From NCBI RefSeq assembly GCF_005082585.1, contig NZ_CP034855.1, positions 372,001 to 436,000 of the forward strand: a DNA stretch of 64,000 bases. Reading direction: 5' to 3'. The position numbers were made by a program, and so were the translations under genes. Source of the DNA: Buchnera aphidicola (Sitobion avenae). Lineage in GTDB: Bacteria > Pseudomonadota > Gammaproteobacteria > Enterobacterales > Enterobacteriaceae. Of this stretch, positions 1 to 64,000 are shown piece after piece. Each line of letters opens with the position of its first letter. Positions within the stretch are counted from its first letter, which is position 1. The notes below the pieces were generated by a model. The model was not told the DNA's origin and ran no database searches. It saw only the letters and a program-made list of their open reading frames with translations.

Positions 1-83
1 TTCAAACTCAAAGAGCATATGAAATAAATAGCAAATCTATTAGTACATCAGATCAAATGCTACAAAAACTGTCACAGTTATAA
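1..83 (+). CDS. flgG: Flagellar distal rod protein FlgG, C-terminal fragment
   Basis: Only the last 26 residues and the TAA stop (81-83) lie in the window. The tail contains QTQRAYEINSK and ends QMLQKLSQL, which matches the C-terminal D0 helix of FlgG in enterobacteria almost residue for residue. FlgG polymerises into the distal rod of the flagellar basal body. It is followed by flgH after 82 bp, the E. coli flgG-flgH-flgI-flgJ-flgK order. The start lies upstream of the window, so integrity of the full gene cannot be judged. Confidence 0.9.
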   Translation, partial: QTQRAYEINSKSISTSDQMLQKLSQL

Positions 84-165
84 TAATCACTTGTGATTGT
101 GTCTTTAGAAAATATGTTCGAGAATATTCATATATTAAACGTCTATCATTAAAGGTAACTTTTTC

Positions 166-882
166 GTGATAAAGTTATTTATTCGTCAAATAAAATACTT
201 TTTAACTGCCATGTTTTTATTAACAATTCAAAGTTGTACTAATATTGAATACAAAACTTTAGTAGAAGGCAAAACAACTGCTATAGCACCTAATATATGG
301 CCTAAAGTAATAAATGGTTCTTTATTTCAAGAAAAAATACCAATGAATTATGGATATCAACCATTATTTGAAGATCATCGCCCACATAACATTGGGGATA
401 CAGTCACTGTTGTATTACAAGAAAATATAAGTGCTAGCAATAGTTCTGTTTCAGATGTTAGTAGAGATAGTACTGCCAACTTAGGAGTAAGAATATCACC
501 TGGACAATTAAATCCTATTTTAGGAATTAATTTGAAAGATAATGCTACTGGTGTAGATAGCATAGGAAGAAACAATTTTTCTGGAAAAGGCAGTAACTCA
601 GCTAAAAACAAATTTACTGGTCTTATTACTGTTACTGTTCAAAAAGTACTCCCAAATGGAAATTTAAAAGTTATTGGAGAAAAACAAGTTTCTATCAATG
701 AAGGTATAGAATTTATTCGTTTTTCAGGTGTAATAAATCCTAATAATATCAATAAAAATAATTTTATCGCATCTACTCAAATTGCTGATGCACGTATTGA
801 ATATTTAAGTCATGGACGTATTAACGAAATTCAAAAAATAGGATGGTTTCAGAAATTTTTATTAAAAATCTCTCCTATATAG
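166..882 (+). CDS. flgH: Flagellar L-ring protein FlgH (GTG start)
   Basis: FlgH is the outer-membrane lipoprotein forming the L ring around the flagellar rod. The 238-residue product has an N-terminal hydrophobic segment (about residues 11-22) followed by Cys24 in the context TIQSC, a usable though not ideal lipobox. The body carries conserved FlgH blocks such as [22 protein letters not shown] and EFIRFSGV, and it ends near family length (E. coli 232). The start is GTG, supported by an AAGGTAA Shine-Dalgarno at 152-158. It lies 82 bp after flgG. Flagellar basal bodies on Buchnera are thought to act mainly as export complexes, so retaining a ring lipoprotein fits an intact basal body rather than motility. 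Confidence 0.95.
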
Positions 883-941
883 ATATATATTACAAAATTA
901 AATAATTTTAAAAATTATATTTCTTCAAAATTTCATTCAAT

Positions 942-975
942 CTCATAAAGAATATTATTATTTATTCTTTATGAG
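942..975. repeat. Perfect 13-bp hairpin between flgH and flgI
   Basis: A perfect inverted repeat (arms 942-954 and 963-975, 8-nt loop) sits in the 214-bp flgH-flgI spacer. In E. coli these two genes are almost contiguous, so the spacer is an expansion. There is no following run of T, so it is not a canonical Rho-independent terminator. It could stabilise the flgH transcript 3' end or attenuate transcription into flgI. Confidence 0.6.
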
Positions 976-1096
976 TAAAGATTAAATATGTTTAAAATAA
1001 CTAAAAAATATTTTTTTTTAAATTTTAATATTTATTAAAAATAATATGATTATATACTATGACACTTTTTAAAAAACACATCAATAAAGGTTTTTT

Positions 1097-2215
1097 ATGT
1101 TTAAAAAAATATTATTGTTAATAAAATCAATTATTTTTATTTGCGTGAGTTGTTCATCGTCTTTGCATGCTGAAAAGATACGTGATTTAACCAGTATTCA
1201 AGGAATTCGAGATAACCCGCTTATCGGTTATGGTTTAATAGTTGGTTTAGATGGAACGGGTGATCAATCAACACAAACTCCTTTTACTAATCAATCATTA
1301 AATAACATGTTGTCGCAATTAGGTGTTAGTATTCATTCAGAAACTAATATGCATATAAAAAATGTAGCTGCAGTAATAGTTACAGCAAATCTACCTCCGT
1401 TTAGTCATACAGGTGAAAAAATAGATGTGGTCGTTTCATCTATAGGTAATGCTAAAAGTCTTAAGGGAGGAACACTTTTAATGACTCCTTTAAAAGGCAC
1501 TGACAATCAAATCTATGCTATTGCTCAAGGTAATGTATTAGTTTCTGAGAAACTTAATAAAAAGGGTAAAATAAATTATATTAATTTAAACCAAGTCAAT
1601 TCTGGTAAAATTCATCGTGGTGCAACAATCGAACGTGAAATAAATAATAATTTTGGAACACAAAAAACAATTAATTTACAATTGAACGAAGAAAATTTTA
1701 GTACAGCACAACGTATGAGTGATATGATTAATGTAAAATATCCAGATACAGCTACTCCTATTGATTCTAAAACAGTACAATTAAGTACTTCAGCTAATAA
1801 TGATGTACAAGTGCATATGCTTTCTAATATTCAAGATATAGACATCTCATTACCATTAGAAGAAGCTAAAGTTGTGATAAATCCTCGTACTGGTTCTATT
1901 GTTGTTAACCAATCAGTAAAATTAAGATCATGTGTAGTTTCCAACGGAAATACATCGATCATAATAAATCAAATTAAAAATAAAAAAAGAGATCTATATT
2001 TTTTAAAATCATTTAAGAAAACTGAAAAAAAAGCGAATTCTATAGAAGATATAGTTAATAAAAACTATATGAACGATATTTCTAGTAATAGAGACAATTT
2101 AAATAATATAGTTAAGGCATTAAATGCATTAGGAACTAAACCTGATGAATTAATGTCTATTTTAGAATTAATGAAAAGTGCTGGTTGTCTTAACGCAAAA
2201 TTGGAAATTGTTTAA
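1097..2215 (+). CDS. flgI: Flagellar P-ring protein FlgI
   Basis: FlgI builds the periplasmic P ring around the flagellar rod. The 372-residue product starts with a Sec signal peptide (basic N terminus, hydrophobic stretch to about residue 20, SLHA cleavage site). The highly conserved mature N terminus follows, with IRDLTSIQGIRDNPLIGYG and LDGTGDQ. Later blocks such as EEAKVVINPRTGSIV and the C-terminal NALGTKPDELMSIL are typical. Length is close to E. coli (365), with some extra Lys/Asn-rich sequence around residues 295-325. The stop overlaps the flgJ start by one base (TAATG at 2213-2217), indicating translational coupling. Confidence 0.97.
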   Translation: MFKKILLLIKSIIFICVSCSSSLHAEKIRDLTSIQGIRDNPLIGYGLIVGLDGTGDQSTQTPFTNQSLNNMLSQLGVSIHSETNMHIKNVAAVIVTANLPPFSHTGEKIDVVVSSIGNAKSLKGGTLLMTPLKGTDNQIYAIAQGNVLVSEKLNKKGKINYINLNQVNSGKIHRGATIEREINNNFGTQKTINLQLNEENFSTAQRMSDMINVKYPDTATPIDSKTVQLSTSANNDVQVHMLSNIQDIDISLPLEEAKVVINPRTGSIVVNQSVKLRSCVVSNGNTSIIINQIKNKKRDLYFLKSFKKTEKKANSIEDIVNKNYMNDISSNRDNLNNIVKALNALGTKPDELMSILELMKSAGCLNAKLEIV

Positions 2216-2532
2216 TGAATGATAATTTTTTACTATTTAATACATTAAATTATAATGTTAAATTTATTAATGAACTGAAATATCAAGTACATGATAATCC
2301 CACAAAATATGCATTAAAAACAGCTAAAGAAGTAGAAAGTGTGTTTATTCAAATATTACTTAAAAATATGAGAAACACTTTATTAAAAGATAGTTTATTA
2401 GATAATAATCAGAGTCGTCTTTATACTGATATTTATGATCAACAACTATCTCAAGAAATTAGTAAAAAAGGAATAGGATTAACTGACATAATTTTAAATC
2501 AAATTCAACCAAAAAAAAATATTATGTCATGA
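2215..2532 (+). CDS. flgJ: Short FlgJ: rod-assembly domain only, no muramidase domain
   Basis: E. coli FlgJ (about 313 residues) has an N-terminal rod-scaffold domain and a C-terminal peptidoglycan hydrolase domain. This product has only 105 residues. It contains the N-terminal signature around AKEVESVFIQILLKNMRNTL and the block SRLYTDIYDQQLSQEISKKGIGL. It then stops, with no trace of the hydrolase domain before the next gene. The frame is intact and coupled to flgI by a one-base overlap, so it looks like a maintained short protein rather than a fresh pseudogene. The rod must then pass the thin wall without FlgJ hydrolysis or with another enzyme. Loss of the hydrolase half is, to my knowledge, usual in Buchnera. 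Confidence 0.92.
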   Translation: MNDNFLLFNTLNYNVKFINELKYQVHDNPTKYALKTAKEVESVFIQILLKNMRNTLLKDSLLDNNQSRLYTDIYDQQLSQEISKKGIGLTDIILNQIQPKKNIMS

Positions 2533-2624
2533 AAATAATGATAAAGTATCATTTCAATGAACTATTTTATATAGAAAATATATTTTAAAATAAAATAAAT
2601 CTCTTATGAAATAAGGATAAAAAA

Positions 2625-4262
2625 ATGAGTTCAATATTAAATGCCGCCATTGCTGGTATAAACGCAATGAAAATTATGATTGATAATACTGTCAATAAAA
2701 TTAATAATCCTGCTGAAAAAATTTCAGGAAAACGTGTTATTTTAGAAAATACTATACAAAATTCAGATTCAAATACAAATACTAAAGTAAAAGTAAAAGA
2801 AATATACGATAATTATAATGACTTTATTACAGAAGAAAAAAGAAAAACTGAGGTGCAAGTTCAAGATGAGCAAACTAAAATTGAACAATTATTAAAATTA
2901 GAAGATTTGTTGTGTGAAAAGTCAAATATTTTCAATATTTTAATTAATGATTTATATGAACAAATAGAAAAAGATATTGTTGTAGGTCAAAAAAATATAA
3001 TCAATGAAAATATCAAAAACAAATTAAGTAATATAGTATTAGCAATACAAGATTTTGATAAAAAATTAAAATTTTTAGAAAAAGATATCAAAGAATCTGT
3101 GATAAACAATATTGAAAAAGTTAATTCATTAATTAACGAAATTCATGAAATTACTATAGATATTCGTTATTTCCCTGTTTTAAAACTCCCTAATAGGGTT
3201 GATAGCTTAATTGACAAAAGAGATAATCTAGTAGACGAATTAAACGATTTAATAGGAGTTAAAGTTGTAAAAGGTAATGATAGTTATAAACTTTATTTAA
3301 ATAATGGGATATCTATCATAGACAATAATCAAAAACAAAATTTAATTCCATTAACATCTAAATCAGATGACAGATATATTAGCGTAGGATATATTGATAA
3401 TAATGATAAAATAGCGAAAAAAATAGAAGACATGATTCCTAGTGCTACTTTAGGAGCACTTCTTAAATTTCGTAGAGAAGAACTAACAGATGCAAGAAAT
3501 AAAATCGGACAATTAACAATTAATTTTGCGGATAGTATTAACTCATATCATACGTTAGGATATGATATGTTTGGACATGTAGGTAAAGAAATCTTTAAAA
3601 TTAGCCAACCAGAAGTTATATCTAGTTCAAGCAATCATTCATCTCCTACAATATCAGCAAAATGGGTTTCTACTAGTAATGCAAAAGATACTGACTATAT
3701 TATATATTTTAAAAATAATAATTGGACAGTAATAAGACTAATAGATCATACTCAAGTTGAACCTAATATACGTACAGAAAATAACAATCTATTAATCACT
3801 TTTGATGGAATCGAATTTTTAATACAAGGTGAAAATTCTGACGGTGATATTTACATGATTAAACCATATTCTAAAACGTTAGAACAATTAGAATTGTTGA
3901 TTGATAAAAATCAACCATTTGCGTTTTCATCTACAGATGATGTAAATTATCCCAATAGAAACAATGCTATGATAATGAATAAATTTCATAAAGATCTTTT
4001 AGTTGATCATAAAGAAACACTTGATGAAGCCTATCAAAAATTTTCTAAATCTATAGCTTATAAATGCAATGAACTTGAAGAAGAAATTCCCTTTAAAAAA
4101 AATATGGTTAATATACTTAAAGATAAAAAATTATCTATGTCTAACAATGTTGAACAAGATTATCAAGATTTAAATTATCAACAAGAATGCTATCTTGCAA
4201 ACGTTAAAGTTTTACAAATAGCAGAAAATATTTTTAATGAAATAATCGACTGTTTTAGCTAA
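2625..4262 (+). CDS. flgK: Flagellar hook-associated protein 1 FlgK, diverged N terminus
   Basis: FlgK is the first hook-filament junction protein. The 545-residue product aligns over the full length of E. coli FlgK (547). Matches include the N-terminal [14 protein letters not shown], a central [20 protein letters not shown], and the C-terminal D0 helix with [19 protein letters not shown]. The usual rod/hook N-terminal motif (NNISNxNTxGY-like, residues 22-40) is badly degraded here to [16 protein letters not shown]. Much of residues 40-180 is Lys/Asn-rich coiled coil. The flgL gene that follows flgK in E. coli is missing; rne comes next on the opposite strand. The last 47 bases, including the stop, are duplicated exactly downstream. 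Confidence 0.93.
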
Positions 4263-4393
4263 TTAATTTTTAAAAAAGACCTATAAAAAAATAAAAACTT
4301 ACTTAAATAGCAGAAAATATTTTTAATGAAATAATCGACTGTTTTAGCTAATTAATTTTTAAAAAAGACCTATAAAAAAATAAAAACTTACTT
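4216..4393. repeat. Exact 89-bp tandem duplication spanning the flgK 3' end
   Basis: Bases 4216-4304 and 4305-4393 are identical over all 89 positions and directly abut. The unit holds the last 47 bases of flgK including TAA, a short spacer, and the left arm of the downstream terminator hairpin. Only the second copy is followed by the right arm, so a single functional terminator remains. The flgK reading frame is not changed, because the stop lies in the first copy. Complete identity in non-coding A+T-rich DNA implies a recent duplication, an active polymorphism, or an assembly error. Confidence 0.97.
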
Positions 4394-4408
4394 TTAAAGT
4401 AAGTTTTT
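4382..4408. terminator. Bidirectional terminator between flgK and rne
   Basis: A 10-bp stem (4382-4391 with 4399-4408) and a 7-nt loop is flanked by T-rich sequence on the right (4404-4417) and A-rich sequence on the left (4374-4386). Transcripts from both strands would therefore have a hairpin followed by a U-rich tail. It lies between two convergent genes, flgK (+) and rne (-). Confidence 0.8.
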
Positions 4409-4509
4409 ATTTTTTTATGAAAGAAAAATACAATAAATAATTATGTTTATGATATATTGTAATAATTTCATCCTTAATTACAAAATATTTAAGATTTCTA
4501 AAAAATATT

Positions 4510-7236
4510 TTATTTAAGTTTTGAAACCGGCGAATTAGAAAAACTTGTTGCAGAATGTGCTCCTGCAGAATTTTTTCTTCTATAACTTAATTTCATCATC
4601 AAAAAACTAAAATCTTTTTCTGTCTTTTTACAATGTGAATTTTCTGAAATTTTTGTTACAGGTGCGCTTGATTGATTTTTTTTTCCCGAAATTAATACAG
4701 ATTTTTTCTCAGTACTTATTGAAAATTTTGATTCTATAATTTTTGGAATTTCAGTATTATATTTTATACATTTTTTAAAGGGATATATTCTATTTTTTGT
4801 TTTTTTTGTTCTGGGATAATCATTATTCTTAATAATTTTATTTGTTTTGCAAACAGAAGATAAATGTAATTTTTTCTTTTTGATTATTGTATTTTGTTGT
4901 TTTTCTTTATCTAAAATAATAACTGGATATTTAATCCATACTTTACCTAATGATAATTCTAATGAAAATACTGAAGAAAGTATTAATATTGGTGATTTAA
5001 TAGGATGACAATTTACAAAATTATTATTTAATATAGTATTATTTTTAAAAGTTCCAGAATTGTTAAAAAATTTATAAAAAATAGGATTGATATTAATAGG
5101 ATTATATTTATTAATTTCAATGTTTTTAAAAGAAATATTTTTATTTATATGTTTTTCAATTAAATTAACTTTTTTGATTTCTTTTCTTTTATTTTCTTTG
5201 TTATAGAAAAAATTATCTGGATTAGATGTATCTAATTTTTTACTTTTCAAATGTTTTTCATCGTTTTTTTTATAAGAATTACTATTTTTTCGTGAAGAAA
5301 TATTGTAATCTTTTTTAGATGATTCCAAAAATTTATGTTTTAAAGATATATTTTCAATATTTTTTCTAGCTTCTTGAGAAGAAACAACTGTTTTTTTTTG
5401 AAAAATATTTTTCTTATTTAAAGAATAATGTTTTTTTTTTGAAAATCCATTATTTTTATTTTGAAAAATATTATTTTTTAGAATTTTTCGAGTAATTAAA
5501 ATATGTTTAATTAAAAAAGAATTTTTTAACCAAGAAATAATCTTAGATATAAAATTATTATGAATGATATAATGTTTATTATTTTTTAAAATGTTTTCTT
5601 TCTCTTCTTCTAATCTCTCAGTACTATGATTAAACAAATTCAAATCAGTAAAATTTAATTTATTTTTTATCTTTTTTTTCAAGATGTTTTCTTTTAAAAA
5701 ATCTGTAATTTTACTTTTACGAATGTTAGAAAAACCATAACTTATAGAATTTACACTTTCACCCTTTCTAATTCTAGAAACAGAATAATGTGGAGTTTTC
5801 ATTTTTTTACTAGGAATAATGATAGTTTTTCCACCATCTTGACGTTTTTCAATAGCATGAACTACATCTCTTTTTTCATTTAGTAAATAGCAAGCTATCT
5901 CTACAGGTACAATAGCACGTACTTCAGATGTATTTTCTTTTAAAGCTTCTTCTTCAATTAAACGTAAAATTGATAAAGATAAAGATTCATTATCTCTAAT
6001 TGTTCCTGTTCCTGTACATCTTGGACAAACATGATGACTAGACTCACCTAAAGATGAACTTAATCTTTGTCTAGACATTTCTAACAAACCAAAACGAGAA
6101 ATTTGACCAATTTGAATACGAGCTCTATCTTCACGTGCAATTTCACGTAATCTATTCTCAACAGCTTTTTGATGACTGACAGATGACATGTCAATAAAGT
6201 CAATTACTATCAATCCGCCTAAATCTCGCAAACGTAATTGACGAGAAATTTCATCCACAGCTTCTAAATTAGTATTAAATGCTGTAGATGCAATATCTGC
6301 ACCACTTGTAGAACGAGAAGAATTAATATCAATAGCAGTTAGAGCCTCAGTACTATCTACCATAATTGAACCACCAGAAGGCAATCTTACTTTTCTTTGG
6401 AAAGCAGAATCAATTTGTGTTTCAATTTGAAAATAACTAAATAATGGAATTTCTCCAGTATACAACTTGATTTTATTAGCAAAATCCGGACGGCCTAAAA
6501 AAGTAATATGTTTTCGAGCTAAATTTAATATCTTAGGATTATCAATTAAAATTTCTCCGATATCTTGACGAAGATAATCTCTAAAAGCGCGAACAATAAT
6601 ATTACTTTCTTGATGAATTAAAAATGGTGCAGTTCGACTTTTTGCTATTATTTGAATGGTATTCCAATGCTGTAACCTAAGAGACAAATCCCATCTTAAT
6701 GACTCTATAGATTTACCAGCACCAGCAGTTCGAATAATTAAACTCATATCTTCAGGTAATTTTAATAAAGATAATAACTCTTTTAATAAAATTCTATCAT
6801 TTCCTTCGATTCGTCTTGATATACCACCAGATTTTGGATTATTTGGCATGAGAACTAAATAACTTCCTGGTAAACTGATAAAAGTTGTTAAAGCTGCACC
6901 TTTAGTACCTCGTTCTTCTTTATTTATTTGAACAATAACTTCCTGACCTTCTTGTAAAATATCTTTAATATTAAGACCTAAGGTATAAACATAATTTTCT
7001 GGAAAATAATTTTTAGAGATTTCTTTTAATGGTAAAAACCCATTTTTTTCTTCACCATAATCTACAAAAGCAGCTTCTAAACTAGGTTCTATACGAGCAA
7101 TTCTTCCTTTATATATATTTGATTTCTTTTGTTCTGATCCAGAATTTTCTATATCTAGATCGTATAAACGTTGACCGTCAACAAGAGCTACACGCAACTC
7201 TTCCTGCTGAGTTGCATTAATTAACATTCTTTTCAT
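4510..7236 (-). CDS. rne: Ribonuclease E, degradosome scaffold endonuclease
   Basis: RNase E is the main mRNA-decay and rRNA/tRNA-processing endonuclease. The start is placed at the ATG at 7236 because the product then begins [22 protein letters not shown] as in E. coli; the open frame extends 15 codons further upstream without homology. The first ~500 residues are highly conserved: S1 domain (about 35-120), catalytic aspartates in TAIDINSS and VIDFIDMSS, and the zinc-link CPRC. The C-terminal ~400 residues are Lys/Asn-rich and unlike E. coli. One exception is a hydrophobic/basic stretch ([14 protein letters not shown]) resembling the membrane-targeting helix. Another is a short tail (SAGAHSAT) resembling the PNPase-binding end of E. 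coli RNase E. Total 908 residues against about 1061. Confidence 0.96.
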
Positions 7237-7478
7237 TATAACTTTTTCTCTCTTATTTTTATAAATAAGTACATACATCAACAGGAAAAATAGATCATTA
7301 AAAAATTTTATATTTTAATAAATTTAATAATATAAAAATACAAGAAATATTATATAAAATAATATTAAATTTTTTTATATTACATATTAATGAATTATTT
7401 ATTTAATATATTTATATAAATAATTATATTATAATAAATAAAAAATTAAAAAAATTACTTACCATAGAGATTTTTTTA

Positions 7479-8423
7479 ATGAAACATAAAATACTACCGA
7501 TATCTATTATATATATTAATCAAGAAATGCTAAATCAACGCATAGATAATTTTATGCATAATAGGTTTAAAAACGTTCCTAAAAGCATGATTTATCGTAT
7601 TATAAGAACAGGAAAGATTCGAATTAATAAAAAAAGAATCAAACCACATTATAAATTAAAAATTGGAGATGTACTGAGAATTCCACCAATAAAAATCTCA
7701 TATAATTTAAAAAATACTTTTTTTCCCTTAAATGATGCTAAAAATTTATTAAATAGCATTTTATATGAAGATAATCATTTGTTAATTATTAATAAACCTT
7801 CAGGAATTGCAGTACATGGTGGAAGTGGACTAAATTTTGGAGTAATAGAATATTTTCGAAAATTGCGTCCACTAGATAAATGTCTTGAACTTGTACATCG
7901 TATTGATCGCGAAACATCAGGCATTTTAATATTAGCAAAAAAACGTTCATCTTTAGTATCACTACATCAACAATTAAGAGAACAAAAAGTTAAAAAAGAG
8001 TATATAGCATTAGTTCATGGTTTGTGGCCTATTCATTTAAAAAAAATTTCAGAACCTTTATTAAAGATTAGATTGCAGAATAAACAAAAAATAGTTTTAA
8101 TTAATCCAAAAGGCAAACCTTCAGAAACTTGCTTTCAAATTAAAAAAAAATTCTCATCCTCAACTTTACTGTCAATTATACCTAAAACTGGTAGAACACA
8201 TCAAATTCGCGCACATACCTTCCATGCAGGACATCCAATATTATTTGATAAACGTTATGGTAAAAATAGTCTAGATGCTAATATAAAAAATAATATTAAT
8301 ATTAACAGACTTTTACTTCATTCTTATGGAATTCATTTCATCCATCCAAAAAATGGTCATAATATTTATATAAAGGCTCCGTTACATGCAGATTTTAAAG
8401 ATTATTTAAACAATATGATATAG
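7479..8423 (+). CDS. rluC: 23S rRNA pseudouridine synthase RluC
   Basis: RluC converts U955, U2504 and U2580 of 23S rRNA to pseudouridine. The 314-residue product has an N-terminal S4 RNA-binding domain (about residues 15-75, with RIDNFMHNRF and RINKKRIKP). The RluA-family catalytic domain follows, with the active-site motif HRIDRETSG (catalytic Asp) near residue 145 and the TGRTHQIRAH motif near residue 235. It lies divergently from rne, as in E. coli, and is followed by rpmF. It differs from the other family member in this window, rluD, by gene context and by the RET in place of KDT at the active site. Length matches E. coli (319). Confidence 0.93.
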   Translation: MKHKILPISIIYINQEMLNQRIDNFMHNRFKNVPKSMIYRIIRTGKIRINKKRIKPHYKLKIGDVLRIPPIKISYNLKNTFFPLNDAKNLLNSILYEDNHLLIINKPSGIAVHGGSGLNFGVIEYFRKLRPLDKCLELVHRIDRETSGILILAKKRSSLVSLHQQLREQKVKKEYIALVHGLWPIHLKKISEPLLKIRLQNKQKIVLINPKGKPSETCFQIKKKFSSSTLLSIIPKTGRTHQIRAHTFHAGHPILFDKRYGKNSLDANIKNNININRLLLHSYGIHFIHPKNGHNIYIKAPLHADFKDYLNNMI

Positions 8424-8505
8424 TTTATATATAATAAGATCTAATATGAAACATATTATTTTTAATAAAATATTTTTCCAGCATACTAAATAGAGAAAAC
8501 ATCAT

Positions 8506-8670
8506 ATGGCAGTTCAAAAAAATAAACCTACTCGATCTAAAAGAGGAATGAGACGTTCTCATGACTCTCTGCAAGTACCAACTTTATCTATAGATAAATT
8601 TTCTGGAGAAACACATATTCGACATCATATTACTTTTGATGGCTATTACAAGGGGAAAAAAGTTATTTAA
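8506..8670 (+). CDS. rpmF: 50S ribosomal protein L32
   Basis: This 54-residue protein begins [20 protein letters not shown], the near-invariant N terminus of proteobacterial L32. It continues to an [11 protein letters not shown] end, so length and sequence agree with the family (E. coli 57). L32 sits near the peptidyl transferase exit side of the large subunit. The gene follows rluC after 82 bp; in E. coli yceF and yceD lie between them and are gone here. In E. coli rpmF leads the fatty-acid gene cluster; here plsX and fabH are missing and fabD follows after a 308-bp spacer. Confidence 0.97.
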
Positions 8671-8978
8671 GAAAACACATAATATAATAAATACTATTTT
8701 ATATATTTAAAAATTAAGTTAACTTTTTTAAAAAAAATTTTATTTAATTAATTTTTGTAAAACTATTCATTAAAAACTATTTTTTTATAAGTTTTTAATG
8801 AATACATTATATTAACTTAAAAATATATAATAAATTTTATCAAAGATATTTTCAAATTGTTTTAAAAATGTCATATTTCATGTGAAATTCAATATATTTA
8901 TATAAAATAAATAAAAAAAATTAAAAATATCTTATAATTATATTGTAAATTTTTATTTTAAAAAACAAGGTAATTATA
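8671..8978. other. Spacer rpmF-fabD in place of plsX-fabH
   Basis: No open frame resembling PlsX or FabH remains in these 308 A+T-rich bases. The only structure I see is a pair of nested inverted repeats (separate entry at 8764-8804). The end of the spacer must contain the fabD promoter and ribosome binding site (AAGG just before the ATG at 8979), but no promoter stands out above the A+T background. Confidence 0.6.
8764..8804. repeat. Perfect 15-bp hairpin after rpmF
   Basis: Arms 8764-8778 and 8790-8804 pair perfectly over 15 bases with an 11-nt loop. A second, outer inverted repeat (TTAAGTTAA at 8714-8722 and TTAACTTAA at 8812-8820) encloses it. There is no T run directly after it, so it is at best a non-canonical terminator or a 3'-end-stabilising structure for the rpmF mRNA. 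Its perfection in a spacer that has otherwise eroded suggests selection. Confidence 0.6.
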
Positions 8979-9935
8979 ATGAGTTTATTTGCAATGTTAT
9001 TTCCAGGACAAGGTTCTCAATATGTAGGTATGCTATCTTCATTCTTTTACAGAAGTAATAACATTTTTTATAACACCTTTGATGAAGCATCAGAATATAT
9101 TCATTTTGATTTATTTAAATTAATACAAGAAGGACCTAAATTTAAATTAAATGAAAGTAAATATACACAAGTAGCAATATTAACTGCATCAGTTTCAATA
9201 TATCGTTTTTGGAATTATAAACATGGTAAAGCTCCAACGTTTATGTCAGGACACAGCCTTGGTGAATATTCAGCTTTGGTATGTTCTGATTCAATAAAAT
9301 TTTCTGATGCATTAAACTTTGTGTTTTTACGAGGTCAACTCATGGAAGAAATAACTATAAACCGCCCTACTTTAATGCAAGCAATTATTGGAATAGATAA
9401 AAAAAAAGCTCAAACTGCATGTTCTACAATAAAATCAAAAAAAATTGTTTCTTTATCAAGTATAAACTCTCACAATCAAATTGTAATTTCAGGAGATAAA
9501 TCTGCAGTATATAAAGCAAGTTTAAATTGTAAAAAATTAGGAGCTAAACATATATTTACACTTAATACTAATATACCAGCACACTCTAAGTTAATGAAAC
9601 CAATATCTGAAAAATTAAAAAAAATGTTAAATATGATCTCTGTACATCCACCTAAAATTCCAGTTATCAATAACGTTGATGTAACATCTGAAAATAACAG
9701 CGAAAATATAAAAAATGCATTAATTAGACAAATCTATAGTACTGTAAGATGGAAGGAAGTTATAGATTTTATGAAATTGAAAAAAAATTTTGTAATGTTA
9801 GAAATTGGACCTAATAAAATACTTACTAAATTAAACAAAAAAGATAAAAAAATTATTTCATTTAGCACTAATAATTTAAAAAATTTTTTAATAGCTTTCA
9901 AAAAAATTAATCAAGGAATTAATGAACATAAATAA
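8979..9935 (+). CDS. fabD: Malonyl-CoA:ACP transacylase FabD
   Basis: FabD transfers malonyl from CoA to the acyl carrier protein for fatty-acid elongation in the cytoplasm. The 318-residue product starts MSLFAMLFPGQGSQYVGML and carries the GHSLGEYSAL nucleophile motif near residue 92, where the serine is acylated. The C-terminal EIGPNKILTKL is also typical. Length matches E. coli (309). The gene overlaps fabG by 14 bp and belongs to the fabD-fabG-acpP unit. With fabH, fabF and plsX absent from this locus, its product can work only with condensing enzymes encoded elsewhere, or may serve mainly octanoyl/lipoate supply (inference). Confidence 0.95.
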   Translation: MSLFAMLFPGQGSQYVGMLSSFFYRSNNIFYNTFDEASEYIHFDLFKLIQEGPKFKLNESKYTQVAILTASVSIYRFWNYKHGKAPTFMSGHSLGEYSALVCSDSIKFSDALNFVFLRGQLMEEITINRPTLMQAIIGIDKKKAQTACSTIKSKKIVSLSSINSHNQIVISGDKSAVYKASLNCKKLGAKHIFTLNTNIPAHSKLMKPISEKLKKMLNMISVHPPKIPVINNVDVTSENNSENIKNALIRQIYSTVRWKEVIDFMKLKKNFVMLEIGPNKILTKLNKKDKKIISFSTNNLKNFLIAFKKINQGINEHK

Positions 9936-10656
9936 AAAAACTGCATTAATAACAGGTGCCAATCGTGGGATAGGAAAAGGAATTGCAAAGAAACTAGTTA
10001 ATCAGGGAATACGAGTAATTGGAACATCTACTACTCAAAAAGGAGTGGAAATTATTAATAATTATTTAAAAAAAAACGGATTTGGTTGTATATTAAATTT
10101 AAAAAATACTAATTCTATCACAGAAACAATAAAAGAAATTTATAAAAAAAAATACTCTATTGATATATTAATTAATAACGCAGGAATAAAAGAAGATAAT
10201 TTATTAGTAAATATGAAAAATCAAGAATGGGATGATGTAATAAAAACTAATTTATCATCAATATTTTATCTAGTAAAATCTGTTATTCGATCAATGATTA
10301 AAAAAAGACAGGGTAGAATTATTACTATTGGTTCCATAATTGCTTGCACAGGTAATAAAGGACAAGTCAATTATAGTGCTTCTAAGTCAGGATTAGTTGG
10401 ATTCCATAAATCACTAGCATTAGAAGTAGCATCGAAAGGTATTACTGTGAATATTGTTGCACCAGGTTTTATTAAAACAGATTTAACAAATACATTAGAT
10501 TCGATTCAATATCAGAAATATTTGTGCAATATCCCTATGAAAAGAATGGGAAAAATAGAAGAAATAGCAGATGCTGTTGTTTTTCTAGCTTCAAAAAAAG
10601 CATCATATATAACTGGACATACATTACATGTAAATGGAGGGATGTATATGATATAA
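9922..10656 (+). CDS. fabG: 3-oxoacyl-ACP reductase FabG
   Basis: FabG reduces 3-ketoacyl-ACP with NADPH. The product is a classical short-chain dehydrogenase of 244 residues, exactly the E. coli length. It has the cofactor motif TGANRGIG near residue 12, NNAG near residue 86, and the catalytic Ser (TIGSII), Tyr (NYSASK) and Lys of the SDR triad near 138/151/155. It ends HVNGGMYMI like E. coli. The ATG at 9922 overlaps the end of fabD by 14 bp, so the two are translationally coupled. Confidence 0.97.
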   Translation: MNINKKTALITGANRGIGKGIAKKLVNQGIRVIGTSTTQKGVEIINNYLKKNGFGCILNLKNTNSITETIKEIYKKKYSIDILINNAGIKEDNLLVNMKNQEWDDVIKTNLSSIFYLVKSVIRSMIKKRQGRIITIGSIIACTGNKGQVNYSASKSGLVGFHKSLALEVASKGITVNIVAPGFIKTDLTNTLDSIQYQKYLCNIPMKRMGKIEEIADAVVFLASKKASYITGHTLHVNGGMYMI

Positions 10657-10744
10657 TATAAAAAAAATTAAAAAAATATATAAATTACATTTTTTAAAAA
10701 AATTAAAACAGCAATTAACATTAAAAATATAGTGAAAAATAAAT

Positions 10745-10987
10745 ATGAAAAATATTGAAAAACGTATAAAAAAAATAATTAGTGAAAAACTAGATATAAA
10801 AGAAGAAAAAATTTTCAATGAATCTTATTTTATAGATGATCTTGGTGCAGATTCACTTGATACGGTAGAATTAATTATGGCTTTGGAAGAAGAATTTGAT
10901 ATTGAAATATCAGATGAAGAAGCAGAAAAAATTAATACAGTACAAAAATCTATCGATTATATCAAGAGTCGTAGTTCAAAAAAATAA
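10745..10987 (+). CDS. acpP: Acyl carrier protein
   Basis: ACP carries growing acyl chains on a phosphopantetheine arm. The 80-residue acidic product contains the GADSLD motif with attachment Ser37, followed by [19 protein letters not shown], the conserved recognition helix II. It lies 88 bp after fabG, as in E. coli. The genes that follow acpP there (fabF, pabC, mltG) are gone, so tmk comes next. The A+T-rich 88-bp spacer probably carries its own promoter, since ACP is usually made in excess of the enzymes. Confidence 0.98.
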
Positions 10988-11049
10988 ACATGCAAAGTTT
11001 TATCAACAAAAAATTTAATATAAATTACACTTAATTAAAAATATTTTAC

Positions 11050-11694
11050 ATGAGAATAATAAAAAATAAATTTATTGTAATTGAAGGGTTGGAAGGTGCA
11101 GGCAAAACTCATGCCTGTATCTGTATTAAAAATATATTAAAAAAAAATAATATCAAAAAAATACTTTTAGTACGTCAACCTGGCAGCACACCTATTGCAG
11201 AAGATATAAGAAAATTAATAAAAAAAAAATTTGATACCGATAATCTCGTCAAAGAAACAGAATTATTGTTAATGTATGCAGCAAGGATACAATTAGTCGA
11301 AAAAAAAATAAAACCTGCATTAATAAATGGTATTTGGGTTATTTCTGATCGTCATGATTTATCTTCTTTAGCTTATCAAGGTGGTGGATTGGGTATTAAA
11401 AAAAAAATAATTGCTAAATTACAATCTTTATTTCTATATAATGTTATTCCAGATTTAACTGTCTATATGGATGTATTACCGAAAATTGGTTTGGCAAGAG
11501 CATTAAAACGGAATTCATTAGATTCAATTGAAAGTAGATCTTTAACATTTTTTCAAAAAACTAGAAATAGTTATTTAAAAAATATCAAAGAAGATAAAAA
11601 TATTATAAAAATCAATGCTAATTTAAACATGAGCAAAGTAACTCAAAATATTACGAAAAAAATATTAAATTGGCTTAAAAAACAAGTTATATGA
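11050..11694 (+). CDS. tmk: Thymidylate kinase
   Basis: Tmk phosphorylates dTMP to dTDP with ATP. The 214-residue product starts with the P-loop GLEGAGKT (residues 13-20). It has the DRHDLSSLAYQGGG segment around residue 98 and ends near E. coli length (213). The usually invariant REPG segment that contacts dTMP reads RQPGS here (Gln43 in place of Glu). The stop overlaps the holB start by four bases (ATGA at 11691), so the two are coupled as in E. coli. Confidence 0.95.
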   Translation: MRIIKNKFIVIEGLEGAGKTHACICIKNILKKNNIKKILLVRQPGSTPIAEDIRKLIKKKFDTDNLVKETELLLMYAARIQLVEKKIKPALINGIWVISDRHDLSSLAYQGGGLGIKKKIIAKLQSLFLYNVIPDLTVYMDVLPKIGLARALKRNSLDSIESRSLTFFQKTRNSYLKNIKEDKNIIKINANLNMSKVTQNITKKILNWLKKQVI

Positions 11695-12674
11695 AATTAT
11701 ACCCATGGTTAATAAAACCGTACAATAATATTGTACGACAACATCAAATAAAAAAAGCTCATCATGCTATTTTAATACAAACCCAAAGAGGTATAGGGAT
11801 ATCATTATTAATTTGGTTTATTAGTAAATGGTTATTATGTTTAAAACCTATAGAAATGAATTCTTGTAATCAATGTTATGGATGTAAATTAATGTCTTCA
11901 AATAACCATCCAGATTGGCATAAGTTAATATCGGAAAAAAGTAACATATTTAGTATAGAAGACATAAGAGTTATTAATGAAAAAATATTTAAATGTTCTC
12001 AACAAGGTAGATGTAAAATTATTATTTTATCAGATACCGAAAAATTAACAGAATCAGCTATTAATGCTTTTTTAAAAACATTAGAAGAACCACCTAAAAA
12101 TACTTGGTTTTTTCTTGTAAATTATAAAAATGCAAATTTGCATTCTACATTAAATAGTCGTTGTCTTATCTACAAAATATTTGCTCCAAAAGAAAAAGAT
12201 AGTTTACATTGGTTAGAAAGCGAAATTATCAAAAAAAACAGATCACATTTAATAGCATTACGTATACATCAAGGTTCTCCTCTATCTGCAAAAAAATTTA
12301 TTAATAGTAATATCTGGATAGACAGAAAAAATTTTTATAACGATTTATTTTCTGCTTTAAAAAATAAAAATTTATTAAGAATATTATCGTCACTTAAAGA
12401 AAAAAATAGTACGGTGAAAATCGACTGGATATGTTTTTTACTATTTGATTCGATTAAATTTAATTTTAATGAAAAAAATCATTTAATCAATCTAGATCAA
12501 ATAGAATTAATTCAATTTCTTTCTAACAATTATAGTAATGTTGTTTTAGATATAAGTATTCGTAGATGGATGCATTGTAAATACAGATTGTCAACAATAC
12601 CTGGAATTAATTATGAATTGTTATTATTAGAACAATTACTTGTATGGGAAAAAATTTTAGATTTCATATTATAG
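11691..12674 (+). CDS. holB: DNA polymerase III delta' subunit HolB
   Basis: HolB is the delta' subunit of the clamp loader that places the beta clamp on DNA. The 327-residue product starts MKLYPWLIKPYNNIVRQHQ, close to E. coli. It has a degenerate Walker A segment (TQRGIGISLL), as expected for the ATPase-inactive delta'. A zinc module CNQCYGCKLMSSNNHPD follows at about residues 59-75, then the sensor region LKTLEEPPKNTWF near 130. Length matches E. coli (334). It starts inside the tmk stop codon and is followed by ycfH after 30 bp. Confidence 0.93.
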   Translation: MKLYPWLIKPYNNIVRQHQIKKAHHAILIQTQRGIGISLLIWFISKWLLCLKPIEMNSCNQCYGCKLMSSNNHPDWHKLISEKSNIFSIEDIRVINEKIFKCSQQGRCKIIILSDTEKLTESAINAFLKTLEEPPKNTWFFLVNYKNANLHSTLNSRCLIYKIFAPKEKDSLHWLESEIIKKNRSHLIALRIHQGSPLSAKKFINSNIWIDRKNFYNDLFSALKNKNLLRILSSLKEKNSTVKIDWICFLLFDSIKFNFNEKNHLINLDQIELIQFLSNNYSNVVLDISIRRWMHCKYRLSTIPGINYELLLLEQLLVWEKILDFIL

Positions 12675-12704
12675 ACTTAATTTTTATATAAAAGAGATAA
12701 GATT

Positions 12705-13499
12705 ATGTTCTTAATTGATTCACATTGTCATCTTGATAGATTGAACTATAATTTATTACATAAAAATATAGAAGATGTGTTAAAAAAATCTTGTAAAAAT
12801 TATGTAAAAAATTTTTTAACTATATCAACTTCTATAAATAATTTTTATACAATCATAAAGTTGTTTCAAAAATACGATTTTATTTTTTATTCTTGTGGCG
12901 TACATCCAATAAACTGTCAAAAAGAACTCAACATTTTTAATACAATAGAAAAATTATCTCTAAAAATAGAAGAATTATCTTATATAAAACATGTAATAGC
13001 ATTAGGTGAGACTGGCTTAGATTATCATCATTCATATGAAACTAAAAAAATACAAAAAGATTTTTTTCGAGAACATATTCGAATTGCAATAAAGTTAAAA
13101 AAACCAATCATAGTACATTCACGAAATTCTACAAATGATACCATAAAAATATTAAAAGAAGAAAATGCAGAAAAATGTAGAGGGGTAATACACTCTTTTA
13201 ATGAAGATTATAATACTGCATCTAAATTATTAGATATGGGTTTTTATATTTCTTTTTCTGGAATAATTACTTTTAAAAATTCTATAGAACTTTGTAATAC
13301 AATCAAAAAAATACCACTAGAACGATTGTTAATAGAAACAGATTCACCATATTTATCACCAGTTCCATATCGAGGAAAAGAAAATCAACCTGCATATTTA
13401 TTTTATATAGTAAAAAAAATTTCTATATTAAAAAAAATAGAAATGAACACACTTGCGAAAATTATAAAAAATAATTTCTATACATTATTTAATGTATAG
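12705..13499 (+). CDS. ycfH: TatD-family metal-dependent deoxyribonuclease YcfH
   Basis: The 264-residue product is a TatD-type TIM-barrel hydrolase. It has metal ligands in DSHCHLD (residues 5-11), ETGLDYH near 104, IVHSRN near 142, VIHSFN near 165 and ETDSPYL near 216. The E. coli orthologue at this place, after holB and before ptsG, is ycfH. TatD proteins are 3'-5' exonucleases acting on DNA; the cellular role of YcfH is less certain. Length equals that of E. coli (265). Confidence 0.9.
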
Positions 13500-13617
13500 A
13501 AGATATACCCTTTACTTAGTATTTAATAAAAAAAAATATTTCTTAAATAAAATATAATATTTATTATATACAATTCATGTCAAAATCTTTTTATATATGT
13601 TTAGGAGCTAATTTTAT

Positions 13618-15051
13618 ATGTTTAAAAATGTATTTGCAAACCTTCAAAAGGTTGGTAAATCACTTATGTTACCTGTTTCAGTTCTTCCTATTGCTGGAAT
13701 ACTATTAGGAATAGGATCTGCACATTTTAGTTTATTACCAGAAATCATCTCTCAAATTATGGCACAAACAGGAGGTTCTGTTTTTAGTAATATGCCGTTA
13801 ATTTTTGCAATTGGGGTAGCTCTTGGTTTTACTAACAATGATGGTGTAGCAGCATTAGCAGCAGTTGTATCTTACGGAATTTTAGTGCAAACGCTTACGG
13901 CTGTTGAACCAATTATTTTGCATACAACTATAGATGTGATACAAAATAAACATCTTTCCGATACTGGAATATTAGGCGGGATTATTGCGGGTGCAATTTC
14001 GGCATATATGTTTAATAAATTTTATCGTATTCAATTACCCGAATATTTAGGTTTTTTTGCAGGAAAAAGATTTGTTCCTATTATTTCAGGATTATCTGCC
14101 ATATTAATGGGTTTAATACTATCTATTATTTGGCCTCCCATTGGACACGGAATACAAATTTTTTCTCAATGGGCTGCTTATCAAAACCCTATCCTTGCTT
14201 TCTCTCTGTATGGATTAGTAGAAAGAGCACTAGTACCATTTGGACTTCATCATATATGGAACGTTCCATTTCAAATGCAAATTGGAGAATATACTAATTC
14301 TATAGGACAAGTTTTTCACGGAGACATCGCAAGATATATGGCTGGAGATTCTACAGCTGGAAATTTATCAGGAGGTTTTATTTTTAAAATGTATGGTCTT
14401 CCTGGTGCTGCATTAGCAATTTGGCATTCAGCTAAAAAAGAAAATAAAACTAAAATTGGTAGTATTATGATTTCAGCAGCACTAACTGCTTTTTTAACTG
14501 GTATTACTGAACCAATTGAATTTTCGTTTATTATTGTTGCACCTATATTATATATTATTCATTCTTTTTTAGCAGGATTATCTTTTGCATTATGTATTTT
14601 TTTAGACATGCGTGCTGGTACTAGTTTTTCGCATGGTTTTATAGACTTTGTTGTATTAAGTGGAAATAGTAATAATATATTTCTTTTTCCAATTATCGGA
14701 ATACTTTACGGGTTTTTATATTATAGTTTATTTTATTTATCAATCGTAAATTTTAATTTAAATACACCAGGACGAGAAGATATTAAAAATAATATATTAG
14801 ATAAAAATAATCATGAAATCGCACTATGTATTATTACAGCATTAGGTGGGAAAGATAACATTAAAAATCTAGACGCCTGCATTACTAGATTAAGAATTAC
14901 AGTTTTAGACATTTCAAAAGTCAATCAAAAAGATCTAAAAAATATTGGTGCTTCAGGAATCATCATTTCAGGAACAGGAATACAAATTGTTTTTGGAACT
15001 AGATCTGAAAATATTAAAACAGCTATGGATGAACATATACATAATATATAA
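13618..15051 (+). CDS. ptsG: Glucose-specific PTS enzyme IICB
   Basis: PtsG imports and phosphorylates glucose across the inner membrane. The 477-residue product has the membrane EIIC domain over about residues 1-385, with conserved [14 protein letters not shown] and [10 protein letters not shown] (substrate-binding region). A cytoplasmic EIIB domain follows, with the phosphorylated cysteine in [10 protein letters not shown] near residue 421. Length is identical to E. coli PtsG (477). The enzyme needs EIIA(Glc), HPr and enzyme I from elsewhere. A clear AGGAG ribosome site lies upstream of the ATG. The SgrS/DgsA regulation known in E. coli is not visible here. Confidence 0.97.
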
Positions 15052-15067
15052 AAAAGGCATTTATATC

Positions 15068-15412
15068 ATGCAAAATCAGTTAATTTTTGAAAATATCATA
15101 AAAAAAAAAATACCGGCAAATATTGTTTATCAAGATGAAAAAATTACTGCTTTTAAAGACATACAACCGAAAGCACCAATACATATACTCATTGTACCAA
15201 ACTTTTTTATGGCATCATTAAATGATATCAATAAAGAAAATAAATGGATCATGGCACATATGTTTTATATTGCTGTTAAGATTGCAAAAAAAAATAAAAT
15301 CAATGAGGAAGGATATAGAATTATTATCAATTGTAATAAAAATGGAGGTCAAGAAATTAATTATCTTCACATGCATTTATTAGGCGGAGAAAAACTAAAA
15401 TCATTTTCTTAA
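15068..15412 (+). CDS. hinT: HIT-family purine nucleoside phosphoramidase HinT
   Basis: HinT hydrolyses adenosine phosphoramidates and aminoacyl-AMP. The frame is open from 14945, inside ptsG, but homology begins at the ATG at 15068 ([22 protein letters not shown]). That gives 114 residues, near E. coli (119). The HIT histidine motif reads YLHMHLLGG: His101 (nucleophile) and His103 are present, but the first His of the triad (99 in E. coli) is Tyr here. It follows ptsG after 16 bp; fhuE between them in E. coli is lost. Confidence 0.92.
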
Positions 15413-15915
15413 TTTTTTATTTTTAAAGTTTTTTTAGAAATTTAATAAATTCATAGTTCATACAAATATTTTTTTCTAAAAAAGGCATTTTTTATAAATG
15501 TTAAAATAAATAAGAATATATTCATTTTTAAAAAATATATTAAACACTTAGCACTCTCTTATAGTACTATGTCAGAATAATAATATAACATGTTATCTCT
15601 ATTAGACATGTTTTATTAAAAAATGCATTGTTCTTGTTACAAAAAAATTAAAACTATTTAAAATTAGAAAAATAGTATTTATAAAAAAATTTATTTTTAA
15701 ATATAATATATAGTAAAATTATACTTCTATATAAAAAAATATTTTTATATCATTAAGAATAGCCCTTTCTACTGAAATTTATATATTTTAAAAAATATTT
15801 TTTTAAAAAACATAAAAAAATAAATTTCTCTATTTATATATCAGTAGAAAGTTCTAACTCTTAATTATTATTAAAAATTTTAAATTCGTTTTAAAAAACA
15901 CGCATTCTAATAAAA
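15413..15915. other. Eroded spacer hinT-porin with imperfect palindrome
   Basis: This 503-bp stretch between convergent genes has no credible gene. In E. coli hinT is followed by ycfL and lpoB, so it may be their decayed remnant. The one structure is an inverted repeat with 11-bp arms (15765-15775 and 15841-15851). Imperfect pairing continues on both sides, which could serve as a bidirectional transcription end. The rest is A/T homopolymer-rich. Confidence 0.6.
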
Positions 15916-17061
15916 TTAGAAATGATATACTATTCCAGCACCAATAATATTATCTGTAGAAATATTCTTTGTTTGAATGAAATTATTATTCTTTAATAAA
16001 TTAATTTTATAATTCATATATGTAGAAATATTTTTATTAAATTCATAACGAGTAGAAATATTAATTTGTTTTGCTAATTCTAAATCTTGATTGCTAGACG
16101 AATTTAGTGTATTTGAATTTTGCCCTTTAGAATCTAAATAACTTAATGAAGGATGAAAACCAGAACTGAAATTATATTCCGCAATAGCTTCAATATTTTG
16201 TGTTTTATTAATATATGATTGTTCATTAGGTAAATTATTTTGAGTAATAACATGAAATGATGGTGTTAAGTTATGTGATTCACCATAAAAAGCTGCGATA
16301 TATATATTGTTGGCATCATATTTAAAACCTAATCCATATGCTCCTACAGAAGAAAATTTTTGATTTTGATTATTGTTTTTATCAACTTGAGATCTTTCAG
16401 AAGAAAAAAAAGACCCAATAGCAGTAAGTCCAACATCACTTTCATATTTCAAAGAAGCACCCCAACCAGAACCATTTTGTTGGTATTCTTCTCTATTGTT
16501 ATTTTCATTTTGATGTTGTAGAGTTAGACTCATTCCATTGATTAAACCAAAAAGATTGCTATTTTTATAAGTAAGTAGACCATTATTTCTACCTATCATA
16601 TAATTATCATTACAAGCAAAAACACTATTTTTATTAATGTAAGGAATATGATCTGTTAGTGCTTGTACATCATGAAAAACACCATAATTGCGACCGTAAT
16701 CTATAGATCCCCAATTACCATATTTAAAACCTGCATATCCTAAACGTACAGTATTAGACTGTTGTTTGTTTAATAATTCTTCTGGTGCAGAAAAATCAGT
16801 ACTATATTCCACTGAAGCGTAACTGAATAATTCATCAGCAATATTAATTTCTCCTGATAGACCTATAACAGCATTTGTAGTATCATTATGAGATGTAATT
16901 TTTGTCGAGAAAAAACTATGAGTTAATTCATGACTAGGATTAATACTACCATGTATTTCAAGTTTATTGCCATTTTTATTAAAAATCTCCAAAGCATTAA
17001 CTCCATTACTAGCAGCTAATAACATTGGTATCACAATTGCTAAGGATTTATGATTTGTCAT
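15916..17061 (-). CDS. ompF: OmpF/OmpC-like general porin
   Basis: A 381-residue outer-membrane porin. It has a signal peptide ending GVNA (about residue 23), then a mature start LEIFNKNGNKLEIHGS similar to enterobacterial porins. Alternating beta-strand sequence follows, with the conserved GFKYGNWGSIDYGRNYG segment, and the last residue is Phe, required for beta-barrel assembly. It sits upstream of nothing but downstream of asnS on the same strand, the E. coli asnS-ompF arrangement, so the symbol follows synteny. It would be the main route for small solutes across the outer membrane. Loop sequences are much diverged from E. coli. Confidence 0.9.
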   Translation of the reverse strand: MTNHKSLAIVIPMLLAASNGVNALEIFNKNGNKLEIHGSINPSHELTHSFFSTKITSHNDTTNAVIGLSGEINIADELFSYASVEYSTDFSAPEELLNKQQSNTVRLGYAGFKYGNWGSIDYGRNYGVFHDVQALTDHIPYINKNSVFACNDNYMIGRNNGLLTYKNSNLFGLINGMSLTLQHQNENNNREEYQQNGSGWGASLKYESDVGLTAIGSFFSSERSQVDKNNNQNQKFSSVGAYGLGFKYDANNIYIAAFYGESHNLTPSFHVITQNNLPNEQSYINKTQNIEAIAEYNFSSGFHPSLSYLDSKGQNSNTLNSSSNQDLELAKQINISTRYEFNKNISTYMNYKINLLKNNNFIQTKNISTDNIIGAGIVYHF

Positions 17062-17200
17062 AATTTTTTATACTACCTTTTAGTCAAAATAATTTTAATA
17101 AGTATTAATTCATTAAAAATAAATATTTTTGTAATATATTATATTTTTATATGTAAATGCTAAAATAGAAAAAACATTTAGTAAATATTAAAAATTCTAG

Positions 17201-18601
17201 TTAAAAACGAGAATTATTAACAGTACGTGGAAATGGGATCAGATCTCGTATATTTGATACTCCAGTAATATAAGAAATTAATCGCTCGAAACCCATCCCA
17301 AAACCTGAGTGGGGAACTGTACCGTATCGACGTAGATCACGATACCACCAATAATCTTCTTTTTTTAATCCTAATTCCAACAACCGTTCATCTAAAATTG
17401 AAATACGTTCCTCACGTTGAGAGCCGCCTATAAGTTCCCCAATATTAGGAACCAATAAATCCATTGCTGCAACAGTTTTTTTATCGTTATTTAATCGCAT
17501 ATAAAATGCTTTTAATTCTTTTGGATAATTTTTTATTATTGTTGGAACTTTAAAATATTTTTCTACAAGAAAACGCTCATGTTCAGAAGATAGATCCATT
17601 CCTAAAAAAACAGAGTTATTAAATCGAATTTTAGAATTAAGTAGAATTTTTACAGCATCTGTATAGTCTATACGTATAAAATCTACTACTAACAATTGTT
17701 CTAAACGATTAACTATATTGCTATCAATATATTTTTCAAGAAAATTAATATCTGATACACAATTTTTTAAAAGAAATTGACAAATATATTTTAACATATG
17801 CTCAGCAAAATCAGATATATCATTTAAATTTTTAAAAGCCGCTTCTACTTCTAACATCCAAAATTCTGCTAAATGGCGACTAGTATTAGAATTTTCAGCT
17901 CGAAATGTAGGACCAAAAGTATAAACTTTAGATAAAGAACAGGCATATGTTTCGATGTTTAATTGTCCCGAAACAGTTAAAAAAGATTCTTTTCCAAAAA
18001 AATCTTTTTTAAAATCAACGGATCCATCTTTATTTTTAGGAATATTTTTCATATCTAATGTTGACACACGAAACATTTCTCCAGCACCTTCAGTATTTAA
18101 ACTAGTTATAATTGGTGTGGGAACCCAGTAATAATCGTTTTTATAAAAAAATTTATGTAACGATTGTAATGTATGATTTCTTATTCGAGCTATTGCACCG
18201 ATTAAATTTGTTCTAGATCTTAAATGTGCTACTTCTCTCAAATACTCTAGACTATGCTTTTTAGAAGATATTGGATAAGTATCTGGATTTTCAATCCAAC
18301 CTAAAATATCAATTTTTTTTAACTGAATTTCGTATTTTTGCTTATTTCCAATTGATAATATTAATATTCCAGTCAGCATAACAGAACATCCAGTACTCAA
18401 GTGCAATATTTCTTGATCATAATTAGATAAACTTTTTTTAGCAATCACTTGTATAGAATCAAAGCACGAACCATCATAAACTGTAATAAAAGAAAATCCA
18501 GATTGTGAACTTCTTCGACTTCTAACCCATCCACATATAGTAACGGAACTATTCACTATAATATTATCTTTATATATATCTGATATTGATACTGTATTCA
18601 T
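17201..18601 (-). CDS. asnS: Asparaginyl-tRNA synthetase
   Basis: AsnS charges tRNA-Asn. The 466-residue product, the same length as E. coli AsnS, has an OB-fold anticodon-binding domain (about 10-110). A class II catalytic core follows, with motif 2 around [21 protein letters not shown] and motif 3 at the end ([15 protein letters not shown], then IRDLIPFPR). The start gives [13 protein letters not shown]. It lies between pncB (upstream on this strand) and the porin gene, as in E. coli. Confidence 0.97.
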
Positions 18602-18773
18602 GAAATCTTTCCTGTTTTACTTATTCTAAATAACAGACTATTATTAGAAATAAACTATTAAAATAAGTAAAAATTTTTTATTTTCTAAATAAATAAGTAA
18701 ATTTTACTTTTATTTTAAAAAAATAATACAAAAAAAATATTTATATCATTCTATCAACTAAAAAAATTTTAGT

Positions 18774-19973
18774 TTATCTATTTCTTAACGGCACATTAAA
18801 TACTTTACGTAAATATTTTAAAAAATGTTCGTCTAAACAAAATGTTTTTCCTGGACTATCAGATATTTTAGCAACTGGTTTACCATTACATTCTACTAGT
18901 TTGATAACAATATTTAATGGTTTTACATAAGGAATGTCACAAGTTAACTTTGTCCCTATTCCAAAAATAACATTAATTCTTCCGCTAAATTTTTTATATA
19001 AAGATATGATGCTTTCTAAATCTAAACTATCAGAAAATAATAATGTTTTAGTAGAAGGATCTATTCCTAATTTTTCATAATGCTTAAGAGCTTTTTCACC
19101 CCATTTGATAGGATCTCCTGAATCATGTCTGATACCTTGATACGAAGAACTAAGATACAAATTAAAATCATTTAAAAAAGCGTCCATAGTAATTGAATCT
19201 GTCAGGGCGATATTTAAATGATTCTTATATTGATACAACCATGTTTCCAATGCTAAAATTTGACTATTTTTTAAATTCGATTCAATTTGTTGATGTGCTT
19301 GAAACCATTCATGAGCTTGCGTACCTACTGGATTTATTTTTAAAATACGAGCTATATGATAATTACTAGAGCCAATTAAAAAGGGAAAATTTTTTTTCAA
19401 TCTTTTCACAATAGAATATTGTACATCATAAGAAAATCTTCTTCTTGTGCCGAAATCAACAATTTTTAAACGAGATAAATCTATATCTTTCGTATTGTTA
19501 AAAAATTTTGTCAATTTATCATCTAAATATTGTACAGCAGATTTGGGAGTAACTTCTGGATAAAAATTTCTATGAAAAACTTCACTAATTAACGCTAAAA
19601 TTGGAACTTCCCATAAGATTACTTCCTGCCATAAACCACTTATACGAATATGTAATTGACCTTTATAGTTATTTATTTGAACTTGTGAAACATTATAACG
19701 AAATTTTCTCAACCAATGTAAATATTCTTTCTGAAAAAATGGGAAAGAAGTCATATAAATATATTCTTCTTCGCTTAAAGACAAAGATCTCATCATACTA
19801 ATCTGTTCTAATAAAATGCTTGAATAACAACCTAAAAAATTATTTCCTCTACATACAAATTCGGCAACTACATCTACATCTTTATAATGATAAAAAATAG
19901 CTTGTTGCATATAAAATTTATATACATCAGTATCAAGGAATGTTTTTACTATTGGATAATCATATCGTTTCAT
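18774..19973 (-). CDS. pncB: Nicotinate phosphoribosyltransferase
   Basis: PncB makes nicotinate mononucleotide from nicotinate and PRPP using ATP, the salvage entry to NAD. The 399-residue product, like E. coli (400), has LLDTD-like [14 protein letters not shown] near the start and [14 protein letters not shown] near residue 170. The [10 protein letters not shown] segment carries the autophosphorylated histidine. [11 protein letters not shown] and [10 protein letters not shown] come later. Salvage suggests that the symbiont obtains nicotinate from the host. pepN, which lies next to it in E. coli, is absent. Confidence 0.95.
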
Positions 19974-20239
19974 AGTATTCTTTATTTTTTATTCTACTTT
20001 TATTTCATAACAAAAGATATATTAAGATAATTATCGCATTATTTTTATACTTCAATTCCATAAAATTTTAAAAAGCAATATTATTCCAGTATTTTATAAA
20101 AATATAACACAAATAAAAAAGTTATCAATTTTTCAAAAAAATAATATATAAAATAAAAGTATTTTATTGTATCTTTTTTATAGAATGTTTTATTGTAGTT
20201 TTTTTGTAAAATTTTATTCTATATCAAAAAGGAATTATA

Positions 20240-21250
20240 ATGTTTTATTATTTAATTCGTAAACTATTATTTTTAATAGAACCTGAAAGAGCTCATTTTT
20301 TAATGTTAAAACTTCTATACATGAAAAATTTTCAAATTTTTAATTTCTTTTTCAAAACTAGAATACCATCAAAAAAAATTAAATGCATGGGTTTAACTTT
20401 TAAAAATAAAATTGGCATGGCAGCAGGAATAGATAAAAACGGAGAATATATAAATTCTTTATCAAAATTAGGATTTGGTTTTATTGAAATAGGTACTGTT
20501 ACTCCTTTGCCTCAAACTGGAAATTTAAAACCTAGAGTATTTAGAATAATTCCTGCGGAAGGCATAATTAATAGAATGGGATTCAACAATCTAGGAATAG
20601 ATAATTTAGTTAATAATATAAAAAAATCTAATTTTAAAGGAATTATAGGTGTTAATATTGGAAAAAATGAACACACTAAAATTGAAAATTCAGTTAATGA
20701 TTATTTAATATGTATAGAAAAAATTTATTGTCATGCAAGTTACATTGCGATCAATATTTCATCACCTAATACTTTAAATTTAAGAAAATTACAATATGGT
20801 ATTCTTTTTAAGAATTTATTATACGAAATAAAAAAAAAACAAAAAGCACTTCATCAAAAACATTTAAAATATGTTCCTATAGCAATTAAAATCTCACCAG
20901 ATCTTTCAAAACAAGAATTAATGTATATTTCAAAACAATTAATTAAATATAAACTAGATGCAGTAATTGCAACTAATACCACACTAGATCATTCATTAAT
21001 ATCTGGATTTAAACATAGTTCTGAAAAAGGAGGATTAAGTGGATTGCCATTACAAAAAAAAAGCACTAATACCATTTCAATATTATCGAAAAATTTACAA
21101 AAAAAAATTCCTATTATTGGAGTTGGTGGTATCAATTCTATTAATGCAGCTAAAGAAAAACTTGCATCAGGAGCCACTTTAATACAAATTTATTCTGGAT
21201 TAGTATATCATGGTCCAAAATTAGTTAAAAAAATCATTCATAATATATAA
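20240..21250 (+). CDS. pyrD: Dihydroorotate dehydrogenase, class 2 (quinone)
   Basis: PyrD oxidises dihydroorotate to orotate at the inner membrane, passing electrons to quinone. The 336-residue product has the N-terminal amphipathic membrane helices ([20 protein letters not shown]). The FMN barrel follows, with [10 protein letters not shown], the active-site serine in [16 protein letters not shown] near residue 175, and FMN-phosphate segments GVGGINSIN and YSGLVYHGP. Length is identical to E. coli (336). Together with pyrB/pyrI in this window it covers two steps of pyrimidine synthesis. Confidence 0.96.
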
Positions 21251-21365
21251 AATTTTTTTATAGGTTTTAAAATTTAATTATCTAGTCTAAAGCACCCACT
21301 AAATTTTTATAAAATGTTCATTATCAAAATAATTTTTAGTTATATAAAAAAAGATGATAAAAAAA

Positions 21366-23471
21366 ATGAATTATTTATTTGCAAGTACAAATTTTGGAAC
21401 TGAAAAATTATTAGAAAAAGAGCTTTTATCTTTAGGAGCTGTTAATCTAAATATAATTAATGGAGGAATTTATTACGAAGGTGATGATCTATTGCTATAT
21501 AAAAGTTTAATGTGGAGTCGAATTGCTTCACGTATTTATTTACATATAAAAAAATTTTCTATCAATACAAGCAATGATATTTATCATAATGTATATGATA
21601 TTAATTGGACGGAAATTTTTGATGTAAATAATACTTTTTTAGTTAATTTTAAAGGAACAAATAATATTATTCGTAATAGTTTATTTGGAGCATTAATAAC
21701 TAAAGATGCTATTGTTGATCAATTTAATAAAATATACTCTTCACGTCCAAATATAAATCTCATCAAACCGGATATTCGAATAAAAGTATTATTATTAAAT
21801 GATAATATCCTACATATTATGTTAGATCTCAGTGGAGAATCTTTAAATAAAAGAGGATATCGTCAATTTTGTAATACTACTCCGATTAAAGAAAATTTAG
21901 GAAGCGCACTTGTGTTAAGTTCAGGATGGTATAAAAATATACCTATGATAGATCCCATGTGTGGTTCAGGGACATTGTTAATTGAAGCAGCTATGATGGC
22001 TTCTGATAGGGCACCTGGTTTAACAAGATTAAAATGGGGATTTCAATCATGGAAAAAATATGACAAATATCTCTGGGAAAATGTTCTAATAGATGCTAAA
22101 AAACGATTTAAGATAGGCATAAAAACATGCTTTAAAAATTGTTTTATTGGATATGATTATAATTTAGAAATAATAAAAAAAGCTAAAATAAATGCATTAA
22201 ATGCAGGCATATCAAATATAGTTCACTTTTCAAAACAAAATTTAAATAATTTAAAAAATATTTATAATAATGAGAAAACAGGAATAATATTAAGTAATCC
22301 ACCTTATGGAGAGAGATATCAAACTGAAAGTCAATTAGTAGGTCTATATGTCCAATTAGGCATGGTGTCAAAAAAATATTTTCAAAATTGGACATTATCA
22401 ATATTTAGTTCATCAATATTTTTATTAAATTTTTTATACATGCAGTCATACAAAGAAAATTCTTTTAAAAACGGTTCATTAAATTGTATTCAGAAAAATT
22501 ATAGAATTTTCTTAAAAAATTCACATATTCATAAACACGAATATAGAGACAGATTAAATAAAAACTTTAAAAAATTAAAAAAATGGGCTAATCTAGAAAA
22601 ATTAGAATGTTTTCGTATTTATGATGCAGATTTACCAAATTATAATATAATAGTAGACGTTTATCAGAAATGGATAGTAATTCAAGAATATCAAGCTCCA
22701 AAATTAATAGACAATAATAAAGTTCTTAAAAGATTGACCCATGCTATTTACTATACTAAAGAAATATTATCTATATCTATAAATAATATTATATTAAAAA
22801 CAAGACAAAAAAATAAAAATAAAACACAGTACAAGAAATTATTTAACAGCAATAATTTTATTATTATTCAAGAATATCATGCAAAATTCCTAGTGAATTT
22901 AACAGATTATTTAGATACCGGATTATTTTCAGATAAACGTCTTGTAAGGAAATTATTGGGAGTAATGTCAAAAGGAAAAGATTTTCTTAATTTGTTTTCA
23001 TATACTGGAACCGCTAGTGTCTATGCTGGTTTAGGAGGGGCAAATAGTACAACTAGTGTAGATATTTCTAACACTTATATGAAATGGTGTATGCGTAATA
23101 TGTCTCTTAATAATTTAACAGGTTCTCAACATAATTTTGTTAAATCTGATTGTTTACAATGGATAAAAAAAACTACACAAAAATTTGATTTAATATTTAT
23201 TAATCCACCTACTTTTTCTAATTCTAAAAAAATGAAAAAACCTTTTGACATACAAAAAGACTATCTTGATATAATAATCAATTCAAAAAAAATTTTAAAT
23301 TACAATGGAAATATTATCTTTTCAAGTTCTACACGCAAGTTTGAAATTAACTTTAATTCCATTAAAGAAATGAAATTATATGCAATAAAGATTACTAAAA
23401 AAGTACAATCAAAAGATTTTTTTAAACATTCTAATTTTTATCATTCATGGTTAATAAAACATATAAAATAA
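21366..23471 (+). CDS. rlmL: Bifunctional 23S rRNA methyltransferase RlmKL
   Basis: This protein makes m2G2445 (RlmL half) and m7G2069 (RlmK half) in 23S rRNA. The start is set at 21366 because the product then begins MNYLFAST as in E. coli; an ATG four codons upstream is also possible. It has 701 residues against 702 in E. coli. In order: a THUMP domain (about 40-150), the first methyltransferase with DPMCGSGTLLIEAAM and catalytic NPPYGER, then the second with LNLFSYTGTASVYAG and NPPTFSNSKK near the C terminus. uup starts 20 bp downstream, as in E. coli. Confidence 0.95.
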   Translation: MNYLFASTNFGTEKLLEKELLSLGAVNLNIINGGIYYEGDDLLLYKSLMWSRIASRIYLHIKKFSINTSNDIYHNVYDINWTEIFDVNNTFLVNFKGTNNIIRNSLFGALITKDAIVDQFNKIYSSRPNINLIKPDIRIKVLLLNDNILHIMLDLSGESLNKRGYRQFCNTTPIKENLGSALVLSSGWYKNIPMIDPMCGSGTLLIEAAMMASDRAPGLTRLKWGFQSWKKYDKYLWENVLIDAKKRFKIGIKTCFKNCFIGYDYNLEIIKKAKINALNAGISNIVHFSKQNLNNLKNIYNNEKTGIILSNPPYGERYQTESQLVGLYVQLGMVSKKYFQNWTLSIFSSSIFLLNFLYMQSYKENSFKNGSLNCIQKNYRIFLKNSHIHKHEYRDRLNKNFKKLKKWANLEKLECFRIYDADLPNYNIIVDVYQKWIVIQEYQAPKLIDNNKVLKRLTHAIYYTKEILSISINNIILKTRQKNKNKTQYKKLFNSNNFIIIQEYHAKFLVNLTDYLDTGLFSDKRLVRKLLGVMSKGKDFLNLFSYTGTASVYAGLGGANSTTSVDISNTYMKWCMRNMSLNNLTGSQHNFVKSDCLQWIKKTTQKFDLIFINPPTFSNSKKMKKPFDIQKDYLDIIINSKKILNYNGNIIFSSSTRKFEINFNSIKEMKLYAIKITKKVQSKDFFKHSNFYHSWLIKHIK

Positions 23472-23491
23472 ATTCCAGGATAGAAAAATTT

Positions 23492-25279
23492 ATGTCTTTA
23501 ATTAATGTTCAAAATGCTTATTTATCATTTAGTAATTTAGAAATATTAAAGAATAGTACATTACATATTAATGAAAATGAAAGAGTATGCTTAATTGGCA
23601 AAAATGGAACTGGAAAATCTACTTTATTGAAAATTATTTATAAAAGACAAGAATTAGATCATGGTAAAATTGTTTATAAAAAAAATATAAATATATCTTA
23701 TTTAAAACAAGAAAACCCTAAAAATCTTAATATTTCTATATATGATTTTATCTATTCAGGATTGAATAAAAGCAAAATAGAGAAAAAAAAAAATACTATA
23801 GAATGTGTTCAAATAGAAAAAATAATCCAATTAATTCAATTAAACAAAAATACTTTATTATCTCATCTTTCCGGAGGTTTATTAAGAAAAGCAGCGTTAG
23901 GTCGTGTATTAATAAACGAACCTGATGTACTATTGCTTGATGAACCTACAAATCACTTAGATATAAAAACTGTTACATGGCTTGAAATGTTTTTAAAAAA
24001 ATTTCCTGGTAGTGTGTTATTTGTATCACATGATAGAAGTTTTATTCAAAATATTTGCACTCGTATTGTAGATCTCGATCGCGGAAAACTAGTTTCTTGG
24101 CCAGGTAATTATGAAAATTTTATTAAACTAAAATATGAAAGCAATCGTATTGAAAAAACACAAAAAAAATTGTTTGATAAAAATCTAGAAAAAGAAGAAA
24201 AATGGATTAGAAAAGGTATAAAGGCGCGTTCTACTCGAAATGAAGGAAGAGTAAAAAATTTAGAATTATTACGAAAAGAATCTGAAGACTATCAAAAAAT
24301 AGAAAAATTAAATAACATTCAAATTAATCAATCTACAAATTATGCAGGAAAAGTAATTTTTAGATTAGAACATGTAGATTATTCAATAAATAATAAAATC
24401 ATCATAAAAAATTTTTCGTCAATTGTTCAACATGGTGACAAAATAGGATTACTAGGTGATAATGGATGCGGAAAAAGTACATTGATTAAAATTCTTATAG
24501 GAGAAAAAAAACCTCAAAAAGGACAAGTACACATAGGTACAGGATTAAAAATATCATATTTTGATCAAAATAGATCTATATTAAATCCATATCAATCTAT
24601 TTTAGATAACATAGCCTACGGGAAAGAAAAAATTATATTAAATGGAAAAGAGCAGCACATCATAGCTTATCTAAAAAATTTTCTTTTTAAACCTAATCAA
24701 TTACAATCTTTAGTAAAAACATTATCAGGTGGTGAATGTAATAGATTACTTTTGGCTCGATTATTTTTAAAACCAAGTAATGTTTTAATTTTCGATGAAC
24801 CAACAAATGATTTAGATTTAGATACTCTGCAATTATTAGAAAAAATTATTATAGATTATAAAGGTACTATTATAATAGTCAGTCATGATAAAAAATTTAT
24901 TGATAATACAGTAAAAAAATGTTGGTCTTTTGAAAAAGATGGACATATTAATATACATTTCGGAAATTATAATTCTTTGCAAGAAGAAAAAAATTATTTA
25001 AGAAAGGAAAAAATAAAAAAAAACAAATCAAAGATAAATCTTAATATACCAAAAAAAAATGTTAATAAAGAGTTGCATAAAATATTACATACAATAGAAA
25101 TGATTGAATTAAATATTAAGAACTTGCAAAAAATCGTCAATGAACCTGATTTTTTTAAAAAAACATTAGAAAAAAAATTACCAATACTAAAAATGCTTTC
25201 TCAGCAAGAAAAAAAATTAGAAAAAAACATATTGTATTGGGAAAATTTAGAAAAAACTATTAAATATAATAAAATATAA
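23492..25279 (+). CDS. uup: ABC-F ATPase Uup
   Basis: Uup is a soluble ABC-F protein that acts at the ribosome and affects transposon excision in E. coli. The frame is open from 23447, but homology starts at the ATG at 23492 (MSLINVQNAYLSFSNLEILKN), preceded by AGGA. Two ATPase domains are complete. The first has Walker A GKNGTGKST, signature LSGGLLRKA and Walker B LLLDEPTNHLD. The second has GDNGCGKST, LSGGECNRL and IFDEPTNDLD. The C-terminal Lys-rich coiled coil (about 520-595) corresponds to the DNA-binding tail. Length 595 against 635 in E. coli. Confidence 0.94.
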   Translation: MSLINVQNAYLSFSNLEILKNSTLHINENERVCLIGKNGTGKSTLLKIIYKRQELDHGKIVYKKNINISYLKQENPKNLNISIYDFIYSGLNKSKIEKKKNTIECVQIEKIIQLIQLNKNTLLSHLSGGLLRKAALGRVLINEPDVLLLDEPTNHLDIKTVTWLEMFLKKFPGSVLFVSHDRSFIQNICTRIVDLDRGKLVSWPGNYENFIKLKYESNRIEKTQKKLFDKNLEKEEKWIRKGIKARSTRNEGRVKNLELLRKESEDYQKIEKLNNIQINQSTNYAGKVIFRLEHVDYSINNKIIIKNFSSIVQHGDKIGLLGDNGCGKSTLIKILIGEKKPQKGQVHIGTGLKISYFDQNRSILNPYQSILDNIAYGKEKIILNGKEQHIIAYLKNFLFKPNQLQSLVKTLSGGECNRLLLARLFLKPSNVLIFDEPTNDLDLDTLQLLEKIIIDYKGTIIIVSHDKKFIDNTVKKCWSFEKDGHINIHFGNYNSLQEEKNYLRKEKIKKNKSKINLNIPKKNVNKELHKILHTIEMIELNIKNLQKIVNEPDFFKKTLEKKLPILKMLSQQEKKLEKNILYWENLEKTIKYNKI

Positions 25280-25280
25280 A

Positions 25281-25328
25281 AAATATTTTTTATATAAAAT
25301 ATTTTTTATATAAAATATATTATATATA
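25281..25328. repeat. 16-nt A/T tandem repeat, two exact units plus a degenerate one
   Basis: Units 25281-25296 and 25297-25312 are identical; 25313-25328 is a diverged third unit. It lies directly after the uup stop between convergent uup and trhO. The unit is pure A/T, so slippage during replication is the simplest origin. It may be length-variable. Confidence 0.8.
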
Positions 25329-25390
25329 AAATTTAAAAAATTGATTACTTTATAAACATCATTTATAAAATGATTTCGTTTTACATAAAA

Positions 25391-26323
25391 CTATATTTTT
25401 TCCATACAGCCAAAAGAACAGCAATTGTTAAATTTAAGAGAACATTTTACACATTGAATAAAAAGAAGATGACACAAATTATACTTACAATTAACATAGG
25501 TATCAGAAGGTTCATTACATTGCTTACAAAATGATATTACTTCATCTGAAATTTTTTCACTCATTCGATTATCAAAAACAAAGTTTTTTCCTTTAAAAAG
25601 AACTGGTAATCCATTTTTTCGAGCATCATGCACATAACCAATAATACCTCCTTCTACATGATAAATATATTTAAAACCATTATAAAGCATCCAAGAAGTA
25701 GCTTTTTCACAACGAATACCACCAGTGCAGTACATAACAATTTTTTTATTTCTAGAAAAACGCATTAATTTTATTACATTTTGTAATTGCTCTCGAAATG
25801 TGAAACTTTTAATTTCTATTGCTTTTTCAAAATGACCAATAGCGTATTCATAAGAATTTCTCATGTCAATAAATATTACATTTTTATCATTTAACATTAA
25901 GTTAACTTGTTTTGATTTAATATATATACCAACGTTTTTAGGATCGAAAAAAGATTCTTTAATTCCATCTTGCACAATTTTTTTTCTAATTTTAACAGAA
26001 AGAACCCAAAAAGATTTATCATTGCTTAATGATTTATTAATACGTATATTGTTCAATTCTGAATTACATTGATATAGAAATTTTTTCATAAAAGAATAAT
26101 ATTTTTTTGGGATGCTAATTTGCGCATTAATGCCTTCAGTTGCTATATACACCCTTCCTAAAACATGATATTTATAAAAATTTTCATAAATTTTATCGCG
26201 ATATTCTTGAACGTTTTCAATTGTAAAATACTTATAAAAAGACAATGTTACACGAGGTTCTATTTCAGCAAGCATGCGTTTTTTTAGTTCGATTTTAGAA
26301 ATAAGATTATATAAAATTGACAT
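25391..26323 (-). CDS. trhO: tRNA uridine(34) hydroxylase TrhO (YceA)
   Basis: TrhO hydroxylates wobble U34 of some tRNAs, an oxygen-dependent step toward 5-oxyacetyluridine. The 310-residue product has the N-terminal acylphosphatase-like region (HVLGRVYIATEGINAQIS near 55). A rhodanese domain follows, with the catalytic cysteine in MYCTGGIRCEKAT near residue 200. The C terminus is Cys-rich, with CxxC-type pairs (CKQCNEP, CVKCSLK, NNCC), probably metal-binding. It is about 40 residues shorter than E. coli (350), lacking only the basic tail. It is convergent with uup and downstream of valS. Confidence 0.92.
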   Translation of the reverse strand: MSILYNLISKIELKKRMLAEIEPRVTLSFYKYFTIENVQEYRDKIYENFYKYHVLGRVYIATEGINAQISIPKKYYSFMKKFLYQCNSELNNIRINKSLSNDKSFWVLSVKIRKKIVQDGIKESFFDPKNVGIYIKSKQVNLMLNDKNVIFIDMRNSYEYAIGHFEKAIEIKSFTFREQLQNVIKLMRFSRNKKIVMYCTGGIRCEKATSWMLYNGFKYIYHVEGGIIGYVHDARKNGLPVLFKGKNFVFDNRMSEKISDEVISFCKQCNEPSDTYVNCKYNLCHLLFIQCVKCSLKFNNCCSFGCMEKI

Positions 26324-26386
26324 TTCAATTACCTGTTATTGATAAAAATTAAAAACAATGTGTACAAATACACTATAAAATTATTT

Positions 26387-29248
26387 TTAGAAAGACGTCT
26401 TTTTTAATATTTTTATCTGTTCGGACAATTTCATATGTATTTCGTTTAACTGTAATAATTTATTTTTTTCTGCATATACTATATTTTCAGGAGCATAATG
26501 TAAAAAATTTTTGTTTAATATTTTATTTTTAATTTTTAATATTTTAAGTTGCATTTTTTTTTCTTCTTTTATTAATCTTTTTAATTCGACTTTGGTATCT
26601 ACTAATTTGAGCATAGGAATGATAATTTCTGCTCCATCTATCACTTCTTTTATACATAAATCTTTATCATATTCTTTAAAAAGTATTGTAATACTATCTA
26701 AAAAAGATATATTTTTTATCAAAAAAATATTCTCTTTAATAATACTTTCTTGTTCATAAGTAATATTATATAAAAATAATGGTAGTAGTTTTGTAGAACT
26801 AATTTTCATATTAGTTCTGATATTTCTTAAAAATACAATGATTTTTTTTATCCAATTCATATTTAGTAATATTTTTTTATCAAATAACTTATGATTATAT
26901 TTTGGAAAAGACTGAAGCATAATCGTCTGTTCTTGAATTTTTTTAATTAATTTTACACGTCGCCAAATTATTTCTGTTATAAAAGGTATAATAGGATGAG
27001 CTAATCTTAAAAGTAATTCTAAAACATGTATCAAAATATTTTTAGTAAAGTAAACCTCTTCAGAAGAACCTTTTTTCAAAATTATTTTTACGAATTCTAA
27101 ATACCAATCACAAAAAATATTCCAAATAAAATCATATAAAATATTAGCCGCAATATCGAAACGATAGGCATCTAAAGACTCACGATATAATTTAATTGTG
27201 TTATTAAATTCTATTAAAATCCATTTATTTATTAATAACATTTTATCTTTTGTATGAAATTGTGAAAAATCATGATTTTTTGTATTAATTAAAACAAATC
27301 GACTAGCATTCCAAAGCTTATTACAAAAATTACGATATCCTTTTAATCTATTCATATCCCATTGTATATCTCGTGTACTAGATGCTAATGCAGCAAAAGT
27401 AAAGCGCAATGCATCTGTACCAGTAGGTTTAATACCTTCAGGGAATTTTTTAATAGTATTTTGAATAATTTTATCAGATAAATTTGGTTGTAATAAATTA
27501 CTTGTCCTTTTTTTAATTAATTCATTTAAAGAAATTCCGTCTATCATATCTAAGGGATCAATAACATTACCTTTTGATTTAGACATTTTTTCACCATGTT
27601 CATCACGAATTAAACCGGTTATATAAATGTTTTTAAAAGGTACTTGAGGTTGATTATGTTCATCTTTGATAAGATACATGGTTAACATAATCATCCTAGC
27701 AATCCAAAAAAAGATGATATCAAAACCACTAACTAAAACATTAGTAGGATGAAATAGTTTTAAAAACATAGTTTTTTTAGGCCATCCTAATGAAGAAAAA
27801 GTCCATATCCCAGAGGAAAACCAAGTATCTAATACATCATTTTCTTGTATTAATAATATATTTTCTGATATAGAGTATTTTTGACGTATTTCCTTTTCAT
27901 TTTGCCCGATATACATATTTTTTTTGTTATCATACCATACTGGAATACGGTGGCCCCACCATAATTGACGAGAAATACACCAATCTTCAATATTATTCAT
28001 CCAAGATGAATACATGCTTTCATATTGTTTAGGTATAAATTGAATTTTTTTATCCTTTACGGCGTTTAAGGCAACTTTAGCTAATTTTGATGTTTTTAAA
28101 TACCATTGATTTGTCAACATTGGCTCAACAACAACACCACTTCTATCACTATAAGGAATAGTAATATTACATTCTTCAATTTTTTCTAAAAAACCTAATT
28201 CTTTAATTTCTTTAATAATTGCTGTTCGTGCAGATAAAATATTTAATGCTTGAAATTGAGAGGGTATAAACGAACTGTATTCATTAGATTTTTCACCTTT
28301 ATAATTATAAACTTCAGCAATAGATTTAATTCGACCATCAAAAGTAAAAATATTAATCATTGGTAATTTATGATACAATCCTACTTTATAATCATTAAAA
28401 TCATGTGCTGGAGTAATTTTTACACAACCAGTTCCTTTTTCTACATCAGCATATTGGTCTCCAATAATAGGAATAATTCTATTAGTTAAAGGACATATGA
28501 CAAAATGTCCAATAAATTTATTGTATTTATTATCTAAAGGATTTACAGCAATAGCTGTATCACCTAATGAAGTTTCAGGCCTAGTTGTTGAAACGACTAA
28601 ATATTTAATTTTATTTTTAGAAAAAATGTTATTTTGTAAAATTGGATACCGAATAAACCATTTTTTGCCTTTTATCAAACGATGTTCAACTTCTAAATCT
28701 GAGATTACAGTTTCTAATTTTGAATCCCAATGTACCAACCTTTTTTTTTGATAAATTAAATTGTTTTTGTAAAGTAAAATAAAAGCTTCTCTCACAGCAA
28801 TAGAAATATCAGGATCTAAAGTAAATTTTTCATGATCCCAATCAACAGATACTCCTAAACGCCGCATTTGTTTAGTAATGACCTGCCCAGATTCTTTTTT
28901 CCATAACCAAATTTTTTTGATAAAGTCATCTCTACTATAATCTTTTCTAGTTTTCTTTTCTTTGTAAAATATTTGACGTTCAACTAAAATTTGTGTTGCT
29001 ATACCAGCATGATCTGTTCCAACTTGCCAAAATGTATTTTTCCCTTGCATTCTCTGATAACGAATCAATATATCCATAATTGTTTGTTGAAATGCATGCC
29101 CCATATGCAAACTTCCTGTAATATTAGGTGGAGGCATCATAATACAAAACGTTGATTGTTTTGAATGATCGGGTTTAAAATACCCGTTTTCTTCCCAAAA
29201 ATTATATAAATGTTCTTCAATATTTTTAGGATTATAAGTTTTTTCCAT
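26387..29248 (-). CDS. valS: Valyl-tRNA synthetase
   Basis: ValS charges tRNA-Val and edits mischarged threonine. The 953-residue class I enzyme (E. coli 951) has the HIGH-type motif in [13 protein letters not shown] near residue 42. The CP1 editing insertion carries the [12 protein letters not shown] motif. The KMSKS loop is in [15 protein letters not shown] near 555, and a C-terminal Lys-rich coiled coil spans about 880-953. In E. coli holC and pepA lie upstream of valS; here holC is gone and pepA is 104 bp away, so they may be cotranscribed. Confidence 0.97.
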
Positions 29249-29352
29249 TGTGTTTAACTATTTTAAATTAAAAAAAGGCGGTATTGCCATACTTCATAAG
29301 TCATATCTCAATCAAATATAAAATTATATTTAATTATGTGATATAATTAATG

Positions 29353-30861
29353 TTAAATATCATTTAACTGATTTAATAAAAATTGACACAAAAGTTCAAC
29401 AGGACGTCCTGTAGCTCCTTTATTTTTTCCAGATTTCCATGCAGTTCCAGCAATATCTAAATGCGCCCAATTATATTTTTTAGTAAAATTAGAAAGAAAA
29501 CAAGCCGCAGTTATAGCACCTGCTTTGCCTTTTCCTATATTAGAAAAATCTGCAACATCAGAACTTAATTCTTTGTAATATTCTGAAAATAATGGTAACG
29601 ACCATACTTTATCATCTGTTTCTTGTGAAGCATTATATAATTGATTTTCAAGTTCTTTATTATTAGAAAACAATCCACTTACTGACTCTCCTAATGCCGT
29701 AACACAAGCCCCAGTTAATGTGGCAACATCAATTACTATATTTGGAGAAAAACGTTCTAAATATGTTAATGAATCACATAAAACTAAACGTCCTTCAGCA
29801 TCAGTATTCAATATTTCTACTGTTTGACCTGACATAGTAGTTAACACATCACCAGGTCTAAAAGAATTAGCTCCTAACATATTTTCACAACCAGATAAAA
29901 TTCCTATTATCGTTAAAGGTAGCTGTAATTCAGCAGCCATAATTAAAGTTCCATAGACCGCTGCAGCACCACACATATCATATTTCATTTCATGCATATG
30001 AAATGCAGGTTTAATTGATATACCTCCAGTATCAAAAGTCAAGCCTTTTCCTACTAAAGCAATTTTTTTATCATTAATAGTATTGCCTCCGGAGTATTTT
30101 ATTACCGACATGAACGGCTTATTTTTAGATCCATCCCCAACTGCTATATAAGCGTTCATTCCTAATTCTTTCATTTTTTTTATATCAATTACCTCCACAA
30201 TAATGTTATCTTTATATTTTTTAGAAAGTTCTTTGGCTTTATGAGACAAATACAGAGGATTGCAAATATTAGGTGGTAAATTACTTAAGTTTTTTGCTGA
30301 TGTAATAGCATGATCAATTGCTAATGCGTGTTTTAAAGATATTTCTGCTGTGAATAAATCCTTTTTTTTTGAAATATTTAATATAATATTCTTAATATTA
30401 ATATTTTTTGAATTGTTATTGTTTATTTTAATAATTTTATACAAACATTCTTTTATAGAAATTATAATTACTCTAATCATCCAATATATATTGTTATTAT
30501 TATTATTAATTCTAAACTCCGAAAAAGAAAAAATAATATTTTTTATAGACAGTTTCTTTACTATCTTAATAGTATTTTGTAATATTTCTTTAAAACGTAA
30601 TTTATTTATTGCGTTTTTTTTTCCACAACCCACTAGTAATATTCTTTTTGAAATAATTTTAGGGACGTTATATAACATCATTGCATCTCCTATCTTCCCT
30701 GGAATATCACCTAATTTTATTAGAGAAGTTATATAACCATTACTGCATTTATCTAAGTATACAGCGGAGTCAGAAAGTTTAGATCCATCAAATATAGAAA
30801 TGACGATACAATCGGTTTTTTCTTTTTCTAAATCGCAATTTTTTATAAAAAAATTCATCAT
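29353..30861 (-). CDS. pepA: Leucyl aminopeptidase PepA (cytosol aminopeptidase)
   Basis: PepA is a hexameric di-metal aminopeptidase. In E. coli it also binds DNA in carAB control and Xer recombination. The 502-residue product (E. coli 503) has a poorly conserved Asn/Lys-rich N-terminal domain (1-170). The catalytic domain follows, with LVGKGLTFDTGGISIKP (metal Lys/Asp) and MKYDMCGAAAV. The signature NTDAEGRLVL near residue 350 precedes the conserved C terminus KSGKNKGATGRP. Two ATGs are adjacent; starting at 30858 would remove one Met. It lies upstream of valS, in E. coli order minus holC. Confidence 0.96.
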   Translation of the reverse strand: MMNFFIKNCDLEKEKTDCIVISIFDGSKLSDSAVYLDKCSNGYITSLIKLGDIPGKIGDAMMLYNVPKIISKRILLVGCGKKNAINKLRFKEILQNTIKIVKKLSIKNIIFSFSEFRINNNNNNIYWMIRVIIISIKECLYKIIKINNNNSKNINIKNIILNISKKKDLFTAEISLKHALAIDHAITSAKNLSNLPPNICNPLYLSHKAKELSKKYKDNIIVEVIDIKKMKELGMNAYIAVGDGSKNKPFMSVIKYSGGNTINDKKIALVGKGLTFDTGGISIKPAFHMHEMKYDMCGAAAVYGTLIMAAELQLPLTIIGILSGCENMLGANSFRPGDVLTTMSGQTVEILNTDAEGRLVLCDSLTYLERFSPNIVIDVATLTGACVTALGESVSGLFSNNKELENQLYNASQETDDKVWSLPLFSEYYKELSSDVADFSNIGKGKAGAITAACFLSNFTKKYNWAHLDIAGTAWKSGKNKGATGRPVELLCQFLLNQLNDI

Positions 30862-31125
30862 ATGTTCTCTATTTTAAATAAAATCAAGTAATTTAAAATC
30901 TTTAGTTTGCAAAAATCTTTAACTAATTTTTTCATATCAATAAATAACATTTATTTTGTTATACCACTAAGTACTCTACAGAGAGCTATTAATATAATTT
31001 AATTATTCAACTAATAATTATCATAATTTTAAATTTGATAAAAAATATTATATACTATAAAAAATACTTTTTCTTCAAGTGAAAACAGTGAAAATATACT
31101 TTCATTTAATACCGAGACTTTAATT

Positions 31126-32142
31126 ATGAATAATCTTTATCAACGTGATTGTTTAAGACTATTAGATTTTACTTCTTTAGAATTAAAAAATATAATTATG
31201 TTAGCTCAAAAACTAAAAAAATATAAAAAAAATAATCAAGAAATACAACTACTTAAAAAAAAAAATATTGCTTTAATTTTTGAAAAAGAATCAACTCGTA
31301 CAAGATGTTCTTTTGAAGTAGCTGCATTTGATCAAGGAGCTTGTGTTACATATCTTGGACCCGGTAGCACTCATCTTGGAACTAAAGAATCAATTGAAGA
31401 TACGGCTAAAATACTCGGACGTTTATATGATGGTATTCAATATCGAGGCCACAATCATAGAACAATAGAAATTTTAGCAAAATACTCAAAAGCACCGGTA
31501 TGGAATGGTCTGACTGAAAAATATCATCCTACACAATTGTTGGCTGATCTACTTACTATAAAAGAAACTTTTCCAGAAAAACAATTTTATGAAATAAAAT
31601 GTGCTTATGTTGGAGATGCACATAATAACATGGGAAATAGTTTATTAGAAGCTGCATCGTTAGTAGGATTAGATCTGCGTTTAGTAGCTCCTAAAGAATG
31701 TTGGCCAGAAAAAAAACTATTTAAATATTGCGAAGAGAAAATAAAAAAGACTAAAGGTAGCATAATATGTACTGAAAAAATTAGTGAAGGAGTAAAAGAT
31801 GTCGATTTAATCTATACTGATGTTTGGGTCTCTATGGGAGAACCAGAAAAAGTATGGGAAAAAAGAATTAACTTATTAAGTTCTTACCAAGTAAATGATT
31901 TGATGTTATATAAAACTAATAATCCTAAAGTACAAGTATTACACTGTCTTCCTGCTTTACATGATCAAAAAACTAATATAGGAAAATCTATATTAAAACA
32001 ATATGGTTTTAAAAATGGGATGGAAATAACAGATGATGTTTTTCAAAACAATCAAAAAATTATTTTTGAGCAAGCAGAAAATCGATTACACACTATAAAA
32101 GCAATTATTGTATCTAGTTTATTGAAAACAATTGATTTTTAA
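31126..32142 (+). CDS. argI: Ornithine carbamoyltransferase
   Basis: ArgI makes citrulline from ornithine and carbamoyl phosphate, the arginine branch supplying the host. The 338-residue product (E. coli 334) has the carbamoyl-phosphate motif [10 protein letters not shown] near 55-64 and the HPTQ-type [12 protein letters not shown] near 132. The ornithine-side motifs DVWVSMGE and HCLPALHD come at about 230 and 273. The upstream 264-bp divergent spacer with pepA shows no convincing ArgR box. Loss of end-product repression would fit overproduction (inference). pyrB follows, sharing the carbamoyl phosphate pool. Confidence 0.97.
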
Positions 32143-32246
32143 AAAGTATAACTTTTTGTTAAAACAACTCAAGATTTTTTTAGTTTCTTTATATGTTGAA
32201 AAGTATTTTTTATGATCTTTTCTTCAATAATCAAGGAAAATAAAAT

Positions 32247-33179
32247 TTGAGAAATTCTCTATATAAAAAAAATATTATTTCAATTAATGATTTGCAACGT
32301 AATGAATTAGAATTAGTTTTAAATAAATCTGCAATGCTCAAGAAAAAACCACAACCTGATTTATTAAAAAATAAAATTATAGCCAGCTGTTTCTTTGAAG
32401 CATCAACACGTACTCGTTTATCATTTGAAACAGCTGTTTATCGCTTAGGTGCTTCAATAGTAGGATTTTCTGATGGTCATAATATTTCTTTAGAAAAAAA
32501 AGGAGAAACATTAGCAGATACTATTTCAGTAATTAGTTCATATGTCGATGCAATTATTATTCGACATCCTCAAGAAGGATCTGCGCGTTTAGCTGTAGAG
32601 TTTTCTAATAAAATCCCAATATTCAATGCAGGGGATGGAGCAAATCAACATCCCACACAAACACTTTTAGATTTGTTTACTATACAAGAAACTCAAGATA
32701 GACTTACTCATTTAAATATAGCTATAGTTGGAGATCTTAAATATGGAAGAACAGTACATTCATTAACACAAGCATTGGCTAAATTTAAAAAAAATAAATT
32801 TTATTTTATTTCTCCTGATGCTTTATCAATGCCTAACTATATTAACAATATGCTTGATAAAAAAGAAATTTATTGGAAAAGATATAAAAATATTGAAGAG
32901 ATAATCTCTGAAATAGATATTCTTTATATGACTCGAATTCAAAAAGAAAGACTCGACTCTACTGAATATGCAAATGCAAAATCAAAGTTTGTATTACACA
33001 CTTCAATTTTAAAAAATGCGCGTAGCAATCTAAAAATATTACATCCTCTTCCGCGTATAGATGAAATAGATCGGGATGTAGACTATACACCTTATGCCTG
33101 GTATTTTAAACAAGCTGCAAATGGAATTTATGCACGTCAGGCAATCTTATCTTTAGTATTAATAGAAAAACACCTATAA
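32247..33179 (+). CDS. pyrB: Aspartate carbamoyltransferase catalytic chain (TTG start)
   Basis: PyrB condenses aspartate and carbamoyl phosphate in pyrimidine synthesis. The 310-residue product, one residue shorter than E. coli (311 with Met), has [26 protein letters not shown] and [12 protein letters not shown]. The C-terminal [10 protein letters not shown] and GIYARQAIL follow. The start codon is TTG at 32247, chosen because [15 protein letters not shown] then aligns with the E. coli N terminus and an AAGGA lies at 32234-32238. The 104-bp leader has no obvious pyrL-type leader peptide and attenuator, so UTP-sensitive attenuation seems to be lost. pyrI follows after 12 bp. Confidence 0.96.
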
Positions 33180-33191
33180 ATAAAAAAATAT

Positions 33192-33653
33192 ATGGAAATA
33201 AACAAACTTCAAGTAGAAGCTATTAAATCTGGTAGCGTAATCGATCATATTCCTGCACATATTGGTTTTAAATTATTGTCTTTATTTAGATTTACTGAAA
33301 CAGAAAAACGTATTACTATAGGTTTGAATTTACCTTCTAAAAAGTTAGGAAAAAAAGACATTATAAAAATTGAAAATACTTTTCTTAGTGGTGATCAAAT
33401 TAATCAATTGGCGATTTATGCTCCACATGCTACAGTAAATTATATTAATAAATATAATTTAGTCAGAAAAGTTTTTCCAACTTTACCTGAAAAAATTGAC
33501 AGAATTTTAATATGTCCAAATAGTAATTGTGTTAGTAATCACAATCTCATTACTTCCAGTTTTATTTTTAAAAAAGATCAATTTTTCAATATAAATTTAA
33601 TATGTAAATATTGTGAAAAAGAATTTTCTAAAAATATAGTTTTATCTTATTAG
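33192..33653 (+). CDS. pyrI: Aspartate carbamoyltransferase regulatory chain
   Basis: PyrI binds CTP/ATP and gives allosteric control of PyrB. The 153-residue product (same as E. coli) has the nucleotide-binding N-terminal domain ([22 protein letters not shown]). The zinc domain follows, with four cysteines CPNSNC and CKYCEKEF near 109-114 and 138-141, all intact. The gene is 12 bp after pyrB. Retaining the regulatory chain means that protein-level feedback on pyrimidine synthesis is kept even though the leader attenuator is not seen. Confidence 0.97.
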
Positions 33654-33700
33654 TAATATTATTCGCATATATAATATATTAAACATATGAGTGATAATTT

Positions 33701-34087
33701 ATGAAATGTATCATTAACACCAAAAACGCCCCTAAACCTATCGGTCCTTATTCACAAGCTATTAAAATCGATGATTTTATTATATTATCAGGACAAATAC
33801 CTATTGATGTCACGTCTAATCACATACCAGATAATATTTCCGAACAAACATATCTTGTATTAAATAATATCAAATCTATTTTGACTGATGCGGGATTTAA
33901 AGTAAAAAATATTGTAAAAACTACGGTTTTTACTACCAATTTAGAGAAAATTAATATAATTAATGAAATTTATAAAAAATTTTTCATAGATAATAAGTCA
34001 AATTTTCCTGCTCGATCCTGTATTGAAGTTCAGGCGCTACCTAAAAATGTAAAAATAGAGATTGAAGCAATAGCATGTAAAAAATAA
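33701..34087 (+). CDS. ridA: Enamine/imine deaminase RidA
   Basis: RidA hydrolyses reactive enamine/imine intermediates, such as 2-aminoacrylate and those from threonine dehydratase, protecting PLP enzymes. The 128-residue product (as in E. coli) has PKPIGPYSQAI near the start, GQIPID, and the catalytic arginine in PARSCIEVQALPKNVKIEIEAIA near residue 105. It follows pyrI after 47 bp, as in E. coli (pyrBI-ridA). Its relevance here may be to branched-chain amino acid synthesis (inference). Confidence 0.96.
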   Translation: MKCIINTKNAPKPIGPYSQAIKIDDFIILSGQIPIDVTSNHIPDNISEQTYLVLNNIKSILTDAGFKVKNIVKTTVFTTNLEKINIINEIYKKFFIDNKSNFPARSCIEVQALPKNVKIEIEAIACKK

Positions 34088-34143
34088 TTTTTAAAAATAT
34101 TTGCTCTATTTAAAGCATTAATGATAAATTAAAACATGTGTAA

Positions 34144-34162
34144 TATGCCGCAAAGCGGCATA
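34144..34162. terminator. G+C-rich hairpin between convergent ridA and deaD
   Basis: An 8-bp perfect stem TATGCCGC/GCGGCATA (34144-34151, 34155-34162) with an AAA loop is by far the most G+C-rich spot in its spacer. It has no long U tail on either strand. It sits 12 bp before the deaD stop and 57 bp after ridA, so it probably acts on both transcripts. Confidence 0.75.
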
Positions 34163-34174
34163 AAAACTGAAACA

Positions 34175-35977
34175 TTAAATTTTTCTACGACGAAAAAAAG
34201 ACGTTTTAAGTTCATTTTTTTTAGATGTATTAGATTTGTTTATACTATTTTCAGGAACACGACGACTACTATTTTTATCTCTATTAAAAATAGAGCGATT
34301 AGACGTCTTACTTTCATAACTTCTTAAATCTTTTAATAATTTTATATTAATTAATTTGTTTAAGATTCTAGTACGAGTGAAGTTTTGTAGTAAATCTTTA
34401 GACATTCCCTTAGGTAATTCAATTGTAGAATAAGAAGAAAAAAGTTTAATATTGCCAATATTACGACTATTAATATTCCCTTCATTAGCAATTGCTCCGA
34501 CTATATGACGCACTTCAACTCCATCATTACGACCTACTTCAATACGATATAAATCCATATCTTTATTATCACGACGTTCACGACGTAATCGACTATTTCG
34601 ATTATCCTCACGTCGATATTCATCTTTTAATAATGCATCCCGTGATTGACGTTTTATTGGATCTGATTTAATTATTAAAGGACGTTCACCTTGAGCCATT
34701 TTCAACAAAGCAGCCGCTAAAGTTTTTATATCTAAATCATCAGTAGAATATAACTTATCTAATAAAACACTATATTCATCTAAATCTCGACTTTCTAATT
34801 GTTGTTGTACTTTTTTAGCAAATTGCTCAAGACGTCTTTGACATAATAATTCTATTTTTGGCAATTGAACTTCCGGAATAGACTGTTTAATAGTACGTTC
34901 TATATTGCGTAACAAACGACGCTCACGATTTTCAACAAATAATAATGCCCGACCTGCTCGACCTGCTCGACCTGTTCGACCTATGCGATGAACATAAGAT
35001 TCTGAGTCCATAGGAATATCATAATTGATAACCAAACTAATACGATCAACATCCAAACCACGTGCTGCTACATCTGTAGCAATTAAAATATCTAATCTAC
35101 CATTTTTTAATCTTTCTAAAGTTTGTTCTCGTAATGCTTGATTCATATCTCCATTTAATGCTGCACTATTATATCCATTACGTTCTAATGCTTCAGAAAC
35201 TTCTAAAGTTGCATTTTTAGTTCTAACGAAAATAATTGTAGCTGAAAAATCTTCTGCTTCTAAAAAACGAATTAATGCGTCGGTTTTTCGACCATATACC
35301 ATCCAATAACTCTGTTTAATATCTGGTCGTGTAGTTATATTAGACTGAATTTTAATCTCTTGTGGATTTTTCATAAATCTTTTGGAAATACGACGAATTG
35401 CTTCTGGCATTGTCGCAGAAAACAATGCAGTTTGATGTTCTTTTGGAATCTGAGTCATAATAGTTTCTACATCTTCTATAAATCCCATCCGTAACATTTC
35501 GTCTGCTTCATCTAAAACTAATCCGTGTAAATTAGAAAGATTGAGTGTTCCTCTTTTTAAATGATCTAATAAACGACCTGGAGTTCCTACAACAATTTGA
35601 GGTCCTTGTCGTAACGCACGTAATTGAAGTTCATATCTTTGACCACCGTACAAAGGCAGTACATGTATCCCGATCATATATTTAGAAAAATCTGAAAATG
35701 CTTCTGCTACTTGAACTGCTAATTCTCTTGTAGGAGCTAATACTAATATTTGAGGAGCTTTTAAATTAATATCAAGATTATGTAATAATGGCAATGAAAA
35801 AGCAGCTGTCTTGCCGCTTCCTGTTTGTGCCATTCCTAATACATCACGTCCTTCTAAAAGCAAAGGAATACATGATGCTTGAATAGGAGAAGGTTTAACG
35901 TATCCCATTTCAGTTAAAGATTGAATAAGAAAAGGATTTAAACCAAGAAAAGAAAATGTGCTTTCAATATGAGTCAT
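34175..35977 (-). CDS. deaD: ATP-dependent RNA helicase DeaD (CsdA)
   Basis: DeaD unwinds RNA in 50S assembly and mRNA decay at low temperature. The 600-residue product (E. coli 629) has helicase motifs [10 protein letters not shown] (I), PTRELA (Ia), DEADEM (II), SAT (III) and [14 protein letters not shown] (VI). A specific RNA-binding domain lies at about 460-540 ([24 protein letters not shown]). The C-terminal tail is Arg/Ser/Asn-rich and replaces the E. coli RGG-like repeats. The gene lies downstream of pnp, with nlpI lost. The upstream leader is unusual; see the separate entries. Confidence 0.96.
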
Positions 35978-35998
35978 GCAGTAGATATGCCTTTTAAG

Positions 35999-36025
35999 TT
36001 ACCGTGGCCAGTCTACATAGCTCAT
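35999..36025 (-). CDS. Upstream ORF of deaD, 8 codons (MSYVDWPR)
   Basis: ATG at 36025, stop TAA at 35999-36001, exactly 16 codons before and in frame with the deaD ATG. The peptide MSYVDWPR matches the start of the N-terminal extension once annotated on E. coli DeaD, but here an in-frame stop separates it from deaD. It may be a regulatory upstream ORF or simply part of a conserved RNA element. No Shine-Dalgarno is obvious. Confidence 0.4.
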   Translation of the reverse strand: MSYVDWPR

Positions 36026-36036
36026 TATGAAAATAT

Positions 36037-36099
36037 TTATTTATTCTCATTGAAAAGTGTGAACCGGCTCAAATTAAATGATCTAAAAAATAAAACCAT
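36037..36099 (-). CDS. Upstream ORF of deaD, 20 codons
   Basis: ATG at 36099, stop TAA at 36037-36039. The peptide includes FNLSRFTLFNENK; its second half is encoded by unusually G+C-rich codons (AGC CGG TTC ACA) for this genome. E. coli has a small gene, yrbN, in the same position before deaD; whether this is its counterpart I cannot verify without its sequence. It is out of frame with deaD. Confidence 0.35.
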   Translation of the reverse strand: MVLFFRSFNLSRFTLFNENK

Positions 36100-36355
36100 T
36101 GAATTTTTAAAAATCAATAATAATATTTCTTAGTTATTGCCAATGATTTGTTAAGTATTAGATATATTAAAAACAACATTAGCAACTTGTTGAAATTTAT
36201 TTTTTTAAAAATTATATATTTATATTATATAATAATTTTTATAAAATAAAATGAATTAAGTTTATACTGTTTCTGTTTATATGGTACTATTTGAGAACAT
36301 ATAAATCTATATTTTATTAAAAAAATATAAATAATTTTCAAGTAATATAATTATA
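36100..36355. other. Eroded spacer pnp-deaD in place of nlpI
   Basis: Upstream of the conserved deaD leader this spacer is plain A+T-rich sequence without a credible gene. In E. coli the lipoprotein gene nlpI lies here; no residual frame resembles it. The deaD promoter probably lies in this stretch, but none can be picked out with confidence. Confidence 0.55.
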
Positions 36356-38479
36356 TCAGATAATAGCATTATTTATTGATGTATTAGAAACAATAGAATT
36401 TTCTATTTCTTTAATACTTAACCTTAAACGACCTTGACGATCTATTTCCAAGACTTTAACAGATATCATTTGATCAATTTTTAAATGATTAGATACTTTA
36501 TCTACTCTTTTATCAGAAATTTGTGAAATATGTACTAGACCCTCTTTTCCTAAACCAATAGAGACAAAAGCACCAAAATCAACAATACGAGTCACTTTTC
36601 CAGAATAAATTTGACCTACTTCAATTTCTGCTGTAATCTCTTTAATTCTACGGATAGCAAGCTTTGCTTTTTCTTTAACAGTAGATGATATTTTAACTGT
36701 GCCATCATCTTCAATTTCGATTATAGTTCCAGTTTCTTCAGTTAACATTCGAATGACAGAACCTCCTTTACCTATAACATCTTTAATTTTTTCAGGATTA
36801 ATTTTTATAGTATGAATTCGAGGTGCAAATTCAGAAATATCAATTCTAGATTTGTTTAATGCTTGGTTCATTACGTTTAAGATATGAAGTCTAGCTGATC
36901 TTGCCTCATTTAAAGCTGCATGTATAATTTCATTGGTAATGCCTTCTATCTTCATATCCATTTGTAAAGCTGTGATTCCATCTTCTGTACCAGAAACTTT
37001 AAAATCCATGTCACCTAAATGATCTTCATCACCTAAAATATCCGAAAGCAACACGTATTTATCTCCTTCTTTAACTAATCCCATTGCTATTCCGGCAACA
37101 GCAGATTTAATAGGTACCCCTGCATCCATTAAAGCCAAAGAAGCACTACAAACAGAGGCCATAGAAGAAGAGCCATTAGATTCTGTGATTTCAGATACTA
37201 CTCGAATAGTATAAGGAAAATCATCTAATTTAGGCATTACAGCTAAAAGACTTCTTTTAGCAAGACGACCATGACCAATTTCTCGTCTTTTAGGTGAACC
37301 TACCATCCCAATTTCTCCAACAGAATAAGGAGGGAAATTATAATGAAATAAAAAATTATCTATTCTGTCTCCTAATAATTCATCTAAATTTTGTGCGTCT
37401 CTCGATGTTCCTAAAGTTACAGAAGCTAAAGATTGAGTTTCTCCCCTAGTAAATAAAGCAGAACCATGTGTTCGAGGTAAAATACCAGTTCGAACATCTA
37501 AAGCACGAATCATATCTTTTTCACGTCCATCAATACGTGTTTGATTGTTTAATATACGCTTTCGAACAACTTTTTTTTCAATTTTTTGAAAAATATCTTC
37601 TATTTCTAATGTATCTATATTTGAATTTTCTTCTAAAAATAATTTAATTGTATCTTCTTTAATACTATTTAATTTTTCAATCCTATCTTGTTTATTAAAA
37701 ATAAAATAAGCGTCACTTATCTCTTTTTCAGAGATATCAATAATTTTCGATTCTAGTATTTTGTTTCTTTCTGGATAAGACATAATCCATGGTAACTTAC
37801 TAGCTTCATTTGATAAAGAACGAATGTTATTAATTACTACTTGTTGTTGTTGATGACCAAATACAATAGCTCCAAGAATTTGTTCTTCACTAAGTATTTT
37901 AGACTCCGCTTCTACCATAAGAGTAGCGTTTTGTGTTCCTGAAATCATTAAATCTAAAGAACTGTTTTTCATATCTTCACTAATAGGATTCAATACATAT
38001 TGATTATTAATATAACCAACTCTTGCAGCACCTACTGGACCATAGAATGGAATCCCAGATAAACTAAGTGCTGCGGATGCACCTATAATAGAAATTATAT
38101 CAGGATTAATTTGAGGGTTAACTGACACTACCGTAGCAATTATTTGAACTTCATTTAAAAAATTCTTTGGAAATAATGGACGGATAGGTCGATCGATTAG
38201 TCTAGCTGTTAATATTTCATTTTCACTAGGACGTCCTTCTCTTCTAAAAAAACCACCAGGTATACGACCTGCTGCATATGTACGTTCTTGATAATTAACA
38301 GTAAGAGGAAAAAATTTTTGTCCTGCATTTATTTTTTTTTGTCCAACAACAGTTACAAAAACTGCTGTATCATCCATACTAGCCATAACAGCAGCTGTAG
38401 CCTGTCGAGCCATCACACCTGTTTCTAAAGTGATTGTATGTTGGCCATATTGAAATTTACGTACAATGGGATTTAGCAA
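36356..38479 (-). CDS. pnp: Polynucleotide phosphorylase
   Basis: PNPase degrades RNA phosphorolytically from the 3' end and is a degradosome partner of RNase E. The 707-residue product (E. coli 711) has two RNase PH domains, with [14 protein letters not shown] in the first. The catalytic region of the second holds [15 protein letters not shown] and [16 protein letters not shown] domain follows ([23 protein letters not shown]) and then an S1 domain ([21 protein letters not shown]). It lies downstream of rpsO with the terminator between them. An A/T hairpin at 38525-38560 in its leader might correspond to the RNase III-processed element of E. coli (weak). Confidence 0.97.
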
Positions 38480-38564
38480 AATAATATCCTTAACATAAAA
38501 CTAATTTTTTAATAAAAAGACGTTACATTTTTTAAAAATTTTTCAAAATTAAAAAAATGTAAAA

Positions 38565-38585
38565 AAAGGGCTAATAAAGCCCTTT
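38565..38585 (-). terminator. Rho-independent terminator between rpsO and pnp
   Basis: On the minus strand an 8-bp stem AAAGGGCT/AGCCCTTT (arms 38565-38572 and 38578-38585, 5-nt loop) is followed by a run of seven T. It sits 58 bp after the rpsO stop, matching the position of the E. coli rpsO terminator. Partial read-through probably supplies pnp. Confidence 0.9.
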
Positions 38586-38642
38586 GAAAAATCTGTTTTT
38601 TATTATAATAAAATATTTAATTTTATTTTTTATAAAAAGTAT

Positions 38643-38912
38643 TCATCGTCTTAAACGTAAATCTTCAATTAAAGCGGTGTAACGAGATATATTTTTTTTC
38701 TTTAAATAATCTAATAATTTACGACGTTTCGATACCATATTTAAAAGACCTCTGCGACTGCAATGATCTTTTTTATGTTGAGAAAAATGTGTTTGAAGAT
38801 GATTAATTTGCTTGGTCAACAAAACAACTTGCACTTCTGTCATCCCGCTATTTGTATCAGATTTGCCATATTTTATAATGATTTTTTTAGTATCAATTGC
38901 CGATAAAGACAT
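38643..38912 (-). CDS. rpsO: 30S ribosomal protein S15
   Basis: S15 binds the central domain of 16S rRNA early in 30S assembly. The start is set at 38912 ([19 protein letters not shown]), five codons inside the longest open frame, because this is the E. coli N terminus. The product has exactly 89 residues like E. coli S15. Conserved blocks are [28 protein letters not shown] and [12 protein letters not shown]. It lies between truB and pnp, as in E. coli. Confidence 0.97.
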
Positions 38913-39015
38913 ATAAAAATACTCCATATATTAAAAACTATATTAAATTAATTTCAACTTAATTCAGTTATTTGAAAATAATATCATGCCAATCTTAAAT
39001 TTAATAGTGAATAAC

Positions 39016-39954
39016 TTAATTAGTAAATCTAGAAACTAATCGGTATGGAATTAACAACGCTTCTTTATTAATTTTTCCTACACCAATAAATCTTTTAGAC
39101 TTTTCTTCTATTACACGTACTAAACTATTTTTTATATTAGAAAAAAAATTTATTTTTGCACCTAATTTAAAATTATATGATTCTTCAGTAGAAAGATAAA
39201 TTTTAGGTAAAAAAGATACAAGATCATCTATAGGCATTAACAAATCATCTATATTTTTAAAAATTTTAACATTGTCAATATTTTTTAGACTAGATAATTT
39301 ATATAAATTAGAAATTGTCACTAATTGAGTATGCAGATATGAAGCTACTTGTAAGCGCCGCAAGAAAACAACATGAGCACCGCAGCCTAATTTTTCTCCT
39401 AAGTCATCAATAAGAGTTCTAATATATGTTCCTTTTGAACACGATATTTTGAATGAAATTAAATTTTTTTCTTGATGAATAGAATATATATCATATATTG
39501 TAACTTTTCTTGTATCACGTGTGATGTTTATTCCTCGACGTGCATATTTATATAACGGTATACCATTATATTTTATTGCTGAATACATTGAAGGCATCTG
39601 TTCAATTAAACCAATGAATTCTCTTATAGATAGAAGAAGCTTTCGAAAATTAAATAAAATAGGCCTCTTTTGTATAATAATTCCATCAGAATCAGATGTA
39701 GACGTTTTTTCACCTAACTTAGCAATAACATGATATGTTTTATGAGATTCTGTCAAATAATATGAAAATTTAGTACATTCTCCAAAACAAATTGGCAACA
39801 TTCCTGTTGCTAAAGGATCTAGAGTCCCAATATAACCTGCTTTTTTTGCATTAAAAATAATTTTAACCTTCTGTAAAGCATTATTAGAAGAGATACCTCG
39901 AGGTTTATCTAGTAAAAGTAATCCATGAATATTGCGTTTTTTATAAAAAAACAT
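39016..39954 (-). CDS. truB: tRNA pseudouridine(55) synthase TruB
   Basis: TruB makes pseudouridine 55 in the T loop of all tRNAs. The 312-residue product (E. coli 314) starts with GLLLLDKPRGISSN. The catalytic aspartate is in GYIGTLDPLATGMLPI near residue 48. QMPSMYSAIKYNGIPLYKYARRG and the CSKGTYIRTLIDDLGEKLG motif follow, then a C-terminal PUA-type domain. It is between rbfA and rpsO, as in E. coli. Confidence 0.96.
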   Translation of the reverse strand: MFFYKKRNIHGLLLLDKPRGISSNNALQKVKIIFNAKKAGYIGTLDPLATGMLPICFGECTKFSYYLTESHKTYHVIAKLGEKTSTSDSDGIIIQKRPILFNFRKLLLSIREFIGLIEQMPSMYSAIKYNGIPLYKYARRGINITRDTRKVTIYDIYSIHQEKNLISFKISCSKGTYIRTLIDDLGEKLGCGAHVVFLRRLQVASYLHTQLVTISNLYKLSSLKNIDNVKIFKNIDDLLMPIDDLVSFLPKIYLSTEESYNFKLGAKINFFSNIKNSLVRVIEEKSKRFIGVGKINKEALLIPYRLVSRFTN

Positions 39955-39994
39955 CTATTTACCTTTCTTTTATTGATTCAAACATGTACTTTTA

Positions 39995-40354
39995 TTATTT
40001 TTTTGATAAACTTTCTAAAATATATGAAATTTTATTACCTTTTAAAAAGGAATCATCATGATAAAAGATAATATTTGGAACAATGCGTAATCTCATTCTT
40101 TGACATAATAAGCTACGAATATAACCAGTAGCTTTATTCAAGATAATTAACATTTTTTTTACATTTAATTTATCATCACTTTGTAGAAAACTAACAAATA
40201 TTTGCGCGTGAGATAAATCTTTAGAAACTTGCACATCAGAAACTGTTATTATTGTTTTAATACGTGGATCTTCAAGTGAATACTGTATAATCACAGCTAT
40301 TTTTTTTTGTAATTCTTGAGCAATACGGATGGATCGATTAAATAATTTTTCCAT
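39995..40354 (-). CDS. rbfA: Ribosome-binding factor A
   Basis: RbfA assists late 16S rRNA maturation and cold adaptation. The 119-residue product (E. coli 133) has a type II KH fold. Conserved segments are RIAQELQKKIAVIIQ, DPRIKTIITVSDVQVSKDLSHAQIFVSF, and a C-terminal RMRLRIVPNIIFYHDDSF. The C-terminal tail of E. coli is trimmed. The position between infB and truB supports the call. Confidence 0.95.
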   Translation of the reverse strand: MEKLFNRSIRIAQELQKKIAVIIQYSLEDPRIKTIITVSDVQVSKDLSHAQIFVSFLQSDDKLNVKKMLIILNKATGYIRSLLCQRMRLRIVPNIIFYHDDSFLKGNKISYILESLSKK

Positions 40355-40399
40355 AATTATATTACCAAATTAAATATTTTATAAAAAATACATCATACT

Positions 40400-43027
40400 T
40401 TATAATATTCTCTTAATTTCTTTTACTTCAAAAACTTCTATAATATCTCCAACACGTATGTCATTATAATTCTTTATACCGATTCCACACTCTAAACCAT
40501 TTCGTGTTTCATTTACATCTTCTTTAAAACGACGTAGGGACTCTAGTTCACCTTCATATATAACTATATTATCTCTTAATATATGAATAGGATTACTGCG
40601 TTTAATTATTCCTTCTATAACCATACAACCAGCAATTACACCAAATTTAGGAGATTTAAATATATTTCTTACTTCAGCCAAACCAATAATGTCTTCTTTA
40701 TATTCAGGCGATAAAAGACCTGTCATAGCAGATTTGACTTCATCAAGTAAATCATAAATAACCGAATAGTATCGAAGATCTAAATGTTCAGAATTAATTA
40801 TTTTTTTAGCAGAAGAATCTGCACGAACATTAAATCCTAAAATAATAGCATTTGAAGCTAATGCTAAAGAAGCATCTGTTTCCGTGATACCTCCAATTCC
40901 TAATCCTATTATTTTTATTTTTACTTCATTAGTAGATAATTTTAATAAAGCTCCAGAAATAGCTTCTAAAGAACCTTGTATATCAGATTTAAGAATAATT
41001 TTTAATTCAGATACATTATCTTTTTTTATATTATCAAACATGTTTTCTAAATTCATTTTATTTTGATTAGATAATTTTATTTCACGTGATTTCTCTTTAC
41101 GATAAGATGCCACTTCTCTTGCCTTTTTCTCATCACGAACCACAGTGACTATATCTCCAGAAAAAGGAACTTTAGACAAGCCTAATACTTCTACTGGGAT
41201 CGATGGTCCTGCACTTAAAACTTCAGTTCCATTTGCATCACGCAAAGATTTAATACGCCCATATTCAAAACCACATAATATTATATCTCCTTTATTTATT
41301 TTTCCTCTTTTTACTAATATAGTAGCTATTGGTCCTCGACCTTTATCAAGAAAAGACTCAATAACAATACCTTCAGCCATACCAGTAGATACTGTTTTTA
41401 ATTCTAACATTTCTGCTTGTAATAAAATCGCATTCAATAATGTATTGATACCTTTTCCTGTTTTTGCAGAAACAGATACAAATATATTTTCGCCACCCCA
41501 TTCTTCTGAGAGAATATTGTATTTCATTAAATCATTTCTAACTTTATCAATATCAGAATCTATTTTGTCAATTTTATTAATAGCAACTATTACTGGAACA
41601 TTAGCGTCTTTTGCATGTTGTATAGCTTCTATGGTTTGTGGCATCACACCATCGTCTGCTGCTACAACTAAAACAACAATATCAGTTAATTTAACACCAC
41701 GCGATCTCATTGCAGTAAATGCTGAATGTCCAGGTGTATCTAGAAAAGTAATTGAACCTAAATCAGTTTTTACATGATAAGCACCAATATTTTGTGTAAT
41801 TCCACCAGCTTCATGAAATGCTGTTTTTGTTGAACGAATATAATCTAATAACGACGTTTTTCCATGATCAACATGTCCCATTATAGTTACTACTGGAGCT
41901 CTAATAATAGAAACATTATTTCCTGTATCACGATCTTTCATAATCAATTCTTCTAATACATTTTCTGGTTGTATAATGACTTTATGACCCATCTCTTCTG
42001 CAATTAATTGAGCTGTATCTTGATCAAGAACGTGATTAATTGTTCCTATAATTCCCATATTCATCATGTTTTTAATAACTTCAGAACTCTTTATTGCCAT
42101 TTTATTTGCTAAATCAGAAACAGAAATTGTATTACTAATAATGACATCTCTATTAATAATAGATTCAGGTTTTTGAAAAACTTGTTGTAATAAAATAGGT
42201 TTATTTTTTTGTTTGCTATTTTTTTTATTACGATTAGAAGTACGAATTTCTTCTTTATAATGTTTTCCACTATGAAAACTTTTATTGTTTTTTTTATGTC
42301 GATGATTTTTTGAAATTCGACTATGATTTCTTTTGTCTGTTTCTACTTCTCTGTCGTTGTCATCTTCGGCTTGACGTGCATGTAAAAATGTTGTTAGATG
42401 ATAATCTTTTTTTTCCTCCTTATGAGACGGTCTTTCTTCTATATTTTCTTTAATTCTTTTTTTATTGTTTAATTCAAAGGAACTAGATTCTAAATGTTTC
42501 TTAAATTTTTTATTTTTTTCATCTTTATTTAAATTTTTTGATTTTTTTAAATGTAAAAATTTCAAATCATGTTTATTTAATTCTAGTTTATCAATATTTT
42601 TTATATGTTTTTTTTCTAAATCATTAGTTTCTATGTTTTTTTTAAAAACTTTTTTTTCTTTGTTGCGTGAAACTAGTATTTTTTTTATTGAAGGTGTAAT
42701 TGTTTGTTTTATGTTTAATAAACTTTCAGTTTCTAGTTTATTATTTTTTACATATACTCTTTTTTTTCTAACTTCTACTTGTACAGATTTATTTTTCCCT
42801 CCAATACCTGAAACACTTAAAGTGCTACGTGTTTTTCTTTGTAATACCAAGGTATCTAAAGAATATTTTTTTTTAGATTCTAAATGTTTTAATAAAAGAT
42901 TCTTTTCAATAAAATTGATATGATCATCTTGAGTTTTTGTTATACCAATATCAGATAATTCTTTTATTAATTTATTAATTGATATTTTTATCCCATTTGA
43001 TAAAACTTTTAAACTTATATCTGGCAT
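40400..43027 (-). CDS. infB: Translation initiation factor IF-2
   Basis: IF-2 is the GTPase that places initiator tRNA on the ribosome. The ATG at 43027 is preferred over the longer frame from 43060, because [12 protein letters not shown] aligns with the E. coli start and an AGGAA lies upstream. The longer version would also overlap nusA. The 875-residue product has an N-terminal IF2 domain and a highly charged Lys/Asn-rich linker (about 90-280). The G domain has [16 protein letters not shown] and NKID, and domains II-IV end [14 protein letters not shown]. It is 17 bp after nusA, as in E. coli. Confidence 0.97.
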
Positions 43028-43043
43028 ATTATTGTTCCTATTA

Positions 43044-44534
43044 TCAGACTTTACTACCAAACCAACAAATATTACGAGCAGCCATAATCAGCAAACCAGC
43101 CTTTTCAGAATTTAAATTCTCAATATCAGTTAAATCATCTATTCCTTGATCAGCCAACTCTTCTAAAGTAAATATATTCTTTTCAGCTAATTGCAAAGCT
43201 AGTACTGCATCCATCCCGTTTATTTTTAGTAAATCTTTTTCTATTTTTCTTTCTTTAACAATACTAATTGTTCTATCTGATTCTATTTCGAGCAAGCTAT
43301 TTTTTGCTCCTTTACGAACTAGTTTCGCTTGTTCTTCAGTTAAATCATCAATTTCTAGTAATTCGTTAAATGGTATATAAGCTAATTCTTCGAGAGAAGA
43401 AAAACCTTCTTTTACTAAAATTTTAATAATGTTTTCATTTACGTTTAAATATTTCTTAAAAGTATTAAAAGCAGCATGAGCTTCTTCTTGATGTTTAGAA
43501 TTCAAATCTTCCGTAGTCATAACGTTTAATTCCCAACCACTAATTTGAGAAGCTAAACGAACATTTTGACCATTTCGACCAATAGCTTGTGCTAAATTAT
43601 TCACATCTACTGCTATATCCATAGTACGCCTATCTTCATCTACAACAATAGAAACTACATCAGCTGGAGCCATTGCGTTTATCACAAATTGAGCGGCATT
43701 ATCATCCCATAAAATAATGTCAATACGTTCTCCACATAATTCGCTAGATACTGCTTGTACACGAGCACCTCTCATACCCACGCAAGCTCCCACAGGATCA
43801 ATACGTTTATCATTAGTTTTTACTGCTATTTTAGCTCGTGATCCTGGATCACGAGCTGCTGCTTTTATTTCGATGATCTCTTCTCCAATTTCAGGAACTT
43901 CTATTCGAAATAATTCAATAAGCATTTCAGTTTTAGAACGACTTATAAATAATTGAGGACCACGAGCTTCTGGATGTACCGCATATAAAATACCTCGGAT
44001 ACGATCACCAGGACGAAAATTTTCTCTAGGTAACATACCTTCACGTAAAATTAACGCTTCAGCATTGTTTCCTAAATCTAACATTATGTTATCTCGATTA
44101 ATTTTTTTAACTATACCAATAATTATTTGACCAATATATCTTCGAAATTGTTCAACTAGCATTGCTCTTTCTGCTTCGCGAACTTTTTGAACAATTACTT
44201 GCTTTGCAGTTTGAGTTGTTATTCTATCAAAATCAACAGATTTAATCTGTTCTTCAACATAATCATTAAGATGAACTTTTTCACCTTCAAAACATGCTGC
44301 TCCTAAAGTAATTTCTCTAGTTGGTTGAGTAACAGTCTCTACTACCATCCAACGTCGAAAAGTAGTAAAACTTCCAGTTTTTCGATTTATACTTACTCTT
44401 ATATCAATTTCTTGTTCGTGTTTTTTCTTAGTTGCTGTTGCTAATGCAATTTCTAAAGCTTCAAAAATTTTTTCGCGGGGAAGAGATTTTTCATTAGAAA
44501 CAGCCTCGACAACAGCTAAGATTTCTTTATTCAT
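43044..44534 (-). CDS. nusA: Transcription termination/antitermination factor NusA
   Basis: NusA binds RNA polymerase and nascent RNA in pausing, termination and antitermination. The ATG at 44534 gives the E. coli N terminus [28 protein letters not shown]; five extra upstream codons are open but not homologous. The 496-residue product (E. coli 495) has the NTD, an S1 domain, two KH domains ([36 protein letters not shown]) and both acidic repeats, ending [12 protein letters not shown]. metY and rimP, which precede it in E. coli, are absent here. Confidence 0.97.
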
Positions 44535-44732
44535 ACTAGAGAACCTCAAAATAAAAACTTTTAAAATAAATTATCGCAACTTATTTTACATGTATTAATT
44601 ACAAAAAAATTTAATTGTGAAATTAGATAATTAATACACTAATTTTTATTAATCAAGAGTTTATATAATTAATGATTACTTATACTAAAAAACAAAATAA
44701 ACCATATAATTTGCAACAAATATTCTAATAAA
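44535..44732. other. nusA upstream spacer (metY and rimP missing)
   Basis: This A+T-rich stretch lies between the leuU terminator and nusA. In E. coli metY and rimP occupy this place; I see neither a tRNA nor a RimP-like frame. The nusA operon promoter should lie here; TTGATT with a 17-bp gap to TAATTA on the minus strand (about 44630-44660) is a possible but weak candidate. Confidence 0.5.
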
Positions 44733-44754
44733 AAACCCCGAAAATTCGGGGTTT
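44733..44754 (-). terminator. Strong terminator downstream of tRNA-Leu
   Basis: A 10-bp stem AAACCCCGAA/TTCGGGGTTT (44733-44742, 44745-44754) with a two-base AA gap (the loop widens if the innermost pairs open) is followed on the minus strand by a T run. It is the most G+C-rich stem near here and ends the secG-leuU transcript before nusA. Confidence 0.9.
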
Positions 44755-44881
44755 CAGGTGCTATCACCCTATATGTGAAGTTTATCATCAAAAAATGTTT
44801 TATATATTCAATACTTACGTAGTATTACTTTAAAAATTCATCTAATCATTTAAAAATTAATTTTTAGTAATATATTCGTAT

Positions 44882-44964
44882 TACCGAGAATGGGATTTGA
44901 ACCCATACGCCTGTTTGGCACTATCCCCTCAAGATAGCGTGTCTACCAATTCCACCATCTCGGT
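44882..44964 (-). tRNA. leuU: tRNA-Leu(GAG)
   Basis: On the minus strand the 83-nt sequence folds as a class II tRNA. The acceptor stem is ACCGAGA/TCTCGGT with discriminator A. The D-arm contains GGTAGACACG, and the anticodon stem CTATC/GATAG has loop TTGAGGG (anticodon GAG). A long variable arm and T-arm GGGTTCAAATCCC follow. CCA is not encoded (the next bases read A-T-A). It reads CUC and CUU codons. It lies 54 bp after secG, the E. coli secG-leuU order. Confidence 0.97.
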
Positions 44965-45018
44965 AAAAATTTATTATAATTACATCTTTTATATATATTT
45001 ACACTAAGAAGACGATAA

Positions 45019-45348
45019 TTAATGAGGTATATCAGAATGCAACATCTTTTTATTTGAAAAATGATTTTTTTCTACAGTTTTTTTATAATCATCTTTCCAA
45101 AAAAGATCTGAATCAATTTTTCTACTATTAATATTACATAAAATAATACTTATCACTAAAAATAAACAAGAAAAAATTCTAATAATATTAGTTATTAAGG
45201 TATTTGTTCCAATACTATTAAAGCATTTAATATTATTTTTTAAATTTGAATGAACTGTGTTATTAGGTCCTTTTGCTGGTTGTAGCAAAATCAAAAAAAT
45301 CAAAGAAATTGAAATAACAATAAAAAAAATTAAAAAAAACAAATACAT
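45019..45348 (-). CDS. secG: Protein translocase subunit SecG
   Basis: SecG is the small accessory subunit of the SecYEG inner-membrane channel. The 109-residue product (E. coli 110) has a first membrane segment at about residues 2-22 ending LLQPAKGPN, where LLQ..KG is the family signature. A cytoplasmic loop with NSIGTNT follows, then a second membrane segment at about 55-72. The C-terminal tail is polar. Sequence outside the signature is poorly conserved, so the call rests on topology, LLQ.AKG and the glmM-secG-leuU synteny. Confidence 0.92.
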
Positions 45349-45528
45349 AAAAAATTATTTCCTTTTTTGATACAATATTAACACTTATAATAAATTTATT
45401 TTTAATTGACTATAATCCATGTCATTTAAAAAAATATTTTTGATAAAGAATTTATATATAAATTTATACATATAAATTATCTATTTAATTTAAAAAAATT
45501 ATTATAACAGTCATTTTTATAATATAAA

Positions 45529-46863
45529 TTAAAGCGATTGGATAGTTTCTCGAATATAATTAGCTAACTTATATACTTTTAAATAATTTTCACCTTCTAC
45601 CATAATTCTAATATAAGGCTCTGTACCAGATTTACGAACTAAAATCCGACTATTTTGTCCTAAAATATCTTTATATCGAGATAAAATATCTTGTATTTTT
45701 ATGTTTTTTTCTATATTTCTATCTTCTTTTAAAAAAATATTCAGCAAAACTTGAGGAAGTAATTTTACTTGACTTAATAAATGATATAAAGTCATATTAT
45801 TATTAATCATACTTAATAATACTTGTAGGCTAGCTATAATGCCGTCGCCAGTAGAATGTTTGTCTAACAAAATAATATGACCTGATTTTTCAGCTCCTAA
45901 TAACCATCTTTTTTCTTTAATTTTTTCACATACATTACGATCTCCTATTTCTGCAGCATAAAAAGGAATTCCTAGTTCTTTTAAAGCTACAATGATACCC
46001 ATATTAGTCATTAAAGTGCCTACAACACCACCTTTTAATTTGTTTTTTTTTAAATATTCTTTTGCAATAATATAAATTATTTGATCTCCATCTACTTTAT
46101 TACCTAAATGATCTACCATAATGACACGATCTCCATCACCATCAAATGCTAAACCAATATCTGCTTTTTCTAATAAAACTATTTTTTTTAATTTTAAAAT
46201 ATTAGTAGATCCTGAGTTTTTATTTATATTTACTCCATTAGGATCAATAGAAATATTAATAACTTTTGCACCTAGATCTTCAAAAATTTTAGGTGCTGTA
46301 TTAAAAGTTGAACCATTAGCACAATCTAAAATAATAGTAAATTTTGATAAATCTAAATCTTTAGGAAAAGTATTTTTACAAAAGTTAATATATTGATTCT
46401 CAGGTTCTATAATATCATTAGAACAACCAAAACTCATATGATTAGGATAAAAAAAGGTGTTTTTTATTTTTTGTTCAATAGATAATTCTATTTTTTTAGT
46501 TAATTTAATTCCGTTTTTATAAAAAATTTTTACCCCGTTATCATAAAAAAGATTATGAGAACCTGAAATAACAATACCTGCAGAAGCATTTAAAGATTTT
46601 GTAAAATATGCAATTGCTGATGTAGGTATACAATTAGCTAATAAAGTGGATACTCCTGTTGATAAAATACCAAATTCTAAAACAGACTGTAACATAGATC
46701 CAGAAATACGCGTATCTCTTCCAATGATAATTTTCTTTGTTTTGTTTTTTCCTAACACTGTTCCAATAGACCATCCTAATTTTAATAAAAAATTTGGTGT
46801 GATTGGATTAATTCCTACTTTCCCACGTATACCGTCTGTTTTAAAATATTGCAAAACAGTCAT
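45529..46863 (-). CDS. glmM: Phosphoglucosamine mutase GlmM
   Basis: GlmM converts glucosamine-6-phosphate to glucosamine-1-phosphate for UDP-GlcNAc and peptidoglycan. The 444-residue product (E. coli 445) has the catalytic Ser102, the metal-binding DGDGDR near 240 and the C-terminal phosphate loop RKSGTEPYIRIMVE near 410. Two usually invariant spots are changed: FGTDGIRG reads FKTDGIRG near the start, and the active-site loop SASHNP reads SGSHNL. In E. coli folP precedes glmM; it is absent here and ftsH lies directly upstream. Confidence 0.94.
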   Translation of the reverse strand: MTVLQYFKTDGIRGKVGINPITPNFLLKLGWSIGTVLGKNKTKKIIIGRDTRISGSMLQSVLEFGILSTGVSTLLANCIPTSAIAYFTKSLNASAGIVISGSHNLFYDNGVKIFYKNGIKLTKKIELSIEQKIKNTFFYPNHMSFGCSNDIIEPENQYINFCKNTFPKDLDLSKFTIILDCANGSTFNTAPKIFEDLGAKVINISIDPNGVNINKNSGSTNILKLKKIVLLEKADIGLAFDGDGDRVIMVDHLGNKVDGDQIIYIIAKEYLKKNKLKGGVVGTLMTNMGIIVALKELGIPFYAAEIGDRNVCEKIKEKRWLLGAEKSGHIILLDKHSTGDGIIASLQVLLSMINNNMTLYHLLSQVKLLPQVLLNIFLKEDRNIEKNIKIQDILSRYKDILGQNSRILVRKSGTEPYIRIMVEGENYLKVYKLANYIRETIQSL

Positions 46864-46939
46864 AATGATTTCATTCCTATTTTATTTAAAAATAATTATA
46901 TTTTGCAACAAACCATAACAGTTATTATTTTTTAATTAA

Positions 46940-46984
46940 AAAATAAGATGAAGTTATAGTAATTTTATCACTTCATCTTATTTT
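46940..46984 (-). terminator. Terminator after ftsH
   Basis: A perfect 14-bp stem (46940-46953 with 46971-46984) and a 17-nt loop is followed on the minus strand by six T. It lies about 100 bp past the ftsH stop and before glmM, so ftsH and glmM are probably separate transcription units, unlike E. coli where ftsH, folP and glmM are close together. Confidence 0.88.
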
Positions 46985-47086
46985 AAGATATACTAAATGA
47001 AGGAATGTTAAATATTATAAAATTAATATTTTTTGAAATAAGATCTTTTAATAAAAGAATCGTAATATATTTATAAAATACAGAAA

Positions 47087-48931
47087 TTATTTATTTATAT
47101 CTGTCTCGATCCATCCCTTTGGTTTTCGTACTTCTCTTCTTTTCATTAAATCATCAATCTGAAATGCATCAATAGTCTCGTATTTTATCAAGGCTTCTTT
47201 CATAGCATGTAATATATCAATATTTTCATTTAAAATTTTTCGAGCTCTACTATAATTAATTTCAATCAACAATTTTACTTCTTCATCAATAATTCTGGCT
47301 GTTTCATCAGACATATGTTTAGCTTTAGCAACTGAACGTCCTAAAAATACTTCCCCTTCTTCTTCAGCATACAACAAAGGTCCTAGTTTTTCTGAAAATC
47401 CCCATTGAGTCACCATATTTCGTGCTAAGCTTGTAGCTATTTTAATATCATTACAAGCACCAGTAGAAACGTTTTTAACACCATAAATAATCTCTTCTGC
47501 TAAACGACCACCATATAGAGTAGATATTTGACTTTCTAACTTTTGGCGGCTAATACTAAGAGCATCTGACTCAGGTAAGAAAAATGTAACACCTAGTGCT
47601 CGACCTCTAGGTATAATAGTCACTTTATGTGCAGGATCATGATCAGGCACTAATCTTCCAATAATAACATGTCCAGCTTCATGATACGCAGTTGATTCTT
47701 TTTGAAAATCACTCATAACCATCGATCTTCTTTCAGAACCCATCATCATTTTATCTTTTGCTCTTTCAAATTCCAGCATAGAGACAACGCGATTGTCAAG
47801 TCTAGCTGCAAAAAGAGCTGCTTCATTAACCAAATTAGCTAAATCAGCACCTGAAAAACCTGGTGTACCACGTGCAATAATCATAGGATCTACATCTTTA
47901 GATAAAGGAACTTTTCTCATGTGTACTTTTAAAATTTGTTCTCGTCCACGAATATCTGGAAGTGCTACAATTACTTGACGATCAAAACGACCAGGACGTA
48001 AAAGAGCTGGATCTAAAACATCAGGCCTATTAGTAGCAGCTATTAAAATAATACCTTCATTTCCATCAAAACCATCCATTTCTACTAACATCTGATTGAG
48101 TGTTTGTTCTCTTTCATCATGCCCTCCACCTAGTCCAGCACCTCTTTGACGTCCCACTGCGTCAATTTCGTCAATAAAAATTATACATGGTGCAGATTTT
48201 CTTGAATGCTCAAACATATCCCTTACTCTAGAAGCACCTACTCCGACAAACATTTCAACAAAATCAGATCCAGAAATAGTGAAAAAAGGAACTTTAGCTT
48301 CTCCAGCTATTGCTTTTGCCAGTAATGTTTTACCGGTACCTGGTGGTCCAACCATTAGTATACCTTTAGGTATTTTACCTCCTAATTTTTGAAAACGACT
48401 TGGTTCTTTAAGATATTCTACTAATTCACTAACTTCTTCTTTTGCTTCATCACACCCCGCAACATCTGAAAAAGTAGTATGAATTTGATCTTCTGATAGC
48501 ATTCGTGCTTTACTTTTTCCAAATGACATTGCTCCTTTTCCACCACCCATTTGCATTTGACGCATAAAAAAAATCCAAACACCAATAAGTAAAAGCATGG
48601 GAAACCAAGATATAAGAATTGAAACAAGAAGGCTTGGTTCTTCAGGAATTGTTCCAACAATTTTAACTCTTTTTGTCAAAAGATTGTCCAAAAGTTTAGG
48701 ATCATTCATAGGAATATAAGTAGTGTATTTACTACTATCCTTTTTAGTAACACTAATCATACGTCCGTTAATATACGCTTCACGGACCTGATCTTGATTT
48801 ACTTCTGACAAAAAAGTTGAATAATCAACTTTATGATTATTTGTATCATTAGTATTGAAATTCTGAAAAATAGACATTAATACAACTGTAATAACCAACC
48901 AGAAGATCAGGTTTTTAACCATGTCACTCAA
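47087..48931 (-). CDS. ftsH: ATP-dependent zinc metalloprotease FtsH (TTG start)
   Basis: FtsH is the membrane-anchored AAA+ protease for quality control and regulators. The start is TTG at 48931 (product [11 protein letters not shown]). A GAGAGG lies about 8 bases before it, while the ATG at 48922 would be 17 away. The 614-residue product has two membrane segments (about 5-25 and 98-118) and Walker A GPPGTGKT. Walker [12 protein letters not shown], the SRH region and zinc motif HEAGH follow. The C-terminal ~30 residues of E. coli (644-647 total) are missing. It is 56 bp downstream of rlmE. Confidence 0.97.
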
Positions 48932-48987
48932 AGGAACAACCTCTCATTAAATCTATATTTTAAAAACAACACAGATTATTATAATAT

Positions 48988-49608
48988 TTATCTGGTTGCT
49001 ATAATGAATATCTCTCGAGATCTTGTCCGAGAAGTTTTAGGTTTACAAATTTTAATTTTTGCAAATAATATTTTAATTTCTTCGTACAATTCATTAAAAC
49101 CTTCTCCCTGAAATGATTTCAATAAAAAAATACCATTTTTAGATAAAACATAATTTGCTATTTTTAATGCCGACTTAGACAAGTCAATAATACGTGGCAT
49201 ATCAATAGAAAAATGTCCTGTTATATTAGGAGCCATATCTGACATCACCAAATGAAATGTAGTATCGCTTAAAGAACTTAACATTAAATTTAATATTTTT
49301 TTATTACGAAAATCTCCTTGAAAAAAATCAACACCTTTTATTGGTTTAATAGGTAATATATCACAGGCTATAATACGTCCTTTTTTTCCTATCTTATCAA
49401 GAGCATATTGTGACCAACTTCCAGGAGCAGCACCTAAATCAATAACATTCATGCCAATTTTAAATAATTTATAACTTTTATCCAATTGTTGTAATTTAAA
49501 CCAAGCTCTTGAACGTATGTTATTTTTTTTCGCTTCCTTGACATATTGATCTTTAAAATGTTCTAATAGCCAACGATTAGAACTACTTGTTTTTTTTTTA
49601 GAAATCAT
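48988..49608 (-). CDS. rlmE: 23S rRNA 2'-O-ribose U2552 methyltransferase RlmE (FtsJ)
   Basis: RlmE methylates U2552 in the A loop during late 50S assembly. The 206-residue product (E. coli 209) has RSRAWFKLQQLDKSY and the SAM-binding GMNVIDLGAAPGSWSQYAL near 50-70. Catalytic-residue segments VMSDMAPN near 124 and LLKSFQGEGF near 163 are intact. It precedes ftsH, as in the E. coli heat-shock operon. I could not find a convincing sigma-32 promoter in the 74-bp upstream spacer. Confidence 0.96.
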   Translation of the reverse strand: MISKKKTSSSNRWLLEHFKDQYVKEAKKNNIRSRAWFKLQQLDKSYKLFKIGMNVIDLGAAPGSWSQYALDKIGKKGRIIACDILPIKPIKGVDFFQGDFRNKKILNLMLSSLSDTTFHLVMSDMAPNITGHFSIDMPRIIDLSKSALKIANYVLSKNGIFLLKSFQGEGFNELYEEIKILFAKIKICKPKTSRTRSREIFIIATR

Positions 49609-49682
49609 GTTTTTACTATTTTAAAATGAATTTCTTAATAAAATATTAAAAATATTTTAACGAGATTAAATAAATCTTAAAA

Positions 49683-50162
49683 CTATATATAATTTATTTT
49701 TAAAATCTTATATTCAACATCGCCACCCGGTGTACATATACTTACCACATCATTAATTTTTTTTCCAATCAGACCTCTTGCTATTGGAGAATTAATTGAA
49801 ATTAAATATTTTTTAAAATCAGATTCATCATCCCCTACAATTTGATAAGTAAATTTTTCATTATTTTTCATATTTAAAATGCTAACAGTGGAACCAAAAA
49901 TTACCCGACCATTATTGGATATTTTTGTTATGTCTATAATTTGCGAATTAGATAATTTTAACTCAATCTCTTTAATACGTCCTTCACAAAAACTTTGCTC
50001 TTCACGAGCTGAATGATATTCAGCATTTTCTTTTAAATCACCATGTTCTCTAGCTTCTGCTATTGCTGTAATAATACGAGGACGTTTTATACTTTTTAAT
50101 TTTTTAAGTTCTTGACGAAGTTTTTCTGCCCCTCTTACAGTCATCGGAATTAGATTGATCAT
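49683..50162 (-). CDS. greA: Transcript cleavage factor GreA
   Basis: GreA rescues backtracked RNA polymerase by stimulating transcript cleavage. The 159-residue product (E. coli 158) has the N-terminal coiled coil with acidic tip [20 protein letters not shown] (the D-L-K-E-N-A-E-Y core). The C-terminal FKBP-like domain carries [11 protein letters not shown]. It heads the minus-strand block here, upstream of rlmE, as in E. coli greA-yhbY-rlmE with yhbY lost. Confidence 0.97.
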
Positions 50163-50666
50163 ATAAACACTCCAGTATTTTTTATTTAGTATTTAAAAAA
50201 ATATAAAAAATATTCTTTAAAATTCAAAAAAATGTTAAATTATATTTTGTATTTAATAATATTTCATCTCTATATAAATTTTTAACTGTTAAAATTTTTA
50301 TCCCATATCTTTTGCAAAAATTCTAAATACAAGATTATAAAAAAATTTTTTTAAGAAAATTTAATGAACTTTTATCAATAAAAAAATACATTTAAAATAA
50401 ATTAACAATATAAATATTAAATTTATCTAAAAAAAACATTGAAAAAAATTTTATGAGATTTAATAATTTTCTTATAAAATATATTTTTTAATATTAAATA
50501 TATTCATCTATTTTAAAGTAAAAAATATAATTTATCAAAATTTTAAAAATTTAGTTATATATTATTGATTAATTTATTTAACAACATGATTAATTAATAG
50601 AAAACATGATTATTTTTTTGAAATTTTCATCCTAAATAACATATTTAATTCAAAGTAGATTGCAAA
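50163..50666. other. Divergent A+T-rich spacer greA-ibaG
   Basis: These 504 bases separate two divergent genes and must hold both promoters, but the sequence is too uniformly A/T for me to select any. No gene remnant is recognisable (dacB and the mla genes neighbour these genes in E. coli). Only a short direct repeat ACATGATTA near 50585 and 50605 is visible. Confidence 0.5.
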
Positions 50667-50930
50667 ATGGATAATCAAAATATCAAGTCATTACTAGTTA
50701 ATAGATTAAATCTAGAAAAAGCTTTTGTTACAGGAGACACAAATCATATTAAGATCATTGCTATAGGAAACATTTTTAAAGGTATTACGCAAGTAAAAAG
50801 ACAACAAATAGTTTATAAACCTTTAATAAATATGATTTCAGAAAAGCAAATCCATGCTGTATCCATTGTTACTTATACACCTCAAGAATGGGAAAAATAT
50901 ACAAAAGAAAATAATTCTGATTATCTATAA
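50667..50930 (+). CDS. ibaG: BolA-family iron-sulfur protein IbaG
   Basis: The 87-residue product is a BolA/IbaG (YrbA) protein: NIKSLLVNRLNLEKAFVTGDTNHIKIIAIG, then FKGITQVKRQQIVYKPL and IHAVSIVTYTPQEWEKY. IbaG partners monothiol glutaredoxins in Fe-S cluster handling and acid resistance. The His in TNHIKI and the one in IHAVSI, both in the conserved putative ligand positions, are kept. It lies 35 bp before murA, as in E. coli. Confidence 0.94.
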   Translation: MDNQNIKSLLVNRLNLEKAFVTGDTNHIKIIAIGNIFKGITQVKRQQIVYKPLINMISEKQIHAVSIVTYTPQEWEKYTKENNSDYL

Positions 50931-50965
50931 AACATCATATTAATAAAACAGAGATTGATTAATGC

Positions 50966-52219
50966 ATGAGTAAATTATACGTAGAAGGGAATAAAAGTTT
51001 AAATGGCAATGTTATTATTTCAGGCTCTAAAAACGCAGCACTACCAATTTTATTTATGAGTATATTAACAGAAGAAAAAGTAAAAATTAGTAATGTTCCA
51101 AATTTAACTGATATTAACATAGCACTGAAGTTACTTATATATTTAGGAGTAAAAATAAAATATAACAAGATATTATATATTGATGCAAGTTCAATAAATA
51201 TTTTTTATGCCCCATATCATTTAATTAAAAAAATTAGAGCATCTATATGGATATTAGGCCCTCTTCTAGCACGTTTTGGAAAAGCTAAAATATTTTTACC
51301 TGGTGGATGTAAAATTGGCAATAGACCTGTTGATTTACATTTAAATGGTTTAATAAAATTAGGAGCTACAATTACTTTGAAAGATAATTGTATTGATGCC
51401 TATGTTAAAGGGCGTCTGCAAGGAAAATATATCTTCATGAAAAAAATTAGTGTCGGTGCTACTATTACAATTATGAGTGCCGCAACTTTAGCTGAAGGAT
51501 TTACAATAATTGATAATGCAGCACGTGAACCAGAAATTGTCGATATTGCAAAATTTCTAAATACTTTAGGCGCTAATATTATTGGTGCTGGCAGTAATAA
51601 AATATATATTAAAGGTGTTATCAAGCTCAATGGTGGTACTCATAAAATAATTCCTGATAGAATTGAAACAGGGACTTTTTTAGTTGCTGCAGCAGCATCT
51701 CAAGGATTTATCACTTGCCATGAAACTGAACCAAAACATCTAAATAGTATATTAACGAAACTAACTGAATCTGGAGCTAAAATTAAAACAGGAAAAGACT
51801 GGATTCAATTAGATATGAGAGGGAAAAGACCTAAATCTTTACATATTCATACTTCTCCTTATCCAGGATTTCCAACAGACATGCAAGCTCAATTTACTTT
51901 ATTAAATAGCATTTCTGAAGGTATAGGTACTATAACTGAAACTATATTTGACAATCGTTTTATCTATACATCTGAATTAATTAATATGGGCGCTAAAATA
52001 AAAGTGCAAAATAATAATACTATTATATGTCATGGAATACCTAAATTAACATCTTCTAATGTTTTTTGTAGTGATTTAAGAGCATCAGCAACATTAATAT
52101 TAGCAGGTTGTATTGCAGTAGGTCTAACAATAGTACATCGTACTTATCATCTTATTAGAGGATATGAGTTATTCCCTGATAAACTCAATCAATTAGGCGC
52201 TGATATCAAAATCATATAA
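50966..52219 (+). CDS. murA: UDP-GlcNAc 1-carboxyvinyltransferase MurA
   Basis: MurA catalyses the first committed peptidoglycan step, adding enolpyruvate to UDP-GlcNAc. The 417-residue product (E. coli 419) begins MSKLYVEGNKSLNGNVIISGSKNAALP. It has the active-site cysteine in LPGGCKIGNRPVDLHL near residue 115, REPEIVD, PDRIETGTFLVAAA and FPTDMQAQFTLL. It works downstream of glmM (same window) in wall synthesis. With Cys rather than Asp at position 115 the enzyme is of the fosfomycin-sensitive type by family rule. Confidence 0.97.
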   Translation: MSKLYVEGNKSLNGNVIISGSKNAALPILFMSILTEEKVKISNVPNLTDINIALKLLIYLGVKIKYNKILYIDASSINIFYAPYHLIKKIRASIWILGPLLARFGKAKIFLPGGCKIGNRPVDLHLNGLIKLGATITLKDNCIDAYVKGRLQGKYIFMKKISVGATITIMSAATLAEGFTIIDNAAREPEIVDIAKFLNTLGANIIGAGSNKIYIKGVIKLNGGTHKIIPDRIETGTFLVAAAASQGFITCHETEPKHLNSILTKLTESGAKIKTGKDWIQLDMRGKRPKSLHIHTSPYPGFPTDMQAQFTLLNSISEGIGTITETIFDNRFIYTSELINMGAKIKVQNNNTIICHGIPKLTSSNVFCSDLRASATLILAGCIAVGLTIVHRTYHLIRGYELFPDKLNQLGADIKII

Positions 52220-52328
52220 ATGTAGTTAATTTTTTGTTATAAACATACAAAATATTTTTATAAAAAATTTAACTATTTTTATAAAAATACTATTAAAGAT
52301 ATAAAAAATCAAATAAGTGGAGCATTTT

Positions 52329-52655
52329 ATGTATGCAGTTTTTATAAGTGGTGGAAAACAATATCGAGCAACTAAAAATCAAGTTATCAGATTAGAGAAA
52401 TTAAATAATTCACTTGGTTCTACTATACAGTTCGATAAAATTTTAATGATTTCTGATAAAGATTCTATAAAAATCGGAACTCCTTTTATAAAAGGGGGAA
52501 TAATAAAAGCTCATGTTCAAAACCACGGACGCTTAAAAAAAATTAAAATTATTAAATTTAATCGCCGTAAACATTATAAAAAACAACAAGGTCATCGTCA
52601 ACATTTTACTGATGTAAAAATTCTTGACATTAACAATATTACAGGAGAAATTTAA
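52329..52655 (+). CDS. rplU: 50S ribosomal protein L21
   Basis: L21 binds 23S rRNA in the large subunit. The start is set at 52329 ([18 protein letters not shown]) because this is the E. coli N terminus and a GGAG lies about ten bases upstream; four more codons are open. The 108-residue product has the C-terminal signature [21 protein letters not shown] followed by FTDVKI. rpmA starts 4 bp after its stop. ispB, divergent in E. coli, is absent. Confidence 0.97.
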
Positions 52656-52659
52656 ATCA

Positions 52660-52914
52660 ATGGCACATAAAAAAGCTGGCGGTTCTACTAGGAATGGACG
52701 AGATTCTAATGCTCAAAGACTTGGCGTAAAATGTTTTGGCGGTCAATTAATTTCATCAGGAAGTATAATTGTAAAACAGCGTGGGACAAAATTTCATCCT
52801 GGTAAGAATGTACGTTGTGGAAAAGATCATACAATTTTTGCTATTGCACAAGGAAAAGTAGAATTTCAAAAAAAAGGACTAAAAAAAAGAACATACATAA
52901 ATATTATAAATTAA
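52660..52914 (+). CDS. rpmA: 50S ribosomal protein L27
   Basis: L27 reaches into the peptidyl transferase centre with its N terminus. The start at 52660 gives [20 protein letters not shown]; the longer open frame (from 52624) overlaps rplU and is not homologous. The 84-residue product (E. coli 85) has LGVKCFGGQ and the [21 protein letters not shown] block. The ribosome site AGGAG is inside the rplU end, so the two are coupled. A terminator follows. Confidence 0.97.
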
Positions 52915-52939
52915 ATGAAAAATTATTTACGTATAAAAA

Positions 52940-52959
52940 AACCCCTTTTTAAGGGGGTT
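52940..52959 (+). terminator. Terminator after rplU-rpmA
   Basis: A CCCC/GGGG(G) stem with A/T pairs on both ends (arms 52940-52947 and 52951-52959, TTT loop, one bulged G) is followed by a T-rich stretch CTGTTTTCCTTT. It lies 25 bp after rpmA and separates it from obgE. Confidence 0.85.
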
Positions 52960-53073
52960 CTGTTTTCCTTTCTAATAAAAATATATAATGTATTTAAAAA
53001 AATTAATCTTATAAATAAAGCTATTAAATATTAAAATACTCATTAATATTAAAAGAAAATTTAATTGGTATAA

Positions 53074-54081
<1,008 letters not shown>

Positions 54082-54084
54082 AAA

Positions 54085-54119
54085 AAAGAACTCGGTTTGT
54101 TAAAAAAACCAAGTTCTTT
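54085..54119. terminator. Bidirectional terminator obgE/rpsI
   Basis: Arms 54085-54098 and 54106-54119 pair with one mismatch (AAAGAACT/AGTTCTTT plus GGTTT/AAACC). On the plus strand it is preceded by A and followed by TTTA; on the minus strand a T run follows. It starts 4 bp after the obgE stop and lies 26 bp past the rpsI stop, so it serves both convergent genes. Confidence 0.88.
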
Positions 54120-54144
54120 AAAATTAATTATGCCCTTTTTAGTC

Positions 54145-54537
54145 TTAACGCTTAGAAAATTGTGGACGCTTTCTAGATTTTCGAAAACCAACCTTTTTAC
54201 GTTCGACTTGACGTGAATCACGCGTTACAAATCCAGATTTTCTTAATTCAAAACGTAACGATTCATCATATTTCATTAAAGCACGAGTAATACCCTGTCG
54301 AATTGCACCTGCTTGACCAGAAATACCTCCGCCTTTTACTGTAATATAAATATCAAATTTATTAGTCATGTCCACCAATTCTAATGGTTGACGCACGATC
54401 ATACAAGAAGTTTTACGACCGAAATACTCATTTAAAGAACGTTTATTAACTATTATTGCTCCATTTCCAGATCTAAGAAATACTCTAGCAGAAGAGCTTT
54501 TACGACGACCAGTACCATAGTTTTGAGTATGAATCAT
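54145..54537 (-). CDS. rpsI: 30S ribosomal protein S9
   Basis: S9 reaches the P site with its basic C-terminal tail. The 130-residue product (same as E. coli) has [17 protein letters not shown] near the start, [19 protein letters not shown] in the middle, and the [17 protein letters not shown] tail. It follows rplM after 20 bp in the conserved rplM-rpsI operon. Confidence 0.98.
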
Positions 54538-54557
54538 TACTTTTATACACCTTTATA

Positions 54558-54986
54558 TTAAATGTTTAGCAACTGAGGACATTGTGCTGTATGTTCATGA
54601 TGTTCATTAGCAAAAACTTTTAATTTTTTAAACATAGAACGTCCTAAAGGACCTTTTGGCAACATGCCTTTCACTGCATTTTCTATTACTCTTTCTGGAT
54701 GACGAGAGATTATTTCTTCAAATCTAGATTGTTTTATACCACCTACATAACCTGTATGATGATAATAAATTTTATTAATATTTTTATTCCCTGTCACTAG
54801 TATTTTAGAGGCATTTATTACAATAATATAATCACCAGTATCAAGATGAGGAGTATATTCTACTTTATGCTTTCCTCTAAGACGAAAAGATAATACACTT
54901 GCCAACCTACCTAATATTTTATTCTTTGCATCTATATAATACCAATTTCTTTTAATATTTACTGACTTAAGTGAAAAAGTTTTCAT
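54558..54986 (-). CDS. rplM: 50S ribosomal protein L13
   Basis: L13 is an early assembly protein of the large subunit. The ATG at 54986 gives the E. coli start MKTFS and has AAGGA upstream; the longer frame would need TTG at 54992. The 142-residue product, identical in length to E. coli, has [23 protein letters not shown] and the [11 protein letters not shown] and [19 protein letters not shown] segments. Confidence 0.98.
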
Positions 54987-55213
54987 ATGCAATCCTTTTT
55001 AATATAATTATTTATATAGAAAATCATACTATGATTGACATTAATAAGATATAGTAAACATATTTTACAAAAAATATTTTTACATATATAAAATTAATTA
55101 AAACAATAATATTCAAGAAACATATATACTTTTCTATAATCATTTTATAAAAAATTTTCTAAAACACTCTATTTTATATTCAGACATATAACATCTTGCA
55201 TGAGTAATAAATT

Positions 55214-56371
55214 ATGCCTACTAAAAATTCTTTACTAATCTTTCGTAATGAAATTAACAATATTGACAAAAAAATAGTGAAATTATTAGCTGAAAGAAAA
55301 AATCTAGTATTAAAAATAGCTCAATCTAAAATAGAAAATAATCAAGCAATACGAGATATAGAACGTGAAAAAAAAATATTGCAAAAATTAATTTTTTTAG
55401 GAAAAAAAAACAATTTAACACCTGAGTATATAACTCAATTATTCCAATTAATCATTGAAGAATCTGTATCAACTCAAAAAAAGTTATTAGAAAAATTTTG
55501 CAACGATCATAAATTAATTTCTACTAATTTTTCTTTTCTTGGTCCTAAAGGTTCTTACTCTCATATTGCCGCCTGTGAATACGCAGATCGAAATTTTCAA
55601 ACATGTATTAAAAATGAATGTTCAACATTTGAAGAAGTTATTCTATCTGTAGAAAATAATCAATCAGATTATGCTGTTTTACCAATTGAAAATACCTGTT
55701 CTGGTTCTATTAATGAAGTTTTTAATCTTTTAAAAAATACTAATTTGTTTATTGTCGGGGAAATCAATATTTTTATAAATCATTGTTTACTTGCAATTGA
55801 AAATGTTGAATTACATAAAATTCAAAAAGTATATAGCCATCCTCAACCATTTCAACAATGTAGTAACTTTATTAAACAGTTTCCAGAATGGAAAATCAAA
55901 TACACTAAAAGCACGGCAGATGCAATGAAAAAAATTACTCAATATAATAAAATCACTAACGCAGTATTAGGAAGTGAAATAGGAAGTAAAATTTATGGAT
56001 TAAAAATCTTAAGAAAAAATTTATCAAATAAAGAAAAAAATATTACAAGATTTGTTATATTACATAAAAACTCTATAAAAATTTCAGAACAAATACCAAC
56101 TAAAACAACGTTAATATTTAGTACAGGACAAGAATCAGGAGCTCTAGCTAAAGTACTACTTATATTACAAGAAAAAAAACTAATTATGAAAAAATTAAGT
56201 TCTCAAACAATTTATAAAAATCCATCAGAAGAAATGTTTTATATTGATATTGAAGTCAATCTATCATCACCATTGATGCAAGATACTCTTAAAGAGATTA
56301 AGAATAATACTAAATTCATAAAAATTTTAGGCTGTTATCCTAGTGAAAATATAGTTCCAATAACACCATAA
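55214..56371 (+). CDS. pheA: Chorismate mutase/prephenate dehydratase (P-protein) PheA
   Basis: PheA converts chorismate to phenylpyruvate in two steps, the committed route to phenylalanine, a key nutrient for the aphid. The 385-residue product (E. coli 386) has the mutase domain with active-site Arg, Lys, Asp and Glu in FRNEINN, AERKNL, QSKIE and IRDIERE. The dehydratase domain has FLGPKGSYSH, PIENTCSGSINE and the NITRFV motif. The C-terminal ACT regulatory domain is altered: GALV reads GALA (309-312) and ESRP reads SSQT (329-332). No pheL leader or attenuator is visible upstream. Confidence 0.97.
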   Translation: MPTKNSLLIFRNEINNIDKKIVKLLAERKNLVLKIAQSKIENNQAIRDIEREKKILQKLIFLGKKNNLTPEYITQLFQLIIEESVSTQKKLLEKFCNDHKLISTNFSFLGPKGSYSHIAACEYADRNFQTCIKNECSTFEEVILSVENNQSDYAVLPIENTCSGSINEVFNLLKNTNLFIVGEINIFINHCLLAIENVELHKIQKVYSHPQPFQQCSNFIKQFPEWKIKYTKSTADAMKKITQYNKITNAVLGSEIGSKIYGLKILRKNLSNKEKNITRFVILHKNSIKISEQIPTKTTLIFSTGQESGALAKVLLILQEKKLIMKKLSSQTIYKNPSEEMFYIDIEVNLSSPLMQDTLKEIKNNTKFIKILGCYPSENIVPITP

Positions 56372-56447
56372 AAATTTTATTTTTTTAAATAAAATATAAT
56401 TCTTATCTTCGATAAGATATCAAGAAATTTAATGTAGGCAATAAATA

Positions 56448-57803
56448 ATGTTTAATAATTTAACTCAACGTTTATCACATAGTTTAAAAAAGATCATCAA
56501 TAAAGGAAGACTTACAGAAGAAAATATTAAAGACACTATAAGAGAAGTTCGAAAAGCATTATTAGAAGCAGACGTAACATTATCAGTAGTAAAAAGATTT
56601 ATAGAAAACGTTAAACAAAAATCAATTGGACATCAAATAAATAAAAGTTTAACTCCTGGACAAGAATTTATAAAAATAGTTAAACAAGAATTAATACTTG
56701 CAATGGGTGAAAAAAATAACCATCTAAATTTATCTATTGAACCACCAGCAATTATATTAGTAGTTGGTTTGCAAGGATCTGGAAAAACTACTAGTTTGGC
56801 AAAAATAGGCCTATGGATTAAAGAGAAACACAAAAAAAAAATATTAATGGTATCTGCTGATATTTATCGTGCAGCTGCTATTACACAACTTCAAATATTA
56901 TCTCAGAAAATTAAAGTCGATTTTTTTTCATCTAATGAAAACCAAACACCAATAGAAATCATTACACAAGCAATACAATATGCAAAATTGAAATTATATG
57001 ATGTTTTACTAATTGATACAGCTGGACGTTTGCATATTGATGAAATAATGATGGATGAAATTAAGCAAATACAAAATGAATCAAAACCTATTGAAACACT
57101 ATTAATAGTTGATTCAATGATGGGTCAAGATGCAATAAACATGGCAAAAATATTTAATGATGATCTATTAATATCTGGTATAGTATTAACTAAAACAGAT
57201 GGTGATTCTAGAAGCGGAATTGCTTTATCTATGCGATACATCACTGGAAAACCTATTAAATTTATAGGAACAGGAGAAAAAATAACATCTTTAGAAGCAT
57301 TTTATCCTAAAAAAATAGTTGATAGAATTCTAGGAATGAACGATGTTATGTCTTTAATTGAAGACATTCAAGAAAAAGTAGATAGAACACAGATTCAAAA
57401 ACTGACTAAAAAATTAAAACAAGGTCATGATTTTAATTTAAATGACTTTTTAACACAAATTAAACAAATGAAAAAAATAGGAGGTTTAAATTACTTTTTA
57501 GATAAATTTCCTACGAATCATCAATTATCTCATAATATATCATTATTAAATACAGATAAAAATACATTAAAAAAAACAGAAGCGATGATATATTCTATGA
57601 CACCTAGAGAAAGAGCAATACCAACGATTATAAAAGGTTCAAGAAAACGTAGAATAGCTTTAGGGTCTGGAACCCAAATACAAGATGTAAATAAATTATT
57701 AAAAAATTTTGATGACATACGAAGAATTATGCGAAAAATTAAAACTAACGGGATAGCTAAAGTAATACGAGGGATCAAAAATATGCTACCTAAAAAATTT
57801 TAA
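56448..57803 (+). CDS. ffh: Signal recognition particle protein Ffh
   Basis: Ffh with 4.5S RNA delivers inner-membrane proteins to SecYEG. The 451-residue product (E. coli 453) has the N domain, then the G domain with VGLQGSGKTTSLAKIG, DTAGR and TKTDGDSRSG. A Met-rich M domain with the RNA-binding segment GSRKRRIALGSGTQIQDVN is near the C terminus. It lies 76 bp after pheA and upstream of rpsP, close to the E. coli ffh-rpsP neighbourhood. Confidence 0.97.
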   Translation: MFNNLTQRLSHSLKKIINKGRLTEENIKDTIREVRKALLEADVTLSVVKRFIENVKQKSIGHQINKSLTPGQEFIKIVKQELILAMGEKNNHLNLSIEPPAIILVVGLQGSGKTTSLAKIGLWIKEKHKKKILMVSADIYRAAAITQLQILSQKIKVDFFSSNENQTPIEIITQAIQYAKLKLYDVLLIDTAGRLHIDEIMMDEIKQIQNESKPIETLLIVDSMMGQDAINMAKIFNDDLLISGIVLTKTDGDSRSGIALSMRYITGKPIKFIGTGEKITSLEAFYPKKIVDRILGMNDVMSLIEDIQEKVDRTQIQKLTKKLKQGHDFNLNDFLTQIKQMKKIGGLNYFLDKFPTNHQLSHNISLLNTDKNTLKKTEAMIYSMTPRERAIPTIIKGSRKRRIALGSGTQIQDVNKLLKNFDDIRRIMRKIKTNGIAKVIRGIKNMLPKKF

Positions 57804-57933
57804 AAAACTACGTTGAAAAAATATAGATTTATTAGATTTTTTATCTTTTTTGAAATATAAAAAGTACAAATCTGTTTTTTAATTTGCTTGCAAAAACTTT
57901 ATTCAATTCAATTAATTTTAAGAAGAACTAAAA

Positions 57934-58182
57934 ATGGTAAAAATTCGTTTATCTAGATATGGGACAAAAAAACGTCCTTTTTATAAGATGGTAGTAGCCG
58001 ATAGTCGTTTTTCTAGAAATGGTCGTTTTATTGAACGTCTAGGATATTTTAATCCTATTGCTAAAGGAAAATCTGAAATATTGAAATTAGACTTAGAGCG
58101 CATTGAATATTGGAAAAATCAAGGAGCTCAAATGTCAGAAAGAACAAAAACACTGATAAAACTATTAAACAAAAAGAGGTAA
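57934..58182 (+). CDS. rpsP: 30S ribosomal protein S16
   Basis: S16 is essential for 30S assembly. The 82-residue product, the same length as E. coli, begins [25 protein letters not shown] and has [16 protein letters not shown]. It leads the rpsP-rimM-trmD-rplS operon. The rimM ribosome-binding site overlaps its last codons. Confidence 0.98.
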
Positions 58183-58186
58183 GATT

Positions 58187-58723
58187 ATAAATATTAGTAC
58201 TAATATACCAGAAAAACCACTATTAATTGGAAAAGTTGGAAAATCTTATGGAATATTAGGCTGGATAAATATATTTTCTTTTACAGAAAAACAAGAAAAA
58301 ATATTTAATTATCTTCCATGGTTTTTTCTAAAAGAAAAAAAATGGACTAGTATTCAAATTACAAATTGGAAAAAACATAAAAATAATTTTATTATCCATG
58401 TAAAAGGGATTTCTGATCGTTCAATCATTAGTCAGTTTACTAATTCAGATATAATAATCAGCAAGTCTTCATTACCTTTGTTAAAAAAAGATAATTACTA
58501 TTGGAATGATCTTATCAACTACAAAGTATTTAATGTAAATCAACGTTATTTAGGAACAGTAATTGATTTAATAAGGACAAAGAATAATGACATTCTTGTA
58601 TTAAAAAATAAATTAAAAACATCTGAAAAAAGTATATTAATTCCATTCATCGAGAAGATAATAATAAAAAATGTAAATACTAATAATAAATTTATATTAG
58701 TTCAGTGGAACGAAATCATATAA
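58187..58723 (+). CDS. rimM: 16S rRNA processing protein RimM, non-standard start codon (ATA or ATT)
   Basis: RimM binds S19 and matures the 30S head. The frame from 58187 gives 178 residues (E. coli 182) that align throughout: LLIGKVGKSYGILGWINIFS, YLPWFF, YYWNDLI, YLGTVIDLI, LIPFIEKIIIKNV. Between the rpsP stop and these conserved residues there is no in-frame ATG, GTG, TTG or CTG. The only early initiator-like codons are ATT at 58184 and ATA at 58187, placed 4 and 7 bases after an AGAGG (58175-58179). The first in-frame TTG (58478) would delete half the protein. It lies between rpsP and trmD, as in E. coli. Confidence 0.88.
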   Translation: MNISTNIPEKPLLIGKVGKSYGILGWINIFSFTEKQEKIFNYLPWFFLKEKKWTSIQITNWKKHKNNFIIHVKGISDRSIISQFTNSDIIISKSSLPLLKKDNYYWNDLINYKVFNVNQRYLGTVIDLIRTKNNDILVLKNKLKTSEKSILIPFIEKIIIKNVNTNNKFILVQWNEII

Positions 58724-58728
58724 TCTCA

Positions 58729-59502
58729 ATGAAAAAACAACATAATACTATAATATGGTTTGATATCATTACTATCTTCCCAGAAATGTTCCGTGCAATT
58801 AGTGATTTTGGCATAATTGGACATGCAATTAAAAAAAAAATTATTGATGTTAATTTTTTTAATCCAAGAAATTTTGCTGAAAATAAGTATAAATCTGTAG
58901 ATGATCGTCCTTATGGAGGAGGACCAGGAATGTTGATGAGTTTTAAACCACTATATTTAGCCATTCAAAAATCAAAATCTATCTTAAAAGATGCAACAGT
59001 TATTTACTTAACTCCTCAAGGTAAAGAATTGCAACAAAATGATTTAAAAAAATTAATTTCAAAAAAAAAAATTATTTTTATATGTGGTAGATATGAAGGA
59101 ATAGATCAACGAATTATTGATAATCAAGTAGACGAAGAATGGTCTATTGGAAATTATATACTTACTGGGGGAGAATTAGCCGCCATGGTTATGATTGACG
59201 CTATTTCTCGATTAATTCCAGGTGTTATTAAATCAAAAAAATCAATAGAAGAGGATTCTTTTTCCAATAATTTACTTGATTACCCCAATTATACTCGACC
59301 TAAAATGATACAAAAAATGTCAGTTCCTGAACTGTTGTTATCAGGAAATCACGATCAAATCCGTACCTGGCGTTTAAAACAAGCACTTGGAACAACATGG
59401 ATTAAACGTCCAGATCTTTTAGAAAAAAAACTATTAACACTAGAAGAAAAAATTCTGCTAGCTGAATTTAAAAAAAAATTTAGAGAAAAAAATAATTGTT
59501 AA
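58729..59502 (+). CDS. trmD: tRNA (guanine37-N1)-methyltransferase TrmD
   Basis: TrmD methylates G37 next to the anticodon, preventing frameshifts. The ATG at 58729, just after the rimM stop, is preferred; a longer frame overlaps rimM. The 257-residue product (E. coli 255) is a SPOUT enzyme: [43 protein letters not shown] and the knot sequence [21 protein letters not shown]. It is followed by rplS after 32 bp. Confidence 0.97.
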
Positions 59503-59534
59503 TTTTTTTAATTGTCTCAATCAATAGGAAAATT

Positions 59535-59882
59535 ATGTTTAATATAATTCAAGAAGTAGAAAAAGAACAAATGAAAACAAACATACCTATTTTTAGACCC
59601 GGAGATACTGTAGAAGTAAAAGTTTGGGTAATTGAAGGTTCTAAAAAACGTCTGCAATCTTTTGAAGGAATAGTGATAGCAATAAAAAATCGTTATTTGA
59701 ATTCATCTTTTACTGTACGTAAAATATCTAATGGAGAAGGCATTGAACGAGTTTTTCAAACACATTCTCATAGTATTAATGAAATTCTTATTAAAAGAAA
59801 AGGTTTAGTAAGAAAAGCGAAATTATATTATTTACGAACTCGAACTGGTAAAGCCGCTCGTATTAAAGAAAGACTAAATTAA
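59535..59882 (+). CDS. rplS: 50S ribosomal protein L19
   Basis: L19 lies at the 30S-50S interface. The ATG at 59535 follows AGGAA at a proper distance and gives [14 protein letters not shown], the E. coli-like start; an earlier frame start overlaps trmD. The 115-residue product, the same length as E. coli, has [20 protein letters not shown] and the end [17 protein letters not shown] strong terminator follows, ending the operon. Confidence 0.98.
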
Positions 59883-59889
59883 TTTTAAC

Positions 59890-59919
59890 ATGCAGTCACG
59901 ACATAATTCTTGACTGCAT
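59890..59919 (+). terminator. Terminator of the rpsP-rimM-trmD-rplS operon
   Basis: A perfect 9-bp stem ATGCAGTCA/TGACTGCAT (59890-59898, 59911-59919) with a 12-nt loop, 8 bp after the rplS stop, followed by the T/A-rich TATTATTTAT. The G+C content of the stem stands out. It also lies between convergent rplS and tldD. Confidence 0.85.
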
Positions 59920-59966
59920 TATTATTTATAGTACATGCATTACATTGATTTTTTATCTTGAAAAAC

Positions 59967-61418
59967 TTATACAGTCCCACCTACAGTCAAATTTTCTAAT
60001 TTCATAGATGGCTGACCTATTCCTACTGGAATATTTTGACCATCTTTCCCACAAATACCCATTCCTTGATCCATTGTCAAATCATCACCTACCATTGATA
60101 TTTGTTGCATAACTTCCAAACCTGAACCTATGAGAGTAGTATTTTTAATTGGGCTAACAATTTTCCCTTTTTTTATTAAATATGCTTCTGATGTAGAAAA
60201 TACAAATTTTCCAGAAGTGATGTCAACTTGACCTCCAGAAAAATTTACAGCATATATCCCATAGTCAACACTTCTAATTATATCTTCTATTTTAGATTTT
60301 CCAGACAACATATAAGTATTAGTCATACGAGGCATTGGTAAGCATGCATAAGATTCACGACGTCCATTTCCAGTAGACTCCATTCCCATTAAACGTGCAT
60401 TAAGTTTATCTTGCATATACTTTTTTAATATACCATTTTCAATTAAAATATTATATTGACCCGGAGTACCTTCATCATCAATATTTAATGAACCACGTTG
60501 ATCTTTAATTGTTCCATCATCAATAATAGTACACAATTCCGAAGCAACTTTTTTGCCAATCATATTAGTAAATATCGAAGTGCCTCTTCTATTAAAATCA
60601 CCTTCTAAACCATGACCTACTGCTTCATGTAATAAAACACCCGGCCATCCAGATCCCAAAACCACTGGAAACGTTCCGGAAGGAGCTTCTTTTGAAGATA
60701 AATTCAATAAAGCTATACGCACAGCTTCTCTACACCAATAGTCAATTCTAATTTCTTTTGAAGAATCATCTTTATTTAAAAAAAAATTATAATTAGTACG
60801 ACTTCCTCCCCCACTGCGACCACATTCTCTCTTGCTATGATCTTCCACTAAAACACTAATAGAGAATTGTACTGATGGTCTTATATCTGAAACTAAACTT
60901 CCATCAGTAGAAGCGATTAAAATTTGTTCATATGATCCTGTTAGAGTTGCATTCACTTCTACAACGCGTTGATCAAGATTTCGTGTTATATGATCTGCTC
61001 TATAAAGCAGATCAATCTTTTCTCCAGAAGAGAATATATCTAAAGGATTAATAGCACTATAAAAAGGCTTTATCTTTTTTTGCGATAAAGTTTTTATTTT
61101 TCCTGTGCCTTTTGTAGAAATAATACTAGATGCTTTTTTGGTACTTTGTCTTAAAGATTCTATTGATATTTGATCTGCATATGCAAATCCTGTACTTTCT
61201 CCTTGGACAGCTCTGACACCAATACCATGATCAGAATGATAACTTCCTTTTTTTATGATGCTATTCTCTAGTGACCAAGACTCATTAATATGAGATTGAA
61301 AATAAAAATCTCCATAATCTAATTTGCGTGTGCATAGTTCTTCTAAGGAAACAAAAATATCTTCATGATTTATTTTATTTGCAGTTAACAAAGATTCAGT
61401 AACCAATTCAAATGTCAT
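59967..61418 (-). CDS. tldD: Metalloprotease TldD
   Basis: TldD with TldE forms a zinc protease that degrades unfolded peptides and matures some bacteriocins. The 483-residue product (E. coli 481) has the zinc motif [16 protein letters not shown] near residue 262. The conserved [12 protein letters not shown] block follows, and the C-terminal [16 protein letters not shown]. The partner gene (tldE/pmbA) is not in this window. It is convergent with rplS and divergent from aroQ. Confidence 0.95.
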
Positions 61419-61554
61419 TTAAACTCACTTATTTTATGATAGTATTATAAATACATCTTATAAAAGATAATATAAAAAATAAAAAACATTATATAATGTT
61501 TTTTTAGAAATTACAGTTTAGTTTTTTAGTATATAATTATTTAAAGAGATTAAT

Positions 61555-62007
61555 ATGAAGAACATTATAAATGTATTATTAATAAATGGACCTAATTTAA
61601 ATCTTTTAGGAACAAGAGAAACTGAAATTTATGGCAATAGCACTTTAAGTGATTTATTAAAAAGTTTAGAGATGCAAGCAAAGGAGCTGAATATATCATT
61701 ACATCATATACAATCCAATGCAGAACATGTATTAATTGATAAAATTCATTCTTCAAAAAATAATATTAATTATATAATTATTAATCCAGCTGCATTTACT
61801 CATACTAGTATAGCTATTAGAGATGCATTAATTGCAGTCGATATCCCTTTTATTGAAGTTCATATTTCAAATATTTACTCTCGAGAAAATTTTCGTTCTC
61901 ATTCATGGTTATCTGATATTTCTAAAGGTGTAATTTGCGGATTAGGTTTAGATGGTTACTATTGGGCACTAAAGACAATATCTAATAGACTTGCTAGTTT
62001 AAAATAA
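61555..62007 (+). CDS. aroQ: 3-Dehydroquinate dehydratase, type II
   Basis: AroQ makes 3-dehydroshikimate in the shikimate pathway, feeding chorismate to PheA and other aromatic synthesis for the host. The 150-residue product is type [17 protein letters not shown], catalytic Tyr in EIYGN near residue 24, [29 protein letters not shown], and catalytic His in [11 protein letters not shown] near 102. The family is unrelated to the type I AroD enzyme of E. coli K-12. accB/accC, which usually follow aroQ, are missing and fis comes next on the other strand. Confidence 0.96.
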
Positions 62008-62081
62008 TAAATTTAATAAATACAGAGGCTCTTTAAAAATTTAAAAAACTATAAAAAATATTTTGTATTATCAATATAATT

Positions 62082-62120
62082 TTGCACTCTCTTAATTTTT
62101 TATTCAAATAGAAAGTGCAA
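62082..62120. terminator. Hairpin between convergent aroQ and fis
   Basis: Arms TTGCACT (62082-62088) and AGTGCAA (62114-62120) pair perfectly, extended after one mismatch by TCT/AGA (62090-62092, 62110-62112), with a T-rich loop. It lies 74 bp after aroQ and 28 bp past the fis stop. No clean U tail follows on either strand, so terminator function is tentative. Confidence 0.5.
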
Positions 62121-62147
62121 TAAAAAAATAAAAAATCTTTAAAATAA

Positions 62148-62444
62148 TTAATTCATGTTATATTTTTTTAGTTTTTTGCGTAACGTACTACGATTTATTC
62201 CCATCATTAAAGCAGCACGTGTTTGATTTCCTCTGGTATGCTGCATTACCATGTCCAAGAGCGGTTGTTCTAATTCAGCTAAAGCTAATTCATATAGATT
62301 GTTTATATTTTTACCATTTAAATTTAATAAATAATATTTTAAAGATTTTTTAACTAATTCACGCAAAGGTTGTGTTATATTTTTATCTTTAGAATCTGTA
62401 GTAGATAAAACTAAAAATTCAGTATTTATTTTTTTTTCTAACAT
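62148..62444 (-). CDS. fis: DNA-binding nucleoid protein Fis
   Basis: Fis bends DNA and controls rRNA promoters, supercoiling and recombination. The 98-residue product has exactly the E. coli length. The C-terminal helix-turn-helix is nearly identical to E. coli ([36 protein letters not shown]), while the N-terminal beta-hairpin arm (1-30) diverges. In E. coli dusB precedes fis in an operon; here dusB is gone and rluD is 145 bp upstream, so fis has its own spacer. Confidence 0.97.
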
Positions 62445-62589
62445 AATACTATCAACTCTTGATTTTTTATATTGTATATATTTTTTAAGAAAATTTATTC
62501 TTGAAAAGAAATAAATTATTTATTAAAAAATATATTTAAAACACTTTATTATATACATAATATATTCTATTAAATATAAAAAAAATATT

Positions 62590-63528
62590 TTATATTTGCA
62601 AAATAAGTTTTTTCATGTCTTTAGGAAGAGGTATTGTCCAAGATACTAAACTTTTAGTAGTAGGATGATGAAAAGAAAGATGGCTGGCATGTAATGCTTG
62701 TCGGGGAAATTTATGTATTTTATTAATATTGCTATCTTTGATATAATTCATTTGAATATTAGAACCTCCATAAAAAGGATCTCCTACTAATGGATATTTA
62801 ATGTATAACATATGAACACGAATTTGATGTGTGCGTCCTGTTTCTAATCTTATTTGGATATGAGTATAAAATTTAAAACGTTTTATTATTTTATAATGCG
62901 TAACTGCTTGTTTTCCTAAATGATGAACCATCATGCAAGTTCTTTTAGTTTGATGACGCATTATAGGTGCATTTATACTTCCACCTGAAATCATTCTTCC
63001 TTTAACAACTCCTTCATATATGCGTGTAATTTTTCTCTTTTTCAATAATTCCAATAAATAATTATAGGAAAAAATAGTTTTGGCAATGACCATTAATCCA
63101 CTGGTATCTTTGTCCAAACGATGGACTATACCTGCACGGGGTAAATTTTTTATATTCGCATAATGATATATTAGACCGTTCAAAACGGTTCCTGTTTGAT
63201 TGCCGGAACCTGGATGAACAACTAAACCAGAAGGTTTATTAATTACTAATATATCATGATCTTCATATACAGTATTCAAGAAAATATTTTCAGGAATATT
63301 GAATAATAAATCTTTATCAAAAGGATGAATAGTAAGAGTTTCTCCTCCTAATATTTTTTTGTCAGGTTGATTCACAATTCTATGATTGACATATACTTGA
63401 TTTGTAATAATTAACTGTTTTAAGTAAGAACGAGAATATTGTTTAAATAACTTAGATAAAACTAGATCTAATCTTTTTCCTGATAGAGAAAAACATGATA
63501 CCAGAGCACTTAATTCTATTTTTTTCAA
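62590..63528 (-). CDS. rluD: 23S rRNA pseudouridine synthase RluD
   Basis: RluD makes pseudouridines 1911, 1915 and 1917 in helix 69 of 23S rRNA, needed for ribosome recycling. The 312-residue product (E. coli 326) has an S4 domain (about 15-75, KRLDLVLSKLF and VNHRIVNQP). The catalytic motif GIVHRLDKDTSGLMVIAK is near residue 138 and LETGRTHQIRVHM near 225. Divergent arrangement with bamD, as in E. coli, distinguishes it from RluC. Confidence 0.94.
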   Translation of the reverse strand: MKKIELSALVSCFSLSGKRLDLVLSKLFKQYSRSYLKQLIITNQVYVNHRIVNQPDKKILGGETLTIHPFDKDLLFNIPENIFLNTVYEDHDILVINKPSGLVVHPGSGNQTGTVLNGLIYHYANIKNLPRAGIVHRLDKDTSGLMVIAKTIFSYNYLLELLKKRKITRIYEGVVKGRMISGGSINAPIMRHQTKRTCMMVHHLGKQAVTHYKIIKRFKFYTHIQIRLETGRTHQIRVHMLYIKYPLVGDPFYGGSNIQMNYIKDSNINKIHKFPRQALHASHLSFHHPTTKSLVSWTIPLPKDMKKLILQI

Positions 63529-63672
63529 TATAGTTACTCCTACACACTTAAATAATTTTTTTATAACTTAAAAACTGAATCTTTAATATTCATAGAGTAT
63601 GATATTCTATATAATTACAAATACAAACATTTTTAATAAATAATCTTATTAATTTAAACTGAATATATAATA

Positions 63673-64000
63673 ATGAAAAAAAAGAACAGTATTATATTTA
63701 TTTTTATGATTTTATTCTTAAGCTCAATAGTACATTCTAAATCTTTAAAAAATTTTCATTTTATGAAAATATACACTCTCTATGAAGAATCTAAAAAAGA
63801 GTTGAGAAAAGAACATTTTGATAATGCAATATCTATATTAGAAAAAATAAAAAAAAATAATATTGCTAATATTAAAAATGATAAAATTCAAATGCATTTA
63901 ATTTACGCTTATTACAAGAATTTAAATTTCAATACAGCTCTTAAAAATACAGAAGAATTTATACGTTTTTATCCAAAACACCCGAATATAGATTATGTCA
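63673..64000 (+). CDS. bamD: Outer membrane assembly factor BamD, N-terminal part, no lipobox
   Basis: BamD is the essential lipoprotein of the BAM complex that inserts beta-barrel proteins such as the porin in this window. The 109 residues visible align with E. coli BamD over the first TPR repeats: IYTLYEESKKEL, IQMHLIYAYYKN and FIRFYPKHPNIDYV. The gene runs off the window end. The N terminus is a hydrophobic signal (MKKKNSIIFIFMILFLSSIVHS), but there is no cysteine anywhere in the visible part, so lipid attachment at the usual position cannot occur. It is divergent from rluD, as in E. coli. Confidence 0.93.
   Translation, partial: MKKKNSIIFIFMILFLSSIVHSKSLKNFHFMKIYTLYEESKKELRKEHFDNAISILEKIKKNNIANIKNDKIQMHLIYAYYKNLNFNTALKNTEEFIRFYPKHPNIDYV

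Follow-up and report, generated by a model that had tools for sequence, protein, structure and literature searches.

A conserved RNA hairpin in the deaD leader of Buchnera and its relatives, and its candidate role in a two-state switch over the deaD start site

The leader of the deaD mRNA in Buchnera is best explained, overall, as a conserved cis-acting RNA element that would act as a two-state switch with feedback from DeaD, a reading to which we give a probability of roughly 0.55. DeaD is a main cold-shock RNA helicase of enterics; it is induced by cold and restrains its own expression by way of its leader. In E. coli the deaD 5' UTR is reportedly the site of this autoregulation, and the title of a work on it (Ojha and Jain 2020, RNA 26:1160) names mRNA decay and Rho-dependent termination. 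Two structures are involved: (i) a 62-nt hairpin (hairpin A) directly upstream of the gene, which is almost certainly real and functional; (ii) an alternative pairing (structure B), exclusive with the former, that covers part of the Shine-Dalgarno sequence (SD) and the deaD start codon. By refolding over this start signal, the leader RNA probably controls the output of the helicase.

In the window (the whole 64-kb stretch of Buchnera DNA that was analysed, to which all positions refer) deaD sits after pnp, from which it is separated by a spacer of 378 nt (36355-35978). The gene order in E. coli is pnp-nlpI-yrbN-deaD, and no nlpI ORF is present in the 378-nt spacer of the window. The features discussed below are the following:

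34175-35977, minus strand: deaD, 600 aa, with matches in 61 of 61 genomes searched, the one in E. coli carrying the annotation deaD
35990-35993, minus strand: likely deaD SD, AAGG, read directly from the sequence
36007-36068, minus strand: hairpin A, 62 nt, with four helices (P1-P4) and a variable A/T loop
P1 of hairpin A, minus strand: GCCGGUU (36068-36062) with GACUGGC (36013-36007)
P2 of hairpin A, minus strand: ACA (36060-36058) with UGU (36017-36015)
P3 of hairpin A, minus strand: UUCA (36054-36051) with UGAG (36024-36021)
P4 of hairpin A, minus strand: AUGAGAAUA (36050-36042) with UAUUUUCAU (36035-36027), closing the variable A/T loop
35969-36025, minus strand: structure B, exclusive with hairpin A, pairing AUGAG (36025-36021) with CUCAU (35973-35969), UAUGUAG (36019-36013) with CUGCAUG (35981-35975) and GCC (36008-36006) with GGC (35991-35989)
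35999-36025, minus strand: MSYVDWPR followed by TAA, in frame with deaD (ATG at 36025, stop at 36001-35999)
35994-36050, minus strand: shortened yrbN frame, 18 aa, with its start codon inside P4, kept in 20 of 36 Buchnera genomes
36037-36099, minus strand: incidental 20-codon ORF from 36099, with an in-frame ATG in 5 of 36 Buchnera genomes

The leader (36068-35978) is present in all 36 Buchnera genomes, the window's own counted, and is strikingly conserved among them. Mean majority identity is 0.96 in the hairpin (36068-36007; 42 of 62 columns invariant) and 0.97 in the SD block (35997-35978; 15 of 20 invariant), against 0.65 in the upstream spacer (36277-36151; 2 of 127 invariant). The first 30 codons of deaD reach 0.95 (51 of 90 columns invariant), third codon positions 0.81 and fourfold sites 0.72 (2 of 97 invariant); the hairpin region thus roughly equals the first codons of deaD in conservation and lies well above the fourfold sites. 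With the spacer (0.65) and the fourfold sites (0.72) as references, identities of 0.96-0.97 indicate strong purifying selection on the leader in Buchnera. An earlier, sequence-only reading of this DNA had set conservation above the spacer in other Buchnera as a test of its proposal, which these values bear out, and it had expected a matching sequence upstream of E. coli deaD, which was looked for by alignment and found: the leader can be aligned with E. coli yrbN-deaD, and 27 nt of the E. coli deaD leader, TTTGAGCCGGTTCACACTTTTCAATGA, are letter-identical in the window. The G+C-rich patch that it had noticed is real but not unique, in that 62-nt spacer windows in the 64 kb average 17% G+C, half the 34% of the hairpin, yet 282 of the 6033 reach its value.

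Some further observations concern the surroundings of the leader. Other G+C-rich spacer patches lie in the window at 8527, 10838, 44736, 50834, 57987 and 58096, and the richest, at 44902, is a tRNA-Leu. Part of the upstream spacer (36150-36118) has raised conservation (0.75 to 0.90 in 10-nt bins) and by eye resembles the 3' end of E. coli nlpI, so that it is possibly an nlpI relic. Just past deaD, a hairpin ATGCCGCAAAGCGGCAT (34136-34160) recurs in nearly all Buchnera loci and is likely the deaD terminator. One locus (L036, genome G005) carries the sole deaD match with an internal stop among the 36, and its leader is damaged too: P3 is unformed and the ATG of MSYVDW is altered.

Hairpin A was obtained by RNA structure prediction, which had been suggested for this leader; its segment has a minimum free energy of -19.7 kcal/mol and a z-score of -4.56, with 1 of 200 shuffles as good. 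Paired cells amount to 97.5% in 29 sequences and to 88.8% in 100 related sequences from loci chosen for diversity. In the latter set both sides have changed at 13 of the 23 pairs, against a mean of 6.0 in shuffles, which ignore kinship; there are 37 further pair types against 28.4, and the covariation score is 0.148 against 0.121. Each of these measures was equalled by 0 of 500 shuffles, and slid partners score 0.061 or less. The outermost and innermost pairs of P4 are unpaired in 63 and 61 of the 100 sequences, respectively, and mostly fail outside Buchnera.

Because the alignment of the 100 sequences was fitted to the covariance model, P1 was also located independently, by pattern. All seven of its pairs are formed in 160 of 166 loci (172 of 176 counting repeats, a count in which the 3' strand could not be placed by pattern in four loci: L099, L101, L112 and L165), and its variants include ACCGGTT/GACTGGT and GCTGGTT/AACTAGC. 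On the tree of 162 loci, same-branch double changes occurred at two of the four P1 pairs tested (p=0.0062 and p=0.00029). This set was taken without the repeats (E. coli L032, the Buchnera loci L053-L055, and L059), which are likewise excluded from the groups of 36 Buchnera and 129 non-Buchnera loci used below, and without the insert-bearing L099, L103 and L112. Eight loci whose SD and start could not be placed (L041, L042, L128, L130, L131, L148, L160 and L189) were left out of the tree test and of the counts of frames, P1 patterns, structure B and energies. The loci are akin to one another, so that counts over them do not stand for independent events. Taken as a whole, the comparative evidence shows hairpin A to be a conserved RNA structure.

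A covariance model was built from 29 sequences, the window's own among them, and its match in the window scores 92.8 bits with that sequence in the model. At E 0.1 hairpin A is matched in 199 of 246 genomes of the family, nearly always once per genome, and in 195 at E 0.001 or better; four weak matches (G108, G224, G261 and G302; E 0.019 to 0.048) can probably be put down to chance, because G108 and G302 have no DeaD match. Across the order it was found in 25 of 295 genomes, three of them outside the family. Among the best 80 of 568 relatives, 80 of 80 deaD loci carry it, including those of Erwinia, Pantoea, Serratia, Yersinia, Pectobacterium and Klebsiella, and in the inspected loci, as in E. 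coli, it lies directly upstream of deaD. The element is, as far as these searches indicate, common to deaD leaders widely in the family and not peculiar to Buchnera.

The model has no match in 47 of the 246 family genomes. Examination of 24 genomes with no match or a weak one revealed a strong DeaD match in 20 of them (one at just 41% identity), which is why hairpin A appears to be dispensable in some reduced symbionts. Twelve loci from these 20 DeaD-bearing genomes were inspected by eye; about four (L195-L198) seem to retain a P1-like pairing and the others do not. Since P1-like pairing is seen by eye in L195, L197 and L198, which have no model match, the true distribution of the element may exceed what the model detects.

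Searches of Rfam 15 at the gathering score gave tRNA alone across the whole 64-kb window, SraG alone in the E. coli locus and no match in three further loci; the leader has no match there up to E 5. No deaD-leader structure is described in the titles and abstract openings of the literature searched, a scope outside which most subscription papers fell. From its conservation and pairing we take hairpin A to be a real, widely conserved cis-regulatory RNA that is new with respect to Rfam 15, where it has no match.

The sequence-only reading had proposed that the leader is kept either as RNA or as a regulatory upstream ORF. Its description of MSYVDWPR followed by a stop, in frame with deaD and 16 codons (48 nt) before the ATG at 35977, is correct on the minus strand (36025 to 35999), and so is its account of the E. 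coli peptide: E. coli K-12 has MSYVDWPPLILRHTYYM at the equivalent position, in frame with deaD and with the identical spacing of 48 nt. This frame, open in E. coli, is stopped before deaD in 36 of 36 Buchnera genomes, so that an N-terminal extension of DeaD, which had been doubted from the start, can be rejected for the genus. The 20-codon ORF from 36099 exists as described, but it is not yrbN, to which it had been tentatively assigned, because yrbN is the frame from the ATG at 36050 and the ATG at 36099 is found in only 5 of 36 genomes. In fact, E. coli YrbN (b4685, 26 aa) aligns with this third frame of the window, where only 18 aa remain; this frame is closed by a stop whose last base is 35994, leaving 16 nt to the deaD ATG, so it does not overlap the deaD start as it does in E. 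coli.

The yrbN frame (FHxELCRLA / xRLA) is kept in 20 of the 36 Buchnera genomes, including that of the window, and lost in the other 16, with at least four losses according to loss-only parsimony on the deaD tree. Most breaks are changes of loop length that are not multiples of three (elements of 61-69 nt) and that spare the helices of hairpin A; in L036 the cause is an in-frame stop. As a consequence of these repeated losses, the YrbN peptide is rejected as the unit of selection in Buchnera. The proposal of an upstream peptide fails for the genus because 16 of 36 genomes have a broken frame and yet retain the RNA hairpin, and what the Buchnera leader conserves is the RNA and not its peptides. 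In free-living relatives YrbN may be of value, since 94 of 96 larger genomes have it in frame, as do 20 of 35 non-Buchnera reduced genomes (2.4 Mb or less). In two of the reduced genomes (L093 and L096) the yrbN frame enters deaD without a stop and would form one protein with it.

The predicted competitor of hairpin A is structure B. The 3' strand of hairpin A, AUGAGCUAUGUAGACUGGCC, is complementary to the SD, the start codon and the next codons of deaD. Pairs of B were counted by position from the deaD ATG, because the alignment puts two start-site spacings in different columns. In the window the duplex of the B strands has -15.7 kcal/mol, a value that none of 79 control segments within deaD attained, and the fold has a z-score of -1.49. 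The same comparison with segments of deaD was made in 10 loci, that of the window among them; the B duplex was the best in nine, the exception being L159, where 4 of 77 are as good.

Among the 129 loci outside Buchnera, each leader's own strands pair at 9.27 of 10 positions on average against 8.93 when strands are swapped between loci, and 0 of 2000 swaps were as good. The position x3:y+4, which is unpaired in hairpin A, pairs in 123 of these loci with four kinds of base at x3; on the tree its covariation amounts to two same-branch events (p=0.056, 162 loci), and the three other B pairs tested on the same 162 loci had no same-branch changes. All 11 chosen loci outside the genus have a B fold z-score of -2.5 or lower, down to -5.4. 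In nine Buchnera loci the z-score ranges from -0.65 to -2.53, one being below -2. Twelve of the 13 positions of the B helix pair in 33 to 36 of the 36 Buchnera genomes; x3:y+4 pairs in one, 34 having a C.A mismatch there, and pairing between own strands does not exceed that between swapped ones (8.83 against 8.83, 36 genomes). Codons 2-3 of deaD, which face the hairpin strand, are ACT CAT in 33 of the 36 and ACT CGT in three. By these comparisons structure B is well supported outside Buchnera; within the genus it is plausible and modestly supported.

In the window the predicted ensemble free energy is -25.1 kcal/mol for A and -22.1 kcal/mol for B, and the deaD start codon is predicted to be unpaired at 0.91 in A and at 0.05 in B. 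A is favoured in all 36 Buchnera leaders, with a median gap of 3.6 kcal/mol; of the 129 others, 87 favour A (median gap 1.3 kcal/mol) and the remaining 42 favour B. A leaves the start codon more open than B does in 34 of 36 Buchnera and 118 of 129 other leaders. In Buchnera the unpaired fractions are 0.86 in A and 0.04 in B for the start codon, and 0.60 and 0.33 for the SD; outside the genus they are 0.21 and 0.00, and 0.34 and 0.33, respectively, and the start codon of E. coli is unpaired at just 0.19 in A. Thus the ON and OFF states are predicted to differ clearly in Buchnera but little in the other leaders, in which the start codon is largely paired in A too; with an SD equally unpaired in both structures and a start codon open at only 0.21, A would not be a clean ON state outside the genus. 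A plain RNA thermometer was considered and rejected: A is favoured in 36 of 36 Buchnera leaders at 10, 15, 25 and 37 C, with a median gap that goes from 4.5 to 3.6 kcal/mol.

The mechanism that we propose begins with hairpin A, which could fold as soon as it is made, ahead of transcription of the deaD start. If A is opened, complementarity and energy predict that its 3' strand would form B and close the deaD start site, so that A would be the ON and B the OFF state. Abundant and idle DeaD would open A and thereby lower its own translation, and the untranslated deaD mRNA would then lose stability and transcription through decay and Rho-dependent termination; in the cold, or with DeaD occupied elsewhere, A would persist and deaD be expressed. 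In Buchnera the predicted balance towards A would leave deaD mostly ON, with feedback weakened, perhaps not abolished. The parts of this scheme differ in strength. That A and B act as a translational switch is, to our judgement, an even wager; that DeaD is the factor shifting their balance is a tentative suggestion, somewhat short of even; and the full proposal, that of an RNA switch without an Rfam entry through which an mRNA reports the activity of the helicase it encodes, DeaD opening A and the freed strand shutting the deaD start, kept from free-living enterics into Buchnera, is slightly more doubtful again.

Other explanations account for part of the data. Ribosomes translating yrbN could set the fold of the leader and hand over to deaD at an overlapping start, the RNA being kept because it encodes YrbN. 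Such coupling fits the 94 of 96 larger genomes with the frame, the 74 of 96 in which it ends beyond the deaD start (+8 to +17), and the position of the yrbN start within hairpin A; yet the element is retained where the frame is lost, in 16 of 36 Buchnera and 15 of 35 other reduced genomes, a leader of family f11 (L041) has the hairpin and no yrbN ATG was found in it, in 21 of 96 larger genomes yrbN ends short of deaD, and by eye no SD was seen before yrbN. We consider this coupling unlikely. Hairpin A could instead be a simple stabilizer of the mRNA, or a site for a protein or nuclease (e.g. Hfq, CsrA, a ribosomal protein, RNase III or E), with B a chance complementarity. That A is far better supported than B, and that B is weak in Buchnera, would be expected from this, but outside the genus the complementarity is strong and centred on the start codon, and so we hold this explanation to be improbable as well.

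Structured, conserved intergenic spacers of Buchnera have been put forward as possible sRNAs (PMC3164680), and the leader could likewise be processed to a small RNA acting elsewhere. The likeness lies in structured and conserved spacer DNA; the main text of that paper does not name pnp, deaD or csdA, the match is nearly always single in a genome and, in the loci inspected, directly upstream of deaD, and conservation extends into the deaD SD and start codon, which makes a role in trans very improbable. That the element has no function in Buchnera and is an inherited one in slow decay would agree with B being weaker there than elsewhere, but it is contradicted by the difference in rate (0.96 against 0.65 in the upstream spacer and 0.72 at fourfold sites), and its chances are negligible.

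The switch with DeaD feedback, which we prefer, can be set beside known systems. With the autoregulation of the E. coli deaD 5' UTR it shares an orthologous gene and leader, with the hairpin directly upstream of deaD there too; the two-state model proposed here differs in that it is inferred from comparative sequence. Attenuator-type leaders also have two exclusive pairings on one shared strand, one of them covering the start site; here the proposed sensor is the encoded helicase itself, in place of a ligand or a stalling peptide. YrbN of E. coli corresponds in position and sequence to the third-frame ORF of the window, but the latter is shorter, and in 16 of 36 Buchnera genomes the frame is shifted or stopped early.

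Now that an element of 62 nt and its specific pairing partner are defined, the route of DeaD autoregulation becomes testable in E. coli with reporter mutants. The hairpin has survived in Buchnera although the yrbN frame is frequently lost, which separates the function of the RNA from that of the peptide beyond what E. coli alone allows; its survival also suggests that a symbiont with few regulatory systems remaining is still sensitive to the dosage of this helicase.
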